Below, in pieces: positions 1 to 64,000 of a stretch of DNA of 64,000 bases; within the stretch, counting starts at the first letter, position 1; the number at the start of each line of letters is the position of its first letter. The stretch is taken from positions 89,590 to 153,589 of the forward strand of contig MHEE01000012.1 of assembly GCA_001805105.1 (NCBI GenBank). The letters are read 5' to 3'. The notes under the pieces are model-generated. The model ran no database searches. It saw only the letters and a list, made by a program, of their open reading frames with translations, and had not been told where the DNA came from. The stretch is from Nitrospirae bacterium GWF2_44_13. GTDB taxonomy: Bacteria > Nitrospirota > Thermodesulfovibrionia > Thermodesulfovibrionales > UBA1546. A program made the translations under genes and the position numbers.

Positions 1-1194
1 ATAAAAAGCATCGAGGGCGTAAGGGTCCTGAGGGTCATGGACAGGACATTTTCTGTGCACGAAGGAGGCAAGATTGAGATATGCAACAAGGTTCCCATAA
101 GAGACAGTAATGACCTTTCACAAGTATACACTCCTGGAGTTGCAAGGGTATGCATGGACATTCACGAAAACAAAGAGCATTTATTCCGTTATACGATAAA
201 GGGCAATTCTGTCGCAGTGGTGACCGATGGCACTGCAGTGCTCGGCCTCGGCAACATAGGGCCTGAAGCTGCAATGCCTGTCATGGAAGGCAAGTCCATG
301 ATATTCAAGGAATTTGCGGGCATTGATGCATTTCCGATTGCTTTAAAAACCAAAGATATCAATGAGATTGTAAATACGGTAAAAAACATTTCTATCCCGT
401 TTGGCGGAATAAATCTTGAGGACATATCAGCGCCAAGATGCTTTGAGGTTGAGGAGAGGCTGAGGAGAGAACTTGATATCCCTGTGATTCATGATGACCA
501 GCACGGCACTGCTGTTGTTGTGCTTGCAGCGCTTATAAATGTATCAAGGCTGCTGAAAAAAAATATAAGAAAGTTCAGTATAGTAGTTGCCGGCGCCGGC
601 GCCGCGGGTTCTGCAACCGCAAAAATACTTTCAGCTTACGGCATAAAGGACATAACAGTCTGCGACAAGCACGGCACGGTCTATACGGGAAGAAAGCATG
701 ACATGGATGTCTTCAAGAAGGCGCTTGCAAGAATAACCAATCCAAGAAAAATAAAAGGAAGCTTATCAGATGCGATGGAAGGAGCCGATGTTTTCATCGG
801 CCTTTCAGCGCCAAACATCATAACCGTTGACGACATTAAGAAAATGTCAAAAAATCCTATTGTATTTGCTCTGGCAAATCCCGAACCAGAGATAGCGCCT
901 GAGGATGCATTTCCGATAGCGCGTGTTCTTGCAACGGGGAGGTCTGATTATCCGAATCAGATAAACAACATGCTGAGTTTTCCGGGAATATTCAGGGGAC
1001 TGCTTGACGTGAGGGCAAAGGGTGTTAATGAAGAGATTAAGTTTGCAGCTGCAGAGGCAATCGCCCAGGTAATAAAGGACGACGAACTGCACGAAGACTA
1101 CATCATCCCCAGCGGATTTGACAGAAAGGTTGTATCCTCAGTCGCGCATGCGGTTGCGGAGACGGCAAGGAAAACCGGACTTGCCAGACATTAG
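1..1194 (+). CDS. NAD(P)-dependent malic enzyme, 5'-truncated by the window edge
   Basis: Decarboxylates malate to pyruvate (and CO2) with NAD(P) in the cytoplasm, linking C4 acids to pyruvate. The frame is open from base 1. Residues before the first in-window ATG (base 37) read IKSIEGVRVLRV and run straight into DRTF..H.GGKIE, as in the bacterial malic enzymes that carry an N-terminal ACT-like extension, so the true start lies before the window. Visible motifs: YTPGVA, VTDGTAVLGLGNIG, the metal-binding region around HDDQHGTAVV, the dinucleotide-binding AGAGAAG, and FALANPEPEI near the C-terminus. The domain order malic/NAD-binding is complete. It is convergent with metF, 25 bp away. Family call is secure; the coenzyme preference is not decidable by eye. 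Confidence 0.93.
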   Translation: MKSIEGVRVLRVMDRTFSVHEGGKIEICNKVPIRDSNDLSQVYTPGVARVCMDIHENKEHLFRYTIKGNSVAVVTDGTAVLGLGNIGPEAAMPVMEGKSMIFKEFAGIDAFPIALKTKDINEIVNTVKNISIPFGGINLEDISAPRCFEVEERLRRELDIPVIHDDQHGTAVVVLAALINVSRLLKKNIRKFSIVVAGAGAAGSATAKILSAYGIKDITVCDKHGTVYTGRKHDMDVFKKALARITNPRKIKGSLSDAMEGADVFIGLSAPNIITVDDIKKMSKNPIVFALANPEPEIAPEDAFPIARVLATGRSDYPNQINNMLSFPGIFRGLLDVRAKGVNEEIKFAAAEAIAQVIKDDELHEDYIIPSGFDRKVVSSVAHAVAETARKTGLARH

Positions 1195-1199
1195 AAACT

Positions 1200-1223
1200 T
1201 TAGTTTTTCTTAATAAAAACTAA
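1200..1223. terminator. Possible bidirectional AT-rich terminator hairpin
   Basis: A 9-bp perfect inverted repeat, TTAGTTTTT at 1200-1208 and AAAAACTAA at 1215-1223, separated by 6 nt, lies between the convergent malic enzyme and metF genes and overlaps the metF stop codon. Each strand ends in a U-rich stem. The stem has little GC, so its strength is doubtful. Confidence 0.35.
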
Positions 1224-2101
1224 GGCAGCCCTGCCCTCTCCATTATCTCAGGCACTTTGTCTTCCATGCCGATTGCCATTATATGAACGCCATCGCATAT
1301 CTTTTCTTCCTTCAACTGTTTTATATGCCTTGCCGTGATGTTCATGCCTGTGTCAAGCGCTTTTTCTTTGCCTGCCGCCTTAAGTTCATCAATCAACACT
1401 TGCGGAACCCTGATTCCGGGAACATTGTTATTAAGGAAGTTCGCCATGCCCGCAGATTTCAGGACAACAAAACCCGCAAGAATTTTCACGGGGAATTTTC
1501 TTGCGTGTTTCATAAAATCTTTAAACTTCTCAATATCGTATATCGCCTGTGTCTGGAAAAACTTTGCGCCTGCCCGTATTTTCTTTTCGAACTTTATCAA
1601 TTGCGGTTCAATCGGGTTTGCTTCAGGCGTCACAACAGCGCCCTGAAAGAAATCAGTTGAACCCTTGAGCTCATTGCCTGACATATCCTTTCCGTTATTC
1701 AAGCCGTCAACAATCTTAAGAAGCTGGACTGATTCAACGTCATAAACTGGCTTTGCGCCTTTATGGTCTCCTGCAGAGACATGGTCTCCTGTCATGCAGA
1801 GCACATTCTTTATGCCGAGAATGCTTGCGCCAAGGAGGTCTGATTGAAGCCCTATCCTGTTCCTGTCGCGGCAAGTCATCTGGAATATCGGCTCAAGCCC
1901 ATGTTCCATCGCAGTCCTGGATACAGCCATTGAACATATACGCATAACAGCGGACTGGTTGTCAGTTACATTAACAGCATCCACCTTGCCCTTTAAAATC
2001 TCCATGTGGTGGAGCATCTCTTTGATGTCAGTGCCTTTGGGCGGGCCTACCTCTGCCGTTACAACGAATTTTCCTGAATTCAATATATCTTTAAAGCTCA
2101 T
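1220..2101 (-). CDS. metF: Methylenetetrahydrofolate reductase, catalytic subunit
   Basis: Reduces 5,10-methylene-THF to 5-methyl-THF, feeding methionine synthesis or the methyl branch of the Wood-Ljungdahl pathway. The 293-residue protein begins FVVTAEVGPPKGTD, the E-x-x-PP-(R/K)-G start of the MTHFR TIM barrel. It continues with VDAVNVTDNQSA, the barrel strand FQMTCRDRNRIGLQSDLLGA and NVLCMTGDH, all characteristic of the family. It is translationally coupled to metV by a 4-bp ATGA overlap. The length suits the short form that works with a separate MetV zinc protein. That the pair serves acetyl-CoA metabolism is inferred from the MetV neighbour, not shown here. Confidence 0.92.
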   Translation of the reverse strand: MSFKDILNSGKFVVTAEVGPPKGTDIKEMLHHMEILKGKVDAVNVTDNQSAVMRICSMAVSRTAMEHGLEPIFQMTCRDRNRIGLQSDLLGASILGIKNVLCMTGDHVSAGDHKGAKPVYDVESVQLLKIVDGLNNGKDMSGNELKGSTDFFQGAVVTPEANPIEPQLIKFEKKIRAGAKFFQTQAIYDIEKFKDFMKHARKFPVKILAGFVVLKSAGMANFLNNNVPGIRVPQVLIDELKAAGKEKALDTGMNITARHIKQLKEEKICDGVHIMAIGMEDKVPEIMERAGLP

Positions 2102-2763
2102 TTCTTTTTCTCCTCCCTCGCTGTAAGCGCCCTTGGCTTCTGCGATGCTGACCAGTCTTTTGCCTCTATTGTGACCTCACAGAATTCCTGAAGCTTGTCA
2201 AGCTTCTTCATCCTCTCGTATATCCTTACCCATGCGCATTTAATGTCAGGGCTTATTTCACAATAGCCGTCCTTGCATCCACCGCATGGCCCGTTCAAGA
2301 GTCCCTTCGGACATGCTGTAATTGGACATATACCGCCTGTTTTGTCAAGAATACATTTTCCGCACAATGAACACCTCTCATCAAAGAACTGAAGCCTTGT
2401 CATATTCCCGAGGAAAAGGCTGTCATTCGCAGGGAAAACAGCTTTGTCCTCATATAAATCTACCGCAGTCTGCGTGCCTGCGCCGCATGACATGACAATA
2501 ATGCAGTCTGTCTTATCCATCGCCTCTTTGAACGGCTTTAACTCCACTTTTGTGCCGAGCACCTGACAGCCTGTCTTTGCGACAAAAGTTCCTGCCACGG
2601 CCTTTCCTTCTGCCTCAAGCGCTTCTTTCATAGCCTTAAGCTCAGGTTCCCCTCCGGTTCCGCACAGTGTTGCGCACTCAGAGCATCCGAGCAGGAAAAA
2701 ACTCCTGTAGTTTTTTACGTTTTCCATCAGATCTTTTAAATCCCGCTTCTTTGTTATAATCAT
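2098..2763 (-). CDS. metV: MetV-type zinc/iron-sulfur partner of methylenetetrahydrofolate reductase
   Basis: Small partner of MetF, known from acetogens and other bacteria with a Wood-Ljungdahl methyl branch, where it binds MetF and is needed for activity. The protein has an N-terminal Rossmann-like half with CSECATLCGTGGEPE. A cysteine-rich C-terminal half holds CSLCGKC, GGICPITACPKGLLNGPCGGC and a further C.I..DIKCAW, the MTHFR C-terminal (MTHFR_C) signature. The frame is open up to 2832, but the ATG at 2763 is preferred: a GGAGG lies directly upstream, and the upstream residues are encoded by a repeat. The start MIITKKRDL also matches the family. Stop overlaps metF start. Confidence 0.88.
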   Translation of the reverse strand: MIITKKRDLKDLMENVKNYRSFFLLGCSECATLCGTGGEPELKAMKEALEAEGKAVAGTFVAKTGCQVLGTKVELKPFKEAMDKTDCIIVMSCGAGTQTAVDLYEDKAVFPANDSLFLGNMTRLQFFDERCSLCGKCILDKTGGICPITACPKGLLNGPCGGCKDGYCEISPDIKCAWVRIYERMKKLDKLQEFCEVTIEAKDWSASQKPRALTAREEKKK

Positions 2764-2781
2764 TCTTCCTCCACGGTGGCT

Positions 2782-2842
2782 GTGAATAGTGACAGTGAAT
2801 AGTGACGGTATAGAAACACTAACCCCTAACACTGTTTACTGT
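2782..2842. repeat. Heptad-type inverted tandem repeat element upstream of metV
   Basis: The left arm has AGTG cores at 2788, 2794 and 2801 (13-bp unit, alternating 6/7 spacing, GTGAATA/GTGACA words). The right arm (about 2814-2842) carries the same kind of words on the opposite strand (on minus: ACAGTAA, ACAGTGT, TAGGGGT, TAGTGTT). The element lies just upstream of metV. Compare the element at 45725-45782, which uses the same 13-bp periodicity. Confidence 0.6.
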
Positions 2843-2898
2843 CTTTATTATTATAACGGGAATTTCAGGCAAAAATAAATAATTTTCTGCAGGATCTT

Positions 2899-4128
2899 CT
2901 ACTCGTATCTTAACGCATCTATGGGGTCAAGCAGAGAAGCCTTGTATGCAGGATAAAAACCAAAAAATATTCCGACTAATCCTGAAAAACAGAACGCAAG
3001 CACAACATAAAACGGAGATATGATTGTGGGCCACTCCGCAAAAGCAGAGAGCATCTTGGAGCCCCCTACGCCAAGAATAATCCCTATAATGCCTCCTATT
3101 AATGACAGTGTGAGCGCCTCAATAATAAACTGAAGCCTTATATCCCATGTCCTTGCGCCCACAGCCATCCTTATCCCTATCTCCCTTGTCCTTTCTGTAA
3201 CCGAGACCAGCATGATGTTCATAATCCCGATTCCTCCTACGAGAAGAGAAACCGATGCAATGGCGCCAAGCAACAGTGCCATTACCTTTGAGGATTGTTC
3301 CTGTGTCTGCATTATCTGCGTAAGATTCCTGACGGTAAAATCGTTTTCCTGCTTCGGCCCTATGCGGTGCCTCTGCCTGAGCAATTCATTTATCTGTTTT
3401 TCGGCAACGGCAAGGTCTTCAGTACTCTTTGCCTTAACATGAATTATTCTGACCATACCCGGAAAAGGAGTTCCAAAGAGCTGTCTCTGGACCGCTGTGA
3501 TAGGGACCAATATGGTATCGTCCTGATCCTGCCCTGTAAGAGACTGCCCTTTAGGCGCAAGCGCACCGATTACAGTAAACGGAACCTTCTTTATCCGCAC
3601 AACCTGGCCTATCGGATCGATATTGCCAAAAAGGTTGTCCACAACAGTCCGCCCCAGTAAACATACCTTTGCTCCGCTCTTGACCTCCTGCTCTGTAAAC
3701 ACTCTGCCCGAAGCAAGCTGCCATTCCCTTACATTCAAAAAGTTCGGTGTCGTGCCCTTTATGCCTGTTGACCAGTTCTGGTTACCGTAAACAACCTGCG
3801 CAACTCCGCCATGGTCAGGCGCAACATTAGCAACTGCAGGGCACTCCCTGAGAATAGCCTCTGTATCACCCATAGTCAGTGTGGGCTGGGTGCCTGCGCC
3901 CATTCTCACCCCTCCTGTCGTAGTTGAGCCGGGCAGTATTATAAGAAGGTTGCTTCCTATGCTTGCTATCTGGTCTGCTATTTTCTGGCTTGCGCCTTTG
4001 CCTACGGCAAGCATCGCAATCACAGCGCCGACTCCGATAACAATGCCAAGCATTGTAAGGGCTGAACGCATCTTGTTCACCCTTAATGCCCTGAATGATA
4101 TTTTGAAAGTTGAAGGTATATTAATCAT
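2899..4128 (-). CDS. MacB-type ABC transporter permease
   Basis: Inner-membrane permease of a tripartite MacAB-TolC-like exporter. The 409-residue protein has the MacB_PCD plus FtsX layout: one TM segment near residues 20-45 (MRSALTMLGIVIGVGAVIAML), a large periplasmic domain of about 220 residues, then three TM segments in the last third starting at VMALLLGAIASVSLLVGGIGIMNIMLV, followed by the TEREIGIR-like cytoplasmic loop (SVTERTREIGIRMAVGAR). Unlike E. coli MacB, the ATPase is a separate gene, 14 bp upstream. It is the last gene of the long efflux run. Substrate unknown; MacB relatives export macrolides, peptides, siderophores or lipoprotein-like cargo. Confidence 0.9.
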   Translation of the reverse strand: MINIPSTFKISFRALRVNKMRSALTMLGIVIGVGAVIAMLAVGKGASQKIADQIASIGSNLLIILPGSTTTGGVRMGAGTQPTLTMGDTEAILRECPAVANVAPDHGGVAQVVYGNQNWSTGIKGTTPNFLNVREWQLASGRVFTEQEVKSGAKVCLLGRTVVDNLFGNIDPIGQVVRIKKVPFTVIGALAPKGQSLTGQDQDDTILVPITAVQRQLFGTPFPGMVRIIHVKAKSTEDLAVAEKQINELLRQRHRIGPKQENDFTVRNLTQIMQTQEQSSKVMALLLGAIASVSLLVGGIGIMNIMLVSVTERTREIGIRMAVGARTWDIRLQFIIEALTLSLIGGIIGIILGVGGSKMLSAFAEWPTIISPFYVVLAFCFSGLVGIFFGFYPAYKASLLDPIDALRYE

Positions 4129-4142
4129 GGTCTTATCCGCTC

Positions 4143-4829
4143 TTACGAGTTTGCCTCATCAGTCACAATACAGCCGTCGCGGAATTTTATTATCCGCCTG
4201 CTGTATTCCGCTATATCAGGCTCGTGTGTTATGAGTATTATTGTGATATTTGATTCAGCGTTCAGCTTTGTGAAAAGCTGCATTATCTCAGCGCTTGTCT
4301 TTGTGTCAAGATTGCCTGTCGGCTCGTCTGCAAGTATTATAGGCGCATTATTAACAAGCGCCCTCGCAACAGCTACCCTCTGCTGCTGGCCTCCGGAAAG
4401 TTGATTGGGGAAATGATGCTCCCTTCCCTCCAGGCCGACGCTTTTAAGGGCAGATATTGCCTTCTGTCTTCTTTCTTTTGCTGTGACTCCGTTATAAAGC
4501 ATGGGAAGCTCAACATTCTCAAGAGCGGACGTCCTTGAAAGAAGATTGAATCCCTGAAAAACAAAACCTATTTTTTTGTTTCTTATGGCGGCAAGTTCAT
4601 CCCTTCCGAGACTGCCGACATCGGTGCCTTCAAGAAGATACCTGCCGCTTGTAGGCTTGTCAAGGCATCCAAGAATATTCATAAAAGTAGATTTACCGGA
4701 ACCCGAAGGCCCCATTATCGCTATGAATTCTCCATTTTCAATGCTGAACGAAACTGCGCAGAGCGCCTTGACCGAAACATCGCCAAGCTGATAGACCTTG
4801 GTGATCTGCTGCACATCAATGAGCGGCAT
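4143..4829 (-). CDS. MacB/LolD-type ABC transporter ATPase
   Basis: ATP-hydrolysing subunit for the permease that follows it. The 228-residue protein has Walker A GPSGSGKS at about residue 40, the Q-loop FVFQGFNLL, the ABC signature LSGGQQQRVAVARAL, Walker B IILADEPTGNLD and the switch histidine in ITHEPD. The DEPTGNLD form and length are typical of the MacB/LolD/FtsE group. Its start lies just after the macA-like stop (1 bp apart), so the three genes form one transcription and assembly unit. The separation from the permease makes this a split MacB. Confidence 0.92.
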   Translation of the reverse strand: MPLIDVQQITKVYQLGDVSVKALCAVSFSIENGEFIAIMGPSGSGKSTFMNILGCLDKPTSGRYLLEGTDVGSLGRDELAAIRNKKIGFVFQGFNLLSRTSALENVELPMLYNGVTAKERRQKAISALKSVGLEGREHHFPNQLSGGQQQRVAVARALVNNAPIILADEPTGNLDTKTSAEIMQLFTKLNAESNITIILITHEPDIAEYSRRIIKFRDGCIVTDEANS

Positions 4830-4830
4830 A

Positions 4831-6012
4831 TCAGAACATCCTCGGAGTAGTCCCTGACTTTTGTTTTGCCTTTGCCAAGGATTCTACTATCACTTCCTGG
4901 CCTGCTCTTATTTCGCCTGAGATTAGTTCGGTATAACTTCCGTCACTCACACTCGTAGATACAGGCAGACGTTTCGGTTTTCCATTTTCAAGTATCCAGA
5001 CGCTTGCGCCTTTTTGCCCCGGCCCTTTTTGTTGAGCCTTTTTGTTTTTGTCTTTATCCTTATCAGGCATTGTGAATCTCAATGCAGCATTAGGTATCCT
5101 GAGGATGTCTTTCTTTGCCGATATAATTATAGAAACATTTGCCGTCATGCCGGGCTTTAGTTTAAGTTCCGGATTGCCGACCAGAATTACCGCATCATAC
5201 GTAACAACATTCTGTACGTTTATAGGAGCATTCCTGACCTGCGATACCTTACCTTTAAAAATAACACCGGTATAAGCGTCAACATTGAACTCAACGTCCT
5301 GCCCTTGCTTTACCTTGCCTATGTCAGCCTCAGCCACATTCGTATCTATCTGCATTTTTGTGAGGTCCTGCGCAATAGTGAAAAGAGTCGGTGTCTGGAA
5401 ACTTGCGGCAACGGTCTGCCCGACATCCACATTCCTTGAAACAACGATGCCGTTAACAGGCGAAATAATTCTTGTATATCTGAGATTGGTCTCCGCAACC
5501 TTTAATGATGCCTCTGACTGCGCAACCTGAGCCTTTGACGCATTTATCTGAGCTTTTGACGTTTCATAATTTGTCTCTGCTGTGTCAACCTCGCTTCTGG
5601 CAATGAGATCCTTTGAGAAAAGCGCTTTATTCCTCTCCATGGTCCTCTTTGCATCAATAAAAGAGGCATCGGCCTTCTCCAGATTTGCCTTGGCGGAAAG
5701 CAGATTTGCCCTTGCCTGCTCAACCTGAGCCTCAAATATTGCAGGGTCAATCTGCGCTATAAGCTGTCCCTTCTTAACAGGCGAATTGAAATCAGCATAA
5801 ATAGTCTTTATTGTCCCTGAGACCTGAGTGCCGACAAGAACGGTGGTCACCGCATTTACATTCCCTGAAGCAGTAACCGTCTCAACTATATCACCCCTGC
5901 TGATTTTTTCGGTTCTGAAGTTTAATCCGTTCTCTTTCTTCCTGAATGCAAAAAAGACAACAATGCCGAGCACAATAACAATTGCGATGCCGATAAGAAT
6001 CTTCTTCATCAT
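4831..6012 (-). CDS. MacA-type periplasmic adaptor (HlyD/RND-MFP family)
   Basis: Membrane-fusion protein that bridges the inner-membrane ABC pump to a TolC-type channel. The 393-residue protein has an N-terminal membrane anchor (KILIGIAIVIVLGIVVFFAF) and a lipoyl half-motif VGTQVSGTIKTIYADFNSPVKKGQLIAQIDP. A long alpha-hairpin rich in Ala, Gln and Lys follows (about residues 95-165), then the second lipoyl half SPVNGIVVSRNVDVGQTV, a beta-barrel and a membrane-proximal domain. It overlaps the stop of the preceding tolC-like gene by 4 bp and is followed at once by the ATPase gene. A Lys/Asp-rich insertion (MPDKDKDKNKKAQQKG) lies before the last domain. Confidence 0.9.
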   Translation of the reverse strand: MMKKILIGIAIVIVLGIVVFFAFRKKENGLNFRTEKISRGDIVETVTASGNVNAVTTVLVGTQVSGTIKTIYADFNSPVKKGQLIAQIDPAIFEAQVEQARANLLSAKANLEKADASFIDAKRTMERNKALFSKDLIARSEVDTAETNYETSKAQINASKAQVAQSEASLKVAETNLRYTRIISPVNGIVVSRNVDVGQTVAASFQTPTLFTIAQDLTKMQIDTNVAEADIGKVKQGQDVEFNVDAYTGVIFKGKVSQVRNAPINVQNVVTYDAVILVGNPELKLKPGMTANVSIIISAKKDILRIPNAALRFTMPDKDKDKNKKAQQKGPGQKGASVWILENGKPKRLPVSTSVSDGSYTELISGEIRAGQEVIVESLAKAKQKSGTTPRMF

Positions 6013-7286
6013 CTAACCCCCATTGCCTTCTCAAGATTTGCAATTGCAACATTGTAGTCCGAGAGAGCCTGAATATGCGATGTCTTTGCATTGCTGTATA
6101 CAATCTGAGAGTCCGTAACTTCCACGGGATTCCCCAGTCCTGCTGCGTATCTGCCGTTTGCAAGCTCAAGGTTTTCCTGTGCCTGCTTTACAATAAGCTG
6201 CGCGGTAGAAATCCTCTCCTCAGCCTCCCGCAGATTAAGATATGCCTGCTGAACTTCAAGAAGGACACCCTGCCTGAATGATTCCTCCTGCGCCTTAAGC
6301 ACATTCAGCTTCGCCCTTGCCTCCTGCACCTGATGGTCGGTCAGGTAGCCGCTGAATATCGGTATCGTAATGGTCACGCCAACATTCCAGCCATCCTGCA
6401 GCGGAAGTTTTTCACCTGACCAGTCATAACCGGCATTGCCTGCCAGTGTAGGATAGTATCCCTTTTTCGCAAGGTCTATGGAGGACTCTGCAGCAGACTT
6501 CTTTGTAATTACTGACTTAAGGTCCGGCCTGTTCTCGTATGCCTTATCAATCGCATCCTTAAGAGTCATGTTGTACTTCTGATATAAAAGGACATCTTCA
6601 ATCGTGTATTCAGGAGCATTAGGCATGCCCATCGCATTGTCAAGAACAACCCTTGTTATCCTCAGGGCATTTTCCGCCTTTATAAGATTAAGCTTTGCAT
6701 TGCTCAAATCAACTTCCGCCTTTGTCACATCAAATTTCGGTTTTGTGCCGGCTTCATAGAACCCCTTTGCCTGCTGAAGGTGCTGTTCAAACTGTTTAAC
6801 GGTTTCCAAGGCAACCTCCCTGTTCTGTTTTGCCTGTAGAAATCCGTAATACGCCTGTTTAACATTTAAGACTACTCTTTCTTTTATATTCCTGAGGTCA
6901 GAATTTGTTGATTCGCGGTTCAGCGTCTGAATTTCCACTTGGGTTGCGGTCTTTCCAAAATCAAAGATGTTCTGTGTAAGCGTTGCGCTGCTCTTATATT
7001 CGTCAAGGGAACTATTTGAGGTCTTGGAAACAGGCGAATACTTTTTATAGCCTGACGACAGGTCTACCTGAGGATAATAATTAGCCTTTGCCTGGCCGAT
7101 CCTGCTCTGATTTACCTCTACCTCACCCGCAGCGGCAACTATATCAGGGTGTTTTTGCAGGGCGATTTCAACACACCTTTTTAGATTGAGAATTTCGCTC
7201 GTTTTTATGGCCTCCTCAGCCCCTGCGCTGTAAGGAAGAACTAACAGAAGCCCTGATAATATCGGGGTTAAAACAACTCTTCTCAT
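6009..7286 (-). CDS. TolC-family outer membrane efflux protein (second copy)
   Basis: Outer-membrane channel expected to pair with the MacAB-like and/or EmrAB-like pumps around it. The 425-residue protein has a signal peptide (LTPILSGLLLVLPYSAGAEE), then two OEP repeats with long coiled coils. The paired TolC signatures appear as NLKRCVEIALQKHPDIVAAAGEVEVNQSRIGQAKANYYPQVDLS in abbreviated form, and again at DAIDKAYENRPDLKSV...AKKGYYPTLAGNAGYDW. It is separated from emrB by 70 bp, the widest gap in the efflux run, so a secondary promoter here is possible but I could not identify a convincing one. The last codons overlap the macA-like start. Confidence 0.9.
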   Translation of the reverse strand: MRRVVLTPILSGLLLVLPYSAGAEEAIKTSEILNLKRCVEIALQKHPDIVAAAGEVEVNQSRIGQAKANYYPQVDLSSGYKKYSPVSKTSNSSLDEYKSSATLTQNIFDFGKTATQVEIQTLNRESTNSDLRNIKERVVLNVKQAYYGFLQAKQNREVALETVKQFEQHLQQAKGFYEAGTKPKFDVTKAEVDLSNAKLNLIKAENALRITRVVLDNAMGMPNAPEYTIEDVLLYQKYNMTLKDAIDKAYENRPDLKSVITKKSAAESSIDLAKKGYYPTLAGNAGYDWSGEKLPLQDGWNVGVTITIPIFSGYLTDHQVQEARAKLNVLKAQEESFRQGVLLEVQQAYLNLREAEERISTAQLIVKQAQENLELANGRYAAGLGNPVEVTDSQIVYSNAKTSHIQALSDYNVAIANLEKAMGVR

Positions 7287-7356
7287 ATTTTACCTCCTGC
7301 CTTTCATGACTGCCGTTTCCATCTGTTTATTTTAACCCAAAAAATACATTTTTATT

Positions 7357-8889
7357 TTAATGCATGTCTCCGTGAACTAATCCTCTCTTTGCAGTTTTCA
7401 TAAATAACACCAGTGGAAGCGTGCAGATCAAAAGCACGCCCAACATATAAAAAGCGTCATTGAATGAAAGCATGGAAGCCTGCCTGAGCAATTGATTATA
7501 GATGGCGCTCAGTCCCGCATCAGCGGACTCGGACGCCGGAACACCTCTATACTGAAACAACTGGGCTGCCTTTGAAGATGCCGCCTGATAAGCAGCATCA
7601 AACGGTGTAAGATGATCTACTATTCGCACCTGATGAAACTGCGCTCGCCTTGCAATCATAGTTGTGATAAATGCAACGCCAAAGCTGCCGCCAAGATTTC
7701 TGAGGAGGTTATAGATAGCCGATGCATTTGCCATATCTTCCTTTTTCACATTTGCCATTGTCATTGTTGTAAGCGGAATAAAGAGAAAACCCATCCCGAC
7801 ACCGAGCACCACCCTCGGCCATATAATTGTATTGAAATCCGCATTAAGATTAAACAAGGACATTAAATGAGTGGAATAAGCTGCTATGATTATGCCGGAA
7901 CCGAGCAGTATCTTGGGATTCATCTTTGTCACAAGCATTCCCGCTACGGGCATAGCTATAAGAGTTGCGATTCCTCCGGGACCAAGCACCACTCCGGCAA
8001 GCGTAGCAGTATAGCCCATGAGTGTCTGGAGGAATATCGGAAGAAGCACAATACTTCCAAAGAGATTGAAAAACGCAAAGAACATCACGAGATTTCCCAT
8101 AGTGAAGGACAGGTTTTTAAATGTCTTCAGATTAACTATAGGATGCTCTGCAAAGAACTCAATTATCACAAAAAGAATGAGTGATGAAACAGATATTATC
8201 GTAAGCCATGTAATGAATCCTGATGAAAACCAGTCCTCCATCTGCCCTTTATCAAGCACTATCTGGAGGCATCCAAGTCCGATTGCAAGGAATGCAAGCC
8301 CCCAGTAATCTATCTTCATCTTCATCCCCTTCATATAAGGCGGATCAACTATAAAAAATATTACCATCAGGATTGAGACAATGCCTATGGGAATGTTGAT
8401 AAAGAATATCCAGTGCCATGACCAGTTATCAGTAATCCAGCCCCCAAGCAAAGGGCCGATAATCGGGCCAAACATTATTCCCACGCCAAATATCGCCATT
8501 GCCATGCCGTGCTGCCTCTGTGGAAATGTCTCAAGGAGTATAGACTGGGAAATGGGCTGCAGGGCGCCCCCGCCGATGCCCTGAAGGATTCTGAAAAATA
8601 CGAGGCTCTGGAGACTCCATGCAGAACCGCAAAGCAGCGAACTCAGGGTGAATAATGATATAGAAAAAATCAGATACCTCTTTCTTCCAAAAAACCTGCT
8701 GAGCCATCCTGTCATCGGTATTATTATTGCGTTAGAAACAAGATAAGAGGTTATTGTCCATGTTGATTCGTCTATGCCTGCGGAAAGGCTTCCTCGGATA
8801 TGATCAAGGGCGACATTAACAACCGAGGTGTCTATAATCTCTATAAGAGTGGGCAGCATTACTGTTAATGCAATAATCCACTTACTCAT
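7357..8889 (-). CDS. EmrB-type MFS (DHA2) multidrug transporter
   Basis: Proton-driven inner-membrane pump of the 14-TM DHA2 family. The 510-residue length, the N-terminal TM with the D-T-S-V-V-N-V-A-L motif (IEIIDTSVVNVALDHIRGSL) and loop-2/3 motif A-like GWLSRFFGRKRYLI match EmrB. Motif C-like GVGIMFGPIIGPLLGGWI and the WHWIFFINIPIG segment also match. Its start overlaps the emrA-like stop by 4 bp (ATGA), the standard EmrAB arrangement. EmrB pumps export hydrophobic weak acids and uncouplers in E. coli; the substrate here is unknown. Confidence 0.93.
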   Translation of the reverse strand: MSKWIIALTVMLPTLIEIIDTSVVNVALDHIRGSLSAGIDESTWTITSYLVSNAIIIPMTGWLSRFFGRKRYLIFSISLFTLSSLLCGSAWSLQSLVFFRILQGIGGGALQPISQSILLETFPQRQHGMAMAIFGVGIMFGPIIGPLLGGWITDNWSWHWIFFINIPIGIVSILMVIFFIVDPPYMKGMKMKIDYWGLAFLAIGLGCLQIVLDKGQMEDWFSSGFITWLTIISVSSLILFVIIEFFAEHPIVNLKTFKNLSFTMGNLVMFFAFFNLFGSIVLLPIFLQTLMGYTATLAGVVLGPGGIATLIAMPVAGMLVTKMNPKILLGSGIIIAAYSTHLMSLFNLNADFNTIIWPRVVLGVGMGFLFIPLTTMTMANVKKEDMANASAIYNLLRNLGGSFGVAFITTMIARRAQFHQVRIVDHLTPFDAAYQAASSKAAQLFQYRGVPASESADAGLSAIYNQLLRQASMLSFNDAFYMLGVLLICTLPLVLFMKTAKRGLVHGDMH

Positions 8890-9986
8890 TTTCCCACAAT
8901 TATTGTCGGTTCAACAGACATCCCTATCCTTAAAATTCGCTCCGGGTCCGTCCCCTTATCAAGAATAATCTTTACAGGTATCCTCTGCACGACCTTGACA
9001 TAATTTCCTGTTGCATTCTCCGGCGGGAACAGTGAAAAGACAGCGCCTGTACCGGCCATAATGCTTTCAACCCTGCCGCTGAATTTTTTGGCTGTATATG
9101 TATCAACCCTAATCTCAACCTTCTGGCCAACCCTCACCCTTGCAAGCTGTGTCTCTTTATAGTTTGCCATAACCCATATATCATCAAGCGGCACAACAGC
9201 CATCAAAGGCTGTCCTGCCTGAATATAATTGCCCTGCTCTATTGATTTCTTAGTCACATAACCGTCAGCCGGTGCAATAACCTTTGTATAACTCAGGTTA
9301 AGCGCTGCAACTCCAAGCAACGCCTCTTTCTGTTTTGCCAATGCCTTTTGCGGCTCTATGGAAGACTCTGTCTGCTTGATAAATGCCTTCTGCGTTTCAA
9401 GACGCGCCTGCATTCGGCTGAGTTCTTCCATGGCAGCCTTTACCTGCGCAAATGTAACATCGTATCCTGTTTTTATCTTCTCGTATTTTTCTTTCGGAAT
9501 AATCTCTTCTTTCAGGAGATTCTCTGCCCTTTTCAAATCCGCATCTGCCTGCCTCATGTTTGCTTCCTGAAGCTCAAGGTTAGCCTTTGCAGCTCCAAGT
9601 GCTGCCTTAAGCTCTTCGAACTGCTGTTTTGCTGTTTGAAGCCTATATTTAATTTCAGATATCTTTGCCTTTTCAGCGTCAAGCCCTGATAATGCCTCTT
9701 TTGTACGCAAACCGTAATCTTCAGAATCTATCTCAAGAAGGATATCTCCCTTCCTTACAAGCTGGTTGTCATTGACATATATATTCTTTATTGTCCCCTG
9801 CACCTTAGAGGATATGGTATGAATACGGCCGTCAATAAAGGCATCATCTGTTGAGATATGGGTGCTCTTATATCTGACATAAAAGAAACCTGCAATAATT
9901 CCTGCGATTGAAACAGCGGCAAAAACAAAGGCGATAATTATCTTCCTTTTGTGATTGCCGTTAGTTAATATTCTGCCATCTTCCAT
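8886..9986 (-). CDS. EmrA-type periplasmic adaptor of an MFS exporter
   Basis: Membrane-fusion partner of the DHA2 pump that follows. One N-terminal TM segment (IIIAFVFAAVSIAGIIAGFFYV) is followed by STDDAFIDGRIHTISSKVQGTI, the EmrA-type lipoyl start. A long coiled coil of repeated Ala/Glu/Lys heptads and the closing lipoyl half APADGYVTKKSIEQGNYIQAGQPLMAVVP come next. The ATG at 9986 is chosen over the upstream in-frame one at 10052: GAGGAT precedes it at the right distance, and the longer form would overlap the RND gene by 50 bp. The chosen start gives a 366-residue protein. Confidence 0.92.
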   Translation of the reverse strand: MEDGRILTNGNHKRKIIIAFVFAAVSIAGIIAGFFYVRYKSTHISTDDAFIDGRIHTISSKVQGTIKNIYVNDNQLVRKGDILLEIDSEDYGLRTKEALSGLDAEKAKISEIKYRLQTAKQQFEELKAALGAAKANLELQEANMRQADADLKRAENLLKEEIIPKEKYEKIKTGYDVTFAQVKAAMEELSRMQARLETQKAFIKQTESSIEPQKALAKQKEALLGVAALNLSYTKVIAPADGYVTKKSIEQGNYIQAGQPLMAVVPLDDIWVMANYKETQLARVRVGQKVEIRVDTYTAKKFSGRVESIMAGTGAVFSLFPPENATGNYVKVVQRIPVKIILDKGTDPERILRIGMSVEPTIIVGK

Positions 9987-10002
9987 TTTTATCCTCAGTA
10001 AT

Positions 10003-13000
10003 TCAGTTGACGCTGTGGAGAATTTCTTTATCCCTATTCCCTTTTTTCCCAAACCGGCGGGAAATATTTTTCTGAAATGCCTCCATGTAAACGTAAAAAA
10101 CCGGAGTTATATAAAGTGTCATAATCTGTGAAAATAGAAGCCCTCCGACAACAGCAAGGCCCAAAGAACGCCGTGATTCCGCTCCTGCGCCGAAACCGAT
10201 TGCAATAGGAAGCGTGCCCATAAGCGCAGCCATCGTAGTCATCATAATAGGCCTGAAACGGATAATGGCGCCTTCGTAAATGGCGTCCACCGGCTTCTTG
10301 CCCTCGTTTCTCTGCGCCTCTAGCGCAAAGTCAATCATCATGATGGCATTCTTCTTCACTATGCCGATGAGCATAATAATACCCACGAAGGCATATAGGT
10401 TCAGGTCTTTGCCGAATATTAAGAGAGTTATGAGCGCTCCAAAACCGGCTGACGGGAGGCCTGAGAGAATAGTTAGAGGGTGGATATAACTTTCGTAAAG
10501 GATGCCGAGCACGATATATATAACAACAATGGCTAGGACGAGAAGCATGGCAAGCCCTTTAGTCGAGGCCTGATATGCCTGAGCAGTTCCCTGAAAGCCG
10601 GTTGTGATGGATGCCGGCAGGGCTTTAGCCTCTTTCTCTATTGCCGTCACTGCTTTACCGAGCGGAGTGCCGGGCTTGATGTTAAATGAGATAGTAACGG
10701 CATTGATCTGTCCAAGGTGGTTAACAGACAAAGGGCCGAGACCCCTTTTAAGAGTAGCCAGCGAGTACAGCGGAACCAACTGCCCCGTATTCGCACGGAC
10801 ATAGAGCAAGCCAAGCGCTGACGGATCCATCCGGTACTGCGGCTCGACTTCCATAATCACTTTATACTGGTTTGAAGGAGAATATATGGTCGAAACCTGC
10901 CTTTCGCCATACGCAGAGTACAGGGAGTCCTCAATCTGCTGCGCTGTGACGCCAAAGGCTGCCGCCCTATCCCTGTCGATTTCAAGGTTAATCTGCGGAT
11001 TTTTGATCTGCAAATCGCTGGTCACATCCTGAATCATCGGCAATCCCCGCACCTTCATCTCGAAGTCAGTAGCATGCTTATAAAGCTCATCCGTCTCAGG
11101 GCTCTGAAGAACAAACTGGTACTGCGCCTTTGACAGAGTCGCATCAAGCCGTATAGGCGGCGGGTTCTGCATAAACATCATGACGCCAGGCACACCCATT
11201 ACCTTAGGCCGGAGATTCTGAATAATCTGGTCTGCGTTCAACTTTCGCTCGTGCCTGGGCTTAAGCTTAAGGAACATGAAACCGCTGTTAGAACCGACGC
11301 GTGTTCCGCTTGCCCCGGCTGACGACATGAAAGCCTGAATATTCGGGTCTTCCATGACGATCCCGGCAAGTCTCTGCTGGTTTCGCTTCATGTCCTCGAA
11401 TGAGATACCCTGCGCGCCTTCTGTAATTGCGAATATAGCTCCGATGTCATCAGGCGGAAGAAGGCCGGTCGGCATCTTTGTGAAAAGCCAGACTGTTAGC
11501 ACCGTCATTACCGCGGTAATTACCAGCACGGCACGGCGCACGGCAAGCACACGCTTTAAGGTCTTCTCATAAAGATTGCGCATACCGTCAAAAAATCCTT
11601 CCATAATATCGTATAAACGTCCATGATGCTTTTCGGTATGCGGTTTGAGAAAACGGCTGCAAAGCATCGGCGTAAGGGTAAGGGAAACAACTCCTGAAAT
11701 TAGTATTGCAACCGTGATAGTCACGGCAAACTCGTGCAAAATTCTTCCAAGCATTCCACCCATAAAAAGAACCGGAATAAAAACCGCCACGAGTGAGAGT
11801 GTCATGGATATGATAGTGAAGCCTATTTCCTTCGAACCCCTGAATGCCGCATCCATCGGCTTTACGCCGTGCTCCATGTGGCGTACGATATTTTCGAGCA
11901 TCACTATGGCGTCGTCCACCACAAAACCCACAGACAGTGTCAGCGCCATCAGTGTTATATTGTTGACCGAGAATCCAAGTCCGTACATTGCCCCAAAAGT
12001 GCCGATAATTGAGAGCGGAAGGGCAAGGCTTGGGATGACTGTGGCAGACAGGTTGCGAAGAAAAAGAAAGATTACCATAATAACCAGCGCTACTGTAAGC
12101 GCCAGAGTGAATTTAACGTCAGCGACCGAATCTCTGATTGATTCTGTGCGGTCGAAAAGTATGTTAAGCTGAACATTACCGGGCAACTGACTGCGAAAAC
12201 CTGGAATTTGCCGCTTTATGCTGTCTACCACTTCGATGGTGTTCGTGCCCGGCTGCCGCTGAATAGCCAAAACAATAGCCCTCGTGGATTTTCCTCCGGA
12301 GTTATACCATGCCGCAATTTTATCATTTTCCACACTGTCGACAACCTCGGCTATGTCCTGCAGGCGAACAGGCGATCCCTGATGGTACGTTACTACCATC
12401 GGCTTAAATGCCTCTGCATTGTAAAGCTGTCCTGTTGCCTGTATGGTAAATGCCTGCTTTTCTCCCTGAAGTCCGCCGGTCGGCAGGTTAATGTTCCACC
12501 GTGCCAAAGCCGCCGAAACTTCATCTATGCCTATCTCACGGTTTGCGAGAGCCTGAGGGTTAAGCTGAACCCGCACTGCATACTTTTGCGAGCCGTAAAC
12601 AAGAACCTGCGCCACACCGCTTATCATTGATACACGCGGCGCAATGATTGTATCGGCAAACTCATTAACATCCGACAGGGGAAGGGTCGGAGAACTGAGC
12701 GCCAGATATAAAACAGGCTGGTCAGCCGGATTTACCTTTCTGTATGAAGGCGGACTCGGCATGTCTTGAGGCAATTGGCGCGCAGCCATGGATATCGCAG
12801 CCTGAACATCCTGCGCCGCAGCGTCTATATCGCGCTCCAGAGCAAACTTGAGCGTGATAATCGAGATCCCCTGGCCATTGGTAGATGTCATTGAGTCAAG
12901 GCCGGAAATTGTAGAAAATTGGCGCTCCAGAGGGGTTGCGACAGCGCTGGCCATCGTCTCAGGACTCGCTCCCGGCAGATTGGATCTAACCTGTATTGTC

Positions 13001-13128
13001 GGAAAATCAATGTTCGGCAGGTCATTAACAGGCAGAAGCCTGTATGCAAAAACCCCGAAAAGCATAACTGCCAACATGACCAGACTGGTCATTATAGGAC
13101 GTTTTATAAATAGATCCGAAATATTCAC
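10003..13128 (-). CDS. RND multidrug efflux pump, MdtB/AcrB-like
   Basis: Large inner-membrane proton antiporter of the HAE1 RND family. The 1041-residue length and twelve expected TM segments in the usual 1+5+1+5 pattern fit. It starts with FIKRPIMTSLVMLAVMLFGVFAYRLLPV. The proton-relay aspartate pair is present in TM4 (LSVGFVVDDAIVMLENI), and IPVLFMGGMLGRILHEFAVTI and RFRPIMMTTMAALMGTLPIAIGFGAGAESRRSLGLAVVGGL are classic RND signatures. It overlaps the adaptor gene by 4 bp. Sequence flavour is closer to MdtB/MdtC than AcrB by eye. Substrate unknown. Confidence 0.94.
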   Translation of the reverse strand: MNISDLFIKRPIMTSLVMLAVMLFGVFAYRLLPVNDLPNIDFPTIQVRSNLPGASPETMASAVATPLERQFSTISGLDSMTSTNGQGISIITLKFALERDIDAAAQDVQAAISMAARQLPQDMPSPPSYRKVNPADQPVLYLALSSPTLPLSDVNEFADTIIAPRVSMISGVAQVLVYGSQKYAVRVQLNPQALANREIGIDEVSAALARWNINLPTGGLQGEKQAFTIQATGQLYNAEAFKPMVVTYHQGSPVRLQDIAEVVDSVENDKIAAWYNSGGKSTRAIVLAIQRQPGTNTIEVVDSIKRQIPGFRSQLPGNVQLNILFDRTESIRDSVADVKFTLALTVALVIMVIFLFLRNLSATVIPSLALPLSIIGTFGAMYGLGFSVNNITLMALTLSVGFVVDDAIVMLENIVRHMEHGVKPMDAAFRGSKEIGFTIISMTLSLVAVFIPVLFMGGMLGRILHEFAVTITVAILISGVVSLTLTPMLCSRFLKPHTEKHHGRLYDIMEGFFDGMRNLYEKTLKRVLAVRRAVLVITAVMTVLTVWLFTKMPTGLLPPDDIGAIFAITEGAQGISFEDMKRNQQRLAGIVMEDPNIQAFMSSAGASGTRVGSNSGFMFLKLKPRHERKLNADQIIQNLRPKVMGVPGVMMFMQNPPPIRLDATLSKAQYQFVLQSPETDELYKHATDFEMKVRGLPMIQDVTSDLQIKNPQINLEIDRDRAAAFGVTAQQIEDSLYSAYGERQVSTIYSPSNQYKVIMEVEPQYRMDPSALGLLYVRANTGQLVPLYSLATLKRGLGPLSVNHLGQINAVTISFNIKPGTPLGKAVTAIEKEAKALPASITTGFQGTAQAYQASTKGLAMLLVLAIVVIYIVLGILYESYIHPLTILSGLPSAGFGALITLLIFGKDLNLYAFVGIIMLIGIVKKNAIMMIDFALEAQRNEGKKPVDAIYEGAIIRFRPIMMTTMAALMGTLPIAIGFGAGAESRRSLGLAVVGGLLFSQIMTLYITPVFYVYMEAFQKNISRRFGKKGNRDKEILHSVN

Positions 13129-14330
13129 TTCACTTTATCTTTTGCAGGATTTGAGGTTTTTGAAGATTCTTTCTGGCCATTGCTATTTTGCCCCTGAGCG
13201 TTTTTTATCTCTACCTTTGCTCCTGGCATAAGGCGCATTTGGCCGTCAGTAACCACCTGCTCGCCTGCCGACAGCCCCTTTTCGATAACCGTTACATCTT
13301 CGTATGTTACACCGGCAGTAACCGGACGAAGTTCCGCCATCCCGTCTTTCACAACAAATACGAATTGTCCCTGTTGTCCTGTCTGTATTGCCTGTGTGGA
13401 AACGACTACCGCATCCTGTAAATTTGACAGAGTAATCAGGACAGTTACGAATTGCCCCGGCCAAAGGGCTTTTTCCTTATTGCTAAAGGTTGCCTTAAGC
13501 TTGATTGTGCCGGTTGCGGTATCCACGGTGTTGTCCATAAAAGACAAAACACCATGAAAAGATTTTTTGTCTTCCTGTGATAAAAATGCCTCAACATTTA
13601 ATTTTCCTATTGCCGTATATTTCTTAATCTCGGCAAGATTTTTTTCAGGGACAGAAAAGCTGACATACACGGGCTGAATCTGATTTATAACTACCATCGG
13701 CTTATCGTCATTTGCCTTAACCAGATTCCCTTGATTCACTAAGAGACTGCCTGTTCTGCCTGCGATGGGGGCGTATATTGTGCAGTATTCAACCTGAAGC
13801 CGGGCGTTTTCTACAACCGCTTTATCAGCTTCCACGGTGGCCTTAAGCGCCTCAGCATTGGCAAAAATCTGTTCATACTGAGAACGGCTGACCAGTTCAT
13901 CGCGTAACAGCTCGGTATAGCGGCGTAAATCCTCCTCTGCTTTTTTAGCCAACGCCGTGTCACGAACCAGATTAGCCTTGACAGAGTCAAGCGCCGTCTT
14001 ATAAAGCCGGGAATCTATCGTGAAAAGCATGTCGCCTTTATTAACATCCTGGCCCTCTCTGAAATAAACATGCGTAAGATCGCCGCCGACACGCGCCTTA
14101 ATAGAGACTGTTGAATAAGCCTCAACATTCCCTATTGCGCGGATTTGAACAGGGACTGTTCTTTTAATCACAGCGCCTATAGTCACAGGCGCTGCCGGCT
14201 TTTTCTCCTGTTGTTCTTTCTTGCCTGAACAAGCAGGCAAAAACGAGATTGCGAATATAACCGCCATGCAGACGGCAAATGGAATCAGCGCAATATTGTT
14301 TCTAATCTTGATGTTTATTTTTGTTTCCAT
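13125..14330 (-). CDS. RND-pump periplasmic adaptor lipoprotein
   Basis: Adaptor that joins the RND pump to the upstream TolC-like channel. The N-terminal hydrophobic segment ends in a lipobox-like LPACSGKK, so the protein is probably lipid-anchored like AcrA. The lipoyl half VSIKARVGGDLTHVYFREGQDVNKGDMLFTID is followed by a short alpha-hairpin, APIAGRTGSLLVNQGNLV and a barrel. The C-terminal tail after residue about 370 is low-complexity (Asn, Gln, Ser, Lys rich). Its stop codon overlaps the RND start. It lies 23 bp downstream of the first tolC-like gene. Confidence 0.92.
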   Translation of the reverse strand: METKINIKIRNNIALIPFAVCMAVIFAISFLPACSGKKEQQEKKPAAPVTIGAVIKRTVPVQIRAIGNVEAYSTVSIKARVGGDLTHVYFREGQDVNKGDMLFTIDSRLYKTALDSVKANLVRDTALAKKAEEDLRRYTELLRDELVSRSQYEQIFANAEALKATVEADKAVVENARLQVEYCTIYAPIAGRTGSLLVNQGNLVKANDDKPMVVINQIQPVYVSFSVPEKNLAEIKKYTAIGKLNVEAFLSQEDKKSFHGVLSFMDNTVDTATGTIKLKATFSNKEKALWPGQFVTVLITLSNLQDAVVVSTQAIQTGQQGQFVFVVKDGMAELRPVTAGVTYEDVTVIEKGLSAGEQVVTDGQMRLMPGAKVEIKNAQGQNSNGQKESSKTSNPAKDKVK

Positions 14331-14353
14331 TCAGTCACCCTCGCCGTATATTT

Positions 14354-15691
14354 TCATTTTACTTTTGATTCGGCTGTCTTCAGAAGTATCCCCGCCGCAC
14401 GTTTCAGCCTTAAATCTGACAACTTATAGTTATACAGGGAATCGGTCAGCTGCCTTTCTGCTGTGACAAGAAGTGTGTTTGCATCCATAACATCAATGCT
14501 GCTTGCAAGGCCGAACTCAAACTGTTTTGAAACAGCCTTATAGTTGTCTTCTGCAAAAGTCAGCTGTGCCCCGAACTTTTCCATGATTCCCTTCTGGGTT
14601 ATCAGGTCGAGATAGGCGCTTTCAACCTCGATGTCTATCGACTTCTTTTTATCCTCATATAAAAGCGCTGCCTGTCTCTGCTTTGCCTCTGCCTCTTTTA
14701 CCTCCGCATCCCTCAACCCTCCCTCAAAAATCGGAATGCTTATCTTTAGCCCGCCGTATGCGCTTTCTTTATTGAGAGTTGAAGCTGCCGGGTCTTCATC
14801 CTTTCTCGAATACACGCCTTCTATGGAAAGCGTGGGCCAGTAAGAGCCTTGTGTGTATTTAACCTGCTCCTGTCCGATTTTTTTCTGAAGTTCAAGCCCC
14901 TTGAGTTCAACCCGCTCCGAAAGAGCGATTGTTTTAAAACAGTTCATTGGTTCCGGCTGGCAGCCGGCAGTCACTAAGTCCGGCTCCGGAGCCAATAGGT
15001 TGTCAACCCCGGGATGCCCGGGGTCTTTTAAACTATAATCCCTCGCAATGCCGACAATCCTTGCAAGAACAGCCCTTGCAAGCTCCAGTGCATTTTTTGC
15101 CTTTATCTCCTCTGACTGTGCACCTGAAAGCTCTGCTTCGGCCCTTAGAAGTGCGGTCTTTGTAACCTCTCCAACTTTTAATCTTACACTTGCAGCGTCC
15201 CTGTGTTTTGTTAACCTTTCAACATTCGCCTTTGCAATATCCAGAGCCTTCTTCGCCCTCAGGACTTCATAATATGAGGCAGAGACGCTAAGAAGGTATT
15301 CCTCTTTAGCTGCATGGAGGTCAAATCTGTTTTTCTCAATATTCCCTTTAGATATGCTAAAAGCGGTAAGCTCCCTTCCACTCAGTGAAAATGACTGGTC
15401 CAGCCTCACTCCCCATGATTTCGAATCATCAGGCTGAATAAGCGTGTTTGAAGGAGAATATTTATCTTCCGTATATTTCGTATAACTTCCAAAACCCGAG
15501 AGCTTTGGCATAAGCGCTGCCGCCGCTTTATCCTTCCCCTTCTGCGCAATGAACAGGTCTTCCTCTGATATTTTTATTCTCTCAGAACGTTCCAATGCAA
15601 TTTTATAGAGGTCTTCAAGGCTGTATTCAACTGCATAACAATTTGCAGCCGATAAAAAAATAAACAACATTGAAAAAACAATCTTTTTCAT
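14354..15691 (-). CDS. TolC-family outer membrane efflux protein (first copy)
   Basis: Outer-membrane factor for the RND system. The 445-residue protein has a signal peptide ending near LSAANCYAVE and two OEP repeats (EDLYKIALERSERIKISEEDLFIAQKGKDKAAAALMPKL... in shortened form, and the second repeat around KGLELQKKIGQEQVKYTQGSYWPTLSIEG). Coiled-coil helices rich in Ala, Lys and Glu lie between them. The gene starts only 3 bp after tetR, so it is the first structural gene of the efflux run. It is not a close copy of the second TolC-like protein, so the two channels are probably specialised for different pumps. Confidence 0.9.
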   Translation of the reverse strand: MKKIVFSMLFIFLSAANCYAVEYSLEDLYKIALERSERIKISEEDLFIAQKGKDKAAAALMPKLSGFGSYTKYTEDKYSPSNTLIQPDDSKSWGVRLDQSFSLSGRELTAFSISKGNIEKNRFDLHAAKEEYLLSVSASYYEVLRAKKALDIAKANVERLTKHRDAASVRLKVGEVTKTALLRAEAELSGAQSEEIKAKNALELARAVLARIVGIARDYSLKDPGHPGVDNLLAPEPDLVTAGCQPEPMNCFKTIALSERVELKGLELQKKIGQEQVKYTQGSYWPTLSIEGVYSRKDEDPAASTLNKESAYGGLKISIPIFEGGLRDAEVKEAEAKQRQAALLYEDKKKSIDIEVESAYLDLITQKGIMEKFGAQLTFAEDNYKAVSKQFEFGLASSIDVMDANTLLVTAERQLTDSLYNYKLSDLRLKRAAGILLKTAESKVK

Positions 15692-15694
15692 TTT

Positions 15695-16270
15695 TTACTC
15701 CTTTTTCAGAAGGCCGTTAAGCAGCAGCTTGCTGCACTCCGCGGGCGTGAAAAGCGCATCAGGCTCTACAACGATACCCAAAACAAAACCCCTTATGATA
15801 CTGAAGATTACTTTGGCAGTTTCCGGCACATTTACCTTCCGGAATATGCCTGATTGCATCCCCTGCCTGATAATATCCTCTATGAGTCCTCTCTGTTTTT
15901 TGAAAAATTTTCTTTTCATCTCAAGCCCGAATGTAAACCCAAGCTCCCTGCCCTGAAGGAGGATAAGCTCTTTATGTTTTTTTGCATAATTAAGATTTAT
16001 TGTTATGAAGGCAGCCATGGCGTCTGCCGGGTCGGCAATATCGCTTACCGACTCCATTGTCATGCCGGCAAAGTCGTCCATCTTGCTTTTCATCAGAGTC
16101 AGATAGAGGTCTTCCTTGTTTTTAAAATAAAGATAAAGCCCCCCGGTGCTTATATCGGAGGCCTTTGCTATCATCCTCATATTTGCCTTCGCATAGCCGT
16201 ACTCGGAGAACACCCTCATCGCGGCGTCAAGGATTCTCTTCTTTGACTTTATACCTGAACGCTTGTTCAT
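15695..16270 (-). CDS. TetR-family repressor heading the efflux operon
   Basis: Ligand-sensing transcriptional repressor. Residues 10-56 form the TetR HTH: KKRILDAAMRVFSEYGYAKANMRMIAKASDISTGGLYLYFKNKEDLY is interrupted nowhere and shows the G-x-L-Y-x-Y-F-x-x-K-E-x-L hallmark. The variable C-terminal domain (about residues 60-191) would bind the inducer. The gene is the first of the run and begins directly next to a TGAAC-N4-GTTCA operator that overlaps its own promoter. It therefore very likely represses itself and the exporters behind it. The inducing compound cannot be read from sequence. Confidence 0.93.
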   Translation of the reverse strand: MNKRSGIKSKKRILDAAMRVFSEYGYAKANMRMIAKASDISTGGLYLYFKNKEDLYLTLMKSKMDDFAGMTMESVSDIADPADAMAAFITINLNYAKKHKELILLQGRELGFTFGLEMKRKFFKKQRGLIEDIIRQGMQSGIFRKVNVPETAKVIFSIIRGFVLGIVVEPDALFTPAECSKLLLNGLLKKE

Positions 16271-16314
16271 GTGAACCTACGTTCAGTTTATGGCAAAAAG
16301 TATTTTTCTGTCAA
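16271..16314 (-). promoter_or_regulatory. tetR-efflux operon promoter with overlapping TetR operator
   Basis: On the minus strand a consensus -35 TTGACA (16309-16314) and a -10 TAAACT (16285-16290) are 18 bp apart. Directly downstream of the -10 lies the inverted repeat TGAAC-CTAC-GTTCA (16272-16285), covering the expected transcription start and ending 1 bp before the tetR start codon. A repressor bound there would block initiation, the normal logic of an autoregulated TetR operon. Confidence 0.72.
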
Positions 16315-16516
16315 GAGAAATTTTTAAGGGGCTAAAGGAGGCTGGGGTTGGATTGAGGCAAGATTCACGGGCCAATCAGAATAGGGGCTGAAGTCGTAAT
16401 GAAATGGAGCGTATAGCCCCGCATGAGAACTTAGAACGGCTTAATATGTAGCACTGCCATCTTCATTTTTATAAAGGTAGTTTAAGATTGCCGAAAGACA
16501 GACACGGCCTCCTTAG

Positions 16517-17539
<1,023 letters not shown>

Positions 17540-17896
17540 TTACTTAACCCTTACAACCCTGTTCCCTGAATTGAGGATTACTATTTTTGGCTTGAACTTT
17601 CTTATGCCCCTGTCTTCAAAATATCCGTAGCAGAATATGATGATCCTGTCCCCGACAGCGCCCTTTCGCGCAGTTGGGCCGTTAAGGCAGAACATTCCTG
17701 AGCCTTTTTTGCCGGGTATCACATATGTTTCAAATCTCTCGCCGTTGTTGAGGTTGCTTATCATGACCTGCTCATAGGGGAGGATTCCCGCTCTTTTGAG
17801 TATAACCTCATCTATGGTGATGCTGCCCTCATACTCAAGATTTGCCTCTGTCACGCTTGCCATGTGTATCTTCGCCCTGAGCATGCACCTTAACAT
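17540..17896 (-). CDS. panD: Aspartate 1-decarboxylase proenzyme
   Basis: Makes beta-alanine for pantothenate and CoA. The 118-residue pyruvoyl enzyme contains the self-cleavage site Gly24-Ser25 (YEGSITID), at the same position as in E. coli PanD. It also has the conserved N-G-x-R-F-E-T-Y region (NNGERFETYVI) and LNGPTARKGAVGDRIIIF. The start MLRCMLRAKIH matches the family N-terminus, which fixes the start codon. coaD, another CoA gene, is elsewhere in the window (40.6 kb). It is followed by galE and preceded, 10 bp away, by gatC. Confidence 0.95.
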   Translation of the reverse strand: MLRCMLRAKIHMASVTEANLEYEGSITIDEVILKRAGILPYEQVMISNLNNGERFETYVIPGKKGSGMFCLNGPTARKGAVGDRIIIFCYGYFEDRGIRKFKPKIVILNSGNRVVRVK

Positions 17897-17906
17897 AAGG
17901 CCTCCT

Positions 17907-18185
17907 TCATTCTATTATCCTTGGCACCCTGTAAAATTTATCAGTGCGGTCAGGAGCATTCGCAAGCGCATCTTCCCTTGATATCGAAGCTCTCTGAATA
18001 TCATCGCGCATTACGTTGCTTAATGATACTACATGAGAAGTCGGTTCAACATCTTTTGTATCAAGTTCATTCAGCTTTTCCATATAACTCAGGATACCCT
18101 GAAGCTGCGCGCTAAAAGCCTCCGCTTCTTTCTCGGAAACCGACAGCCTTGCAAGTTTTGATATGTATGCAACAGATATTTTCAT
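17907..18185 (-). CDS. gatC: Asp-tRNA(Asn)/Glu-tRNA(Gln) amidotransferase subunit C
   Basis: Small stabilising subunit of GatCAB, which converts Glu-tRNA(Gln) or Asp-tRNA(Asn) to the correct aminoacyl-tRNA. The 92-residue protein shows the family pattern: YISKLARLSVSEKEAEAFSAQL near the start, LDTKDVEPTSHV in the middle and LRDD-like MRDDIQRASISREDALANAPD, ending FYRVPRIIE. gatA and gatB are not in the window. The start overlaps the end of the helicase gene by 4 bp, so the two are translationally coupled. Confidence 0.93.
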   Translation of the reverse strand: MKISVAYISKLARLSVSEKEAEAFSAQLQGILSYMEKLNELDTKDVEPTSHVVSLSNVMRDDIQRASISREDALANAPDRTDKFYRVPRIIE

Positions 18186-20284
18186 ATCTTCTCAAGGTTT
18201 GCAACTCTGAGAGCCAGCCTCTTTACTCCCACAACAGGGAAATTTACCATGACTTTCTGTTCATCTCCATCCCCGTAACATTCCCTTATAACACCTACGC
18301 CCCATTTGGGATGCTTTACCCTGCAGCCGACAACATACAACATCGGCTTTTTAAACTGAACAGTTTTCCTTGCCAGGACTGCGAGAGGCTGGGGGCTCGC
18401 CGATTTCTCTATGCGCTGGCAGCACTGCTGCGGTATATCGGCAAGAAATCTTGACGGCTCCTGTTCCTGCACCTTTGTGTACAGCCTTCTTTTTTTCGTG
18501 CCGGTAAGCCACAGCACATCCTTTGCGCGCGTCATGCCTACATAGAATAATCTCCGCTCCTCGGATATCTCATCCTCATTCTGAAGCGCCTTAAAATACG
18601 GCATTAGGCCGTCTTCAAGCCCGACAACAAAAACAACAGGAAACTCCAGCCCTTTTGTGCTGTGCAGCGTCATGAGCGACACGGAATTCGCTGCATTAAC
18701 ATCATCCATGGCTGTTAAAAGCACGGCCCTGTCGCTAAAGTCGCCTATATCTTTTCCCTCGGCAGACGCAATGAGTTCATATATATTATGAGTTTTCTCT
18801 TCCTCAATAAAATCCATATATCCTGTTTTTTCAATTATCGCATTAAGCATGTCAGCAGCCGACCTGTATTCATCAGCAGTGATATGATCTATGATTTTGA
18901 CAAAGCCGTTGAGTTTCTCCCTCACAGACAAGGCAACGCTGTTTGCCTTTAATATCGCCTTAATCGCAGCAAACAGGCTCAGCGATTTGTTTTTTGCTTC
19001 ATGCTCCACCTTTGAAAGCGTTGCAGCGCCTATTCCTCTTGGAGGGCAGTTTATTATCCGTCTGAGGCTTACATTGTCGTCAGGATTTACGGCAAGCCGC
19101 ATATATGCAATAATATCCTTTATTTCCTTCCGCTGATAGAAGCTTATTCCGCCCATAACACGATATGGGATAATCTCGTCTTTAAGGGCGTCCTCTATGG
19201 CCCTGGCCTGAAAATTTACCCTGTAAAGCACGGCAAAATCCTTATAGCGGCACTCGCCTTTCAGGTAAAGTTCCTTTATCATTGCTGCTACATGCTTCGC
19301 TTCGTCCTCCTCTGTGTTGAACCAGCAATGATAGACCTTCTCGCCGCAGCCCCTCTCGGTCCATAACTTTTTTGATTTTCTGTCCTTATTTCCTGCTATC
19401 ACAGCGCCTGAGACATCAAGTATGTTCTGTGTTGAGCGATAGTTCTGTTCAAGCTTTATGACCTTGGCCCGCGGAAAATCATTTTCAAAGTTAAGAATAT
19501 TTCTGACATCAGCGCCCCTGAATTTATATATGCTCTGGTCGTCGTCGCCGACAACACAGATATTGTCCCTTGCGGCAAGCAATTTTAACAGGCGGTATTG
19601 AGCATAGTTGGTATCCTGAAATTCGTCAACGAGAACATAATTAAATATAGCCCGGTATTTTTCAAGCAATGCAGGGTTTTCCTCAAAAAGCTTTACCGCA
19701 AGCATTATAAGGTCGTCAAAATCCAGCGCATTGGACCTCTTGAGTTCATCCTGGTATCTCACATATACCTTCGCAAGTTTTTCATCAAAACCGAAACCGT
19801 CTGTCTTAGAAAGAAACCTGCTCGGGGTTACAAGTGAAGATTTCAAAGAACTTATCCTTGAAGCAACCCCTTTATACATCGCCTCGTATATCCTGAATTC
19901 CTTCAGTATGTGCCTTATAAGATTACAATGGTCATCAGCATCGTATATTAAAAAATTATTATTGTATCCTATCGCCTTTATCTCCTTCCTGAGTATCCTG
20001 TTGCACTGCGAATGGAATGTGCCTATCCATGAACCATCCATATCCTTTCCGATAAGCAAGGCTATTCTGCGCTTCATCTCATCGGAGGCCTTGTTTGTAA
20101 AAGTGACGGCAAATATTGAATGCGGAGAAACCTTGTTTGATTTTGTATGATATGCAAACTTATGCGTGATGACCCTCGTCTTGCCGCTGCCGGCGCCGGC
20201 AAGCACAAGAAGGGGGCTTCCTTCATGCAGCACCGCTTCTTTTTGCCGGGGATTCAGCTCCTTCAATAAAGTCTCATTTGACAT
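18182..20284 (-). CDS. pcrA: UvrD/PcrA-type superfamily 1 DNA helicase
   Basis: ATP-dependent 3'-5' helicase for nucleotide excision and mismatch repair and for clearing proteins from DNA. The 700-residue protein has Q-motif LNPRQKEAV, Walker A AGAGSGKTRVI near residue 30 and Walker B DEFQDTN. Motif III GDDDQSIYKFRGA, motif IV EQNYRST and motifs V/VI TLHSTKGLEFPVVF and RRLFYVGMTRAKD follow. The C-terminal segment (GVIRECYGDGDEQKVMVNF) resembles the Tudor-like RNA-polymerase-binding tail of PcrA. I cannot separate UvrD from PcrA by eye. Confidence 0.92.
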   Translation of the reverse strand: MSNETLLKELNPRQKEAVLHEGSPLLVLAGAGSGKTRVITHKFAYHTKSNKVSPHSIFAVTFTNKASDEMKRRIALLIGKDMDGSWIGTFHSQCNRILRKEIKAIGYNNNFLIYDADDHCNLIRHILKEFRIYEAMYKGVASRISSLKSSLVTPSRFLSKTDGFGFDEKLAKVYVRYQDELKRSNALDFDDLIMLAVKLFEENPALLEKYRAIFNYVLVDEFQDTNYAQYRLLKLLAARDNICVVGDDDQSIYKFRGADVRNILNFENDFPRAKVIKLEQNYRSTQNILDVSGAVIAGNKDRKSKKLWTERGCGEKVYHCWFNTEEDEAKHVAAMIKELYLKGECRYKDFAVLYRVNFQARAIEDALKDEIIPYRVMGGISFYQRKEIKDIIAYMRLAVNPDDNVSLRRIINCPPRGIGAATLSKVEHEAKNKSLSLFAAIKAILKANSVALSVREKLNGFVKIIDHITADEYRSAADMLNAIIEKTGYMDFIEEEKTHNIYELIASAEGKDIGDFSDRAVLLTAMDDVNAANSVSLMTLHSTKGLEFPVVFVVGLEDGLMPYFKALQNEDEISEERRLFYVGMTRAKDVLWLTGTKKRRLYTKVQEQEPSRFLADIPQQCCQRIEKSASPQPLAVLARKTVQFKKPMLYVVGCRVKHPKWGVGVIRECYGDGDEQKVMVNFPVVGVKRLALRVANLEKI

Positions 20285-20347
20285 TACAGCTCCTTTTTAA
20301 ATCATCAAATACAGCTTATGCGTGTTTTGCCGGTTCCAAAGCGTTTC

Positions 20348-22174
20348 TCACTCAACGGTTACACTTTTGGCCAGATTCCTGGGCTGGTCAACATCGCATC
20401 CTCTCAGCACTCCTATATGATACGCAAGAAGCTGCAGCGGGATTGCCATTAGAATTGCCGACAGAAAAGAATTAGTTTCAGGCACAGAGATGCAATAATC
20501 GGAACGGCTGCATACCCCTTTGTTGCCCTCGTCAGTTACTGCTATAATCCTGCCCCCCCTGCTTCTTACTTCTTCTATATTAGATAGAACCTTGTCATAA
20601 AGTCTACCCCTTGGCACTAAAAAAACAGACGGAAGCGCTTCGTCAACAAGCGCTATAGGGCCATGTTTCATTTCTCCTGCGGGATAACCTTCAGCATGAA
20701 TGTAAGATATTTCCTTGAGTTTAAGCGCGCCTTCAAGCGCAATGGGATAATTTATTCCCCTACCCATATACAGAAAATCATCAGCCTTAAACAGTTCTTT
20801 TGCCATGCGTTCAATTGCATTATCCGCCGCGATAACCTTCTCGGCCAGCCCCGGCAGAAAAAGGAGATCCCTTAGCAATCCCATCGCTGAATCATTGCTT
20901 ACAGTTCCCTTAAGCCTGCCTAGCCCCACTGCAAAGAGATAAAGCCCTACTATCTGCGTGGTGAATGCCTTTGTTGATGCAACGCCAATCTCAGGCCCTG
21001 AATGCGTATAGAACACAGCATCCGCCTCTCTTGATGCAGTGCTGCCCACAACATTGCATATGCTCAGAGTCTTTGTCCCGAGCCTCTTTGCTTCTCGTTG
21101 GGCTGCAAGCGTATCTGCTGTTTCTCCTGACTGCGTTATAGCTATTAAAATGCTGTCTTGCCCCATCACAGGATTCCTATACCTGAATTCTGATGCTATA
21201 TCAACTTCTACGGAAACCCTTGCTAATTCCTCTATCATGTATTTTCCGATAAGGGCAGAATGCCATGACGTGCCGCAGGCAACAATGAAAATCTTTTGTG
21301 CCTTTCTCAGGTCTTCCTCTTTTATGCCAAACTCATCCATATTCACCTGGCCGCTTTCAGGATAAAACCTTCCCCTTAAAGTATCCGCAATTGCCCTTGG
21401 CTGTTCATATATCTCTTTAAGCATAAAATGCTTGTAACCACCTTTTTCAGCCATGGCTGGGCTCCACGAGACAGATACAACTTCCTTCTGGACAGGCTCG
21501 CCGTCAAGGGTCGTCACGACCACGCCGTCGCCTGTCATTACAACCATCTCTCCGTCATCAAGAAATATCACATCTCTTGAATAATTGAGAAAAGCAGGCA
21601 CATCAGACGCAAGAAAAAATTCTCCATCGCCAAGGCCGACAACAAGCGGGCTGTCCTTTCTTGCCCCAACTATCTTGCCGCGTTCTTTTTCATTTATCAC
21701 TGCAAGCGCATATGCACCCCTGACCTCCTTAAGCGCTTTCCTGACAGCATCTTCCAAAGGATAATCAGCGGCATATTTTTCTATCAGATGGCATAGAACC
21801 TCTGTGTCGGTCTCCGAGGTAAATTTATACCCCTCCTCAATCAGTTTCTTTTTAAGCTGCAGATAATTTTCTATTATCCCGTTGTGCACGATTATTATCC
21901 CGCCTGACTTGTGAGGATGCGCATTTTCTTCTGAAGGCTTTCCATGCGTCGCCCATCTTGTGTGCCCTATGGCGGTAGTGCTGAACGGTTTGTCTGAGTC
22001 TATAATCGCGTACAGGTCTTTAATCTTCCCTGTGCACTTCCTGATCTCCACGCCTCTTTCATTAAAAAATGCGATTCCCGCAGAATCATAACCCCTGTAT
22101 TCAAGGCGCTTGAGCCCTTCAAGTATTATTGAAACCGCATTCTTTTTGCCTGTATAGCCTATTATCCCGCACAT
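20348..22174 (-). CDS. glmS: Glutamine-fructose-6-phosphate aminotransferase (isomerizing)
   Basis: First step of UDP-GlcNAc synthesis: fructose-6-P plus glutamine gives glucosamine-6-P. The 608-residue protein begins MCGIIGY, so Cys2 becomes the N-terminal nucleophile of the glutaminase domain. RWATHGKPSEENAHPH and HNGIIENY complete that domain. Two SIS domains follow (IFIVACGTSWHSA and the later GRGINYPIALEGALKLKEISY), ending DQPRNLAKSVTVE as in the family. It sits next to glmU, which acts later in the same pathway. No glmS-type ribozyme or other leader is apparent; the 56-bp gap upstream holds heptad repeats. Confidence 0.96.
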   Translation of the reverse strand: MCGIIGYTGKKNAVSIILEGLKRLEYRGYDSAGIAFFNERGVEIRKCTGKIKDLYAIIDSDKPFSTTAIGHTRWATHGKPSEENAHPHKSGGIIIVHNGIIENYLQLKKKLIEEGYKFTSETDTEVLCHLIEKYAADYPLEDAVRKALKEVRGAYALAVINEKERGKIVGARKDSPLVVGLGDGEFFLASDVPAFLNYSRDVIFLDDGEMVVMTGDGVVVTTLDGEPVQKEVVSVSWSPAMAEKGGYKHFMLKEIYEQPRAIADTLRGRFYPESGQVNMDEFGIKEEDLRKAQKIFIVACGTSWHSALIGKYMIEELARVSVEVDIASEFRYRNPVMGQDSILIAITQSGETADTLAAQREAKRLGTKTLSICNVVGSTASREADAVFYTHSGPEIGVASTKAFTTQIVGLYLFAVGLGRLKGTVSNDSAMGLLRDLLFLPGLAEKVIAADNAIERMAKELFKADDFLYMGRGINYPIALEGALKLKEISYIHAEGYPAGEMKHGPIALVDEALPSVFLVPRGRLYDKVLSNIEEVRSRGGRIIAVTDEGNKGVCSRSDYCISVPETNSFLSAILMAIPLQLLAYHIGVLRGCDVDQPRNLAKSVTVE

Positions 22175-22182
22175 ATCACAAA

Positions 22183-22217
22183 AGTTGAAAGTTAAGAGTT
22201 AAAAGTGAAGAGTTTAA
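22183..22217. repeat. Five tandem heptads (AGTTRAR) between glmS and glmU, first arm
   Basis: Perfect 7-bp register: AGTTGAA, AGTTAAG, AGTTAAA, AGTGAAG, AGTTTAA. A second arm of four heptads in inverted orientation (TTTTGAA x3 and CTTTGAA, i.e. TTCAAAR on minus) lies at 22254-22281, inside the 3' end of glmU. The whole element spans about 22183-22281. Confidence 0.8.
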
Positions 22218-22230
22218 TAAAAATTTCATG

Positions 22231-23643
22231 CTACTTTCTCTTTTTCTTGTTAATTTTGAATTTTGAATTTTGAACTTTGAACTGTCTTTTAATCGCCCAT
22301 CCCTCTATGTTCTTTTGGTCTGCCCTGCTGACTGAAAGCGACATGGCAGGAACGCACTTGGTAATGGTAGAGCCTGCGCCTATGTATGCGCCTTTCCCCA
22401 CTCTTACAGGCGCAACCAACTGTGTATCGCTGCCTATAAAAGCGCCGTCTTCTATTGTTGTCCTGCTCTTCTTTTTGCCGTCATAATTGCATGTTATGGT
22501 GCCTGCTCCGATATTGACGCCCTTTCCTATAGAGGCGTCACCAAGGTAACTGAGATGAGACGCCTTGGTCCTGTCGCCTATCAAAGATTTTTTTATCTCA
22601 ACAAAATTCCCTATCTTTGTCTCGGATCCTATATCGCATCCCGGCCTGATATGGGCAAAAGGGCCGACCACTGCCTTTGCCCTTACAATAGAACCCTCAA
22701 TCACGGTAGAGTCCTTCACCACAACTCCATCTTTAATAACGCTGTCAACAATGCGCACATTCGGATATATAGTGCATCCGCTGCCTATTTCTGTCCTGCC
22801 TTCAAGACAGACATCAGGATAAATAATTGTATTTTTTCCTATAACAACATTGCCTGAGATAAAGATTGAATCGTGGTCAAGAAATGTAACGCCTTTTTTA
22901 ATCCAGGCATTAGCCAGTCTTTCCCTGAATATTTTCCGCGCCTTCATCAGTTCGGATGCTGTATTAACTCCCATCATCTCATCCTCAGAGCCTATACAGC
23001 AGGCGTTCATTTTATAGCCCTTGTTTCCGGCGATGCCGATAATATCCGTAAGATAATACTCGCCCTTTGCAATATTTAGCGGAATTTCTTTAAGCAAGGA
23101 TAAGACGCCGGATTCTATAGCATATACTCCGCTGTTAACCTCAGTGATTTTTCTCTGAGCCTCTGTCGCATCCTTATCTTCTACAATTGCGTTAATACAA
23201 CTATTTCTGTCCCTTAATATTCTTCCGTATGAAGCAGGATTTGTTGCAGCAAAAGAGATGAGAGAAATATGATTCCTGCCTGTTTGGTGCAGACTCAGAA
23301 ATTTCTTCAATGTCTCTGATGTAATGAGCGGGACGTCGCCGTTTAATACGAGTATTGTGCCTCTGAAATCTTTCAGCAATGTCTTTGCCCTTAAAAGCGC
23401 ATCGCCTGTTCCGTTGGGTTTTTTCTGTACTGCGAATAAAATATTCCCAGGCTTTATTGACTTTTTAATCTCTTTGAAGTGTTTTCCAACCACAGCAACG
23501 ATTCTAAGTGGCCTTAGCCTCTCAGCGGAATCAATCACACACTGCAGCATAGGTTTATCAAAAATCCCATGCAGAACCTTCGGCAAGGGAGAACCCATCC
23601 TTTCACCGCGTCCTGCCGCAAGGATAACCACTGCAAGTTTCAT
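22231..23643 (-). CDS. glmU: Bifunctional GlcNAc-1-P uridyltransferase / GlcN-1-P acetyltransferase
   Basis: Makes UDP-GlcNAc, the precursor of peptidoglycan and lipid A. The N-terminal pyrophosphorylase domain has LAAGRGERMGSPLPKVLHGI and the later VLNGDVPLIT. The C-terminal half is a left-handed beta-helix of hexapeptide repeats, with the acetyltransferase segment around SHLSYLGDASIGKGVNIGAGTITCNYDG. The last 17 residues (about 454-470, starting QFKVQNSKFK) are not part of the fold; they are encoded by a tandem heptad DNA repeat that reads through in frame. The stop is followed by more heptads. It overlaps the DUF502 gene by 4 bp. Confidence 0.94.
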   Translation of the reverse strand: MKLAVVILAAGRGERMGSPLPKVLHGIFDKPMLQCVIDSAERLRPLRIVAVVGKHFKEIKKSIKPGNILFAVQKKPNGTGDALLRAKTLLKDFRGTILVLNGDVPLITSETLKKFLSLHQTGRNHISLISFAATNPASYGRILRDRNSCINAIVEDKDATEAQRKITEVNSGVYAIESGVLSLLKEIPLNIAKGEYYLTDIIGIAGNKGYKMNACCIGSEDEMMGVNTASELMKARKIFRERLANAWIKKGVTFLDHDSIFISGNVVIGKNTIIYPDVCLEGRTEIGSGCTIYPNVRIVDSVIKDGVVVKDSTVIEGSIVRAKAVVGPFAHIRPGCDIGSETKIGNFVEIKKSLIGDRTKASHLSYLGDASIGKGVNIGAGTITCNYDGKKKSRTTIEDGAFIGSDTQLVAPVRVGKGAYIGAGSTITKCVPAMSLSVSRADQKNIEGWAIKRQFKVQNSKFKINKKKRK

Positions 23644-24257
23644 TCTTTTGACTCCGATATCCGGGACGGCGCGGCAATGCCGCCTGAAAGTATTATCTTA
23701 ATGCCCTCCTCTATGGGAATATCCGTATAGAAAACATCACCCTCGCTCAGCAAAACTATCTCGCCGAGATACAGATTATTCGTTGGAACATATATCGCCC
23801 GCAGGCATGCTTCTTTGCCGCTCCTGGATGCTTTTATCGTACACTCCTTTGTCAGAAAGCCGAAGGCATAGGCGCCGGGCCTTGGATACTCAACTATTAC
23901 AAATTTTTTGAATGAACTGTTGTTTTCAGGCGAGAATGCGTCAACGAGCTGCTTTATTGCCGTATAAATACCCTTGAATACAGGTATTCTGACAACAGCC
24001 TTTTCAAAAAACTCTATCAGCTTTTTACCGAATACATTTGTTGATATTATTCCGATAAGAAATATCAAAATTACCGCAGAAACGAACCCGAGGCCATGCA
24101 CATTGTAGCCCAGCATCTTGTTGTAAAGGGGGCCCAGTATGCCGTCAACAAACTCAAAAAACCATACGATAACTAAAACAGTGATTACCGCAGGAATTGA
24201 GACAATCAGCCCGGCAAGAAATTTTCTTTTAAGGGTAGCGCGAATAGAAGTTGCCAT
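23640..24257 (-). CDS. DUF502 family integral membrane protein
   Basis: Function unknown. Two hydrophobic segments lie near the N-terminus (FLAGLIVSIPAVITVLVIVWFF and FVSAVILIFLIGIIS), with a short loop between them. A soluble C-terminal domain follows with RIPVFKGIYTAIKQLVDAF, FVIVEYPRPGAYAFGFLTKE and the NLYLGEIVLLSEGDV-type segment. These are characteristic of DUF502. The in-frame ATG at 24257 gives MATSIRATLKRKF, the usual family start. The ATG at 24314 would add 19 residues with no family resemblance and would begin inside a repeat. Neighbouring glmU and yebC do not reveal a role. Confidence 0.85.
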   Translation of the reverse strand: MATSIRATLKRKFLAGLIVSIPAVITVLVIVWFFEFVDGILGPLYNKMLGYNVHGLGFVSAVILIFLIGIISTNVFGKKLIEFFEKAVVRIPVFKGIYTAIKQLVDAFSPENNSSFKKFVIVEYPRPGAYAFGFLTKECTIKASRSGKEACLRAIYVPTNNLYLGEIVLLSEGDVFYTDIPIEEGIKIILSGGIAAPSRISESKE

Positions 24258-24305
24258 CTCGTTATTTATAATAACGCCACAGGCTTTTATATTGCAAGAG
24301 CCTAC

Positions 24306-24388
24306 ATGATGCATGATACAGGATACAAGATACAGGATAAAGGGAAAAAATATTCAATAAATATCGTGCATCTTGCATCGTGCATCCT
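24306..24388. repeat. Inverted heptad-repeat element between DUF502 gene and yebC
   Basis: Left arm, five heptads in register at 24306-24340: ATGATGC, ATGATAC, AGGATAC, AAGATAC, AGGATAA. Right arm, four heptads of the same consensus on the opposite strand at 24361-24388: ATATCGT, GCATCTT, GCATCGT, GCATCCT. The 20-bp spacer is AT-rich. The arms match the consensus ANGATRC but are not exact complements, so any hairpin would be imperfect. Confidence 0.82.
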
Positions 24389-24392
24389 TTCA

Positions 24393-25148
24393 TTATTTTA
24401 CTGCCTTCTCAGCGGCTTCGTCAGGAATATCAAAATTTGCATATACATTCTGGACATCGTCATGGTCTTCAAGCGCATCCATAAGCCTGATCATCTGCTC
24501 TGCCGCCTTTCCGTCCAGCGCTACATAGTTTTTTGGAAGCATGGTTATTTCAGCTGACTCAACGGGAATATTTGCCTTATCAAGAGCAGCTTTAACATTA
24601 TTAAAATCCTCAGGCGCGGTTATTATCTCAAAGTTTTCTTCCTCCGGGTCATTTTTCATATCCTCAGCCCCTGCATCAAGGGCAGCAGACATTATAGAGT
24701 CTTCAGATGCCTTCGCCTTATTAACCAGAATGTAACCCTTTTTATCGAATATCCATGAAACACATCCTGTTTCGCCGAGGCTCCCGCCATGTTTTGCCAT
24801 CATATGTCTTATTTCAGGGACGGTTCTGTTTTTGTTATCAGTCAGGACCTCAATCATTAAGGCAACACCGGAAGGGCCATGCCCTTCATACATGATTTCC
24901 TCATACGTAACTCCGGGAAGTTCGCCCGTGCCTTTCATGATAGCCCTCTTGATATTATCATGAGGCATATTTACCTCTTTTGCATTTTCTATGGCAGTGC
25001 GCAATCTTGGATTGCCGTCAGGGTCGCCGCCTCCGAACCTTGCCGCAACCGCTATCTCTTTGACGATCTTAGTAAAGGCCCTGCCCCTTTTTGCGTCCGT
25101 ATTAGCCTTTTTATGTTTTATCTGAGACCATTTGGAATGTCCTGACAT
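24393..25148 (-). CDS. yebC: YebC/PmpR (TACO1) family protein
   Basis: Conserved cytoplasmic protein, known as a transcriptional regulator in some bacteria and, in recent work, as a translation factor easing ribosome stalling at proline runs. The 251-residue protein starts [25 protein letters not shown] in the classic way and carries [37 protein letters not shown] and [14 protein letters not shown]. Length and motifs are entirely typical. It lies 29 bp after the sigma54 response regulator gene; no functional link is evident. Confidence 0.94.
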
Positions 25149-25177
25149 TATAATCCTCCGGTATATTTTTAGATGTT

Positions 25178-26545
25178 CTATTCTTCTATATGATATTCTT
25201 TAATCTTTGTCAAAAGCGTTTTATAACTCACCTGCAGGATTTCTGACGCCCTGCTTTTATTTCCCTTTGTCTCTTTCAGCGCCTTTATTATTCTCTGCGT
25301 TTCAGCAATTCTTAAGGCCTCTCTTGCGGCGTCTTCAAGCGCTCCGTCCATCGGGAGATTCTTCATGTACGACTCAAAGGCTAAAGGCCTCAGTGCTATA
25401 TGTTCAGGCATTATCACCTTCCCGTCGCATAATATTATGGCCCGCTCTATTGTATTTTCAAGCTCTCTGACATTCCCTTTCCACGGATACTCAACCATCA
25501 TTTCAAGGGCTTCGGCAGAGACAGTCTTCAAAGGCGTCTTGAGTTCCGCGCAGTATTTGTTAAGAAAAAACTCTGCAAGCATAGGAATATCCTCAGCCCT
25601 TTCCCTGAGCAAAGGGATCCTGACAGGGAATACGCTCAGCCTGTAGTAAAGGTCTTCCCTGAAAGCCTTTTCTGAAACAGCCTTTTCAATATCCCTGTTG
25701 CTTGCAGCGATAACCCTTACATCTATCTTTATCGTTTTCAGGCCTCCGAGCCTTTCTATCTCCCCTTCCTGAAGAACCCTTAGCAGCTTGGCCTGAAGCG
25801 CAGTATCCATCTCGCCTATCTCATCAAGAAACACAGTGCCTTTATCAGCCAGTTCAAATTTGCCGATTTTTTTGAAATCAGCGCCTGTAAAAGCTCCCCT
25901 TTCATGCCCGAAAAGTTCTGACTCCAATAGTTCCCTCGGTATGGCAGCACAGTTTATAGGGACAAACGGATATTCCTTTCTCGGGCTAAGGTAATGAATG
26001 GCCCTTGCGAACAATTCCTTGCCTGTACCGCTTTCACCGAGAATCAGCACCGTTGTCTTGCTCGGCGCAACCTTCTGTATCTGCTGGGCAACTTCTGATA
26101 TCTTTTCGCTTTTGCCTATTATCCTCGGCAGTCCGAGCTGTGATGAAAACTCCTCTTTCATAAGCATATTCTCTGTCATCAGTCTTTGAGTCTCAAGCGC
26201 CCTTTTCATAAGCACAAGAAGATGGTCAGTATCAAAAGGCTTTGTAATAAAATCAAATGCGCCTTCTTTAATTGCAAGCACGGCAGTCTCAACGGAGCCA
26301 AAGGCAGTCATTACAATTACCGGCATTAAAGGATTCTCTTCCTTTGCGGCCATTAATACATCTATGCCGTTTTTTCTGGGAAGTTTCAGGTCAGTAAGGA
26401 CAAGGTCAATCCTGTTTTCTTTTATTTTTTTTATGCCTTCCGGCCCGTCTTTTGCCGTAATAGTCCTGTAGCCCTCAGTCCTGAGGGTCTCCTTAAGCAT
26501 ATCTGACATTGATTCTCTGTCTTCAACTATAAGAATGGTATCCAT
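25178..26545 (-). CDS. NtrC-type sigma54-dependent response regulator
   Basis: Phosphorylation-controlled activator of sigma54 promoters. Receiver domain residues 1-115 with the acidic ED at 8-9, phosphoacceptor Asp52 in LTDLKLP and the conserved KPF. The AAA+ domain has Walker A GESGTGKE (170-177), the sigma54-contacting GAFTGA (217-222) and Walker B-like [13 protein letters not shown]-terminal Fis-type HTH ends the protein ([25 protein letters not shown]). No cognate histidine kinase is adjacent in the window, so its stimulus is unknown; nitrogen control is only one possibility. Confidence 0.93.
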
Positions 26546-26563
26546 GGGGAATTTTATATAGTA

Positions 26564-27343
26564 TCACATCTTTGCATTCGCAAGGGCGTCCTTGCATCCG
26601 CAGTTTCTTGTATGAGGGATGCTGATAAAGGTCCTTTCTAAAAGAGCCTTCACCGCTTCCGCTGATTCTGCCATGGTACTTACAACCTCAGTTGTGGTAA
26701 GCCTGTTACCCGAAATGCCGGCAGCAAAATTTGTGACAACACCTATCCCGGAAAAGCATATCGCAAGCTCTCTTGCCAGAGACGCCTCCGGCATGCCTGT
26801 CATTCCAACCACATCAGCGCCAAGCAAAGAAAAGGCCTTTATCTCCGCAGCAGTCTCGAGCCTCGGGCCGTTTACGCATACATAAACGGCATTCTCTTTA
26901 AGCGCAACTCCTGCGTTTTTACCTGCCGTGAGTATTGCTGTCCGCAGCTCAGGACAATACGGCTCTGTAAAGTCCACATGCACGATTTCTTCTTCATCAT
27001 AAAATGTTGACTCCCTGCCCTCTGTCATATCAATAATCTGATTAAGAATGACAATCGAGCCCGGTTTAAGCTTGGGATTTATTCCTCCGACCGCATTCAC
27101 AGAGATAATCCTTTCTGCTCCGAGTTCTCTGAAACCCCGGATATTTGCCCTGTAGTTAATCTTATGCGGTGCAATGTGATGCGGAGAGCCGTGCCTTGGA
27201 AGAAATGCAACCTCTACCCCTGATATCTCGCCAATCCTGTAAGAATCGGAAGGCTCGCCAAAAGGAGTTGAGATTCTTTTCTCCTCCTTGATGACAACTC
27301 CATCTATCTCGTAAACCCCGCTTCCGCCTATAACGCCTATCAT
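26564..27343 (-). CDS. MTA/MTI phosphorylase family (purine nucleoside phosphorylase) protein
   Basis: Phosphorolysis of S-methyl-5'-thioadenosine, methylthioinosine or purine nucleosides, for methionine and purine salvage. The 259-residue protein has the phosphate-binding start IGVIGGSGVYE, FLPRHG.PHHIAPHKINYRANI, the base-site region VCVNGPRLETAAEI and GMTGMPEASLARE. C-terminal Cys residues (CGCKD) occur in several members. Which substrate is used depends on a few base-pocket residues I cannot assign reliably, so no symbol is given. It ends 18 bp upstream of the response regulator start. Confidence 0.88.
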   Translation of the reverse strand: MIGVIGGSGVYEIDGVVIKEEKRISTPFGEPSDSYRIGEISGVEVAFLPRHGSPHHIAPHKINYRANIRGFRELGAERIISVNAVGGINPKLKPGSIVILNQIIDMTEGRESTFYDEEEIVHVDFTEPYCPELRTAILTAGKNAGVALKENAVYVCVNGPRLETAAEIKAFSLLGADVVGMTGMPEASLARELAICFSGIGVVTNFAAGISGNRLTTTEVVSTMAESAEAVKALLERTFISIPHTRNCGCKDALANAKM

Positions 27344-27537
27344 ATCTTCTCCTGAGACAGCTTTGAAATGCTAATGAAATTTTAACATATAAGGACAATA
27401 TCTATCGATAAGTAAACGGCATATAGGATTCGAGAGAATTAAGGCTTTTTGATTATGTCGTGGGTACCGACTTTGCGAAGGGCATAAAAATCATCTTCTA
27501 CCTCAAAGGGAAATGAAGCCTGATTTCGTTCCGACAG

Positions 27538-27747
27538 TTATGCAAACTGGAGTTTCTTCTCCATTGGTTTAAGAACATTTTTAAACATATACGAGGCTTT
27601 AAACAGTTCAACGCCTATGAGTTTGCCTTTGCTGTCAAGTTCCATATTCACGCCCGGAGATATTTCTACAACTTCGGCTTCCTCGCCTTCTTTTGCAAGG
27701 TAAAGAATATCCTCTTCTTCATCATAAAAGACCTTAAAATCGTCCAT
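27538..27747 (-). CDS. DUF2283 family small protein
   Basis: Small protein with the DUF2283 pattern: a short beta-rich unit starting FKVFYDEEEDILYLA, a central acidic stretch, and SPGVNMELDSKGKLIGVEL. The ATG at 27747 is preferred (GGGAA 8 bp upstream) over the one at 27783, which would overlap the preceding DUF2283 gene. DUF2283 genes often lie beside small toxin-like genes; an antitoxin role is inferred only. An open frame of 32 codons follows its TAA stop in the same frame (see findings). Confidence 0.68.
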   Translation of the reverse strand: MDDFKVFYDEEEDILYLAKEGEEAEVVEISPGVNMELDSKGKLIGVELFKASYMFKNVLKPMEKKLQFA

Positions 27748-27775
27748 TATATTTTCCCGAAGGGCTGCCGGTATT

Positions 27776-27988
27776 CTAAGCAACTACTAATTCGACAGGC
27801 AAAGGCCTGTCAATACCGACAGTTTTGCTTACATATAGCTTTTCAATCCCTATAGTCTTCCCATTTTTATCTTTTTTAAGGATAATGCCTTCTCCCGCCT
27901 CTTCACATACGACTTCATCCTCGGGATTGCCGAACCAAATATCCATTGTATCTGACTCATTGTTGTAATAAACTTTTACTTTGTCCAT
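27776..27988 (-). CDS. DUF2283 family small protein, partner of the broken toxin-like gene
   Basis: A 70-residue DUF2283 protein beginning VKVYYNNESDTMDIWFG with DKNGKTIGIEKL near the middle. Its ATG would overlap the last codons of the intact form of the upstream toxin-like gene, exactly as in the second module at 34.0-34.5 kb (compare VKVWYDPEGDYLEVMF). The arrangement suggests a translationally coupled toxin-antitoxin-like pair, with this protein as the putative antitoxin. The function is unproven. Confidence 0.72.
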   Translation of the reverse strand: MDKVKVYYNNESDTMDIWFGNPEDEVVCEEAGEGIILKKDKNGKTIGIEKLYVSKTVGIDRPLPVELVVA

Positions 27989-28012
27989 ACAATTTCTCCT
28001 TCCTTTACCTTA

Positions 28013-28288
28013 TCAACAGGATATGCAGTTAGGGAAAAAACCTTCCTTTCCTGTATGCTTGACAACCACACAATATACTCTATCAGACTGCTTATAATAA
28101 AGAAAGACTTCTTTATCCATTTTGCTTTGTCTTATTTCATCAGGCATCTGCAAAACAAACTTTACAATATCTTCCTTATTTCTCATTATTGGATGTTTGA
28201 ATATAGTAAGGTATTCCCAATACTGAACGGTGGTTCTGACTTCAATACCTATAGGTGTTTTTACAGAGAAATATATTTCAGATTTCAT
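28013..28288 (-). CDS. Toxin-like small protein (BECR-nuclease-like), C-terminus lost by frameshift
   Basis: The 91-residue frame shares a pattern with the gene at 34213-34524: HP..., I..L..PD.I..S..D.E..LYY.Q.DR...CVVVK. After VVVKHTGKEGF the frame ends FPNCISC-stop. If one T is removed from the T6 run (28035-28040 on plus), the frame instead continues SLTAYPVDKVKEGEIVWTK-stop, ending at 27976 and overlapping the DUF2283 ATG. That tail matches ITAYFTDSIKKGDVLWKK of the intact relative. So this is a recently broken gene or a sequencing error. Resemblance to small BECR-fold toxins is inferred from the pattern; no catalytic residue is assigned. Confidence 0.7.
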   Translation of the reverse strand: MKSEIYFSVKTPIGIEVRTTVQYWEYLTIFKHPIMRNKEDIVKFVLQMPDEIRQSKMDKEVFLYYKQSDRVYCVVVKHTGKEGFFPNCISC

Positions 28289-28352
28289 CTTTTTCCCTCC
28301 ACAATCTCAATATCTCCCGCACTTTCACGAAGTGACTCGCCGAGGCGAGCTA

Positions 28353-28390
28353 CCCTTTACTCTCTTGTTCTTCTGCTCTTTTGCACTTTT
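28353..28390. repeat. Degenerate heptad repeat (AGAGCAR-like)
   Basis: On the minus strand this stretch reads as consecutive 7-bp words of the form GTGCAAA, AGAGCAG, AAGAACA, AGAGAGT, AAAGGGT. It lies in the gene-free stretch 28289-28507, where I see no other feature. Degenerate compared with the other heptad arrays, and no clear inverted arm. Confidence 0.45.
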
Positions 28391-28507
28391 GAGCTATCGA
28401 AAACCGGTCGCGGGCTCTGATTATTCCCCGATGCCCAGATTCCTCAGAGAGAGAAGGAATTTCAATTAAGTACAACCGTCCACTTAAACTCCTTCCTGTA
28501 TATGGTA

Positions 28508-29029
28508 TTATGGTTTTATGATTCCAAAATGCCAACCATTGTCTTTAAGAAAATCGTCAAGGTTCATATGAGGCACTTTGAATTCACGGCAAACTGCCGG
28601 AATTCTTTTTGAAGATGAAATTTTCTCCTGACTTACCACATATACCAATGTGTTCTGTCCAAACAAAGTAACTTCTTCCATTTTTTCAATAGCCAAAGCG
28701 ATTATCCATGGGTCTGCCTGATCCTTTTCCTTTTCAGCGTCAATAAAGTCAGGAAATTTTTGCAAAATCTCTTCTACTTTTTTAGATTGTTTGTCTGTAA
28801 TTCCGAAAAAATATCCCTTCTTATCCTTTATCCATTTTGCAATAAAATCAGGATTTTTTCTTTCAGGATTAAATTCTTCATAAACAAATTCGTGGGAGAT
28901 TATTCTATCATTTTTAAAAAGTTTTTCAAGTTCTTCCCAAACATTTGGTATGGGAATATAATTCTGAATTCTATTCAACGAAATAAAAATGCTTGAATCA
29001 AAGCAATATATTTTTTCCTGATTACTCAT
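28508..29029 (-). CDS. DUF4411 family PIN-like protein
   Basis: Small protein with the DUF4411 layout: an N-terminal acidic strand YCFDSSIFISL, then WEELEKL, IISHEFVYEEF and a central acidic D-A-x-x-D-x-A-D-P-W-I-I-A-L-A segment. It ends KRIPAVCREFKVPHMNLDDFL. Acidic residues in these places are those of PIN-type RNases. The ATG at 29029 is chosen because it overlaps the stop of the ImmA gene (ATGAGTAA) and the upstream extension lacks family character. It is translationally coupled to the XRE-ImmA/IrrE gene. Such pairs are frequent in defence islands and may act as toxin-antitoxin systems; the role here is inferred. Confidence 0.78.
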   Translation of the reverse strand: MSNQEKIYCFDSSIFISLNRIQNYIPIPNVWEELEKLFKNDRIISHEFVYEEFNPERKNPDFIAKWIKDKKGYFFGITDKQSKKVEEILQKFPDFIDAEKEKDQADPWIIALAIEKMEEVTLFGQNTLVYVVSQEKISSSKRIPAVCREFKVPHMNLDDFLKDNGWHFGIIKP

Positions 29030-30161
29030 TGCCGGCAATGTAGTGAAACCCCATTCCGAGGGCATCGGATGCAGTTGTATAATCAATCTTGTTATTATAA
29101 ACTGCATCTAAAATCAGATTGTAAAACTTTTCTCCTCTTATGCTTTTACTCAAAATCGGAGGCGCAGGCGCACCGGGTTTCTTACCTTTTTTCGGTGGAG
29201 GCGGTTGCTCTTTCAGTTCTTTCAGAATACCAAAAAAATCTTTTTTGTTGACAAATCTTCTTTCAAAATTCCTTCTCAAATAAACCTCACGACTTACTTT
29301 AAATCGTCTTGCCACTTCACCGAGGTCTTTTATATTTTTTATGGGATAAACATTTGTATCAGGAATGAGAAATTTTCCTGCAAAATCGTTGCACTCAAAT
29401 TCTATATCTTGTTTTTCACTGATAATATCAGGAAGGCAGATGCCAGATTGATGTTTGAAAATGTGAGCCAGTTCGTGAAACAATGTAAAAATCCTGCGTG
29501 GTTTAAAAGTGTCGGAATTGATAATAATTGCATAGGGCGGTTTATCGCCTGCATAGCAAAAGCCGTCCAATTCTTTTTCAGGCATAGAAAATTGGAAAAC
29601 GAAAATTCCAAGTTCCCGCTCTATGCTGTTTCGCCATTTTTTAAAAGCATCATCATACCCAAAAAACTTCTGTTGCTGGTCAATAGTAATTTTAAGTTTT
29701 CCTCTCAACCATTCCGTAATTTTTTCATCAAATACTTGTATTCCTTTTTTCAATCCCGATTTAATCGGGACAATCTCCCTTTGCCATCCGTATTGATTTA
29801 TCCAATATCCCTCACCTAATATTTTTCTTGCAAGTTCAAGATATTTGTGTGCCCGTCTCATTGCCAAGAGTGTGTCGGGAGATAATCCGGCTTGACTGAC
29901 GGCAAGATTTCTAAAGTCCTTTGGCGTTTTTAGTTTTGGCGGTGGTGTGGGCAATAAAAATACAGCCAACTGTCTTTTGTAATAGTTGGCAATGCTTTTC
30001 AGCATTCCCAAAGGGATTTCTTTTCCGTCGTTTTCCCAGTTGGAATACCTTTCCGTAGGAATATGCAGTTTTGTGGCAATGTCTTCTGCTTTATAACCCG
30101 CTTCCTCTCTTGCCCATTGCAAAACCTGCGGTTTGATCTGTATCTTTATTGTTTGTGGCAT
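29022..30161 (-). CDS. XRE HTH plus ImmA/IrrE-type metallopeptidase
   Basis: Putative regulator or antitoxin of the PIN-like gene that follows. Residues about 10-65 form an XRE HTH (LQWAREEAGYKAEDIATKLHI...RYSNWENDGKEIP). The middle is a linker, and residues about 210-290 form the ImmA/IrrE zinc peptidase with HELAH in RIFTLFHELAHIF and the downstream Glu region ECNDFAGKFLIP. A Pro/Lys-rich stretch (PPPPKKGKKPGAPAPP) precedes the last segment. Codons here are AT-richer than in the flanking housekeeping genes. The gene lies 36 bp downstream of hsdS. ImmA-type proteins cleave repressors in phage and ICE systems; the target here is unknown. Confidence 0.85.
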   Translation of the reverse strand: MPQTIKIQIKPQVLQWAREEAGYKAEDIATKLHIPTERYSNWENDGKEIPLGMLKSIANYYKRQLAVFLLPTPPPKLKTPKDFRNLAVSQAGLSPDTLLAMRRAHKYLELARKILGEGYWINQYGWQREIVPIKSGLKKGIQVFDEKITEWLRGKLKITIDQQQKFFGYDDAFKKWRNSIERELGIFVFQFSMPEKELDGFCYAGDKPPYAIIINSDTFKPRRIFTLFHELAHIFKHQSGICLPDIISEKQDIEFECNDFAGKFLIPDTNVYPIKNIKDLGEVARRFKVSREVYLRRNFERRFVNKKDFFGILKELKEQPPPPKKGKKPGAPAPPILSKSIRGEKFYNLILDAVYNNKIDYTTASDALGMGFHYIAGNE

Positions 30162-30197
30162 TTTTTATCCTAACACAAATATACGGCTTAATCTTTT

Positions 30198-31637
30198 TTA
30201 CTGCGTTAATAATATCTTTTCAATTTCATTACTTGCTTTTTTTAATTCTTCTTTCGTTTTATCTTTCAGTTGCTGTGCTTCTTTTCTGATTGCGGAAATA
30301 TGCTCGGCAATTTTCTTTTGCTTGTCAAGCGGGGGAACTGGAATAAGAAAATTCTCAACTTCAGGTTTTGTGGTATTTGGTCTCACCGACGTAATCGTAA
30401 TGCTTCTATTGAGTTGCTCTTGAACAATTTTTGAGTTAAGCAAATAAAATAGAAAATGTTGATTTACTATTTTGGGGTTCGTTCTGATTGCAAAAGAAAA
30501 TGAACCATAAGTATAACCAATAAACTCTTTTGTAACCATTGCACACTTTCCAGTAGTATTGCCACATTGAACCATTAGTATGTCATTTTCTTGAACAATT
30601 TTATCTTTCAATTTAGGCGTGTTAAATTTGATGTATTCCACTTTATCCATATTGATGTAGCCGTCTTTCATAATATTTGTAACCCTTATCATTGGAAGTC
30701 CTTCATCTTCCGTAAAAGCATAATCTTGTGTAGGCATTAAACCATAGTCAAGGAAAAGAATTATGTCTTTTAGTTTACAAATTTTAAAGGAAGAATTTTT
30801 CAATGAGTTAATGAATTTCTCATAGTTTAATCTGTGATAGGTTGGGTCATACCTTTGCCCCGTAATTTTATTAAATGAAGTAGTAAATATTCTATTCTTC
30901 AAAGTGTTTTCTGGTGGTGCAGGTAAAGCAATGCCTAACTCTTTCAGTAAATAATCATCAATGCCAGCAAGAAGTTTTTCGGCTGTGACTTCGTTTTGTT
31001 TTTTCTGCTCAACAACTCGTCTGGTAATTTCCAAAACTCTTTTGTCGTGCAAAATCGGAATGGAAAGCAAGGCAGGATAATCTAATGCAGGTCTTGTTCC
31101 GCCTGTGGTATTTCTAAGTGCAAGTTTTTGTCCGACTGAACAATTCAAATATGCTGCAAGAATTTCACTAACTTCTTTGCTTTCAGTTTTTATTACAACA
31201 GAATGTTGATTAATGTTTCCCTCAAACCCTTTTGGTGCAACAGCGGCACTTGCAATTCTTCCTGTGATTGTAACCAACAAATCATTTTCAAATACTTGAC
31301 TTCTTTTTAATAACCCATTGTGAGTTTCTTTGTTGATATATTTTACATCTGATAAATCCAAACCCCATTCAGTTACATTTTGAACTCTAAGAAATGGTAC
31401 CCCGTTTTTTATATCAGAATAATATTTTTCTTCTTCATCTCTTTTGGGTGTTGCTCCGCTTGCGATGGAACGCACATATTCACGAAGCTGTTTTGGTTTC
31501 TTTGATAAAACTTTTTTCTCCAGTTCAACTAATTCGGGAACATAATAAAAAGGGTCAAACCGTTTTTTAATCTCACGTCTATTGAGAATGAAGACTTTGT
31601 TTTTATTGAAAGTTGATGAAAGGGTAAAACTGCTCAT
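30198..31637 (-). CDS. Restriction-modification specificity (S) subunit
   Basis: DNA sequence-recognition subunit. The 479-residue protein has two target recognition domains, each followed by a long helix. The first TRD is about residues 20-200 with the helix at EITRRVVEQKKQNEVTAEKLLAGIDDYLL; the second is about 255-440 with the helix QKKIAEHISAIRKEAQQLKDKTKEEL. Typical S-subunit phrases are GVPFLRVQNVTEWGLDL, GRIASAAVAPKGFEGNINQH, GLPMIRVTNIMKDGYI and ENDILMVQCGNTTGKCAMV. Its start overlaps the methylase stop by 1 bp (TAATG). The two different TRDs predict a bipartite, asymmetric site. Confidence 0.88.
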   Translation of the reverse strand: MSSFTLSSTFNKNKVFILNRREIKKRFDPFYYVPELVELEKKVLSKKPKQLREYVRSIASGATPKRDEEEKYYSDIKNGVPFLRVQNVTEWGLDLSDVKYINKETHNGLLKRSQVFENDLLVTITGRIASAAVAPKGFEGNINQHSVVIKTESKEVSEILAAYLNCSVGQKLALRNTTGGTRPALDYPALLSIPILHDKRVLEITRRVVEQKKQNEVTAEKLLAGIDDYLLKELGIALPAPPENTLKNRIFTTSFNKITGQRYDPTYHRLNYEKFINSLKNSSFKICKLKDIILFLDYGLMPTQDYAFTEDEGLPMIRVTNIMKDGYINMDKVEYIKFNTPKLKDKIVQENDILMVQCGNTTGKCAMVTKEFIGYTYGSFSFAIRTNPKIVNQHFLFYLLNSKIVQEQLNRSITITSVRPNTTKPEVENFLIPVPPLDKQKKIAEHISAIRKEAQQLKDKTKEELKKASNEIEKILLTQ

Positions 31638-33796
31638 TACTTTTCCGTTTTGTTGATGTGAGTAATAAATTTTGAAAGCTCTTTGCTAATTTCAATCAAC
31701 TCATTGTTGCCTGTGTTTCTGCCTGTGGCATCGTATCCAATATCCTCGGCTATCGCCATAAAAATCGGATAGTCGTCAAGCACCTGCTGTTTGGCTGCAA
31801 GATATTTTTCAGCCAGTTCCTCTCTCAGCAAGTTCACTTTGTCGGTAAAAGCAGTTTGCAATTTCCCCTTTTCTTCTTTACTCGATTCTCCGATTTCTTT
31901 TTTGCTTGACTTTGGATTTTTCTTTTTTGCTTCATCCTCTACTTTTTTTATTGCAACAATTTTTTCTTTCTCCCACTTCTCTACTGTTTCAATAAACTTA
32001 TTGTCCTTCATTAAGGTTGTTTTCAGTTTCGTTTTCTGATTAGAAATTTTCTCGGATGCTTTTCCCTTATGCTTGCGTAAAAACAAAACAGAACTTTTTA
32101 CTCCTGCACCCGTCTTAGTGAAAGCGGTTTGAGGCATTGAAACTACTGCTACAATGCGATAGAGTTCTTCCAGATTATCTCTCACATACTGCAAACCGCT
32201 GTTAGTTAAAATTCCATCGGGGATTACGATTGCCAGATAACCTTGTTCGGTTAAAAACTTATGACACTGTTCTAAAAATAAAATCTCTGTGCTTTGGCTG
32301 TCTCGTATTATTTCTTTAGTTGTTCCGTTTGTGCTTAACCAGTCCAATTCTTTTTTGCCAAAACTGTATTGGTGCATATATGCTTTTTCGGTTTGCTTAA
32401 TGATGCTACCGAAAGGCGGATTGGTAATTATGAAATCAAAAGTGTCGTATTCAAATTCTTTGTTCTTGGATTTGTTGCGTAATTCTTCATCGCTCAAAAG
32501 GCCGTCTGCTGCAATTACATTGGTGTGTCCGTCATCGTGAATAATCATATTCATTTTGGCGGTTCTTGCAATCTGGTCATTAATCTCAATTCCGAAAAGA
32601 TTCTTTTCTGCGAAGTCGTGCCAATGTTTGTAATGGTCTTTCTCCTCTTTGTCTTTATCGTAAAATTCATTGGCTTGCTCTCTTACTTTGTCAAGCGCAT
32701 ACAAGAGGAAACCACCGCTGCCGCAACTTGTATCTAAAACCCGCTTTGAGTTGTTAATGGGCAAACTGGCCACAATAAATTTTACAATAGGTCGTGGCGT
32801 AAAATACTGTCCGAAATCGCCACGGAAATAACTATCCATAAAAGTTTCAAATGCTTTGCCCTTGCTGTCAAGGTCGGTTTTGTTGAGGTTAATTCGTTGC
32901 AGATATTTTACAATGGTTTGCGTTTCATCGGCTGAAAGGTTAATGTCCTCTTTAAAAACTTCGGGGTCTTTTTTTCTGCCTTGCGAATACAATGCTTTAA
33001 CTCGTTTTAAAAGTTCATCGGGTGTTTCGTCTCTGAAAATCTGAAAGTCGTAAGGGTCGCCCGATTTTCTCGGATGCTTTTCATCCCAAATTTTGCAGAA
33101 GATAAGTTTGTCTAACTCGTCAAATGCTACTGATGGATTTCTTTGTCCGCCTCCCCAAAGGGCTTGATGTGCCTGAATAAAAATTTTTGTCAGTTCGCTT
33201 TCGCTAACAACTACAAGTTCAAAAAACTTTTGCTGCTTGCCATAATCAACTGTCGGCTCTTTTACTTCTCCTGCTTCTCCTGTTTCACTTTGCGAAATTC
33301 CGCCTTTCACATATTTGTAAGGTGCAAGTTTCTTTACTCCGAATTGCGGAACATCTGGCGCTGAAATTCTGCTCTTGGGTTTCTTTTCGGGAACTTCGTA
33401 ATACTCATTCTTTATTCGTGAAGTTATCCATACAAATTTGCCGCCTTCAGCAACTGCATAGCTGTATGCTTGGTCAACGGCTTTGTTAAATTCTTGGTCG
33501 GTTATTTCTTCTTTCTTACATTCAGCAACAATAAAAGGGCTTTCACATTCATCGTCTGCGTAAACTATGATGTCTGCTTCTTTGGTTTCCGAACCCATCT
33601 GCACCGATACATAATTCTTAACTCGGTTTGCAGGATAGCCATAAATGAGAACTAAACTTAAAAATGCTTCTGCCTGAACTTTTTCTTCTGGATTGCTGAA
33701 GTTGCGTTTTTTATTTTGATGGATGTAAGTGATGAAGTTTCGTTCTTCATCAAACCTTACAAGTCCTTTTTCTATTCCTGTTTCAATTAAATTCAT
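31637..33796 (-). CDS. Fused nuclease-type N-domain and N6-adenine methylase (R-M protein)
   Basis: A single 719-residue chain. Residues about 30-130 resemble the type I HsdR N-terminal PD-(D/E)xK nuclease: EKVQAEAFLSLVLIYGYP, Asp75 in EADIIVY and Glu92-Cys-Lys94 in IVAECKK. Residues about 310-620 are an HsdM-type methylase: FGQYFTPRPIVKFIV, the SAM-binding LDTSCGSGGFLLYALD, the catalytic NPPFGS and VIPDGILTN. A Lys/Glu-rich linker precedes the end. No HsdR helicase gene is in the window, so the protein with its S subunit resembles type IIB (BcgI-like) enzymes, where one chain both cuts and methylates. Nuclease activity is inferred. Confidence 0.85.
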   Translation of the reverse strand: MNLIETGIEKGLVRFDEERNFITYIHQNKKRNFSNPEEKVQAEAFLSLVLIYGYPANRVKNYVSVQMGSETKEADIIVYADDECESPFIVAECKKEEITDQEFNKAVDQAYSYAVAEGGKFVWITSRIKNEYYEVPEKKPKSRISAPDVPQFGVKKLAPYKYVKGGISQSETGEAGEVKEPTVDYGKQQKFFELVVVSESELTKIFIQAHQALWGGGQRNPSVAFDELDKLIFCKIWDEKHPRKSGDPYDFQIFRDETPDELLKRVKALYSQGRKKDPEVFKEDINLSADETQTIVKYLQRINLNKTDLDSKGKAFETFMDSYFRGDFGQYFTPRPIVKFIVASLPINNSKRVLDTSCGSGGFLLYALDKVREQANEFYDKDKEEKDHYKHWHDFAEKNLFGIEINDQIARTAKMNMIIHDDGHTNVIAADGLLSDEELRNKSKNKEFEYDTFDFIITNPPFGSIIKQTEKAYMHQYSFGKKELDWLSTNGTTKEIIRDSQSTEILFLEQCHKFLTEQGYLAIVIPDGILTNSGLQYVRDNLEELYRIVAVVSMPQTAFTKTGAGVKSSVLFLRKHKGKASEKISNQKTKLKTTLMKDNKFIETVEKWEKEKIVAIKKVEDEAKKKNPKSSKKEIGESSKEEKGKLQTAFTDKVNLLREELAEKYLAAKQQVLDDYPIFMAIAEDIGYDATGRNTGNNELIEISKELSKFITHINKTEK

Positions 33797-33831
33797 TCGG
33801 TTTTCGTAGTAATATTCTTAAAATCTATTTT

Positions 33832-33870
33832 CCCCCCTCAATCTTACCCCACGCGAGAGGGAAAGTTCAA
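33832..33870. repeat. Direct repeat, left copy, flanking the second toxin/DUF2283 module
   Basis: CCCCCTCAATCTTACCCC (33833-33850) matches 17 of 18 bases of the copy at 34543-34560. Looser similarity continues downstream (GCG..GGGAA.TTCAA). It lies 37 bp upstream of the methylase start. Confidence 0.5.
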
Positions 33871-33892
33871 TAGTGCGGAAGTGGCTGAAAAG

Positions 33893-34009
33893 CTAAGGAG
33901 TCATCTTGCGTCTGGATGCGCCATATCTCGCCATGCTTTCCCTGACCTCAAACCCTATTTTCCTTTTCTTCGGTTCAGGTACAGTAGAAATGAGCTTGGA
34001 TTTTTTCAT
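33893..34009 (-). CDS. Possible 38-residue basic small protein
   Basis: A short frame begins 9 bp after the stop of the DUF2283 gene at 34019, with AGAGTGG upstream of its ATG. It encodes a basic peptide (MKKSKLISTVPEPKKRKIG...RYGASRRKMTP in abbreviated form) with eleven Lys/Arg residues. It is co-oriented with the toxin/DUF2283 pair and inside the direct-repeat-bounded segment. No family recognised; it could be spurious. Confidence 0.3.
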   Translation of the reverse strand: MKKSKLISTVPEPKKRKIGFEVRESMARYGASRRKMTP

Positions 34010-34018
34010 CCACTCTTT

Positions 34019-34225
34019 CTATTTGGCCCCTGCAAGCGCTACTTCTATAGGGTGGTCTTTAAGAGAGCTTACCTTGAGGATTGAAAATCCGATAACATTA
34101 CCCGCCATATCAACCTTTTCCATTATCTGGTCAGATGCTGTTTCCTTGAAATAACCTTCTTTTTTCTCAAACATAACTTCAAGATAATCCCCTTCAGGGT
34201 CATACCAGACTTTTACTTTTTCCAT
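34019..34225 (-). CDS. DUF2283 family small protein (second module)
   Basis: A 68-residue protein with the DUF2283 pattern VKVWYDPEGDYLEVMFEKKEGY...DQIMEKVDMAGNVIGFSIL, related in layout to the DUF2283 protein at 27776-27988. The start overlaps the 3' end of the upstream toxin-like gene by 13 bp, so the pair is translationally coupled. Putative antitoxin by context; function unproven. Confidence 0.72.
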   Translation of the reverse strand: MEKVKVWYDPEGDYLEVMFEKKEGYFKETASDQIMEKVDMAGNVIGFSILKVSSLKDHPIEVALAGAK

Positions 34226-34524
34226 AGCACGTCTCCTTTCTTGATGCTGTCCGTAAAATAAGCTGTAATTGTAATTACAAAAGCATCATCTTGCTTAAAT
34301 TTTACCACAACGCATAAATACTTATCTCCGATTGAGAGCCTATCATATTGTCTGTAATAGAGACTTGCTTCGTTATCGCTCTGCGATTTTATAACCCTAT
34401 CGGGATATGACAGGGTTTCATTTATTTTATCGGTGTGTATCGCCATTTCAGGATGCTCTTTTATATGTTTAAGTCTTTCATCAGTCAGGCGGATAACATT
34501 CCCTTGATAATCAGTTATGTTCAT
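34213..34524 (-). CDS. Toxin-like small protein (BECR-nuclease-like), intact copy
   Basis: A 103-residue protein with ERLKHIKEHPEM, I.ETLSYPDRVI.S..D.EASLYYRQYDR, YLCVVVKF and ITAYFTDSIKKGDVLWKK. This order of a His-Pro, PD.I, LYY, VVVK and TAY motif is shared with the broken gene at 28013-28288. It recalls small RelE/BECR-type toxins encoded before DUF2283 genes. No experimental function is implied. It is the complete reference copy from which the frameshift in the other module can be read. Confidence 0.72.
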   Translation of the reverse strand: MNITDYQGNVIRLTDERLKHIKEHPEMAIHTDKINETLSYPDRVIKSQSDNEASLYYRQYDRLSIGDKYLCVVVKFKQDDAFVITITAYFTDSIKKGDVLWKK

Positions 34525-34541
34525 TTATTCTCTCCCCAATT

Positions 34542-34581
34542 TCCCCCTCAATCATACCCCTTTCAAGCGCGGGAATTTCAA
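34542..34581. repeat. Direct repeat, right copy, flanking the second toxin/DUF2283 module
   Basis: CCCCCTCAATCATACCCC (34543-34560), same orientation as the copy at 33833-33850 and 710 bp from it. The pair brackets the small ORF, DUF2283 and toxin-like genes. It lies about 20-35 bp upstream of the toxin start. Confidence 0.5.
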
Positions 34582-34657
34582 GAAAGAAAAAGGTGATGAA
34601 AGGGCGCCATCATCATGGCAGTCTCTTAAACTTTTTTTCTTAATGCTATAATAAATA

Positions 34658-34717
34658 AGATTGCCACGCCCGTTGGGCTCGCAATGACAATTCGGGTGAG
34701 ATTGCCGCGCAATGACA
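34658..34717. repeat. GATTGCC...GCAATGAC interspersed palindromic repeat
   Basis: Two adjacent copies of a short palindrome-like unit: AGATTGCCACGCCC with GGGCTCGCAATGACA (34658-34689), then GAGATTGCCGCGCAATGAC (34696-34714). The ATTGC/GCAAT ends are complementary. This is the style of interspersed GATTGC..GCAATGAC repeats seen in many bacterial genomes. A TATAAT box lies at 34647-34652 just before it. Confidence 0.6.
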
Positions 34718-34733
34718 AAAATCGAGGATATTA

Positions 34734-36128
34734 ATGCTGGATAACGAGCTTCTGCTAAAGATTCTTAAAAAGACCCTTTCTTCAGGCGGGGAATACGCAG
34801 ACGTGTTCGTTGAACACAGAAGGCCTGTATCCATACAGCTTGAAGACAATAAGATAGAAAAGATATTCACAGGAGTAGATTCAGGGGTTGGAATAAGGCT
34901 GATAGCGAACGGAAAAACTTATTACGCCTTCAGCAACGACATATCCGAAAAGGCATTGTTAGAGTTGGCCGGCAGTTTAAAAGCATTACATCTTGCAAGC
35001 GGGAAGTCAGAAGACAAAGACTTTACGCTGGACCTTAGAAAACAGAAACCTAATGTTGATTACACGATAAAACTTCTTCCTGAAAAAATACCTATAGACA
35101 AAAAAATAGAACTTGTGAGGGCTGCAAACAAGACTGCAAGGGATTTTGATAAAAGGGTAAAACAGGCATTAGCCGGGTACCGCGACTTTGTGCAGAAAGT
35201 CCAGATAGCAACATCAGATGGTTTTACGGCAGAGGATGAGCGTATTCATACGCTTATGGTTGTCCACATCGTGGCATCCGATAACGGCATAATCCAGACC
35301 GGATATGAACAGGCAGGAGGCTCTATCGGCTTTGAGCTTTTTGAGAGCGTAAAACCTGAAGATATTGCGTTAAAAGCTGTAGAGCGCTCGCTCATGATGC
35401 TTAATGCCAGAAGGGCGCCGGGCGGAAGGATGCCTGTCGTCATATCATCCGAGGCCGGCGGCACCATGATACACGAAGCAATAGGGCATGGGCTTGAGGC
35501 TGACCTTGCACAGCAGGGACTCTCGGTATATTCCCAAAAAATCGGCGGGATAGTCGCATCTCCTTTAGTGACTGTTATTGACGATGCAACACTTCCAAAC
35601 AAAAGAGGCTCCTTCCGCTTTGACGACGAAGGCACACCGGCACAAAGAACAGTGCTTGTAAAAAATGGGGTGCTTATCGGGTATATGTACGACAGGTTTA
35701 CAGCTATGCAGGACCAGACAAACTCAACCGGAAACGGACGCAGAGAGTCATACCGCAACAGGCCGATTCCGCGAATGACAAACACTTTTATCGCTCCCGG
35801 TGAATCCATGCCTGAAGACGTCCTTAAATCAGTTACAAAAGGCATCTTTGTCAAAAAGATGGGCGGAGGACAGGTTAATACGGTGAACGGCGACTTTGTT
35901 TTTGATGTTCAGGAAGGCTATATAATTAAAAATGGGGTTATCGGAGAACCTGTAAGAGGCGCAACGCTTACAGGGAGCGGGCCTGAAATCCTAAAATCTA
36001 TTGACATGGTTGCTTCTGATCTCGGCTTTTCAATAGGGACCTGCGGCAAGGATGATCAGGGAGCGCCGGTATCTGATGCAATGCCGACAATAAGAATCCC
36101 TGAGATGGTAGTTGGCGGCGAGGCGTAA
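34734..36128 (+). CDS. tldD: TldD-family metallopeptidase
   Basis: Zinc peptidase known to act with TldE/PmbA in maturing modified peptides and degrading unfolded peptides. The 464-residue protein carries the HExxxH motif HEAIGHGLEAD, MIHEAIGH context SEAGGTMIHEAIG, and the C-terminal TGSGPEILKSIDMVASDLGFSIGTCGKDDQGAPV, all family hallmarks. The partner TldE is not in the window. The start ATG is preceded by CGAGG at a suitable distance. It is the first gene of the plus-strand housekeeping stretch after the accessory island. Confidence 0.92.
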   Translation: MLDNELLLKILKKTLSSGGEYADVFVEHRRPVSIQLEDNKIEKIFTGVDSGVGIRLIANGKTYYAFSNDISEKALLELAGSLKALHLASGKSEDKDFTLDLRKQKPNVDYTIKLLPEKIPIDKKIELVRAANKTARDFDKRVKQALAGYRDFVQKVQIATSDGFTAEDERIHTLMVVHIVASDNGIIQTGYEQAGGSIGFELFESVKPEDIALKAVERSLMMLNARRAPGGRMPVVISSEAGGTMIHEAIGHGLEADLAQQGLSVYSQKIGGIVASPLVTVIDDATLPNKRGSFRFDDEGTPAQRTVLVKNGVLIGYMYDRFTAMQDQTNSTGNGRRESYRNRPIPRMTNTFIAPGESMPEDVLKSVTKGIFVKKMGGGQVNTVNGDFVFDVQEGYIIKNGVIGEPVRGATLTGSGPEILKSIDMVASDLGFSIGTCGKDDQGAPVSDAMPTIRIPEMVVGGEA

Positions 36129-36141
36129 AAATCATAACCGC

Positions 36142-36163
36142 ATGTGTGTTGATAACCACACAT
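36142..36163. repeat. Short inverted repeat after tldD
   Basis: ATGTGTG (36142-36148) and CACACAT (36157-36163) form a 7-bp stem with an 8-nt loop just after tldD. There is no T-run, so terminator function is doubtful. Confidence 0.3.
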
Positions 36164-36250
36164 CTGATGAATATATACAACATTAATATCACATAACCCC
36201 TTGACTTCAAAGATATTTTTTCTGGCATCTTATTTGCTTATCATATTGTC

Positions 36251-37135
36251 GTGCGTTTACAAAGAACTATAAAGCGGGAAGTAAGCTTTGCAGGCATCGG
36301 GCTTCATACAGGCTCGCATGTCACTGTAAAGCTGAAGCCGGCGTCAAGAGACACAGGAATCGCTTTCTACCGGAGTGACAAGAATCTCATGATACGGGCT
36401 GACGTGGGCGCTGTAGTTGACACCGCCTTTGCGACAAGCCTGGGCTATAACGGCACAAGGATAAAAACTGTCGAGCATATCCTCGCTGCGGCATCAGGAT
36501 TAGGAATAGATAATCTTATCATTGAACTTGACGGCTCTGAGATACCGATACTTGATGGAAGCTCTACCGAACTGATTGACATAATCCTGAGAGGCGGGAT
36601 TGCAAAACAAGGCAAGAAAAGGCCCTACCTGCGCATTACAAAACCTGTATTTTTTGATGACGGCCATTCGGAAATTGCCGCTTTCCCGTACGACGGCCGA
36701 AAACTGACATGCAGAATACAATTCAACCACCACCTCTTAGGCGAGCAAAAATTAAGCATTGACCTGAATGAAGAAACATTTGCAAGAGAAGTTGCTCCGG
36801 CAAGGACCTTCGGATTTGTGAAGGATGTTGAGTATCTTAGGGCAAACGGACTTGCAAAAGGCGGGTCGCTTGACAATGCCGTTATCCTTGGCGAAGACGG
36901 AGTATTGAACAAATCGGGGTTGAGATTCAAGGATGAATTCGTAAGGCATAAGATACTTGATTTTATTGGTGATATCTCCCTGATAGGATTCCCTATATAC
37001 GGGCATCTTGTAGCGAACAGGACAGGGCATTCTACAAACATAAAATTCGTAAAGAGCCTACTTTCTGCTGTGGATTGCTGGGAAATTGTATCCGATACCG
37101 CATTTGCCCCTGCACAGGCGTTGGCATATTCATAA
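36251..37135 (+). CDS. lpxC: UDP-3-O-acyl-N-acetylglucosamine deacetylase
   Basis: Zinc-dependent committed step of lipid A synthesis, proof of an LPS-bearing outer membrane. The 294-residue protein starts with a GTG codon (RLQRTIKREVSFAGIGLHTG) and contains the first zinc histidine in KTVEHILAAASGLGIDNL, ELDGSEIPILDGSS, the second metal site HKILDFIGDISL and the catalytic-histidine GHSTN region. Its length matches short LpxC proteins. It lies between tldD and a convergent winged-helix gene and is not in an operon with other lipid A genes here. Confidence 0.95.
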   Translation: MRLQRTIKREVSFAGIGLHTGSHVTVKLKPASRDTGIAFYRSDKNLMIRADVGAVVDTAFATSLGYNGTRIKTVEHILAAASGLGIDNLIIELDGSEIPILDGSSTELIDIILRGGIAKQGKKRPYLRITKPVFFDDGHSEIAAFPYDGRKLTCRIQFNHHLLGEQKLSIDLNEETFAREVAPARTFGFVKDVEYLRANGLAKGGSLDNAVILGEDGVLNKSGLRFKDEFVRHKILDFIGDISLIGFPIYGHLVANRTGHSTNIKFVKSLLSAVDCWEIVSDTAFAPAQALAYS

Positions 37136-37231
37136 AAAATACTGAGATTTCAAGGACTTACAAAAAACTACTTGATTTTTTATCTGGAATCAGTATTTTA
37201 TATAGGTACATCGGTTGTTTTCTAAGTTTAC

Positions 37232-37271
37232 AAAATAAAAAAAGAGGGCTGGAGATTGCACTCCCCAGCCC
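37232..37271 (-). terminator. Rho-independent terminator downstream of the lysine-rich microORF
   Basis: GGGCTGG (37246-37252) pairs with CCAGCCC (37265-37271) around a 12-nt loop. On the minus strand the hairpin is followed by CTCTTTTTTTATTTT. This terminates the winged-helix gene and the microORF. On the plus strand there is no T-run, so it is not designed for lpxC. Confidence 0.75.
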
Positions 37272-37292
37272 AAAATACTCTGAAACATTAAC

Positions 37293-37334
37293 CTATTTCT
37301 TTTTCTTCTTTGCTGCTTTCTTCTTAGCTGCCAT
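37293..37334 (-). CDS. Lysine/alanine microORF of 13 residues
   Basis: ATG at 37334 encodes MAAKKKAAKKKKK and a TAG stop. A strong ribosome binding site (AGGGGGTGA) lies about 6 bp upstream, and a rho-independent terminator follows 22 bp after the stop. The composition resembles the basic tails of bacterial histone-H1-like proteins. It lies 44 bp after the stop of the winged-helix gene, in the same orientation. No family can be assigned to a peptide so short; translation is plausible but unproven. Confidence 0.45.
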   Translation of the reverse strand: MAAKKKAAKKKKK

Positions 37335-37378
37335 TAGAGTTCACCCCCTCTCCGTCCCCCACAGGGGAAAGCTTAAAT

Positions 37379-37975
37379 TTAAATCCTGCCTATCAAGGTA
37401 ATCCTTTTGCCTGATAGCAGTTTTTCCAGATCAACATCACCCTTTTCTTTCCTGTTTTTATACTCAGACTCGTCAATTGCGGTATAGTTAATCTTCTTGC
37501 TAAACTTTTCTTCGAGTTCTTTTAGCCCTGCGCCTATGTTATTGGAAGATGCTCCTATAATAAAAAGATCCACACTGCCGACATCCTCACCATCCGCATA
37601 AGGGCCATATAGAAAAGCTGCCTTTGCGCCGGCCAGCCTCACTATTGTCTTAAGCGCACCCGGCAGGCCAAGGGATTTATCAATGAGGTTCTTAAGCTCT
37701 GAAAACAGCGGCGACATCTTATTTGCCTGAAAGTACTTGAGGTTCGCAACCCTATGGCTGAACAAAATCCCCATCTTCTCGAGATTATCCAACTCTCTTT
37801 TAACTCCGGAAGGGTTCTTTCTTATAAGATTAGCAATTTCCCTGACATAGAACTTTTCATCAGGGTTATTAAGCAGAAGGGCAAGCACATCAGCTCTTAT
37901 TGCCGAGGAAAACAACATCTTCAACGAGGTCTCGCCTGTGTGCTGCTTCCCTATTACTGACTGTTGCTTTACCAT
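37379..37975 (-). CDS. Winged-helix DNA-binding protein with degenerate nucleotidyltransferase-like domain
   Basis: Residues about 20-85 form an ArsR-like winged helix (LFSSAIRADVLALLLNN...YVREIANLIRKNPSGVKRELDNLEKMGIL). Residues about 100-198 resemble the MNT-type nucleotidyltransferase fold, with AAFLYGPYADGEDVGSVDLFIIG in place of the usual GS-x-ARGE-x-SDIDL; the catalytic acidic pair looks eroded, so it may be a sensor only. The promoter is so close that an ATG at 37975 would be almost leaderless. An internal Met at residue 20 (37918) is an alternative start. Target genes unknown. Confidence 0.78.
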   Translation of the reverse strand: MVKQQSVIGKQHTGETSLKMLFSSAIRADVLALLLNNPDEKFYVREIANLIRKNPSGVKRELDNLEKMGILFSHRVANLKYFQANKMSPLFSELKNLIDKSLGLPGALKTIVRLAGAKAAFLYGPYADGEDVGSVDLFIIGASSNNIGAGLKELEEKFSKKINYTAIDESEYKNRKEKGDVDLEKLLSGKRITLIGRI

Positions 37976-38374
37976 CTTGTATTAATTTATATCAGAACAA
38001 AACAGATTTGTCAACAAAAAAATTAACTTTTTATACAAAAGGATATTTTTTATGATTATAAGAATATAATTCTGATTCAATACATCTCCCTTAAGTCAAC
38101 GATTAACTGCTCTATTTATACAAAGTTATATTCAAAGTAACTCTGTGCAATCCTATTTATGAACAAAACATAAGATTAATGTATACGGAGCAATCTGATT
38201 ACACAGCCATCCACTGCAAGTTATAGAACAATCGTTCATTATAAAAGTTTTTGTTGTATATTCAGCGGTTAAGGATATTACGGCAATCCCTTGAATCTAC
38301 CGTTTCACCTATAGAATTATTTATCAGTCATAGGGTATACTTACACATCAGTTTTTATATTTCGGGAGGAACAA
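37976..38374. other. AT-rich intergenic region with divergent promoters
   Basis: A 399-bp gene-free, strongly AT-rich stretch between the winged-helix gene (minus) and the parvulin-type gene (plus). It holds a near-consensus minus-strand promoter and a GAAC-AATC-GTTC inverted repeat (38226-38237) close to the TetR operator pattern. A GGGAGGA ribosome binding site precedes the ATG at 38375. I see no small gene or RNA in it. Confidence 0.5.
37986..38014 (-). promoter_or_regulatory. Sigma70-type promoter of the winged-helix gene
   Basis: On the minus strand -35 TTGACA (38009-38014) and -10 TATAAA (37986-37991) are exactly 17 bp apart. The expected start of transcription is near 37979, only a few bases before the ATG at 37975. 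Confidence 0.7.
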
Positions 38375-39337
38375 ATGATAAGGCTTAAGGCATTCATTTG
38401 CGTATTAATGATTGCGGCGTCATGCGGTGTTTCAAGCGCAGCTATCCTTCTCGACAAGGTTATTGCAGTTGTGAATCAGGAAGTCATCACATGGAGTGAT
38501 TTATATAAGGCAATGGAATTTGAAGCAAGCGATAAAATTAAAGACATAAAAGAAGAGGAAAAGAGAAAGATATTCAAGGAAAATGAGGGGCCCTTCCTTG
38601 AAGTCCTGATAGACATGAAATTGCAGATTCAGGCTGCGAAGCAGCGCGGGATAGATGCAGCGGCAGAGGAGATAGCCGAGGCTATAAACGACATAAAGAA
38701 AAAATATTCCATGGACGAGCAAACATTGACAGCTTCGCTGAAAAAAGAAGGCTTCACATTAGATGAATACAAGAAAAAACTCGCAGAGCAGATTATATTA
38801 AGCAGGGTCGTTTCGCAGGAGGTAAGAAATAAGATAGTCTTTTCCGATGCTGAGATAGCGAAATATATAGAAAAGAGCAAGGACACCTTAATAACTGATG
38901 ACGCTTACAGGATACGACAGATATTTTTCAGGAAGCCCAAAAGCCCCGGTGATAGTGACAGGAAAACAATGGAAGAAAAGGCAGGAACTGTCTATCAGCA
39001 GTTAAAGGCCGGAGAAAATTTTGCTTCCCTTGCGCAGAAACATTCCGAAGACCCGTCAGGCAAGGCAGGAGGAGACCTCGGATTTATTAAAAAGGGCCAG
39101 ATGGCGAAAGAATTCACAGATGTTTTATCCCGGATGAAAGCGGGTGATATCAGCCAGCCTTTCTGGACTGACATGGGATTACATATCATTAAGCTTGAAG
39201 AAAAAATAGAAAAACAGAGCGCAGCCGCAATTAAAGAATCCGCTAAAAATAAGCTGCTTGAACAGCGTTTTTCAGAAAAATATAAGCACTGGCTCAGAGA
39301 ACTAAGAGAAACCGCCTATATTGAAATAAGACTTTAG
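38375..39337 (+). CDS. SurA-like periplasmic peptidyl-prolyl isomerase (parvulin type)
   Basis: Periplasmic chaperone/foldase for outer-membrane proteins. The 320-residue protein has a signal peptide (LKAFICVLMIAASCGVSSA), a SurA N-terminal helical domain beginning LDKVIAVVNQEVITWSDLY and one PpiC rotamase domain at about residues 185-280 (YRIRQIFFRKP...SLAQKHSEDPSGKAGGDLGFIKKGQMAKEF...WTDMGLHIIKLEE). E. coli SurA has two parvulin domains; this one has a single domain, as in many non-proteobacterial homologues. The start is set by GGGAGGA upstream. A possible TetR-like operator lies 140 bp upstream. Confidence 0.9.
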   Translation: MIRLKAFICVLMIAASCGVSSAAILLDKVIAVVNQEVITWSDLYKAMEFEASDKIKDIKEEEKRKIFKENEGPFLEVLIDMKLQIQAAKQRGIDAAAEEIAEAINDIKKKYSMDEQTLTASLKKEGFTLDEYKKKLAEQIILSRVVSQEVRNKIVFSDAEIAKYIEKSKDTLITDDAYRIRQIFFRKPKSPGDSDRKTMEEKAGTVYQQLKAGENFASLAQKHSEDPSGKAGGDLGFIKKGQMAKEFTDVLSRMKAGDISQPFWTDMGLHIIKLEEKIEKQSAAAIKESAKNKLLEQRFSEKYKHWLRELRETAYIEIRL

Positions 39338-39370
39338 TTCAGCAAATGCTAAAATGGAGGACGCTTGATT

Positions 39371-40024
39371 ATGCTGAAGATAGGTGTTCTTGCATCAGGC
39401 CGCGGCTCTAACTTTCAGGCAATGATAGATGCGATAGAAAATAAAAATCTCAAAGCCTCTATAGAGCTATTGATAACAGATAATCCATCCGCCTTTGCGA
39501 TGGAAAGAGCAAAGAAGCATAATATAAAACACATCTTTATAAACCCGAGAGACTCTGCGACAAAGGATGAATTATTCAAAAAGATTGCGGATGAACTCAA
39601 GACATGCGGCGTTGAACTCGTCATACTCGCAGGATTTATGAGGATTGTAAGAAAACCCCTGATAGACGCATTTCCCAACAGGATAATGAATATACATCCT
39701 GCGCTGCTTCCGGCTTTTCCCGGACTTCACGGACAGAAACAGGCGCTTGACTACGGCGTAAAGATTTCAGGATGCACAGTTCATTTTGTTGACGAGGGCA
39801 TGGATACAGGGCCGGTAATTATTCAGGCAGCGGTCCCTGTAATGCCTGATGACACGGAAGATACTCTTTCCGAACGCATACTGAGTTTTGAGCACAGGAT
39901 ATATCCCGAGGCAGTAAGGCTCTTTTCCGAAGGAAGGATTGAGATTAAGGACGGGAAGGTTGTGATAAAAGACCATCCTGTGATCTCATCAAACATCGTT
40001 AACCCTCCAAACAGGTCAGGATAG
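39371..40024 (+). CDS. purN: Phosphoribosylglycinamide formyltransferase
   Basis: Third step of purine synthesis: formylates GAR using 10-formyl-THF. The protein has the GAR-binding LASGRGSNFQAM, the catalytic Asn-His region NIHPALLPAFPGLHGQKQAL and the Asp-containing VHFVDEGMDTGPVI. The ATG at 39371 is chosen since GGAGG at 39356-39360 is 10 bp from it; an in-frame TTG at 39365 is too close. It is followed 22 bp later by rsmD. The use of a THF C1 unit connects it with metF-metV in theme only. Confidence 0.94.
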   Translation: MLKIGVLASGRGSNFQAMIDAIENKNLKASIELLITDNPSAFAMERAKKHNIKHIFINPRDSATKDELFKKIADELKTCGVELVILAGFMRIVRKPLIDAFPNRIMNIHPALLPAFPGLHGQKQALDYGVKISGCTVHFVDEGMDTGPVIIQAAVPVMPDDTEDTLSERILSFEHRIYPEAVRLFSEGRIEIKDGKVVIKDHPVISSNIVNPPNRSG

Positions 40025-40046
40025 CTGACAGCTAATAGCTCTAAAA

Positions 40047-40622
40047 ATGAGAATCTCCGCAGGCAATTTAAAAGGAAGGAAATTAAGCTCTGCCAAGGCT
40101 CTAAGGCTTGCGAAAAAACGCGATGAATTAAGACCCACATCTTCAAAAGTCAAAGAATCTATCTTCAATATAGTCGGAGAAAAGATAAAGGGAACGGAAT
40201 TTGTTGACCTCTACTCAGGCACAGGCGCAGTAGGGATAGAAGCTCTCAGCAGAGGCGCAAGCGCTGTTTCCTTTGTAGAGGCTGACAGGAAAAGAGCAGA
40301 ACTGATAAAAGAGATGCTTAAAGACTGCGGCTGTTTTGAAAGGGCAGAGATTATAAAGAGCAAGGCAGCGGATTTTATAAAAAAAGCAGCAGGAGATAAT
40401 TCAAAATTTGATATTATTTTTCTTGACCCGCCTTATCATGGAGGAGAGTTTGAAGCTGCGCTTTCGCTCTTGGCTGAGGGAACATTGCTTAATGATGATG
40501 GCATCATTATTGCGGAACACACGTCAAAAAAAAAGCTGCCCGATGAGACTGGAAAGCTTCTTAAAAAGAAGGATTACAAATACGGCGACACTATGCTAAC
40601 ATTATTCAGGAAAAAACAATGA
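40047..40622 (+). CDS. rsmD: 16S rRNA (guanine966-N2)-methyltransferase
   Basis: Methylates G966 of 16S rRNA on the small subunit. The 191-residue protein starts MRISAGNLKGRKL, has ELRPTSSKVKESIFNI, motif I VDLYSGTGAVGIEALSRGA and the catalytic motif IV FLDPPYHGG. These are the defining features of RsmD. It overlaps coaD by 4 bp, the common rsmD-coaD arrangement. Confidence 0.94.
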   Translation: MRISAGNLKGRKLSSAKALRLAKKRDELRPTSSKVKESIFNIVGEKIKGTEFVDLYSGTGAVGIEALSRGASAVSFVEADRKRAELIKEMLKDCGCFERAEIIKSKAADFIKKAAGDNSKFDIIFLDPPYHGGEFEAALSLLAEGTLLNDDGIIIAEHTSKKKLPDETGKLLKKKDYKYGDTMLTLFRKKQ

Positions 40623-41104
40623 AAAAAACTGCTATTTATCCGGGAACCTTTGACCCTATAACAAACGGCCACATAGACCTCGTAAAGAGAGGAATGAGGA
40701 TATTTGATGAGGTCATCATCGCCATTGCAACAGCACAGAAAAAACAGCCCCTATTTACTATCAGTGAACGGTTGAAACTGATAAAGGATGCTGTCAGGGG
40801 CTTAAAAAATGTTAAAGTTGAGGCATTCAGCGGTTTACTGGTTGAGTATGTAGAATCAAAAAAAGGAGTTGCGGTCATAAGAGGACTGCGGGCTGTGTCT
40901 GATTTTGAATATGAACTTCAGATGGCGCTTATGAACAGGCGCCTTGACCGCAATATAGAAACTGTATTTATGATGCCTTCAGAGGAGTATACATTCCTGA
41001 CATCCACTATAATCAGGGAAGTCGCATCATTCGGAGGCTCGGTAAAGGGGCTCGTGCCTGAGGCCGTTGAAAGAGCATTGAAGGAGAAATTTAAAAAGAG
41101 ATGA
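40619..41104 (+). CDS. coaD: Pantetheine-phosphate adenylyltransferase
   Basis: Penultimate step of CoA synthesis: 4'-phosphopantetheine plus ATP gives dephospho-CoA. The 161-residue nucleotidyltransferase has YPGTFDPITNGHIDLVKRG (T-x-G-H site), VIRGLRAVSDFEYELQMALMNR and the C-terminal EEYTFLTSTIIREVASFGG, all standard. It overlaps rsmD before it and the tRNA-binding-domain gene after it by 4 bp each. panD at 17.5 kb supplies an earlier precursor of the same cofactor. Confidence 0.95.
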   Translation: MKKTAIYPGTFDPITNGHIDLVKRGMRIFDEVIIAIATAQKKQPLFTISERLKLIKDAVRGLKNVKVEAFSGLLVEYVESKKGVAVIRGLRAVSDFEYELQMALMNRRLDRNIETVFMMPSEEYTFLTSTIIREVASFGGSVKGLVPEAVERALKEKFKKR

Positions 41105-41421
41105 TAACGATTGAGGATTTTGCAAAAGTAGAATTAAAAATCGGCAAAGTGCTTGAGGCGCAGAGGGTTGAGAAATCTAATAAACTGATTGTTCTGAAGG
41201 TTGATACAGGTGAAGAGCGTCAGATAGTTGCGGGAATCGGCAAGGCATACACGCCTGAAGAACTCATAGGCAAAAGCATCGTGGTAGTTACAAACATGCA
41301 GCCTGCAAACCTCATGGGAGTTGAATCGCACGGAATGCTCCTCGCGGCATCTGATGATGAAGGAAATCTTTCAGTCATTACTCCGGAGAAAGAGATAAAA
41401 GCGGGCGCAAGAGTAAAGTAG
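41101..41421 (+). CDS. tRNA-binding-domain protein (MetRS beta / CsaA-like)
   Basis: Stand-alone OB-fold tRNA-binding domain of 106 residues. FAKVELKIGKVLEAQRVEKSNKLIVLKVDTGEE, RQIVAGIGKAYTPEELIGKSIVVV and NMQPANLMGVESHGMLLAA match the C-terminal appendix of methionyl-tRNA synthetase. In some organisms it is a separate MetG beta subunit. No catalytic MetRS gene is in the window to settle whether it lacks this appendix. Last gene of the purN-rsmD-coaD run. Confidence 0.87.
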   Translation: MITIEDFAKVELKIGKVLEAQRVEKSNKLIVLKVDTGEERQIVAGIGKAYTPEELIGKSIVVVTNMQPANLMGVESHGMLLAASDDEGNLSVITPEKEIKAGARVK

Positions 41422-41471
41422 AAAACACTTAATAAAAAGGAGGTTCAGGAGAATAGGTTCATCGGCCATTC

Positions 41472-42854
41472 TCACAATTCAAAAAGCTCTCCTTTATTCG
41501 GCACATGCGTAACAAATCCATATTTCTCTTTTATCAACTCTGAGAATTGCAAGGATGTTTCTTCTTCTCCGTGAACCACAAAGACATGCGGACTGTCATT
41601 AAATGCCGAAAGCCATTCAACCAGCCCGTCTCGGTCTGCATGAGCAGAAAACCCTCCAAGCGTATATATCCCTGCCTTCACTGCTATATCTTCCCCAAAT
41701 ATACGCACAACTCTTGCTCCGTCAACAATCCTTCTTCCGAGCGTGCCTCTTGCCTGAAATCCTGAAAATATAATGCTGCATTCAGGCCTCCAGAGGTTAT
41801 GTTTCAGATGATATCTTATTCTTCCGCCTTCGCACATACCGCTTCCAGCGATGATTATCGCATGGGATTTAATCTTATTCAGCGCAATGGATTCATCAAC
41901 AGATCCGGTAAACCTGAGCCTTATGCTGTCTGCCACAGATCCGGCGTTTAGAATCCTTTTTGCCTCCTCATCAAAACACTCAGGGTGCGCAAGATATGTC
42001 TTTGTCGCTTGTTCAGCCAAAGGGCTGTCAATATACACATTGATTTTATAAAGTCTTCCTTCACGCACGAGCCTGTTAAGCACATACAGGAGATCCTGCG
42101 TCCTTCCAATTGCAAAGGCGGGGATAATGACATTTCCGCCTTTTTTGAATGTCACTTTTATAACTTCCACGAGTTCGTCTATAGTCTCCGGCATGCCTTT
42201 GTGAAGCCTGTTGCCGTAAGTTGATTCCATGACAACATACTCAGCCTCTGTTGCAAGCGACGGGTCCTTTATTATCGGGTTTCCTTTCCTTCCGATGTCT
42301 CCTGAGAATATTATTTTTTTCTCTTTATGCCCATCCTGAAACCATATCTCCAGACTGCCTGAACCGAGAATGTGCCCTGCATCAAGGAACCTGTACTTTA
42401 TGCCCTTCCCTGTATGCTCAATCTTTCCGTAAGCAACTCTTTTAAAAAATGGTATTGAAGCCCTAACGTCATCAACGGTATAAAGCGGAAACACCGGTTC
42501 TTTACCTGCCCTCATCGCCCTCCTCGTATGCCATTCAGAATCCGTTTCCTGAATATGCGCTGAATCATAAAGCATCAGTTCTGCAAGGTCTGCAGTCGCA
42601 GAGGTTGTAACTATCTTCCCTCTGAACCCGTCTTTGACGAGCCTCGGGATAAGCCCGCTGTGGTCAACATGGGCATGAGTAAGGAACAGGTAATCTATCT
42701 CTGTAGGATTAAACAAAAAATGCTCCCTGTTAATGTCATAGGAATCTTCTCCCTGAAACATGCCGCAGTCGACAAGCGCCTTTACTTCAGATGTCCTGAT
42801 ATAAAAACACGAGCCTGTAACAGTTCTAACGCCGCCAAGGAATTGTATTTTCAC
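41472..42854 (-). CDS. Beta-CASP metallo-beta-lactamase (predicted RNase)
   Basis: Predicted RNA-processing nuclease of the metallo-beta-lactamase/beta-CASP/RMMBL type. The 460-residue protein starts MKIQFLGGVRTVTGSCFYI and has the metal motif THAHVDHSGLIPRL, the beta-CASP insert beginning near VVMESTYGNRLH, the GSGMCEGGRIRYHLKHN block and the C-terminal ARVVRIFGE...LGGFSAHADRDGLVEW and VFVVHGEEE. These match YsxH/CPSF-like bacterial members. Convergent with the tRNA-binding gene. Substrate unknown. Confidence 0.9.
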   Translation of the reverse strand: MKIQFLGGVRTVTGSCFYIRTSEVKALVDCGMFQGEDSYDINREHFLFNPTEIDYLFLTHAHVDHSGLIPRLVKDGFRGKIVTTSATADLAELMLYDSAHIQETDSEWHTRRAMRAGKEPVFPLYTVDDVRASIPFFKRVAYGKIEHTGKGIKYRFLDAGHILGSGSLEIWFQDGHKEKKIIFSGDIGRKGNPIIKDPSLATEAEYVVMESTYGNRLHKGMPETIDELVEVIKVTFKKGGNVIIPAFAIGRTQDLLYVLNRLVREGRLYKINVYIDSPLAEQATKTYLAHPECFDEEAKRILNAGSVADSIRLRFTGSVDESIALNKIKSHAIIIAGSGMCEGGRIRYHLKHNLWRPECSIIFSGFQARGTLGRRIVDGARVVRIFGEDIAVKAGIYTLGGFSAHADRDGLVEWLSAFNDSPHVFVVHGEEETSLQFSELIKEKYGFVTHVPNKGELFEL

Positions 42855-42935
42855 CTTACCACCTCACTTGTTTGAGTTTAAAACAGCGGCATCCCCAAAA
42901 ACAACAGACTCATGCCAATTACATTAAAAAATAGA

Positions 42936-42941
42936 TATAAT
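42936..42941 (+). promoter_or_regulatory. TATAAT -10 box before the L,D-transpeptidase gene
   Basis: A perfect TATAAT at 42936-42941 implies transcription starting near 42948, which argues against the TTG at 42947 and for the GTG at 42971 as start codon. The -35 region is weak. Confidence 0.45.
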
Positions 42942-42970
42942 ACAGATTGACATTATGGAAATACAGCGTC

Positions 42971-43900
42971 GTGAAATTAAAAATAAACGGGAGCGTTCAT
43001 CTGATAAATAACAGGCTGTTTCTAACGGCAATCTTGGGTTTTAACTTTTTCATATTGTGGGCAGCGCAGTCTGCTGATGCTGCATCTTACCCATATACAA
43101 AGAACAATACAGTGGTCGGTTCCCTCAAGGGCTACATTGTCAAGAACGATGAGTCTTTGATTGAGATAGCGCGAAAATTTAAACTCGGATACAATGAGAT
43201 TGCTGACGCAAATCCTGATATTGACCCGTTTGTCCCGGGAAACGGAACGTCAGTCGCCATACCCTCTTTCTGGATACTTCCGGATGTGAAATCATACGAA
43301 GGCATTGTTATAAACCTCTCTGAGATGAGGCTCTATTATTTTTTCAAGCGCCGCAGTTCAAAACTTGTCGCGACTTTTCCAGTAGGGATAGGCAGCGAAG
43401 GCAATGATACGCCGACAGGAGAGTTCAAGATTGTAGAAAAAATAGTAAAACCAAGATGGCGAGTGCCTGAATCCATTAGAAAGGAGAAGCCAAATTTGCC
43501 TGCAGTAGTCCCCTCTGGACCCGACAACCCTCTCGGCTCTCATGCGCTGAGGCTTTCATTGGGAAGCTATCTTATTCACGGAACGAACAGGCCGTGGGGA
43601 GTCGGCAGAAGGGCAAGCCACGGATGCATAAGGCTGTACCCTGAAGACATTCCGAAGCTCTTCAAATTAGCGCCAAATGGCGTCAGGGTAACAATTGTCA
43701 GACAACCTGTAAAAGTGGGCGTCAAAAACAATAAGGTATTCATTGAGGTGCACAAAGACGATTACCACAAAAAATTAAAATATTCCGAGATGGCAGTAAA
43801 ACTGTTAAAAAGGGAAAACCTGCTTGAAGGTGTTGACACGGAAAAATTAAATGCCGCAATAAAAGGTAAAAAAGGTGTTCCTGTTGAGATTTCGGATTAA
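42971..43900 (+). CDS. LysM and L,D-transpeptidase (YkuD) protein
   Basis: Periplasmic cross-linking or protein-anchoring enzyme on peptidoglycan. An N-terminal hydrophobic segment (LFLTAILGFNFFILWAAQSADA) exports it. A LysM-like peptidoglycan-binding unit follows (GYIVKNDESLIEIARKFKLGYNEIADANPDIDPFVP), then the YkuD domain with VINLSEMRLYYFF, TPTGEF, and the catalytic HGTNRPW...SHGCIRL. A basic C-terminal helix-rich extension of about 65 residues follows. The frame is open from 42947, but GTG at 42971 fits the promoter position better. It lies between the divergent beta-CASP gene and the convergent lipoprotein gene. Confidence 0.9.
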   Translation: MKLKINGSVHLINNRLFLTAILGFNFFILWAAQSADAASYPYTKNNTVVGSLKGYIVKNDESLIEIARKFKLGYNEIADANPDIDPFVPGNGTSVAIPSFWILPDVKSYEGIVINLSEMRLYYFFKRRSSKLVATFPVGIGSEGNDTPTGEFKIVEKIVKPRWRVPESIRKEKPNLPAVVPSGPDNPLGSHALRLSLGSYLIHGTNRPWGVGRRASHGCIRLYPEDIPKLFKLAPNGVRVTIVRQPVKVGVKNNKVFIEVHKDDYHKKLKYSEMAVKLLKRENLLEGVDTEKLNAAIKGKKGVPVEISD

Positions 43901-43949
43901 GAAAAAGAGGGGGGCAGAAATTACATCCCTGAAATTTCCACGCCCCTCT
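43901..43949 (-). terminator. Rho-independent terminator of the alanine-rich lipoprotein gene
   Basis: AGAGGGGGGC (43906-43915) pairs with GCCCCTCT (43942-43949). On the minus strand the hairpin is followed by CTTTTTC. It lies 25 bp after the lipoprotein stop and ends right at the L,D-transpeptidase stop. Confidence 0.7.
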
Positions 43950-43973
43950 TAACACTGTTTATAATACTACAAA

Positions 43974-44366
43974 CTACTTCTTCTGCTGTAATTCAAATGC
44001 CTTCTTTGCCTTCTTTGCAGAAGTCTCTGTTTTTTCTGATGCAGCAGCCGCTTTCTTTGCAGCCATCTCTGCCTTTTCTGCAGCCATCTCCGCCTTCTTT
44101 ACAGCATCATCAGCCTTATCAGAAGACTCCTTTGCAGCCTTCATAGCCTCTTCAGCCATCATCTTGGCATTTGCTGCCTCTTTCTTGGCATTAGCCAGCT
44201 CAGCGCTTGTCTTTCCCTGCTGGGCTTCAATGTCCGCAATCTTTGCCTCAAGCTTGGTAATCCTGTCTGCGAGAGGGGCTGCCTGCTCCTTTACATACTC
44301 TTTTGTGGCGCAGCCGAATGAGAAGAGAAGCAGTCCCATGAAAACCAAATATACAGCTTTTTTCAT
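43974..44366 (-). CDS. Alanine-zipper outer-membrane lipoprotein (Lpp-like)
   Basis: Structural lipoprotein. The 130-residue protein has a signal peptide with lipobox FSFGC (Cys19). The mature part is an almost uninterrupted Ala/Lys/Glu coiled coil: ITKLEAKIADIEAQQ, then AKKEAANAKMMAEEAMKAAKES and repeats of the type KAEMAAEKAEMAAKKAA. It ends ALQ-like FELQQKK with C-terminal lysines as in Lpp. It stands alone with its own terminator and a good ribosome binding site (GGGAGGTG). Lpp links outer membrane to peptidoglycan through an L,D-transpeptidase; the convergent L,D-transpeptidase gene next door makes that link attractive here, but this is inferred. Confidence 0.83.
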   Translation of the reverse strand: MKKAVYLVFMGLLLFSFGCATKEYVKEQAAPLADRITKLEAKIADIEAQQGKTSAELANAKKEAANAKMMAEEAMKAAKESSDKADDAVKKAEMAAEKAEMAAKKAAAASEKTETSAKKAKKAFELQQKK

Positions 44367-44457
44367 TCTTACACCTCCCTTGCAAAAATAAATTTATTTT
44401 TAAAAGAATACATCTATTTTAAAAAAATTGCAAACTTTTTTAAAAAAACCTCCGCTG

Positions 44458-45720
44458 CTAAAGCCTTGTAATCTTAACCTTGGCTATCTTTCTGTCTTCC
44501 ATTTCAAGTATGAGGAACCTGAGGTTGTGATACCTGGCCTGCTCGCCAACCTTCGGAAGCCTTCTGAAAAGCCCGAACACAAACCCGCCGATTGTATGGA
44601 AGTCTTCGCTTACAATTTCAGAGCCTACGAGTTCATTAATCTCGTCAAGCCCTGTCTGCCCCGCAACTATGGACGTCCTTTCATCAATAATCTCAAACTC
44701 CTTTTCTCCTTCCATTGCCTCAAATTCATCCTGAAGGCCTCCGACTATTTCCTCCATTATATCTTCAAGCGTTATAAGCCCGGCAGTGCCGCCATATTCA
44801 TCCATAACTATAGCTATCTGAAATTTGTTCTTCTGCATCTCATCAAGAAGTTCTGTCACCATCTTGTTTTCAGGAATATAATAAGCCTCACGCACAATCT
44901 CTGTTATAGGCGTATGGTTCTGTATTTTACCCTGCGCCATCTGTTTCACTATGTCCTTCACATAAAGGATTCCGGTAACGCTGTCTATATTCTCTTTTAC
45001 GACAGGGTAGCGTGAGTAACCCTCTTCCAATACAAGCTTCAGGGCATCATCGACTGTTGCATCATCAGGTATGGATACTATCTCTGTGCGCGGCACCATC
45101 GCCTCTGTTACGACTTTATCTCCGAATGCAAAAACCTTGTGAAGCATCTGCTTTTCTTCTTCTTCAAGGGTCCCCTCTTCCTCGCCTATATTTATCATTG
45201 TCTTTATCTCCTCTTCTGTCACAAAAGGTGATATAGGCTTTTTCTTGCCTCCCAGCATCCTGATTATAAGATTAGACATGACTTTAAATATCCAAACAAG
45301 CGGTGAAATCAGCCTGATATAAAACGCAACAGGCTTTGCAAGCAATAAAGAAACCTTTTCTGAATAAGTGACTGCAAAGGTCTTTGGCGCAAGCTCTCCG
45401 AATACAACGGTGAGGAATGTCATGATAATTGTGGCTATTATTATCCCGTCTTCGCCAAAATACCGCAGTGCGAGCACTGTTCCTATTGACGTTGCAAGGA
45501 TTGTAAACAAATTGCCCGATAGTATTACTGCGCTGAAAAGTTTGTCATGTTCATCAAGCAGCTTCTGTACAGCTTTTGCCCTGCTGTCGCCCTTCTCCAT
45601 GAGGCTTCTTATCCTTATCTTGTTTACAGCGATAAAGGACGATTCAGCGCTTGCCAGGATGGCAATAAATACGATGGATAAGGCAATAGTAATTATTGAA
45701 AGTATACTGTGCGGCTCCAT
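44458..45720 (-). CDS. CNNM/CBS/CorC-HlyC family membrane protein
   Basis: Integral membrane protein of the hemolysin C/CorC group, with links to Mg2+ efflux or resistance. Residues 1-190 form the CNNM (DUF21) domain with three or four TM segments (IITIALSIVFIAILASAESSFIAVN and others). Two CBS domains follow with MVPRTEIVSIPDDATVDDALKLVLEEGYSRYPVV and EDIMEEIVGGLQDEFE. A C-terminal CorC_HlyC domain contains VAGQTGLDEINELVG and IGGFVFGLFRRLPKVGE. It follows the dehydrogenase gene with an 8-bp gap. Confidence 0.92.
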   Translation of the reverse strand: MEPHSILSIITIALSIVFIAILASAESSFIAVNKIRIRSLMEKGDSRAKAVQKLLDEHDKLFSAVILSGNLFTILATSIGTVLALRYFGEDGIIIATIIMTFLTVVFGELAPKTFAVTYSEKVSLLLAKPVAFYIRLISPLVWIFKVMSNLIIRMLGGKKKPISPFVTEEEIKTMINIGEEEGTLEEEEKQMLHKVFAFGDKVVTEAMVPRTEIVSIPDDATVDDALKLVLEEGYSRYPVVKENIDSVTGILYVKDIVKQMAQGKIQNHTPITEIVREAYYIPENKMVTELLDEMQKNKFQIAIVMDEYGGTAGLITLEDIMEEIVGGLQDEFEAMEGEKEFEIIDERTSIVAGQTGLDEINELVGSEIVSEDFHTIGGFVFGLFRRLPKVGEQARYHNLRFLILEMEDRKIAKVKITRL

Positions 45721-45724
45721 AATC

Positions 45725-45782
45725 AGTGTTAGTGGTCAGTGTCAGTGGTCAGTGTTTGATGATTGTCACTATTAACTGACAC
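45725..45782. repeat. Heptad-type inverted repeat at the 3' end of the dehydrogenase gene
   Basis: AGTG cores at 45725, 45731, 45738, 45744 and 45751 (spacing 6,7,6,7; 13-bp unit AGTGGTCAGTGTC) form the left arm. GTCACTATTAACTGACACT (about 45764-45782) is the opposite-strand arm. It encodes the last 18 or so residues of the dehydrogenase. Same periodicity as the element near metV. Confidence 0.7.
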
Positions 45783-46856
45783 TTTTAAGTTCTGTATAAC
45801 TGCATCAGCCACCTCAGATGTGCCGGAGGCAGCCGGGTCATCGGGCTTTGGTTTCATGTCATAGGTTACGTGCCTGCCTTCTTCTATAACAGAGGCTATT
45901 GCAGCCTCAAGTCTTTGTGCGGCATCTGTTTCACCTATATGCCTCAGCATCATCACTCCTGAAAGCATCATAGCAAACGGATTCATCTTATTCAATCCCT
46001 TATATTTTGGCGCGCTTCCGTGTGTCGGCTCAAATACCGCCATCTCATTTCCTATATTCGCCCCAGGCGCAAGCCCCAACCCTCCTATAAGCCCCGCAGC
46101 AAGGTCTGAAACAATATCTCCGTAGAGATTCGGCAGCACAATGACATCATACAATTCAGGCTTCTGTACAAGCTGCATGCACATATTGTCAATAATCCTG
46201 TCTTCAAACTCTATGTCATTGTATCCGGAAGCAACACTCCTTGCTACCTCAAGGAATAAGCCGTCTGAGTGCTTCATTATGTTTGCCTTATGGACTGCGG
46301 TAACTTTTCCCCTTTTATTCTTTCTCGCATATTCAAATGCGAATCTTACTATTCTTTCACTGCCGTAAACAGAAATCGGTTTTATGCTTATGCCTGAGTC
46401 CTGCCTTATGTTCTTACCTGTCGCTGCTTTCACAAAGGCAATCAACTGTTTCGTCTCTTCCTTGTCTTTCTGAAACTCTATGCCTGCATAAAGGTCTTCC
46501 GTGTTTTCCCTCACAATAACAAGGTCAATATTCTCATATCTTGTTCTTGCGCCTTTAAAACTCCTGCAAGGTCTCAGGCAGCTGTAAAGGTCAAGCGCCT
46601 GCCTCAACGTAACATTAACGCTCCTGAATCCTGTGCCGACAGGCGTTGTTACAGGCCCTTTAATTGCAATCTTGTTTTTCCTGATGGAATCAATTATCCG
46701 ATCAGGCAGTGGATTGCCCTCTTTCTGATAGACATCCTCTCCGGCATCGTGCACTTCCCATTTAATTGGAATGCCTGTCGCTTCAATCACGCGCCTTGTC
46801 GCTTCGGCTATTTCAGGCCCAACACCATCACCGGGAATTAAAGTTATTGTGTACAT
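45729..46856 (-). CDS. NAD-dependent isocitrate/homoisocitrate/3-isopropylmalate dehydrogenase family
   Basis: Beta-decarboxylating dehydrogenase. The 375-residue protein has ITLIPGDGVGPEI, the substrate-loop TGFRSVNVTLRQALDLYSCLRP and VIVRENTEDLYAGIEF, VHKANIMKHSDGLF, the metal-binding NLYGDIVSDLAAGLIGGLGLAPGANIG and EPTHGSAPKYKGLNKMNP. The S-V-N-V-x-L-R loop points to isocitrate or homoisocitrate rather than isopropylmalate. Its neighbour is a homocitrate-synthase-like gene, so the two probably act in one citrate/2-oxoglutarate or aminoadipate route. The tail after QNLK (SVNSDNHQTLTTDTDH) is encoded by the repeat at 45725-45782 and is unlikely to be functional. Confidence 0.88.
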   Translation of the reverse strand: MYTITLIPGDGVGPEIAEATRRVIEATGIPIKWEVHDAGEDVYQKEGNPLPDRIIDSIRKNKIAIKGPVTTPVGTGFRSVNVTLRQALDLYSCLRPCRSFKGARTRYENIDLVIVRENTEDLYAGIEFQKDKEETKQLIAFVKAATGKNIRQDSGISIKPISVYGSERIVRFAFEYARKNKRGKVTAVHKANIMKHSDGLFLEVARSVASGYNDIEFEDRIIDNMCMQLVQKPELYDVIVLPNLYGDIVSDLAAGLIGGLGLAPGANIGNEMAVFEPTHGSAPKYKGLNKMNPFAMMLSGVMMLRHIGETDAAQRLEAAIASVIEEGRHVTYDMKPKPDDPAASGTSEVADAVIQNLKVSVNSDNHQTLTTDTDH

Positions 46857-46888
46857 AAGATTACTCCGCTTAATATGTTTTCAGAAAC

Positions 46889-46953
46889 TTGATGCCTGAT
46901 GCATGACTCACAAAATATTTGACTTGCATCATGAATCTTGCATCGTGTATCAT
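46889..46953. repeat. Inverted heptad-repeat element between dehydrogenase and homocitrate-synthase-like genes
   Basis: Left arm 46889-46909: TTGATGC, CTGATGC, ATGACTC. Right arm 46926-46953 on the other strand: GCATCAT, GAATCTT, GCATCGT, GTATCAT. A spacer of 16 bp separates the arms. Consensus NNGATGC as in the elements at 24306-24388 and 62730-62795. Confidence 0.78.
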
Positions 46954-46956
46954 GAT

Positions 46957-48192
46957 TTATGGATTTGAAGTCATTATCTTTCTTGCAATATCAGGATACT
47001 GGGCTATAAATTTCAGTTCATCGTCAGTCATCGGTTTTTGCGTATGCAGGTTAGCATACTGAACAAGTTCAAGAACCTTTCTTGCTTCATTGTCATCATG
47101 GAAGTGGATTCCGAGTTTGTCATAGACATGCCTGAAGCCCTTAACACCGCCGTATTCGCCTGTTGTTATGATCCTTCCTGTCTCAAGGAGTTCCGGTTCG
47201 CCTCTGCCTACATCCTCAGGGTCATAAAGCTCGTAATTTCTTCTGTCTTTTAAGGCTCCGTCAGCATGAATGCCTGACTCGTGAGCAAACGCATTTGAAC
47301 CCACGCCCGGCTGATTTATAGGTATTGGAAGGTTAAAGGCATAGGATGCATACTTTGCAATTCTCCATGACTTTTTCAGATCCACGTGTTCATCAAGATG
47401 AACCTTCCGGCTTAAGCCGTGTGAAAACTTAAGAGCAAGGATAGTTGATACAAGGTCGCAGTTTCCGCAGCGTTCTCCATAACCGTTTATTGTTGTGTTT
47501 ATATAAGCATCAATCCCGCTGTCTATGGAGGCCTGTGCGCCGGCCACAGACACCGCTTCTGCCATACCGAGGTCATTGTGGCAGTGCATCTCTATCGGAA
47601 ACTTTGTTGCCAGCGCAAGCGCCTTTATCCTTTCGTAGATTGTTATTGGATCATCAGAGCCGAGCGTATCACAGTATCTGAACCTGTCCGCGCCGGCTTC
47701 CTTGCCCGCCGCTGCAAACTCTATCAGCCTGTCAAGTTCTGTCCTTGACGCATCTTCGGCATTGAGCCCTACGGTCTCAGCGCCTGATTCCTTTGCAAGC
47801 TTAACGGCTTCAATCGTTGTTTTCAGGATATCCTTAAATGTTTTTCTGCCCTGGAATTTACCCTGTATCATTATCTCTGATGTTGACATAGAAATGTTCA
47901 GGTGTTTTATGTCAGGACAGTTTTTGAATGTGAGCCTTATGTCTTCAGGGATTGCCCTGCACCAGCCCTCAAGATGAATCCGCTTAATAGCTCCTGCCTT
48001 GACAAGTTCGAGATTGCCGTTTATATAATTCACTTCATGCTTGAGCGTAGGAAAGCCTATCTCGCTCTGATACACTCCCATCTCATCAAGATAGATATTA
48101 AGCATCGTCTTGGAAAGCTTCGGCAGAAGTATCCTTGATGTCTGAACCCCGTCTCTGTTTGTAACGTCAATAAGATAAACTTTATTTTTCAT
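46957..48192 (-). CDS. Homocitrate synthase-like / candidate Re-citrate synthase (HMG-CoA lyase-like family)
   Basis: Acetyl-CoA-dependent condensing enzyme with a TIM barrel. The 411-residue protein has the metal-binding start LIDVTNRDGVQTSRILLPK, GLNAEDASRTELD, the catalytic barrel strand CDTLGSDDP and MHCHNDLGMAEAVSVAGAQASIDSGIDAYINTTINGYGERCGN, which matches homocitrate/isopropylmalate synthases. The C-terminal part differs from LeuA (no regulatory allosteric domain visible). Homologues in this family include NifV/lysine-route homocitrate synthases and, in anaerobes, Re-citrate synthases; the sequence alone does not choose. Pairing with an isocitrate-type dehydrogenase, and no nif gene in view, makes a citrate role plausible. 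Confidence 0.83.
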   Translation of the reverse strand: MKNKVYLIDVTNRDGVQTSRILLPKLSKTMLNIYLDEMGVYQSEIGFPTLKHEVNYINGNLELVKAGAIKRIHLEGWCRAIPEDIRLTFKNCPDIKHLNISMSTSEIMIQGKFQGRKTFKDILKTTIEAVKLAKESGAETVGLNAEDASRTELDRLIEFAAAGKEAGADRFRYCDTLGSDDPITIYERIKALALATKFPIEMHCHNDLGMAEAVSVAGAQASIDSGIDAYINTTINGYGERCGNCDLVSTILALKFSHGLSRKVHLDEHVDLKKSWRIAKYASYAFNLPIPINQPGVGSNAFAHESGIHADGALKDRRNYELYDPEDVGRGEPELLETGRIITTGEYGGVKGFRHVYDKLGIHFHDDNEARKVLELVQYANLHTQKPMTDDELKFIAQYPDIARKIMTSNP

Positions 48193-48323
48193 ATTGCAAA
48201 CCTCATTGCCAATTAAATTTTGAAATTCAGGCAGTTATGTAGTATAACCAAACCGGACTTAATATTACAAACAGACTCAAGGGGTTACTGGTAGTCTTAT
48301 CCTGCCATTTTCTGAGGCATATT

Positions 48324-48989
48324 TCAGGATATCAGGTGGGTATTAACCTTAATCTTTATCTGTTTCTTAATGCCTTCCACATAGGATTTCACGGCCTTTT
48401 GTCTCTTGTCAAATAAAAGCGCCTGCCTGAAGGCCTTTGCCGTCTGCTCATCTCCTGTTATCTGTCTCATCTCATCATCTGCGAGGTCTACAGCCTCACC
48501 GATAAACCTCTTCATTTTGACGAGCATCAATTCATATCTCTTTATATTCTCAAAATATTCCGGTGTAATCCCTGAAAGCTGTAATACCCTCATATATATA
48601 TCCCTGTCAAAAACGCCGTTCCTTGTAAATCCAGGCTCATTTCTTATTGCATCTTCAAGCTCTTCATCTCTCACAGTCATGCCAATACTCCCGGCTGCAA
48701 TCAGCAGCGCCCTTTCATCTATCAGGGAATCCAGAACCTTTTCTCTGAGTTTAAGTTTCTTCTCCATCTCGTCATTGAATTTTTCCTTATATATATCCCT
48801 GTAAAAGCCTGCTGCTCTGTCATACGCGCGTCCGTATTCCTCAACTGTTATTTTTTCCTTTCCTATTTCTGCGACATGCACTGCTGTTGACTTGTCAACC
48901 GTCCCGACACCCCAGAATATGAACGAGAGGATTATAATAAAAAAGAATACATAGAAAAACTTTGCATGTTTGCGCATCGCCCTGAGCAT
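48324..48989 (-). CDS. PpiD-like SurA N-terminal domain protein without a parvulin domain
   Basis: Membrane-anchored periplasmic chaperone-like protein. An N-terminal TM helix (YVFFFIIILSFIFWGVGTV) is followed by VAEIGKEKITVEEYGRAYDRAAGFYRDIY, the SurA_N_3 helical domain up to about residue 215. No rotamase domain follows: the protein ends at 221 residues, against about 620 for E. coli PpiD. The start is MLRAMRKHAKFFYVFF as in PpiD. It may be a scaffold that lacks isomerase activity, or a gene shortened in evolution. No frameshift is apparent at the 3' end. Confidence 0.8.
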   Translation of the reverse strand: MLRAMRKHAKFFYVFFFIIILSFIFWGVGTVDKSTAVHVAEIGKEKITVEEYGRAYDRAAGFYRDIYKEKFNDEMEKKLKLREKVLDSLIDERALLIAAGSIGMTVRDEELEDAIRNEPGFTRNGVFDRDIYMRVLQLSGITPEYFENIKRYELMLVKMKRFIGEAVDLADDEMRQITGDEQTAKAFRQALLFDKRQKAVKSYVEGIKKQIKIKVNTHLIS

Positions 48990-49194
48990 GTCAGCGCCCC
49001 CCTGTTTTACTTTTTCTAAGCTGGTTCGGATAGTTATCCTGAAGATTCTGGCTTTTGCCTGAATTAGCCGTGATATTTTCCCTTTGCATGTATCTACCTT
49101 AAAAGATTTTCTCTAATAATTCAAGCCCATAGCGTGACAGTATAATTTTACCTCTGGAATGTGATAGTATAAATAAATTTTTATTATTAAAGCC

Positions 49195-50418
49195 ATGAAT
49201 TTCAGCGGCATAAAAAAAATCCTTGTCATAAAACTCCGCCATATCGGCGATGTCCTTCTGAGTGTTCCTGTATTCAGGGCGTTAAGGGAAAATTTTCCGG
49301 AGGCGCATATTGCCGCCCTCGTGAATTCAGGCACGGAAGAGGCCTTAGATTCAAGCCCGTTTATTAATGAGATAATAGTCTTTGACCGAGGCATCAAGAA
49401 AATGAATTTGCTCCAAAAATATACAAAAGAAATATCAGTCCTAAGAATGATACGAAGGAAAGGCTTTGATATGGCAGTTGACCTCACGGGCGGTGACAGG
49501 GCTGCGATAACATCCTTTGTCTCAGGTGCGGCATACAGGCTTGCGCATGACACCAGAGGGGGTTTCGGGGGGAAAAAATACCTGTATACCCACCTTGCCG
49601 CAAGAAATGATAATCAGCACACAGTGCTGCAAAACCTTGATATCGTAAGGCAGTTCGGCATCAAATCAGACAATCTCTCCGTGGATATATCTATTCCTGA
49701 AAGTGCGAGAATATTCGCTAAAAATATCGTTAGCCACAATAGAACAGATAGTGTTGCTCCTGTAGTCCATGTCCATCCGACATCAAGATGGCTTTTCAAA
49801 TGCTGGAGGGATGAATACATGGCAGAGGTTATAAACTGGATGACCGGAAAAGGCATAACTGTAATTGTTACATCGGCTCCTGACAAACGGGAAATGGAAA
49901 AGGCAAAGAGAATTTTATCTTTGGTATATGGGGGGGGAACTTTAGGGGACAGTCCCAGATTTACGGGCGAAGCCCCCGTAATTGACGGGGCAGGCTCCGA
50001 ATCGGGACTGTCCCTGCGACTAGGAGTAGTTGACCTGTGTGGTAAAACAAACATTAAACAGCTTGCTGCTATATCAGAAGTCTCAGATTTATTCTTTGGC
50101 GTAGACTCCGCTCCTATGCATATTGCCGCAGCAGTCGGCACGCCTGTCGTTGCCCTATTCGGGCCAAGCGGAGCCTTTCACTGGGGGCCCTGGGATAATG
50201 AAAGCTCAAAGTTAAGCATTAAGAGTTTAGAGTTTAAAACTCCTTACCCTGAAAAAAGCGGGATACAGACATTTGGGATTCATACAGTTATTCAGCAAGA
50301 CTGGAAGTGCATTCCATGCGGTAAAGATGGATGTGACGGAACCAAAATCAGCAGGTGCCTCGAGGAGATAAAAACGGAAGAGGTTATAAATATTTTAAAA
50401 GGCAAACTGAATATATAA
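49195..50418 (+). CDS. GT9 family heptosyltransferase-like glycosyltransferase, with two repeat insertions
   Basis: Glycosyltransferase of the LPS inner core type. ILVIKLRHIGDVLLSVPVFRALRENFPEAHIAALVN starts the donor fold, and LFFGVDSAPMHIAAAVGTPVVALFGPSGAFHWGPW is the GT9 signature near the C-terminus, with a Cys-rich CIPCGKDGCDG. Unusually, 407 residues against 346-373 for the three other GT9 genes here: a palindromic element at about 49945-50015 is translated in frame (GDSPRFTGEAPVIDGAGSES), and four heptad repeats at 50210-50237 encode KLSIKSLEFK. The frame stays open through both and the conserved motifs continue after each. First gene of the glycan cluster. Confidence 0.88.
   Translation: MNFSGIKKILVIKLRHIGDVLLSVPVFRALRENFPEAHIAALVNSGTEEALDSSPFINEIIVFDRGIKKMNLLQKYTKEISVLRMIRRKGFDMAVDLTGGDRAAITSFVSGAAYRLAHDTRGGFGGKKYLYTHLAARNDNQHTVLQNLDIVRQFGIKSDNLSVDISIPESARIFAKNIVSHNRTDSVAPVVHVHPTSRWLFKCWRDEYMAEVINWMTGKGITVIVTSAPDKREMEKAKRILSLVYGGGTLGDSPRFTGEAPVIDGAGSESGLSLRLGVVDLCGKTNIKQLAAISEVSDLFFGVDSAPMHIAAAVGTPVVALFGPSGAFHWGPWDNESSKLSIKSLEFKTPYPEKSGIQTFGIHTVIQQDWKCIPCGKDGCDGTKISRCLEEIKTEEVINILKGKLNI
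49945..50015. repeat. In-frame palindromic element inside a GT9 gene
   Basis: Terminal arms GGGACAGTCCC (49946-49956) and GGGACTGTCCC (50004-50014) are reverse complements. Between them lies a smaller hairpin TTACGGG (49961-49967)/CCCGTAA (49975-49981). About 70 bp long, it lies where other GT9 genes have only a short loop between the sheet strand and the DLCGKT-like segment. The eight-G run just before it (49930-49937) is part of the same odd region. Confidence 0.8.
50210..50237. repeat. Four tandem heptads inside the GT9 gene
   Basis: AGTTAAG, CATTAAG, AGTTTAG, AGTTTAA in exact 7-bp register, the same word family as the array at 22183-22217. It is followed by AACTC, which completes the palindrome GAGTTTAAAACTC. 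Translated as part of the glycosyltransferase. Confidence 0.75.
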
Positions 50419-50440
50419 AAATCTGGATGGTAAATTAAAA

Positions 50441-51130
50441 ATGAAAAACATGCATCAAGCTATATACAAATTACTGAAAGATAAGAAAAGAGGATATCTT
50501 CTGGATGCAGCCTGCGGCAAAGGAGAGCTTGGCGGAGCGCTTGAAAAGGCGGGGCATCAGGTCTTTTATATGGATAAATACGACAATCCTCATAGCGTAC
50601 AGCGCTTTGTAAATGCTGACCTGAATGACTTTTTGCCGTACAAGAATGAACAATTTGACTTTGTGGTCTGCGCTGAATCACTGCAATATATAGAAAATCA
50701 TGAGAAACTTTTCAGGGAATTCAGAAGGGTGTTAAAGACAGGCGGAAGCCTTATAATCAGTTTTCCAAATGTGCTTACAGTATCTTCACGTCTGTATTTT
50801 TTGAGGCGGGGGTATTTCCAGCACTTCAAACCGTTCAGGACCAAGCAGAACAAAGAATGGGACCATTTCATCTACAATATCCCTTCATTTGTAGAGGTCT
50901 TTGAGCTTATAAGAAAGAACAGCTTTGAGTTAAGGAACGTCATTGCTCTTGACATAAAACTTAAGAATTTATTGTTATATCCTTTCATAAGGGCTTTATA
51001 TCTTCCGGGACTGATTTTTGATAAGAATAAAAATATGGGGAAAACAGAGATGACTAAACGTCTGGCTTCCAGAAAACTCCTAACAGGCAACCGGCTTGTA
51101 ATAAGCTGTGTAAAGGCGAATAACTTATAA
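50441..51130 (+). CDS. Class I SAM-dependent methyltransferase of the glycan cluster
   Basis: Methyltransferase of 229 residues, probably modifying a sugar or a nucleotide-sugar. Motif I is YLLDAACGKGELGGALEKAGHQV, the acidic strand end is FYMDKYD, and VNADLNDFLPYKNEQFDFVVCAESLQYIENH is motif II/post II, followed by FRRVLKTGGSLIISFPN. No membrane segment. Substrate unknown. It starts 22 bp after the first GT9 gene and ends 1 bp before the GT4 gene. Confidence 0.85.
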   Translation: MKNMHQAIYKLLKDKKRGYLLDAACGKGELGGALEKAGHQVFYMDKYDNPHSVQRFVNADLNDFLPYKNEQFDFVVCAESLQYIENHEKLFREFRRVLKTGGSLIISFPNVLTVSSRLYFLRRGYFQHFKPFRTKQNKEWDHFIYNIPSFVEVFELIRKNSFELRNVIALDIKLKNLLLYPFIRALYLPGLIFDKNKNMGKTEMTKRLASRKLLTGNRLVISCVKANNL

Positions 51131-51131
51131 C

Positions 51132-52238
51132 ATGATATTTACCATACTTCATACAGAGTCATCAACAGGATGGGGAGGACAGGAAAACAGGACGCTTCAG
51201 GAGTGCATAGGCCTGAAAAAAAGAGGAGCAAGAGTAATCATTCTGTGCCAGCCTGACAGCAGATTGAATAAACGCGCATCGGCAGAGGGCATTGAAGTGA
51301 GAACATGCAGAATGAAGAAAAGTTATGACATCTTAGCGATAAGCCATATACTTAAACTGATAAGAAGCGAAAATATTGACATAATAAGCACTCACAGCGG
51401 AAGGGACAGCCTCCTTGCAGGTATAGCAGGAAAGCTTTCAAGAAAAAAACCAATAATAGTCAGAACAAGGCATCTGGCACTTCCCATAACATCAAAGTTT
51501 ACATACAGCCTGCTGGCACATAAAGTAGTCACCGTGAGTGAATATGTAAAGCAGTATTTGATAGAAAAAAACATTGCATCAGGGAAGGTAACAGCCATAC
51601 CGACAGGCATAGATACAGATAAATTTAACCCTGAGAAAGTTAATGACCACTTGAGGCAGGAACTGGGATTGCAAAAAGATATCCCTCTTATAGGTACAAT
51701 AGCGATTTTAAGGAAAAAAAAAGGGCATCATATCATCCTTGATGCCATGCCGTTAGTGCTCAAAGAAATACCGGATGCTGTTTTTGTATTTGCAGGGGAT
51801 GGCCCGCAAAGGGATAATATTTTAAATAAGATAAAGGCCTCGGGGTTATCCGAAAAAGTCTTCATGCTCGGATTGAGAAAGGACATTCCGGAGATATTGA
51901 AATCCATTGATGTCTTTGCACTGCCAACACTTCAGGAGGCACTCGGGACATCATTTATAGAAGCAATGGCAATGGGCAAGCCGGTGATAGGAGCAGATGT
52001 AGGCGGCGTCGGTGAAGTTATTAAAAATGCCGTAAATGGTTATCTGGTAAAGCCGGACAATCCGCATGCGCTTGCAGAGGCAATTATAAAGATGCTGAAG
52101 GATAAAGTGGCAGCAAGATTAATGGGAATGGAAGGAAGAAAGATAGTGGAAAAGGATTATACAGTGGAAAAGATGTGTGAAAGGATGTATGCCCTTTATC
52201 TGTCTCTAACAAAGGAGAATACTCAATGTCCTCAATGA
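51132..52238 (+). CDS. GT4 family glycosyltransferase
   Basis: Retaining glycosyltransferase, likely adding a sugar to LPS core or O-antigen. The 368-residue GT-B fold shows an N-terminal GWGGQENRTLQECIGLKKRGARV, VTVSEYVKQYLIEK in the middle, PTGIDTDKFNP, then the donor-binding EALGTSFIEAMAMGKPVIGADVGGVGEVI with the E-x7-E motif. The last codons overlap the deacetylase gene by 13 bp. Acceptor unknown. Confidence 0.89.
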   Translation: MIFTILHTESSTGWGGQENRTLQECIGLKKRGARVIILCQPDSRLNKRASAEGIEVRTCRMKKSYDILAISHILKLIRSENIDIISTHSGRDSLLAGIAGKLSRKKPIIVRTRHLALPITSKFTYSLLAHKVVTVSEYVKQYLIEKNIASGKVTAIPTGIDTDKFNPEKVNDHLRQELGLQKDIPLIGTIAILRKKKGHHIILDAMPLVLKEIPDAVFVFAGDGPQRDNILNKIKASGLSEKVFMLGLRKDIPEILKSIDVFALPTLQEALGTSFIEAMAMGKPVIGADVGGVGEVIKNAVNGYLVKPDNPHALAEAIIKMLKDKVAARLMGMEGRKIVEKDYTVEKMCERMYALYLSLTKENTQCPQ

Positions 52239-53020
52239 AACCACTTCCCGTTTTAATGTACCATCACATCAACCACCATAAAAGCGATATGGTCACTATA
52301 ACTCCGGAGGCCTTCGAAGGCCAGATGGAGTACTTATACAGAGCAGGCTACAGGACATTAAAGATAGCTGAACTCATTGCTTACATAAACAACGGACTGA
52401 CTTTAACTCGGAAGGCTGTAGTTGTTACCTTTGACGACGGCTGGCTTGATAATTATATGTATGCCTTTCCCATCCTCAAAAAATACAAAATCAACGCAAC
52501 TGTCTTCTTAATTACAAACAGAGTGGAAAACGCATCTAAAAATGCTGCTAAAATTCCATCCCTCATCCCAACTCATGAGGAATCAAAATTGCTAATAGAA
52601 AAAGGAGAAGCGCATAAGGTTGCGCTAAACTGGAAGCTTATTAAGGAAATGTCAGACAGCGGCATGATTGAGTTTTATTCGCATACAAAAAGCCATGCTA
52701 AATGCAATAGCCTCACAGAGAAAGAACTCATGGAAGAACTGAAAGAATCTCGGGAAATTATTGAAAAAAGGCTTGGCAGCCCATGTCCATACTTCTGCTG
52801 GCCTTACGGCAAATATAATGACCTCGCCGTAAATGTTGCAAAAAAAACCGAATATAAAGCTTTATTTACCACAAATCACGGGGTCGTTGAAACAGGTTCT
52901 GACCCCTTTGCAATAAACAGGATAATAGTAAAGGACAGCATTGTCTGGTTTAAGAAAAGAATGGTAGTATATACAAACACAATCCTTTCAAAATTATACC
53001 TCAAAATAAAGAAAAAATGA
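52226..53020 (+). CDS. Polysaccharide deacetylase (NodB/CE4) family
   Basis: Zinc hydrolase likely to N-deacetylate a sugar of the surface glycan. The 264-residue protein has PVLMYHHI, the metal-binding TFDDGWLDN, and SHTKSH (the H-(S/T)-x-x-H site), with YFCWPYGKYND near the end. No signal peptide is obvious. The start at 52226 (GGAG 9 bp upstream) overlaps the GT4 stop, and its own stop overlaps the next GT9 start by 4 bp. Confidence 0.88.
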   Translation: MSSMKPLPVLMYHHINHHKSDMVTITPEAFEGQMEYLYRAGYRTLKIAELIAYINNGLTLTRKAVVVTFDDGWLDNYMYAFPILKKYKINATVFLITNRVENASKNAAKIPSLIPTHEESKLLIEKGEAHKVALNWKLIKEMSDSGMIEFYSHTKSHAKCNSLTEKELMEELKESREIIEKRLGSPCPYFCWPYGKYNDLAVNVAKKTEYKALFTTNHGVVETGSDPFAINRIIVKDSIVWFKKRMVVYTNTILSKLYLKIKKK

Positions 53021-54138
53021 GAAACAATCCAATTGATGTCCTGCTGTTTTTGCTGTTAAAGATCGTGAAATTCTTTGATGGAAGGCAGATGGATTTAAAA
53101 TATTTTGCTCCCGAAGCGGTTAAAAACATTTTAGTTGTATCATCAACGGCAATAGGAGACACATTGCTTTCTACGCCTGCAATAAGATCTGTCCGCAAGA
53201 GATACCCTAAGGCAAGGATAGTTGCTCATTTTAATATTAAAAACATGGGGCTTTTTGAAAATAACCCCCACATAGACGAGATAATGCCTTATCATGGCGG
53301 ATATAAAAAAATTTTCAGGACCATTATGCAATTCCGCAAACATAAATTTGACCTTGCATTGATATTTCACGGCAACGAACCTCAGGCAACGCCGATGGCA
53401 TATCTTTCAGGGGCAAGATTCATCATAAAAGTGCTAAATACAAGCGAGTATAGATTTCTGCTGTCCAACAAAAACCAAGCACAGCAACAGGATAGTTCCA
53501 TTCACGGAATAGAGCAGAGGCTCAAGACCGCAGAACTGGTTGGATGTAAAATCTCGGATAAGAGAATGGTTCTGCCTATTGCAAAAGAAGGAGAACCCGT
53601 TGTTGATAATTTTCTGAAAAAAAGCGGAATCACAGCCGCAGATACAATCATAGGCTTTCAGGCAGGCGCATCCACGCTCAGCAGAATGTGGTTTCCCGAC
53701 AGATTCGCTGAGTTAGGCAAAATGCTTTTAGAGTCGTATCCCGAATTAAAGATAATAATAACCGGCTCGCCTGAGGAATATGATCATTGCAGAAAGATTG
53801 CAGATGCCATTGGAGAAAAAGCCCTTGTATCAGCAGGCAAAATTCCTCTAAAATACATGCCGCCGCTGCTCAGGCGCTTCAGGGTTTTGGTCTCAGGGGA
53901 CACGGGAATCATGCACATGTCAATAGCAGTAGGTACGCCTGTTATTGCTCTGTTTGCAGTAGCAGATGCAAAAAAATCAGGGCCTTATTATGATATGGAA
54001 AAACATATTGTAATACAAAAAGAAAGAACCTGCGAGCCGTGTGTGAGCAAAAAGTGCAAGCACCAAATCTGCATGGAAAATATAAGTATTGATGAGGTAT
54101 TTGATGCTATTAAACAAACAGCATTCAAATCAACATAA
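53017..54138 (+). CDS. GT9 family heptosyltransferase-like glycosyltransferase
   Basis: A 373-residue GT9 enzyme: ILVVSSTAIGDTLLSTPAIRSVRKRYPKARIVAHFN, GFQAGASTLSRMWFPDRFAELG (the phosphate-loop equivalent of heptosyltransferases), and LVSGDTGIMHMSIAVGTPVIALFAVADAKKSGPYY. A Cys-rich CEPCVSKKCKHQICMENIS follows, as in some relatives. An N-terminal hydrophobic helix (LLFLLLKIVKFF) may anchor it. Neighbouring genes overlap on both sides. Which sugar it transfers cannot be said. Confidence 0.9.
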   Translation: MRNNPIDVLLFLLLKIVKFFDGRQMDLKYFAPEAVKNILVVSSTAIGDTLLSTPAIRSVRKRYPKARIVAHFNIKNMGLFENNPHIDEIMPYHGGYKKIFRTIMQFRKHKFDLALIFHGNEPQATPMAYLSGARFIIKVLNTSEYRFLLSNKNQAQQQDSSIHGIEQRLKTAELVGCKISDKRMVLPIAKEGEPVVDNFLKKSGITAADTIIGFQAGASTLSRMWFPDRFAELGKMLLESYPELKIIITGSPEEYDHCRKIADAIGEKALVSAGKIPLKYMPPLLRRFRVLVSGDTGIMHMSIAVGTPVIALFAVADAKKSGPYYDMEKHIVIQKERTCEPCVSKKCKHQICMENISIDEVFDAIKQTAFKST

Positions 54139-55204
54139 AACCCTGAGAAAAGTTTTGTTGGTTTATTCTTCAAAACCGCCCATTATGCAGTATCTTGCCT
54201 CTGCTTTTAGCCGCAAACAAATATCCACGGAAATGGTTTATGCAGATGCTAACCACTGGTTTGATCGTTATATAATACATACCGCCAATAAAATGCTTCA
54301 TAATCTGCGTATACTTCCAAAGGATAAAAGTGTTTTTTCTAATCATCGTCTCTCTCACAAAAATTATAGAAGCTTCAATTTGGCGAAAACCCATAAACAT
54401 TTCAATCCTGATCTGGTTCTGTTTATCAGGGGAATCGGTTTTCAGCATGACGTATTGAAGGAAATCAGAAAAAATACTCCTCTGTTTGGCTGGTGGATAG
54501 AAAAAGAAGAGCGCATAGAAGAAGCGCTCAGGGAAACAAATCTATTTGATTGGTATTTCTTCATAAACTCATCATGTGTTGATATAGCGACGCAAAAGGG
54601 GATTTCAAATATCAGCCTGCTCCATCATTCAGTCGATCCAGATATATTCTATCCGATGGATAACATTGATAAAGAGATAGACATCTGTTTTGTCGGCAAC
54701 TGGTCACTCAAGAGACAACAGGTTATTGAAGCATTATTCAATGTTACGGATAATGTTGTAATCTATGGCGGTAAATGGTTAAAGAAGAACCTCCTAAACC
54801 AACGAATAAGACAATGCATTAAAGGCAAATATATTGACGGCGCTGCACTGGTAACGTTATACAATAAAAGCAGGATTGTACTGAATATTACAAACTGGGG
54901 ATTTGGCGAAGGCAAAAAGCGAAGCGGTATGAATATGAGGATACTTGAGGTGCCCGCAACCGGCGCGTTCTTGCTTACGGATGGTTCACGAGATATAGAA
55001 TCCGTTATAACACCGGACAAACATATTGCATTGTACAAAGACATAGAGGATTGCGTCAGACAGGCTAAATATTATCTTGATAATATCGCTGAAAGAGAAG
55101 CAATAGCCAGAGAAGGGTGTCTGCATGTCCGCGCTAATTATACTTACAACGATGTAGTTAACCGCATCATAGCTGCATACAACAATTTAACTGTGGAGAA
55201 ATAA
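54104..55204 (+). CDS. CgeB-like (DUF3880 plus Glyco_trans_1_2) glycosyltransferase
   Basis: Putative GT-B glycosyltransferase of the spore-protein CgeB type. VLLVYSSKPPIMQYLASAF opens the protein. The middle has FGWWIEKEERIEEALRETNLFDWYFFINSS and LLHHSVDPDIFYP. The end is KRSGMNMRILEVPATGAFLLTDGSRDIESVITPDKHIALYKDIEDC, the typical end of the family. The frame begins with TTG at 54089 and ATG at 54092, but ATG at 54104 has GAGG at a usable distance. The start lies inside the end of the preceding GT9 gene (overlap up to 50 bp). Confidence 0.84.
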   Translation: MLLNKQHSNQHKTLRKVLLVYSSKPPIMQYLASAFSRKQISTEMVYADANHWFDRYIIHTANKMLHNLRILPKDKSVFSNHRLSHKNYRSFNLAKTHKHFNPDLVLFIRGIGFQHDVLKEIRKNTPLFGWWIEKEERIEEALRETNLFDWYFFINSSCVDIATQKGISNISLLHHSVDPDIFYPMDNIDKEIDICFVGNWSLKRQQVIEALFNVTDNVVIYGGKWLKKNLLNQRIRQCIKGKYIDGAALVTLYNKSRIVLNITNWGFGEGKKRSGMNMRILEVPATGAFLLTDGSRDIESVITPDKHIALYKDIEDCVRQAKYYLDNIAEREAIAREGCLHVRANYTYNDVVNRIIAAYNNLTVEK

Positions 55205-55836
55205 TGGCTAATGAAATTGATTGGAGTAAAATCCGCAAAGGCAGAGATGCTGCTTCTAAATCGCTGCCCAAGATAACAAAATTACCAATAGTAAAAAGCA
55301 ATAGGCGAGTAATCAGCAGTATATTGAAAGATGGAGATGTCATTCTTGATATCGGAGCTAACAATAGAAACCTTGAGAAATATCTCGGTTCCATACCTGT
55401 AAAAACTTCTTATTTAAGTTTTGATATAGATAAAAATTTGCTGCATGACTATTACGACATTGCATCTATTGATCGCAAGTTTGATGTAATTGTTGCCTTA
55501 GATGTAATAGAACACATGACCCTCATTGATACAGTTGTATTGTTTGAAAGAATTCATGAATTGCTTAAACCGTCAGGATGCGTTGTAATAAGCACGCCAA
55601 ACATGTGCCATCCCGTACGATTCTGGCGAGACTGCACACATATAACACCTTACAGGTATGATGAGTTAGCCGGCCTTTTGATTTCGGCAGGATTTCATGA
55701 CATTAAAATATGCCGGATTAAGGACATGAAGGCTAAAGACAGGCTCAGATACTGGATATATAGTCCGTTGCTGAGACTTCTGGATATTGATTTTGCCCCC
55801 GGCATTGTTGCTATTGCAAAACCTACTATGATATGA
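55204..55836 (+). CDS. Class I SAM-dependent methyltransferase, second of the cluster
   Basis: A 210-residue Methyltransf_11-like protein: motif I VILDIGANNRNLEKYLG, FDVIVALDVIEHMTL as motif II and LKPSGCVVISTPNMCHPVRFWRDCTHITPYRYDEL as the usual continuation. The last part is hydrophobic (YWIYSPLLRLLDIDFAPGIVAI). It overlaps the CgeB-like stop by 1 bp and the next GT4 start by 4 bp. Target unknown; terminal-sugar methylation as an O-chain cap is one idea only. Confidence 0.85.
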   Translation: MANEIDWSKIRKGRDAASKSLPKITKLPIVKSNRRVISSILKDGDVILDIGANNRNLEKYLGSIPVKTSYLSFDIDKNLLHDYYDIASIDRKFDVIVALDVIEHMTLIDTVVLFERIHELLKPSGCVVISTPNMCHPVRFWRDCTHITPYRYDELAGLLISAGFHDIKICRIKDMKAKDRLRYWIYSPLLRLLDIDFAPGIVAIAKPTMI

Positions 55837-57041
55837 AAAAAAAGATTCTCATCCTTGACACAGGCAAAGAATGGGGTGGAGGCACAAACAGCCTTCTCGA
55901 ACTTCTCAAAAGAATTGACAAGAGCAGATACAGGTTCACCTTGCTGTTCTACAACAATTACAAGAAGGGAACCGATTCAGACATAAAGACAGAGGCAGAA
56001 AAACTCGGCGTGGAATTTCTGATTTTAGAGCAAAAAACGCAGCCTGTCATTGCCAAGACAGCCAAAGAACTTTTAAGGCTGCTATTTTTTTTCAGCAAAC
56101 GCTTAAAAGGATATTCTGTATTTCTTATTGATTACCATTTCAGAATTAAACAGAATGCAAAAAAAATTTCCGGAATTTTAAAAAATCATAAAATAGACCT
56201 GCTTTACATGAACAATCAACCGTCGTCAAATTTAGAGGGGATTATAGCCGCTAAAATAACAGGCATACCCGCACTTCAGCACAGCCGTATAGAGACTACG
56301 CTTAACTCCTTTGAAGTCAAGGCTGTTAACCTATGGCTTAAAAAAATGATATGCGTCTCTGAGGGGGTAAAAAATAGTTTTATCAGGCAGGGTGTTGATA
56401 AATCAAAGTGTGTGGTAGTTTATAATGGTATAGCCATCGAAACAGTTCCGAAGGCATCACGTCAGGATATAAGAAAAACGTGGGGAATATCTGACAAAGA
56501 CATTTTAATAGGGACTGTGGGCTCTCTTATTAAAAGAAAAAGAATCATGGATTTGATAGAGACTACCGCTATAGTTGCAAAGAGGAGTGAACATCCCATT
56601 AAATGCATGATTATCGGAAAAGGTCCCGAAAAAGAAAACCTAATGACTAAAGTAAAAGAAAGAAACCTTGACAGCAGCATTCTCTTTACTGATTTCCAAT
56701 CAGATGCAATCTCGCATATAAATGCATTAGATATCTTTGCGATGCCATCTGAGAAAGAGGGCATGCCAAGGGTTATTCTTGAAGCAATGTTACTGGGGAA
56801 ACCTGTCATTGCCTCAGACATAACAGGCCCCTCCGAGCTTGTTGTTGATGGAGAAACCGGTTTTCTAGTGCCTGTGGGAAAAACAGAAGCAATTGCCGAT
56901 GCAATCCTAAGGCTGATAGAAAACCCTGAGATGAGAAAAGGGATGGGGAAAAAGGCAATGAAACGGGTAATCAGAAACTTTCCTATTGAAAAATATATTA
57001 ATGATGTAGACGATGTCTTTGCAGAGGTGTTGGGACATTGA
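55833..57041 (+). CDS. GT4 family glycosyltransferase, second of the cluster
   Basis: A 402-residue GT-B enzyme: EWGGGTNSLLELLKRIDKSRYRFTLLFY at the N-terminus, KKMICVSEGVKNSFIRQG, VYNGIAIETVPKASRQDIRKTWGI and the donor site SEKEGMPRVILEAMLLGKPVIASDITGPSELV (E-x7-E). It ends with ADAILRLIENPEMRKGMGKKA, the usual C-terminal helix region. Overlaps both neighbours by 4 bp. Specificity unknown. Confidence 0.9.
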   Translation: MKKKILILDTGKEWGGGTNSLLELLKRIDKSRYRFTLLFYNNYKKGTDSDIKTEAEKLGVEFLILEQKTQPVIAKTAKELLRLLFFFSKRLKGYSVFLIDYHFRIKQNAKKISGILKNHKIDLLYMNNQPSSNLEGIIAAKITGIPALQHSRIETTLNSFEVKAVNLWLKKMICVSEGVKNSFIRQGVDKSKCVVVYNGIAIETVPKASRQDIRKTWGISDKDILIGTVGSLIKRKRIMDLIETTAIVAKRSEHPIKCMIIGKGPEKENLMTKVKERNLDSSILFTDFQSDAISHINALDIFAMPSEKEGMPRVILEAMLLGKPVIASDITGPSELVVDGETGFLVPVGKTEAIADAILRLIENPEMRKGMGKKAMKRVIRNFPIEKYINDVDDVFAEVLGH

Positions 57042-58159
57042 TATATGTGATTTTAACCTATCTTTTTTCACCGCTGATTTATCTTCTTACTGCGATAAAA
57101 AGAAAAAAAACAGTCTCAAGGATTCTGATAATTCAGACAGCTAAGATAGGTGATTTAATATGTTCAACGCCGGTTTTTAGAGAGGTAAAAAAGAAATATC
57201 CTGATGCGCATATTACTGTTATAGCAAATCCCATTACAAGGGAACTGCTGGAATATAATTCAAACATTGATGAAATCATAACTGTAAATCAGGCAGGCTA
57301 TAAAGGATTTTCAGGAAAGCTGAGATTGTCCGATCTGATACGCAGAGGAAAGTATGATGCAGGGATTTGTCTTAATCCTAACATCCCATTTGCAATTGCC
57401 TTGTTCTGGGGTCTTGTTCCAATCAGGCTTTCTGTAATGCCGGACTTCTCAGGGTTCACATTTAAACTCGCTTCTGTATTTTTCACACATCTTGAAAAAT
57501 ACAGAAGAGGAAGAATGGTTATAGAAACTTATATGCATATGTTGAAAGCCATTGGGATTTCAAGCAATGACATTTCAAAAGAAGTCTACAAATCAGAAGA
57601 TGCAGATGCAAAAGCTGAACAAATGATAGGAAAGATTGATAAACCCCTTATAGGAATTGCAGTCAGCAGTGGGAATAAACTTAAAGAACTGGGAGTAGAT
57701 AAAATTGCCGACATTATTACTATGATACTTAATAATATGAATGTTTACATAGTGCTTGTCGGTTCCGAACACGAAATAAAGGCTGCAGACGCAGTTTTAC
57801 AAACAGCCGGCAAGAAAGACAGAATTATAAATGCCGCGGGCAAATTACGTCTCAAGAAACTTCCAGCGCTTCTTGAACGGCTGTCGCTTTTTATAGGGGT
57901 GGACACAGGGATAACATACATGGCTGATGCGCTCTTTATACCTCTTATTGACATCGCTGGACCGTCAGACATGAAAGACCAGAGACCCACAGGAAAGAAT
58001 GCCTTAATAATACAAAAATCAGACTTACCCTGTATCCCCTGTTCTCATACCTTTAAGAGTCCTTATTATTGTAAGATAAATACCAGAGGATGCATAGAAT
58101 CAGTGTCGCCGGAAGAAATATACCATGCCGCTAAAAAATTATTATCAGAACATAATTAG
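57038..58159 (+). CDS. GT9 family heptosyltransferase-like glycosyltransferase, third
   Basis: A 373-residue GT9 enzyme with an N-terminal hydrophobic segment (YVILTYLFSPLIYLLTAIK), RILIIQTAKIGDLICSTPVFREVKKKYPDAHITVIAN, LSLFIGVDTGITYMADALFIPLIDIAGPSDMKDQRPTG and a Cys cluster CIPCSHTFKSPYYCKINTRGCIE. Here the site that carries the insertion in the first GT9 gene is a short loop (RIINAAGKLRLKKLPALLERL), a direct reference for the normal length. It overlaps the O-antigen-ligase-like gene by 35 bp. Confidence 0.9.
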   Translation: MIYVILTYLFSPLIYLLTAIKRKKTVSRILIIQTAKIGDLICSTPVFREVKKKYPDAHITVIANPITRELLEYNSNIDEIITVNQAGYKGFSGKLRLSDLIRRGKYDAGICLNPNIPFAIALFWGLVPIRLSVMPDFSGFTFKLASVFFTHLEKYRRGRMVIETYMHMLKAIGISSNDISKEVYKSEDADAKAEQMIGKIDKPLIGIAVSSGNKLKELGVDKIADIITMILNNMNVYIVLVGSEHEIKAADAVLQTAGKKDRIINAAGKLRLKKLPALLERLSLFIGVDTGITYMADALFIPLIDIAGPSDMKDQRPTGKNALIIQKSDLPCIPCSHTFKSPYYCKINTRGCIESVSPEEIYHAAKKLLSEHN

Positions 58160-59450
58160 CAATCTCAACACATCAACATCTTTAAGATTCTTCCTGTATA
58201 TGCTGATATTTTTTCAGCCATTCAATCGCTTTAATTCTTTCAGAGAGATAGCTTTTTACGGATTGCTGCTACTTTTTATAATGAAGATATTCAAAAACAG
58301 AGCAATACACATAGACTTCAGAGATAAAACAATAGTTGCCATTTCTCTCTTGGTCGGCTGGTCGATATTAGCGTCAATTTTAGGCCCATATCCCTTGGAT
58401 AGCTTAAATGCGTTACGGAAAAATTTATTTGTTCAAATGCTAATATTCTTAGTAATCATTACAGAGTTTAAAAGCTATAATGAGCTTAGAACACTGTTCC
58501 GAATTGTAGCTGTGAGTTTTGCAATTGTTACGCTAGCTTCTATAGCAGAAAACTTTTTAGACTTAATAAATCTTAATATGGATCTTAATGCATTACAATC
58601 TAAAAGAACCCATAAAATGTTTATAGCCGGATATGCAAGTAAGGCCTCTTTTTACCTTCCTTTTATCGCAGTATGGCTTACATCGCTAAAAAAAGTGCCG
58701 CGGGAAAAGTGGATAGGACTAACTGCTATATTATTAGGACTTCTTACGGTCTTCGCATACAATGTGCGTGCAGCAATACTTATTATTCCTTTAGCCATTC
58801 TCCTAATCATTTTTCTTTCTAAAAAGTTTAAACTGTTTGTTATAGCCGTTATTATATTCGCATTTTTTTATGCATCAATATTTTCCCCGGTAAAATCTGA
58901 CACATTATCACAATCAAAATATCAGTCTTTATCTGATTTAGAGACATTCTCTAAAAATGAACGCTGGCTGCTTTGGGAGGGGACACTACACATTATCAAA
59001 AAAAGGCCTATCACAGGTTACGGCTACGGCTGGAAAAAAATGGCTTTTGTGATAGACGACCTGAAACTTATGGAATACTGGAGAAAAGATTTCCCTGATA
59101 TCTACGGCTTTATGTTTAAACCAGATAAAAACAGATACGGCAGCATAAACCCACACAATCTACTGCTCCAGATAGTCTTTGAAATCGGCTTAATAGGTCT
59201 TATTCTCTTCCTATGGCTGTGGACAACCGTTATTTTAAAAATCTTGAAAACTGTTTCGGTAAAAGAACAGTCGGATGGCAAAACTTTCGTCCTCTGCAGT
59301 CTTGGAGTTATTGTGTCCTACGCCCTGATTAACATACCAAATGGTTACTGGCAAGAAGCATACGGCAATATGATTTTTATGTTTATAGCTTCAATCTTTG
59401 TAATCCACAAACAGTACGCCCAGCGCATAGAAGATAAAAGAGATGCATAA
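58125..59450 (+). CDS. O-antigen ligase-like (Wzy/WaaL family) membrane protein
   Basis: Polytopic membrane enzyme expected to join or polymerise surface glycan. The 441-residue protein has about ten hydrophobic segments and a periplasmic loop around residues 270-330 (SKNERWLLWEGTLHIIKKRPITGYGYGWKK and later GSINPHNLLLQIVFEIGLIGLILFLWLW), the Wzy_C / PHNxxLQ signature of ligases. Whether it is WaaL (ligase) or Wzy (polymerase) cannot be told from sequence by eye. Overlaps the adjacent GT9 genes at both ends. Confidence 0.86.
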   Translation: MPLKNYYQNIISNLNTSTSLRFFLYMLIFFQPFNRFNSFREIAFYGLLLLFIMKIFKNRAIHIDFRDKTIVAISLLVGWSILASILGPYPLDSLNALRKNLFVQMLIFLVIITEFKSYNELRTLFRIVAVSFAIVTLASIAENFLDLINLNMDLNALQSKRTHKMFIAGYASKASFYLPFIAVWLTSLKKVPREKWIGLTAILLGLLTVFAYNVRAAILIIPLAILLIIFLSKKFKLFVIAVIIFAFFYASIFSPVKSDTLSQSKYQSLSDLETFSKNERWLLWEGTLHIIKKRPITGYGYGWKKMAFVIDDLKLMEYWRKDFPDIYGFMFKPDKNRYGSINPHNLLLQIVFEIGLIGLILFLWLWTTVILKILKTVSVKEQSDGKTFVLCSLGVIVSYALINIPNGYWQEAYGNMIFMFIASIFVIHKQYAQRIEDKRDA

Positions 59451-60483
59451 TTTAAAATCCGGCTATTCAAAAATCCTCTTTATACGCCGCGACAATATAG
59501 GAGACCTTGTATGCACAACTCCGTCTATCCGCGCTGTCAGAGAAAAATATCCTGATGCAAAAATAGGTATTCTGGTAAATACTTATAATGCGGACACTGT
59601 AAGCAACAATCCTGATATAGACGAAGTCTACATATATGAAAAAGCAAAACACGCCACTGATAAAAATAAATTGTCTGTCTGGCGGAGCAATCTCAAGGTG
59701 CTGTTGAAAATAAGAAAAGAGAAATATGATGTCGCAATCGGGTGCGGCTCGTATTCTCCACGGCTCGCAAGATATACGCTGCTTACCGGAGCAAAAACAA
59801 GAATCGGATACCTTAAAAAAGGCATGGAAAAATCAAAACTCTACAATATGCCTCTTTACGAACCCGAGAAAAAACTCCATGAAGTTGAAAAAACCTATAA
59901 TCTGCTGGCTCCCCTCGGCATAAACGGCGAGCCTTCCGGATTAAGGATGCTCCCCGATAATGTAGAAGTGAATAAAGTTAAAGAGTTTTTAAACTCAGCA
60001 GGCTTTTTGAAAGAAAATCCTCTCATAGCATTTCATATAAGCAGCAGGCGTCCTGAGAACAGATGGCCTGCTCAGAGATTCATTGAACTTGCAAATCTTA
60101 TATCTGCAAATTATGCCTCAAATATACTGCTTCTATGGTCGCCCGGCAGTGAAAAAAATGTATACCATCCTGGAGATGATGAAAAGGCAGAGATTATTAT
60201 AAAAGCATTAAACCCAACACCTGCTGCGTATAAAACCACCAGCCTCCGCGAGCTTATTGCTGCCCTGAGCGTAAGCAGTCTTGTTGTCTGCTGCGACGGA
60301 GGAGCAATGCACATTGCAGCCGCTTTGGGAAAACCTATTGTGACGATATGGGGGTCAACCAGTCCTGATAGTTGGGCGCCATGGGGCACAAGACATATTA
60401 TTCTGAAAAAAAACAGAAATGCCGCTGACATTTCTGTCGAAGACGCCTTTACTGCCGTAAGCAAACTTCTAAAGCAACAATAA
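59443..60483 (+). CDS. GT9 family heptosyltransferase-like glycosyltransferase, fourth
   Basis: The shortest GT9 of the cluster, 346 residues: ILFIRRDNIGDLVCTTPSIRAVREKYPDAKIGILVN, FHISSRRPENRWPAQRFIELANL and VVCCDGGAMHIAAALGKPIVTIWGSTSPDSWAPWGTRHI, the classic GT9 end. It lacks the Cys-rich tail of the other three. Last gene of the plus-strand cluster; it converges with the DUF1284 gene 4 bp away. Confidence 0.91.
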   Translation: MHNLKSGYSKILFIRRDNIGDLVCTTPSIRAVREKYPDAKIGILVNTYNADTVSNNPDIDEVYIYEKAKHATDKNKLSVWRSNLKVLLKIRKEKYDVAIGCGSYSPRLARYTLLTGAKTRIGYLKKGMEKSKLYNMPLYEPEKKLHEVEKTYNLLAPLGINGEPSGLRMLPDNVEVNKVKEFLNSAGFLKENPLIAFHISSRRPENRWPAQRFIELANLISANYASNILLLWSPGSEKNVYHPGDDEKAEIIIKALNPTPAAYKTTSLRELIAALSVSSLVVCCDGGAMHIAAALGKPIVTIWGSTSPDSWAPWGTRHIILKKNRNAADISVEDAFTAVSKLLKQQ

Positions 60484-60487
60484 AAAT

Positions 60488-60907
60488 TCAGAAAGTATTT
60501 TTTCCATCCCTCAACCCAAGATAATAAAGGTTTTCTTCACATGCATTTGTCCAGCAGCATCTTTTACAATACCTCTCCAGCCATAGATGAAAAATTGCCG
60601 GGATTTTTTCTTTTAAGACATTCCACCCTAATTTACTATCGAAGGCCTCCTTCAGAAGTTTCAAGGCAAACTCATCCATTTCTATAATTTCTTGATTCGA
60701 ATGATCCTCTGAGCAACATTTTTTATCCCTCATGTAAGGACATCCCCTGCATACATCATCTGCACCAACAGAAACCTCAACTCCCAGATTCTCCGCCTTT
60801 TCCAGTACGCATCTCAGGTTTTCTGTGAATTCCCTGTTATAGCCTTTGCCGTTGAAAAAATGCAGGCAGATAAGATGGTGCCCTCTCAGCTTAGGAATAA
60901 CGGACAT
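60488..60907 (-). CDS. DUF1284 family cysteine-rich protein
   Basis: A protein of about 139 residues. It starts LRGHHLICLHFFNGKGYNREF and carries a Cys pattern CRGCPY...CC and a C-terminal WLERYCKRCCWTNAC, a metal or iron-sulfur site layout. The LRGHHLLCL start is the hallmark of DUF1284. Function not established. The ATG at 60907 is preferred over the upstream TTG at 60922. Confidence 0.82.
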   Translation of the reverse strand: MSVIPKLRGHHLICLHFFNGKGYNREFTENLRCVLEKAENLGVEVSVGADDVCRGCPYMRDKKCCSEDHSNQEIIEMDEFALKLLKEAFDSKLGWNVLKEKIPAIFHLWLERYCKRCCWTNACEENLYYLGLRDGKNTF

Positions 60908-60964
60908 TTTTAAGTATAACAAATTTGCCGTTCTGCAGCGCTTCCCTGTATGTTAAAATTATAG

Positions 60965-61474
60965 ATGTCTGTTTTGCCTTCACCAGAAAACCTCAAAAAT
61001 GCAGAACTCGTAATCTGTGATAGTGAGACTGCCAGTCAGGCTCATAAGGAATTGTTCCGCTCCGGCGATATTCAATATATCATTTCAGATAAGGCTGCAA
61101 GTCTCATTGATTATCTTTCACACATCATCAATACATACTGCTTATCATCCCCCTTACGAAAAATCCATCTTGTTATGGGCTGGCCAAACATCTTACAGAT
61201 TTCTCTATTGAAAGCGTCAAAGCCATCTGTCGGCGACGTATTTACGCTTCTCAGAAACGAAGGAATCAGTTCAGAAGAACTTAAGCCGTTTAAGGCGTCT
61301 GACATAAATGACCTTTTCCCGTGGCTTTACTACGGTAAAAGGTTTGACATCCTGAGAAGGTTATGCCATATCGCAAAAAGAAAGGTTGAGGACAATTTTA
61401 AAAAATATTCCATTGCTGTTGAATGCCACATCATTGCGGAGGACACTAAAAAAATAGTTGCAAGCAGCCTCTGA
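60965..61474 (+). CDS. Conserved-looking hypothetical protein, 169 residues
   Basis: I do not recognise a family. The protein is mixed alpha/beta with a possible Rossmann-like start (AELVICDSETASQAH) and IHLVMGWPNILQISLLKA in the middle. A helical C-terminal half is rich in Lys and Asp (LYYGKRFDILRRLCHIAKRKVEDNFKKYSIAVECHII). No signal peptide or TM helix is evident. The divergent DUF1284 gene and the downstream amidotransferase give no clear role. Length, codon use and start at a plain ATG favour a real gene. Confidence 0.6.
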   Translation: MSVLPSPENLKNAELVICDSETASQAHKELFRSGDIQYIISDKAASLIDYLSHIINTYCLSSPLRKIHLVMGWPNILQISLLKASKPSVGDVFTLLRNEGISSEELKPFKASDINDLFPWLYYGKRFDILRRLCHIAKRKVEDNFKKYSIAVECHIIAEDTKKIVASSL

Positions 61475-61645
61475 AGATGTTAGACGCCTTCGTGAAAGGC
61501 ACCGCTGCAATGCACAACTTCCCGTTTTTCTGCTTATTTATTAGTCACATATGCCTAAAAATAAGGCAATCATGTATCTTTAAGTCAAGAAAACCTTACA
61601 AATCAATGTATTGCTGCTGGCATGATTGTTGATACATTAAGGTTG

Positions 61646-62341
61646 ATGTCTGTTTTGATTTTGAAAAATATAAAAACAGAAGGCCCTGGAACAATAGAGG
61701 ACTTTCTCAGAGATGCAAACATTCATTATAATATCGTAGAACTTGAAACTGAGCCTGTTCCTGAGGCAAACAACTCCGACATACTTGTAATGATGGGCGG
61801 CCCGATGAGCGTGAATGAGAGTGACATCTATACATACATAAGCAAGGAAGAAGAGCTAACAAGAGAATTTATAAAAAAAGGCAGGAAAGTTCTCGGGATA
61901 TGCCTTGGCGCGCAGATAATGGCAAAGGCGCTCGGAGCAAATGTCTATAAGGGAAAAGAACCTGAGATAGGCTGGTATAATATAGAGCTCACTGAGTCAG
62001 GGATAAAAGACAATATTATGAAAAAACTTGCATTGCATCCTAAGGCAGGAGATTTCTGGAAAAAATTCAGTGTATTTCACTGGCATGGGGAAACCTTTGA
62101 CATGCCGGAGGGCGCTGTGAGGCTCGCGAAATCAGACCTTTATCCAAATCAGGCATTTAAATACAACGACAATGCCTATGCATTTCAGTTTCATATAGAA
62201 GTTACAAAAGAAATGGTTTATGACTGGTTTAAAAACGAGCCTGTGGACTTAAATAAAATAAAAATAGCGACTGAAAAACTCTATGAGATATACCATGGCA
62301 GGGCAGTAAATTTTTATAAGGCATTTTTTGCGAAAAGTTAA
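61646..62341 (+). CDS. Type 1 glutamine amidotransferase (GMP-synthase-like)
   Basis: Class I glutamine amidotransferase of about 231 residues. It has the catalytic-triad Cys in LGICLGAQIMAKALGANV, MMGGPMSVNE in the oxyanion region and the His-x-Glu pair in FQFHIEVTKEM. It stands alone without an ATP-pyrophosphatase partner, so it acts on an unknown substrate. The ATG at 61646 gives MSVLILKNIKTEGPG, the usual start; an in-frame ATG at 61622 would add eight residues. It precedes glnB by 46 bp, so it may be co-transcribed with glnB-glnA. Confidence 0.82.
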   Translation: MSVLILKNIKTEGPGTIEDFLRDANIHYNIVELETEPVPEANNSDILVMMGGPMSVNESDIYTYISKEEELTREFIKKGRKVLGICLGAQIMAKALGANVYKGKEPEIGWYNIELTESGIKDNIMKKLALHPKAGDFWKKFSVFHWHGETFDMPEGAVRLAKSDLYPNQAFKYNDNAYAFQFHIEVTKEMVYDWFKNEPVDLNKIKIATEKLYEIYHGRAVNFYKAFFAKS

Positions 62342-62384
62342 TAGGCAACGAATTAAAGACTTTTAACTCAGATACAGGAGGTGA

Positions 62385-62726
<342 letters not shown>

Positions 62727-62729
62727 AAC

Positions 62730-62795
62730 AAGATGCAAGATACAGGATTAAAAATAAATTCCATCAGGCATCGTGCATTGTGAATCATGAATCAA
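62730..62795. repeat. Inverted heptad-repeat element between glnB and glnA
   Basis: Left arm 62730-62750: AAGATGC, AAGATAC, AGGATTA. Right arm 62761-62795 on the other strand: CCATCAG, GCATCGT, GCATTGT, GAATCAT, GAATCAA. A 10-bp AT spacer lies between the arms. Same ANGATRC family as 24306-24388 and 46889-46953. Confidence 0.8.
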
Positions 62796-62818
62796 TAAAA
62801 AATTAAAGGAGGAGAAAA

Positions 62819-64000
62819 ATGACACCGAAAGACGTAATCAAAATGGCTCAGGAAAACAAGGCAGTCATGGCAAATTTCAAGTTCCTTGATTTCCCCGGCA
62901 TCTGGCAGCATTTCGCAGTGCCGATAGCTGAATTAAAAGAAGAAGTATTTGAAGAAGGCCTTGGTTTTGACGGCTCTTCAATAAGGGGATGGCAGGCGAT
63001 TCACACATCGGATATGCTTATAATCCCTGACCCCGCAACAGCCTTTATGGACCCATTCATGGAGTACCCGACAATAAGCCTTATTTGCAACATCGTGGAT
63101 CCTATCACAAAGGAATTCTACACAAGGGACCCGCGTTATATCTCACAGAAGGCAGAGGCCTATCTTAAGTCATTAGGCATCGGCGACACAGCATATTTTG
63201 GGCCGGAGGCTGAGTTCTTTATATTCGATGATATAAGGTTTGACCAGACATCTAACAGCGGTTATTACTTTATCGACTCTGTTGAAGGCATCTGGAATTC
63301 AGGCAAAGACGAGAAGCCAAACCTTGGTTATAAGCCGAGACACAAGGAAGGTTATTTCCCTGTGCCTCCGACAGACAGTCAGGTAAATCTCAGGACAGAG
63401 ATGGTCATGGAGATGCAGAAGTGCGGCATCTATATTGAGAGAGAGCACCATGAAGTTGCAACAGCAGGACAGGCAGAGATCGACATGAGATTTGACTCTC
63501 TTGTGAAAATGGCTGATAAGCTGATGCTTTTTAAATATATAGTAAAAAATGTCGCAAAGCGGCACGGCAAGACAGTAACTTTCATGCCTAAACCTCTATT
63601 CGGCGACAACGGCTCAGGCATGCATGTGCATCAGAGCATCTGGAAAAAAGACAAGCCTCTTTTTGCCGGTAACGGCTATGCAGGGTTGAGCGAGCTTGCG
63701 CTGTATTATATCGGAGGAATATTGAAACATGCGCCTGCCCTTGCCGCGATCACAAACCCGACTACGAACTCTTATAAAAGGCTTACGCCGGGCTTTGAGG
63801 CTCCTGTCAATCTCGCATATTCAGCAAGAAACCGTTCAGCATGCATAAGGATTCCGACCTATTCTCCAAGTCCGAAGGCAAAGAGGGCTGAGGTGAGATT
63901 CCCTGATCCGTCATGCAATGGATACCTTGCATTTGCAGCAATGCTTATGGCAGGGTTGGACGGCATAGAGAACAAGATACACCCGGGAGAGCCATTAGAT
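62819..64000 (+). CDS. glnA: Type I glutamine synthetase, 3'-truncated by the window edge
   Basis: ATP-dependent synthesis of glutamine from glutamate and ammonium. The first 394 codons are in the window, of an expected 470 or so. Visible: the N-terminal [13 protein letters not shown], the metal/ATP site [39 protein letters not shown], the [15 protein letters not shown] loop and the [18 protein letters not shown] substrate region. The adenylylation-site tyrosine, if present, lies beyond the edge. GGAGG lies 8 bp before the ATG. It follows glnB, consistent with nitrogen control. Confidence 0.95.

Follow-up and report, generated by a model that had tools for sequence, protein, structure and literature searches.

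A family of short palindromic repeats lies in frame within a GT9 glycosyltransferase gene and other enzyme genes of Nitrospirota

This study focused on an insert in a GT9 glycosyltransferase gene of Nitrospirae bacterium GWF2_44_13, within a window of 64,000 nucleotides (the whole stretch of DNA that was analysed). The insert was confirmed to be one copy of a short palindromic repeat family that is dispersed in genomes. With a probability of roughly 0.87, these are short, non-autonomous mobile palindromes whose landing in frame is tolerated, and which in this case enlarged a loop of the GT9 protein. Copies would jump, or be copied, both within a genome and from one genome to another, among uncultured Nitrospirota and certain other phyla; an in-frame landing in a surface loop would add about 16-25 residues, mainly hydrophilic and unstructured, that are tolerated, and copies that break genes would be lost. 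Coordinates are collected in Table 1.

Table 1. Features of the window copy and its host gene, and related loci from other genomes
Feature	Position or locus	Strand	Basis
GT9 gene, putative LPS heptosyltransferase III, host of the insert	49195..50418	+	407 aa; Pfam PF01075, TIGR02201
Palindromic element copy	49945..50015 (69-bp core 49946-50014)	+	fold energies; covariance model R1, E 3.7e-9
Predicted peptide from the element, GDSPRFTGEAPVIDGAGSESGLSL	residues 251-274 of GT9		
5' arm GGGACAGTCCCAGATTTACGG	49946..49966	+	family consensus, 152 copies
3' arm CGAATCGGGACTGTCCC	49998..50014	+	family consensus
Inner hairpin CCCCGTAATTGACGGGG, tip subtype	49974..49990	+	seen only inside such elements, 41 genomes
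Site B, variable loop from helix 231-244 to strand 278-280, different repeats in relatives	49927..50025	+	
GT9 orthologs with loops filled in frame by unrelated repeats	L018, L019, L021, L023, L024, L028		
mqnC orthologs with loops filled in frame by unrelated repeats	L245-L250		
Hairpin-in-hairpin composites	L126 1899 and 3352; L128 5714; L135 6348; L150 7504; L155; L159; L164; L179; L212 7483		

The preliminary description, made from the letters of the window, had placed a palindromic element in frame inside an intact glycosyltransferase reading frame, and both this and its coordinates were correct. The element is bounded by the 11-bp arms GGGACAGTCCC (49946-49956) and GGGACTGTCCC (50004-50014); the window held no further arm matches at up to one mismatch, and none of 100 shuffles gave as many. 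The 73-nt stretch folded as RNA at -44 kcal/mol, where shuffles averaged -24.95 (z -6.2); as DNA it folded at -24.9 (z -6.8). An inner hairpin had also been described and is indeed present, but it was rejected as an independent repeat, being found solely within elements of this type.

The host reading frame has 407 codons and no internal stop. Its protein matched the Pfam GT9 family with an E-value of 3e-32 and TIGR02201 with 218.8 bits (cut-off 170.2), and is best named as a putative LPS heptosyltransferase III. As had been noticed earlier, it is longer than the remaining three GT9 proteins of the window (373, 373 and 346 aa), and GT9 motifs resume after the insert: homology (VDLCGKT...) is picked up again at about residue 278, the Pfam match covers residues 278-341, and sequence matches to PDB entry 3tov span residues 6-234 and 282-337, with just a short loop separating them. 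An AlphaFold2 model built from 7 sequences (mean pLDDT 81.7, pTM 0.84) placed a helix at 231-244, coil with pLDDT below 50 at 248-274, and a strand at 278-280; the nearest solved structure was the Veillonella GT9 protein 3tov (Z 35.1, rmsd 3.0, 338 residues aligned). A GT9 domain and a GT-B fold were both found for the protein (Pfam, TIGR02201, model and 3tov). Since the model runs from helix through coil to strand, and the homology to 3tov is nearly continuous across the insert, the insert is predicted to be disordered and to lie at the protein surface, in a loop that joins two secondary structure elements within a sound GT-B fold; the loop, which is exposed and belongs to the C-terminal domain, would be lengthened by it. 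Between G000 (the genome that holds the window), G003, G005 and G007, dN/dS was 0.23-0.40 upstream of the insert and 0.13-0.28 in two separate segments downstream of it. The low values 3' of the insert indicate that the downstream segment is functioning protein; purifying selection appears to act on both flanks, and the enzyme has very probably stayed functional with its insert in place. The insert would then be read as peptide, and FTGEAPVIDGAGSESGLSLR is an example of a tryptic peptide across it.

The covariance model counted exactly four copies in G000 (1.99 Mb in 18 contigs): in the GT9 gene (C12), in mqnC (C14), in cobB (C1) and in an intergenic region (C15). A genome search for the arms, as had been proposed, thus found them at three other places, so that they are not unique to GT9, and all three genic copies are in frame. 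The family consensus, from 152 copies, is (A)AG-GGGACTGTCCC(A/G)GATTTACGG-tip-CGTAGAATCGGGACTGTCCC-CG. Elements are about 48-76 bp long, with the outer arm ends most commonly 58 or 48 bp apart, and the flanks have A at -2 (0.82), G at -1 (0.90), mixed bases at -4 and -3, and CG downstream. Members were found in 39 of 176 genomes of the same order, patchily by genus and family, with E-values down to 1e-16 and up to about 30 matches listed per genome, some of which may be copies counted on both strands, as in G000. When 84,980 genomes were scanned for one exact arm, the matches listed came from Nitrospirae, Deltaproteobacteria, Candidatus Poribacteria, Omnitrophota and Desantisbacteria, among others, and for the most part from groundwater; a pattern requiring the exact full element was too strict for finding family members. 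Most of the genomes compared are MAGs.

At 66 of 69 positions the window copy is identical to one carried by the GT9 ortholog of G015, from another genus. The G015 copy lies at a different loop (site A, codon 183) with its orientation reversed, and the two genes share only 72.3% DNA and 71.2% protein identity. This is not what inheritance in place would give, and near-identical copies at non-homologous sites are good evidence, at the level of sequence, for mobility. The arms are almost invariant, and the tip sequences vary yet stay paired: mean tip folding energy was -6.08, compared with -4.14 (sd 0.44) for chimeric tips in which halves of different tips were joined, and 0 of 300 were that low. 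A position-wise count of pairing in the tips gave no signal, as a bulge misled the count, and the RNAalifold covariation term for the arms was almost nil because these are nearly invariant. As the tips keep folding despite their changed sequence, the hairpin itself is apparently under selection, and the element may be recognised as a folded strand. The most likely candidate for moving it would be a hairpin-recognising enzyme supplied in trans; no mobilising enzyme was found near copies in the fetched loci. Movement is likely to occur as single-stranded DNA, given that the tips keep pairing while their sequence changes and that other palindromes are nested in them. The loops that hold the elements are hypervariable, and neither a clean empty site nor a duplicated target could be made out there.

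In-frame copies were not confined to the window gene. Among GT9 orthologs, they occur at site B in G005, G003, G010 and G015, and in three loci from other genomes (L152, L187, L241); at site A in G015; and at site C in G005, G003 and L241. More generally, 63 of 156 unique copies lie within a reading frame having at least 90 codons before and at least 60 after the element, and for the 132 copies with enough flank the share in such long frames was 46%, against 47% for positions drawn at random from that DNA. Genes are not avoided by the element. When 40 copy-bearing frames were scanned, 37 had Pfam matches (E ≤0.001), with the element mostly within or between domains and frequently inside a single domain match. 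The host families comprise MqnC, CobB, CobT-CobS, PurL, RsmE, nitrogenase component 1, Tgt, QueA, FAD-dependent oxidase/SdhA-like proteins, P-type ATPases, ResB, Lnt, TilS, phosphomannomutase, aminotransferase, Nnr, MnmG, CobQ and CbiD; NCBIfam names, where run, were consistent with these assignments. Four of the six frames are free of stops in the common length forms. Among 58-bp copies in long frames, the hydrophobic frame (GTVPILRL...) was used by 1 of 32, and the other open frames by 20, 7 and 4; its near absence suggests selection for inserted peptides that are loop-like. A cobalamin gene cluster (L099; G002:C30, 1-6267) carries four copies, some of which, in cbiD and in the linker joining cbiE and cbiT, are in frame, and a single cbiD at another locus (L216) holds two.

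The same loops are also filled by unrelated repeats. At site B of GT9, G007 and G025 carry CGTCACT heptamers and G011 carries AGCTATC-type repeats; site A has a palindrome of the CCCCC...GGGGG type in G002, G007 and G012, and an CATTCCGAG repeat in G035; all of these are in frame. For the MqnC loop, G000, G005 and G002 have the palindrome and G001, G003, G004, G006, G007 and G008 have other repeats, and in more distant genomes the loop is short and native; the CobB and CbiD loops follow the same pattern. A reading of mqnC, cobB, cbiD and GT9 site C as empty sites failed, since close relatives hold other repeats there. At about ten places the element tips contain nested palindromes, of the CCCCCTT and CATTGCGAG types, from at least two other families. 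One nested composite is in frame in CobB (L306 736-823; cobB of G002, L260), where it reads GTVPVTPPCLPL..GRLGGVS..VVESG. Heptamer tandem arrays (AAAAGTT, AATTTTG, TACAGGA, ATCGTGC) occur elsewhere in the window, at 22180-22281 and 24303-24386, and are of the same repeat class as the loop fillers of relatives. The preliminary description had seen a new protein loop created by selfish DNA: insertion of a mobile repeat is borne out, but the loop was already there, variable, and has only been enlarged, and in relatives it contains the same DNA element in several cases and unrelated repeats in some. Tentatively, and with less than even confidence, surface loops of core enzymes in these lineages could be recurrent landing pads at which several unrelated palindrome and heptamer families replace one another or nest, from genus to genus and in equivalent loops of given genes, linked by insertion that targets hairpin tips. 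If so, hairpin-borne DNA would be a standing supplier of new protein loops and not a rare accident.

Other origins for the insert were considered. That it represents ordinary low-complexity variation in a fast-evolving linker, with a palindrome formed by chance, is negligibly probable; the loop is hypervariable, and relatives have heptamer repeats or short native loops there, but chance is refuted by the recurrence of the element, with three more copies in its own genome, hundreds elsewhere, E-values to 1e-16, and 0 of 100 shuffles. An accidental landing of a REP or REPIN spread by a RAYT (Y1 HUH) transposase, in line with the REP-like ends proposed earlier, is unlikely. Two short inverted palindromic arms around a variable spacer are REPIN-like, and Y1_Tnp genes are present in 30 of 41 relatives; against this, a Y1_Tnp family search of the element's own genome, where a look for a REP-associated transposase had been suggested, gave no match, no RAYT was found in element-bearing loci, and the arm (at up to one mismatch) occurred in 0 of 50 RAYT neighbourhoods representing a subset of the RAYT genes of relatives. 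The flanks carry (A)AG on one side and CG on the opposite side, with no GTAG, GGAG or CGTC tag, and the suggested REP origin was not upheld.

It is possible, if rather doubtful, that the insert is a MITE belonging to a DDE-type insertion sequence whose terminal inverted repeats are GGGGACTGTCCC and whose autonomous form is rare or has been lost. Terminal inverted repeats, the absence of coding capacity, and a patchy distribution over phyla would all fit, but in more than 140 fetched loci no arm pair surrounded a transposase gene, and arms lying 110-260 bp apart turned out to belong to nested palindromes, to adjacent copies or to fragments rather than to a DDE parent. It is also quite improbable that the insert was retained because it is useful (through changed specificity, interaction, or hairpin regulation at the RNA level) and not just tolerated. 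Many species have inserts at corresponding sites, as for mqnC in G000, G005, G002, G015 and G037, and GT9 site C is filled across two families; however, close relatives differ at a site in sequence, orientation, length and even repeat family, and such varying content at one site matches the expectation for neutral filling of a tolerant loop.

Tolerated in-frame landing of a mobile palindrome, the preferred reading, has counterparts in known systems. Rickettsia palindromic elements (RPE) are dispersed palindromes found in frame inside conserved protein genes as well as between genes, and are tolerated (PMC2229807, PMC3733652). The Nitrospirota family likewise combines in-frame palindromes in conserved genes with intergenic copies, and the parallel drawn earlier, of a dispersed mobile palindrome in frame in another lineage, is good as an analogy; the published descriptions set the two apart, RPE being 105-146 bp long with Rickettsia hosts, and the present family 48-76 bp and in several phyla. 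GTAG/CGTC REPs (BMC Genomics 2013) are intragenic palindromes of several species that code for 20-30 aa, often more than one per gene (PMC3733652). They too are short palindromes inside genes, but the present elements lack the GTAG/CGTC tag and a RAYT neighbour, and lie in long reading frames at the frequency of random positions, whereas GTAG/CGTC REPs are mostly intergenic. ERIC/RU-1, YPAL/RU-2 and the 107-bp Correia element are enterobacterial or neisserial MITEs fused in frame to reading frames (PMC2229807), and so resemble the family as non-autonomous hairpins joined in frame with ORFs; they are longer, have other sequences and hosts, and some show a target duplication that was not seen here. 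The multicopy heptanucleotide elements of Geobacter metallireducens, which are repeats in and between genes (PMC2700814), resemble the loop-filling heptamers of relatives, but differ in sequence and do not belong to the palindrome family. A literature search, with subscription journals mostly outside its coverage, found no description of this family or its arm sequence. Translated palindromes are, then, already known outside Rickettsia, and the family would be a new one of a known kind. What is new is the family itself, together with its occurrence in several phyla, the fact that genes are not avoided, and the refilling of the same loops by unrelated repeats.

These inserts have practical consequences for annotation, as such segments mislead alignments and gene models, and the many natural pairs of genes with and without an element offer a means of measuring the cost of an inserted loop. 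The pathways affected include enzymes of cobalamin, menaquinone, queuosine and purine synthesis, and nitrogenase. Earlier discussion centred on Rickettsia, a parasite, so that weak selection could account for translated palindromes; finding them often in several phyla of bacteria presumed to be free-living weakens that explanation. Selfish DNA that is regularly translated within essential enzymes would represent a rare, observable path from non-coding sequence to protein.
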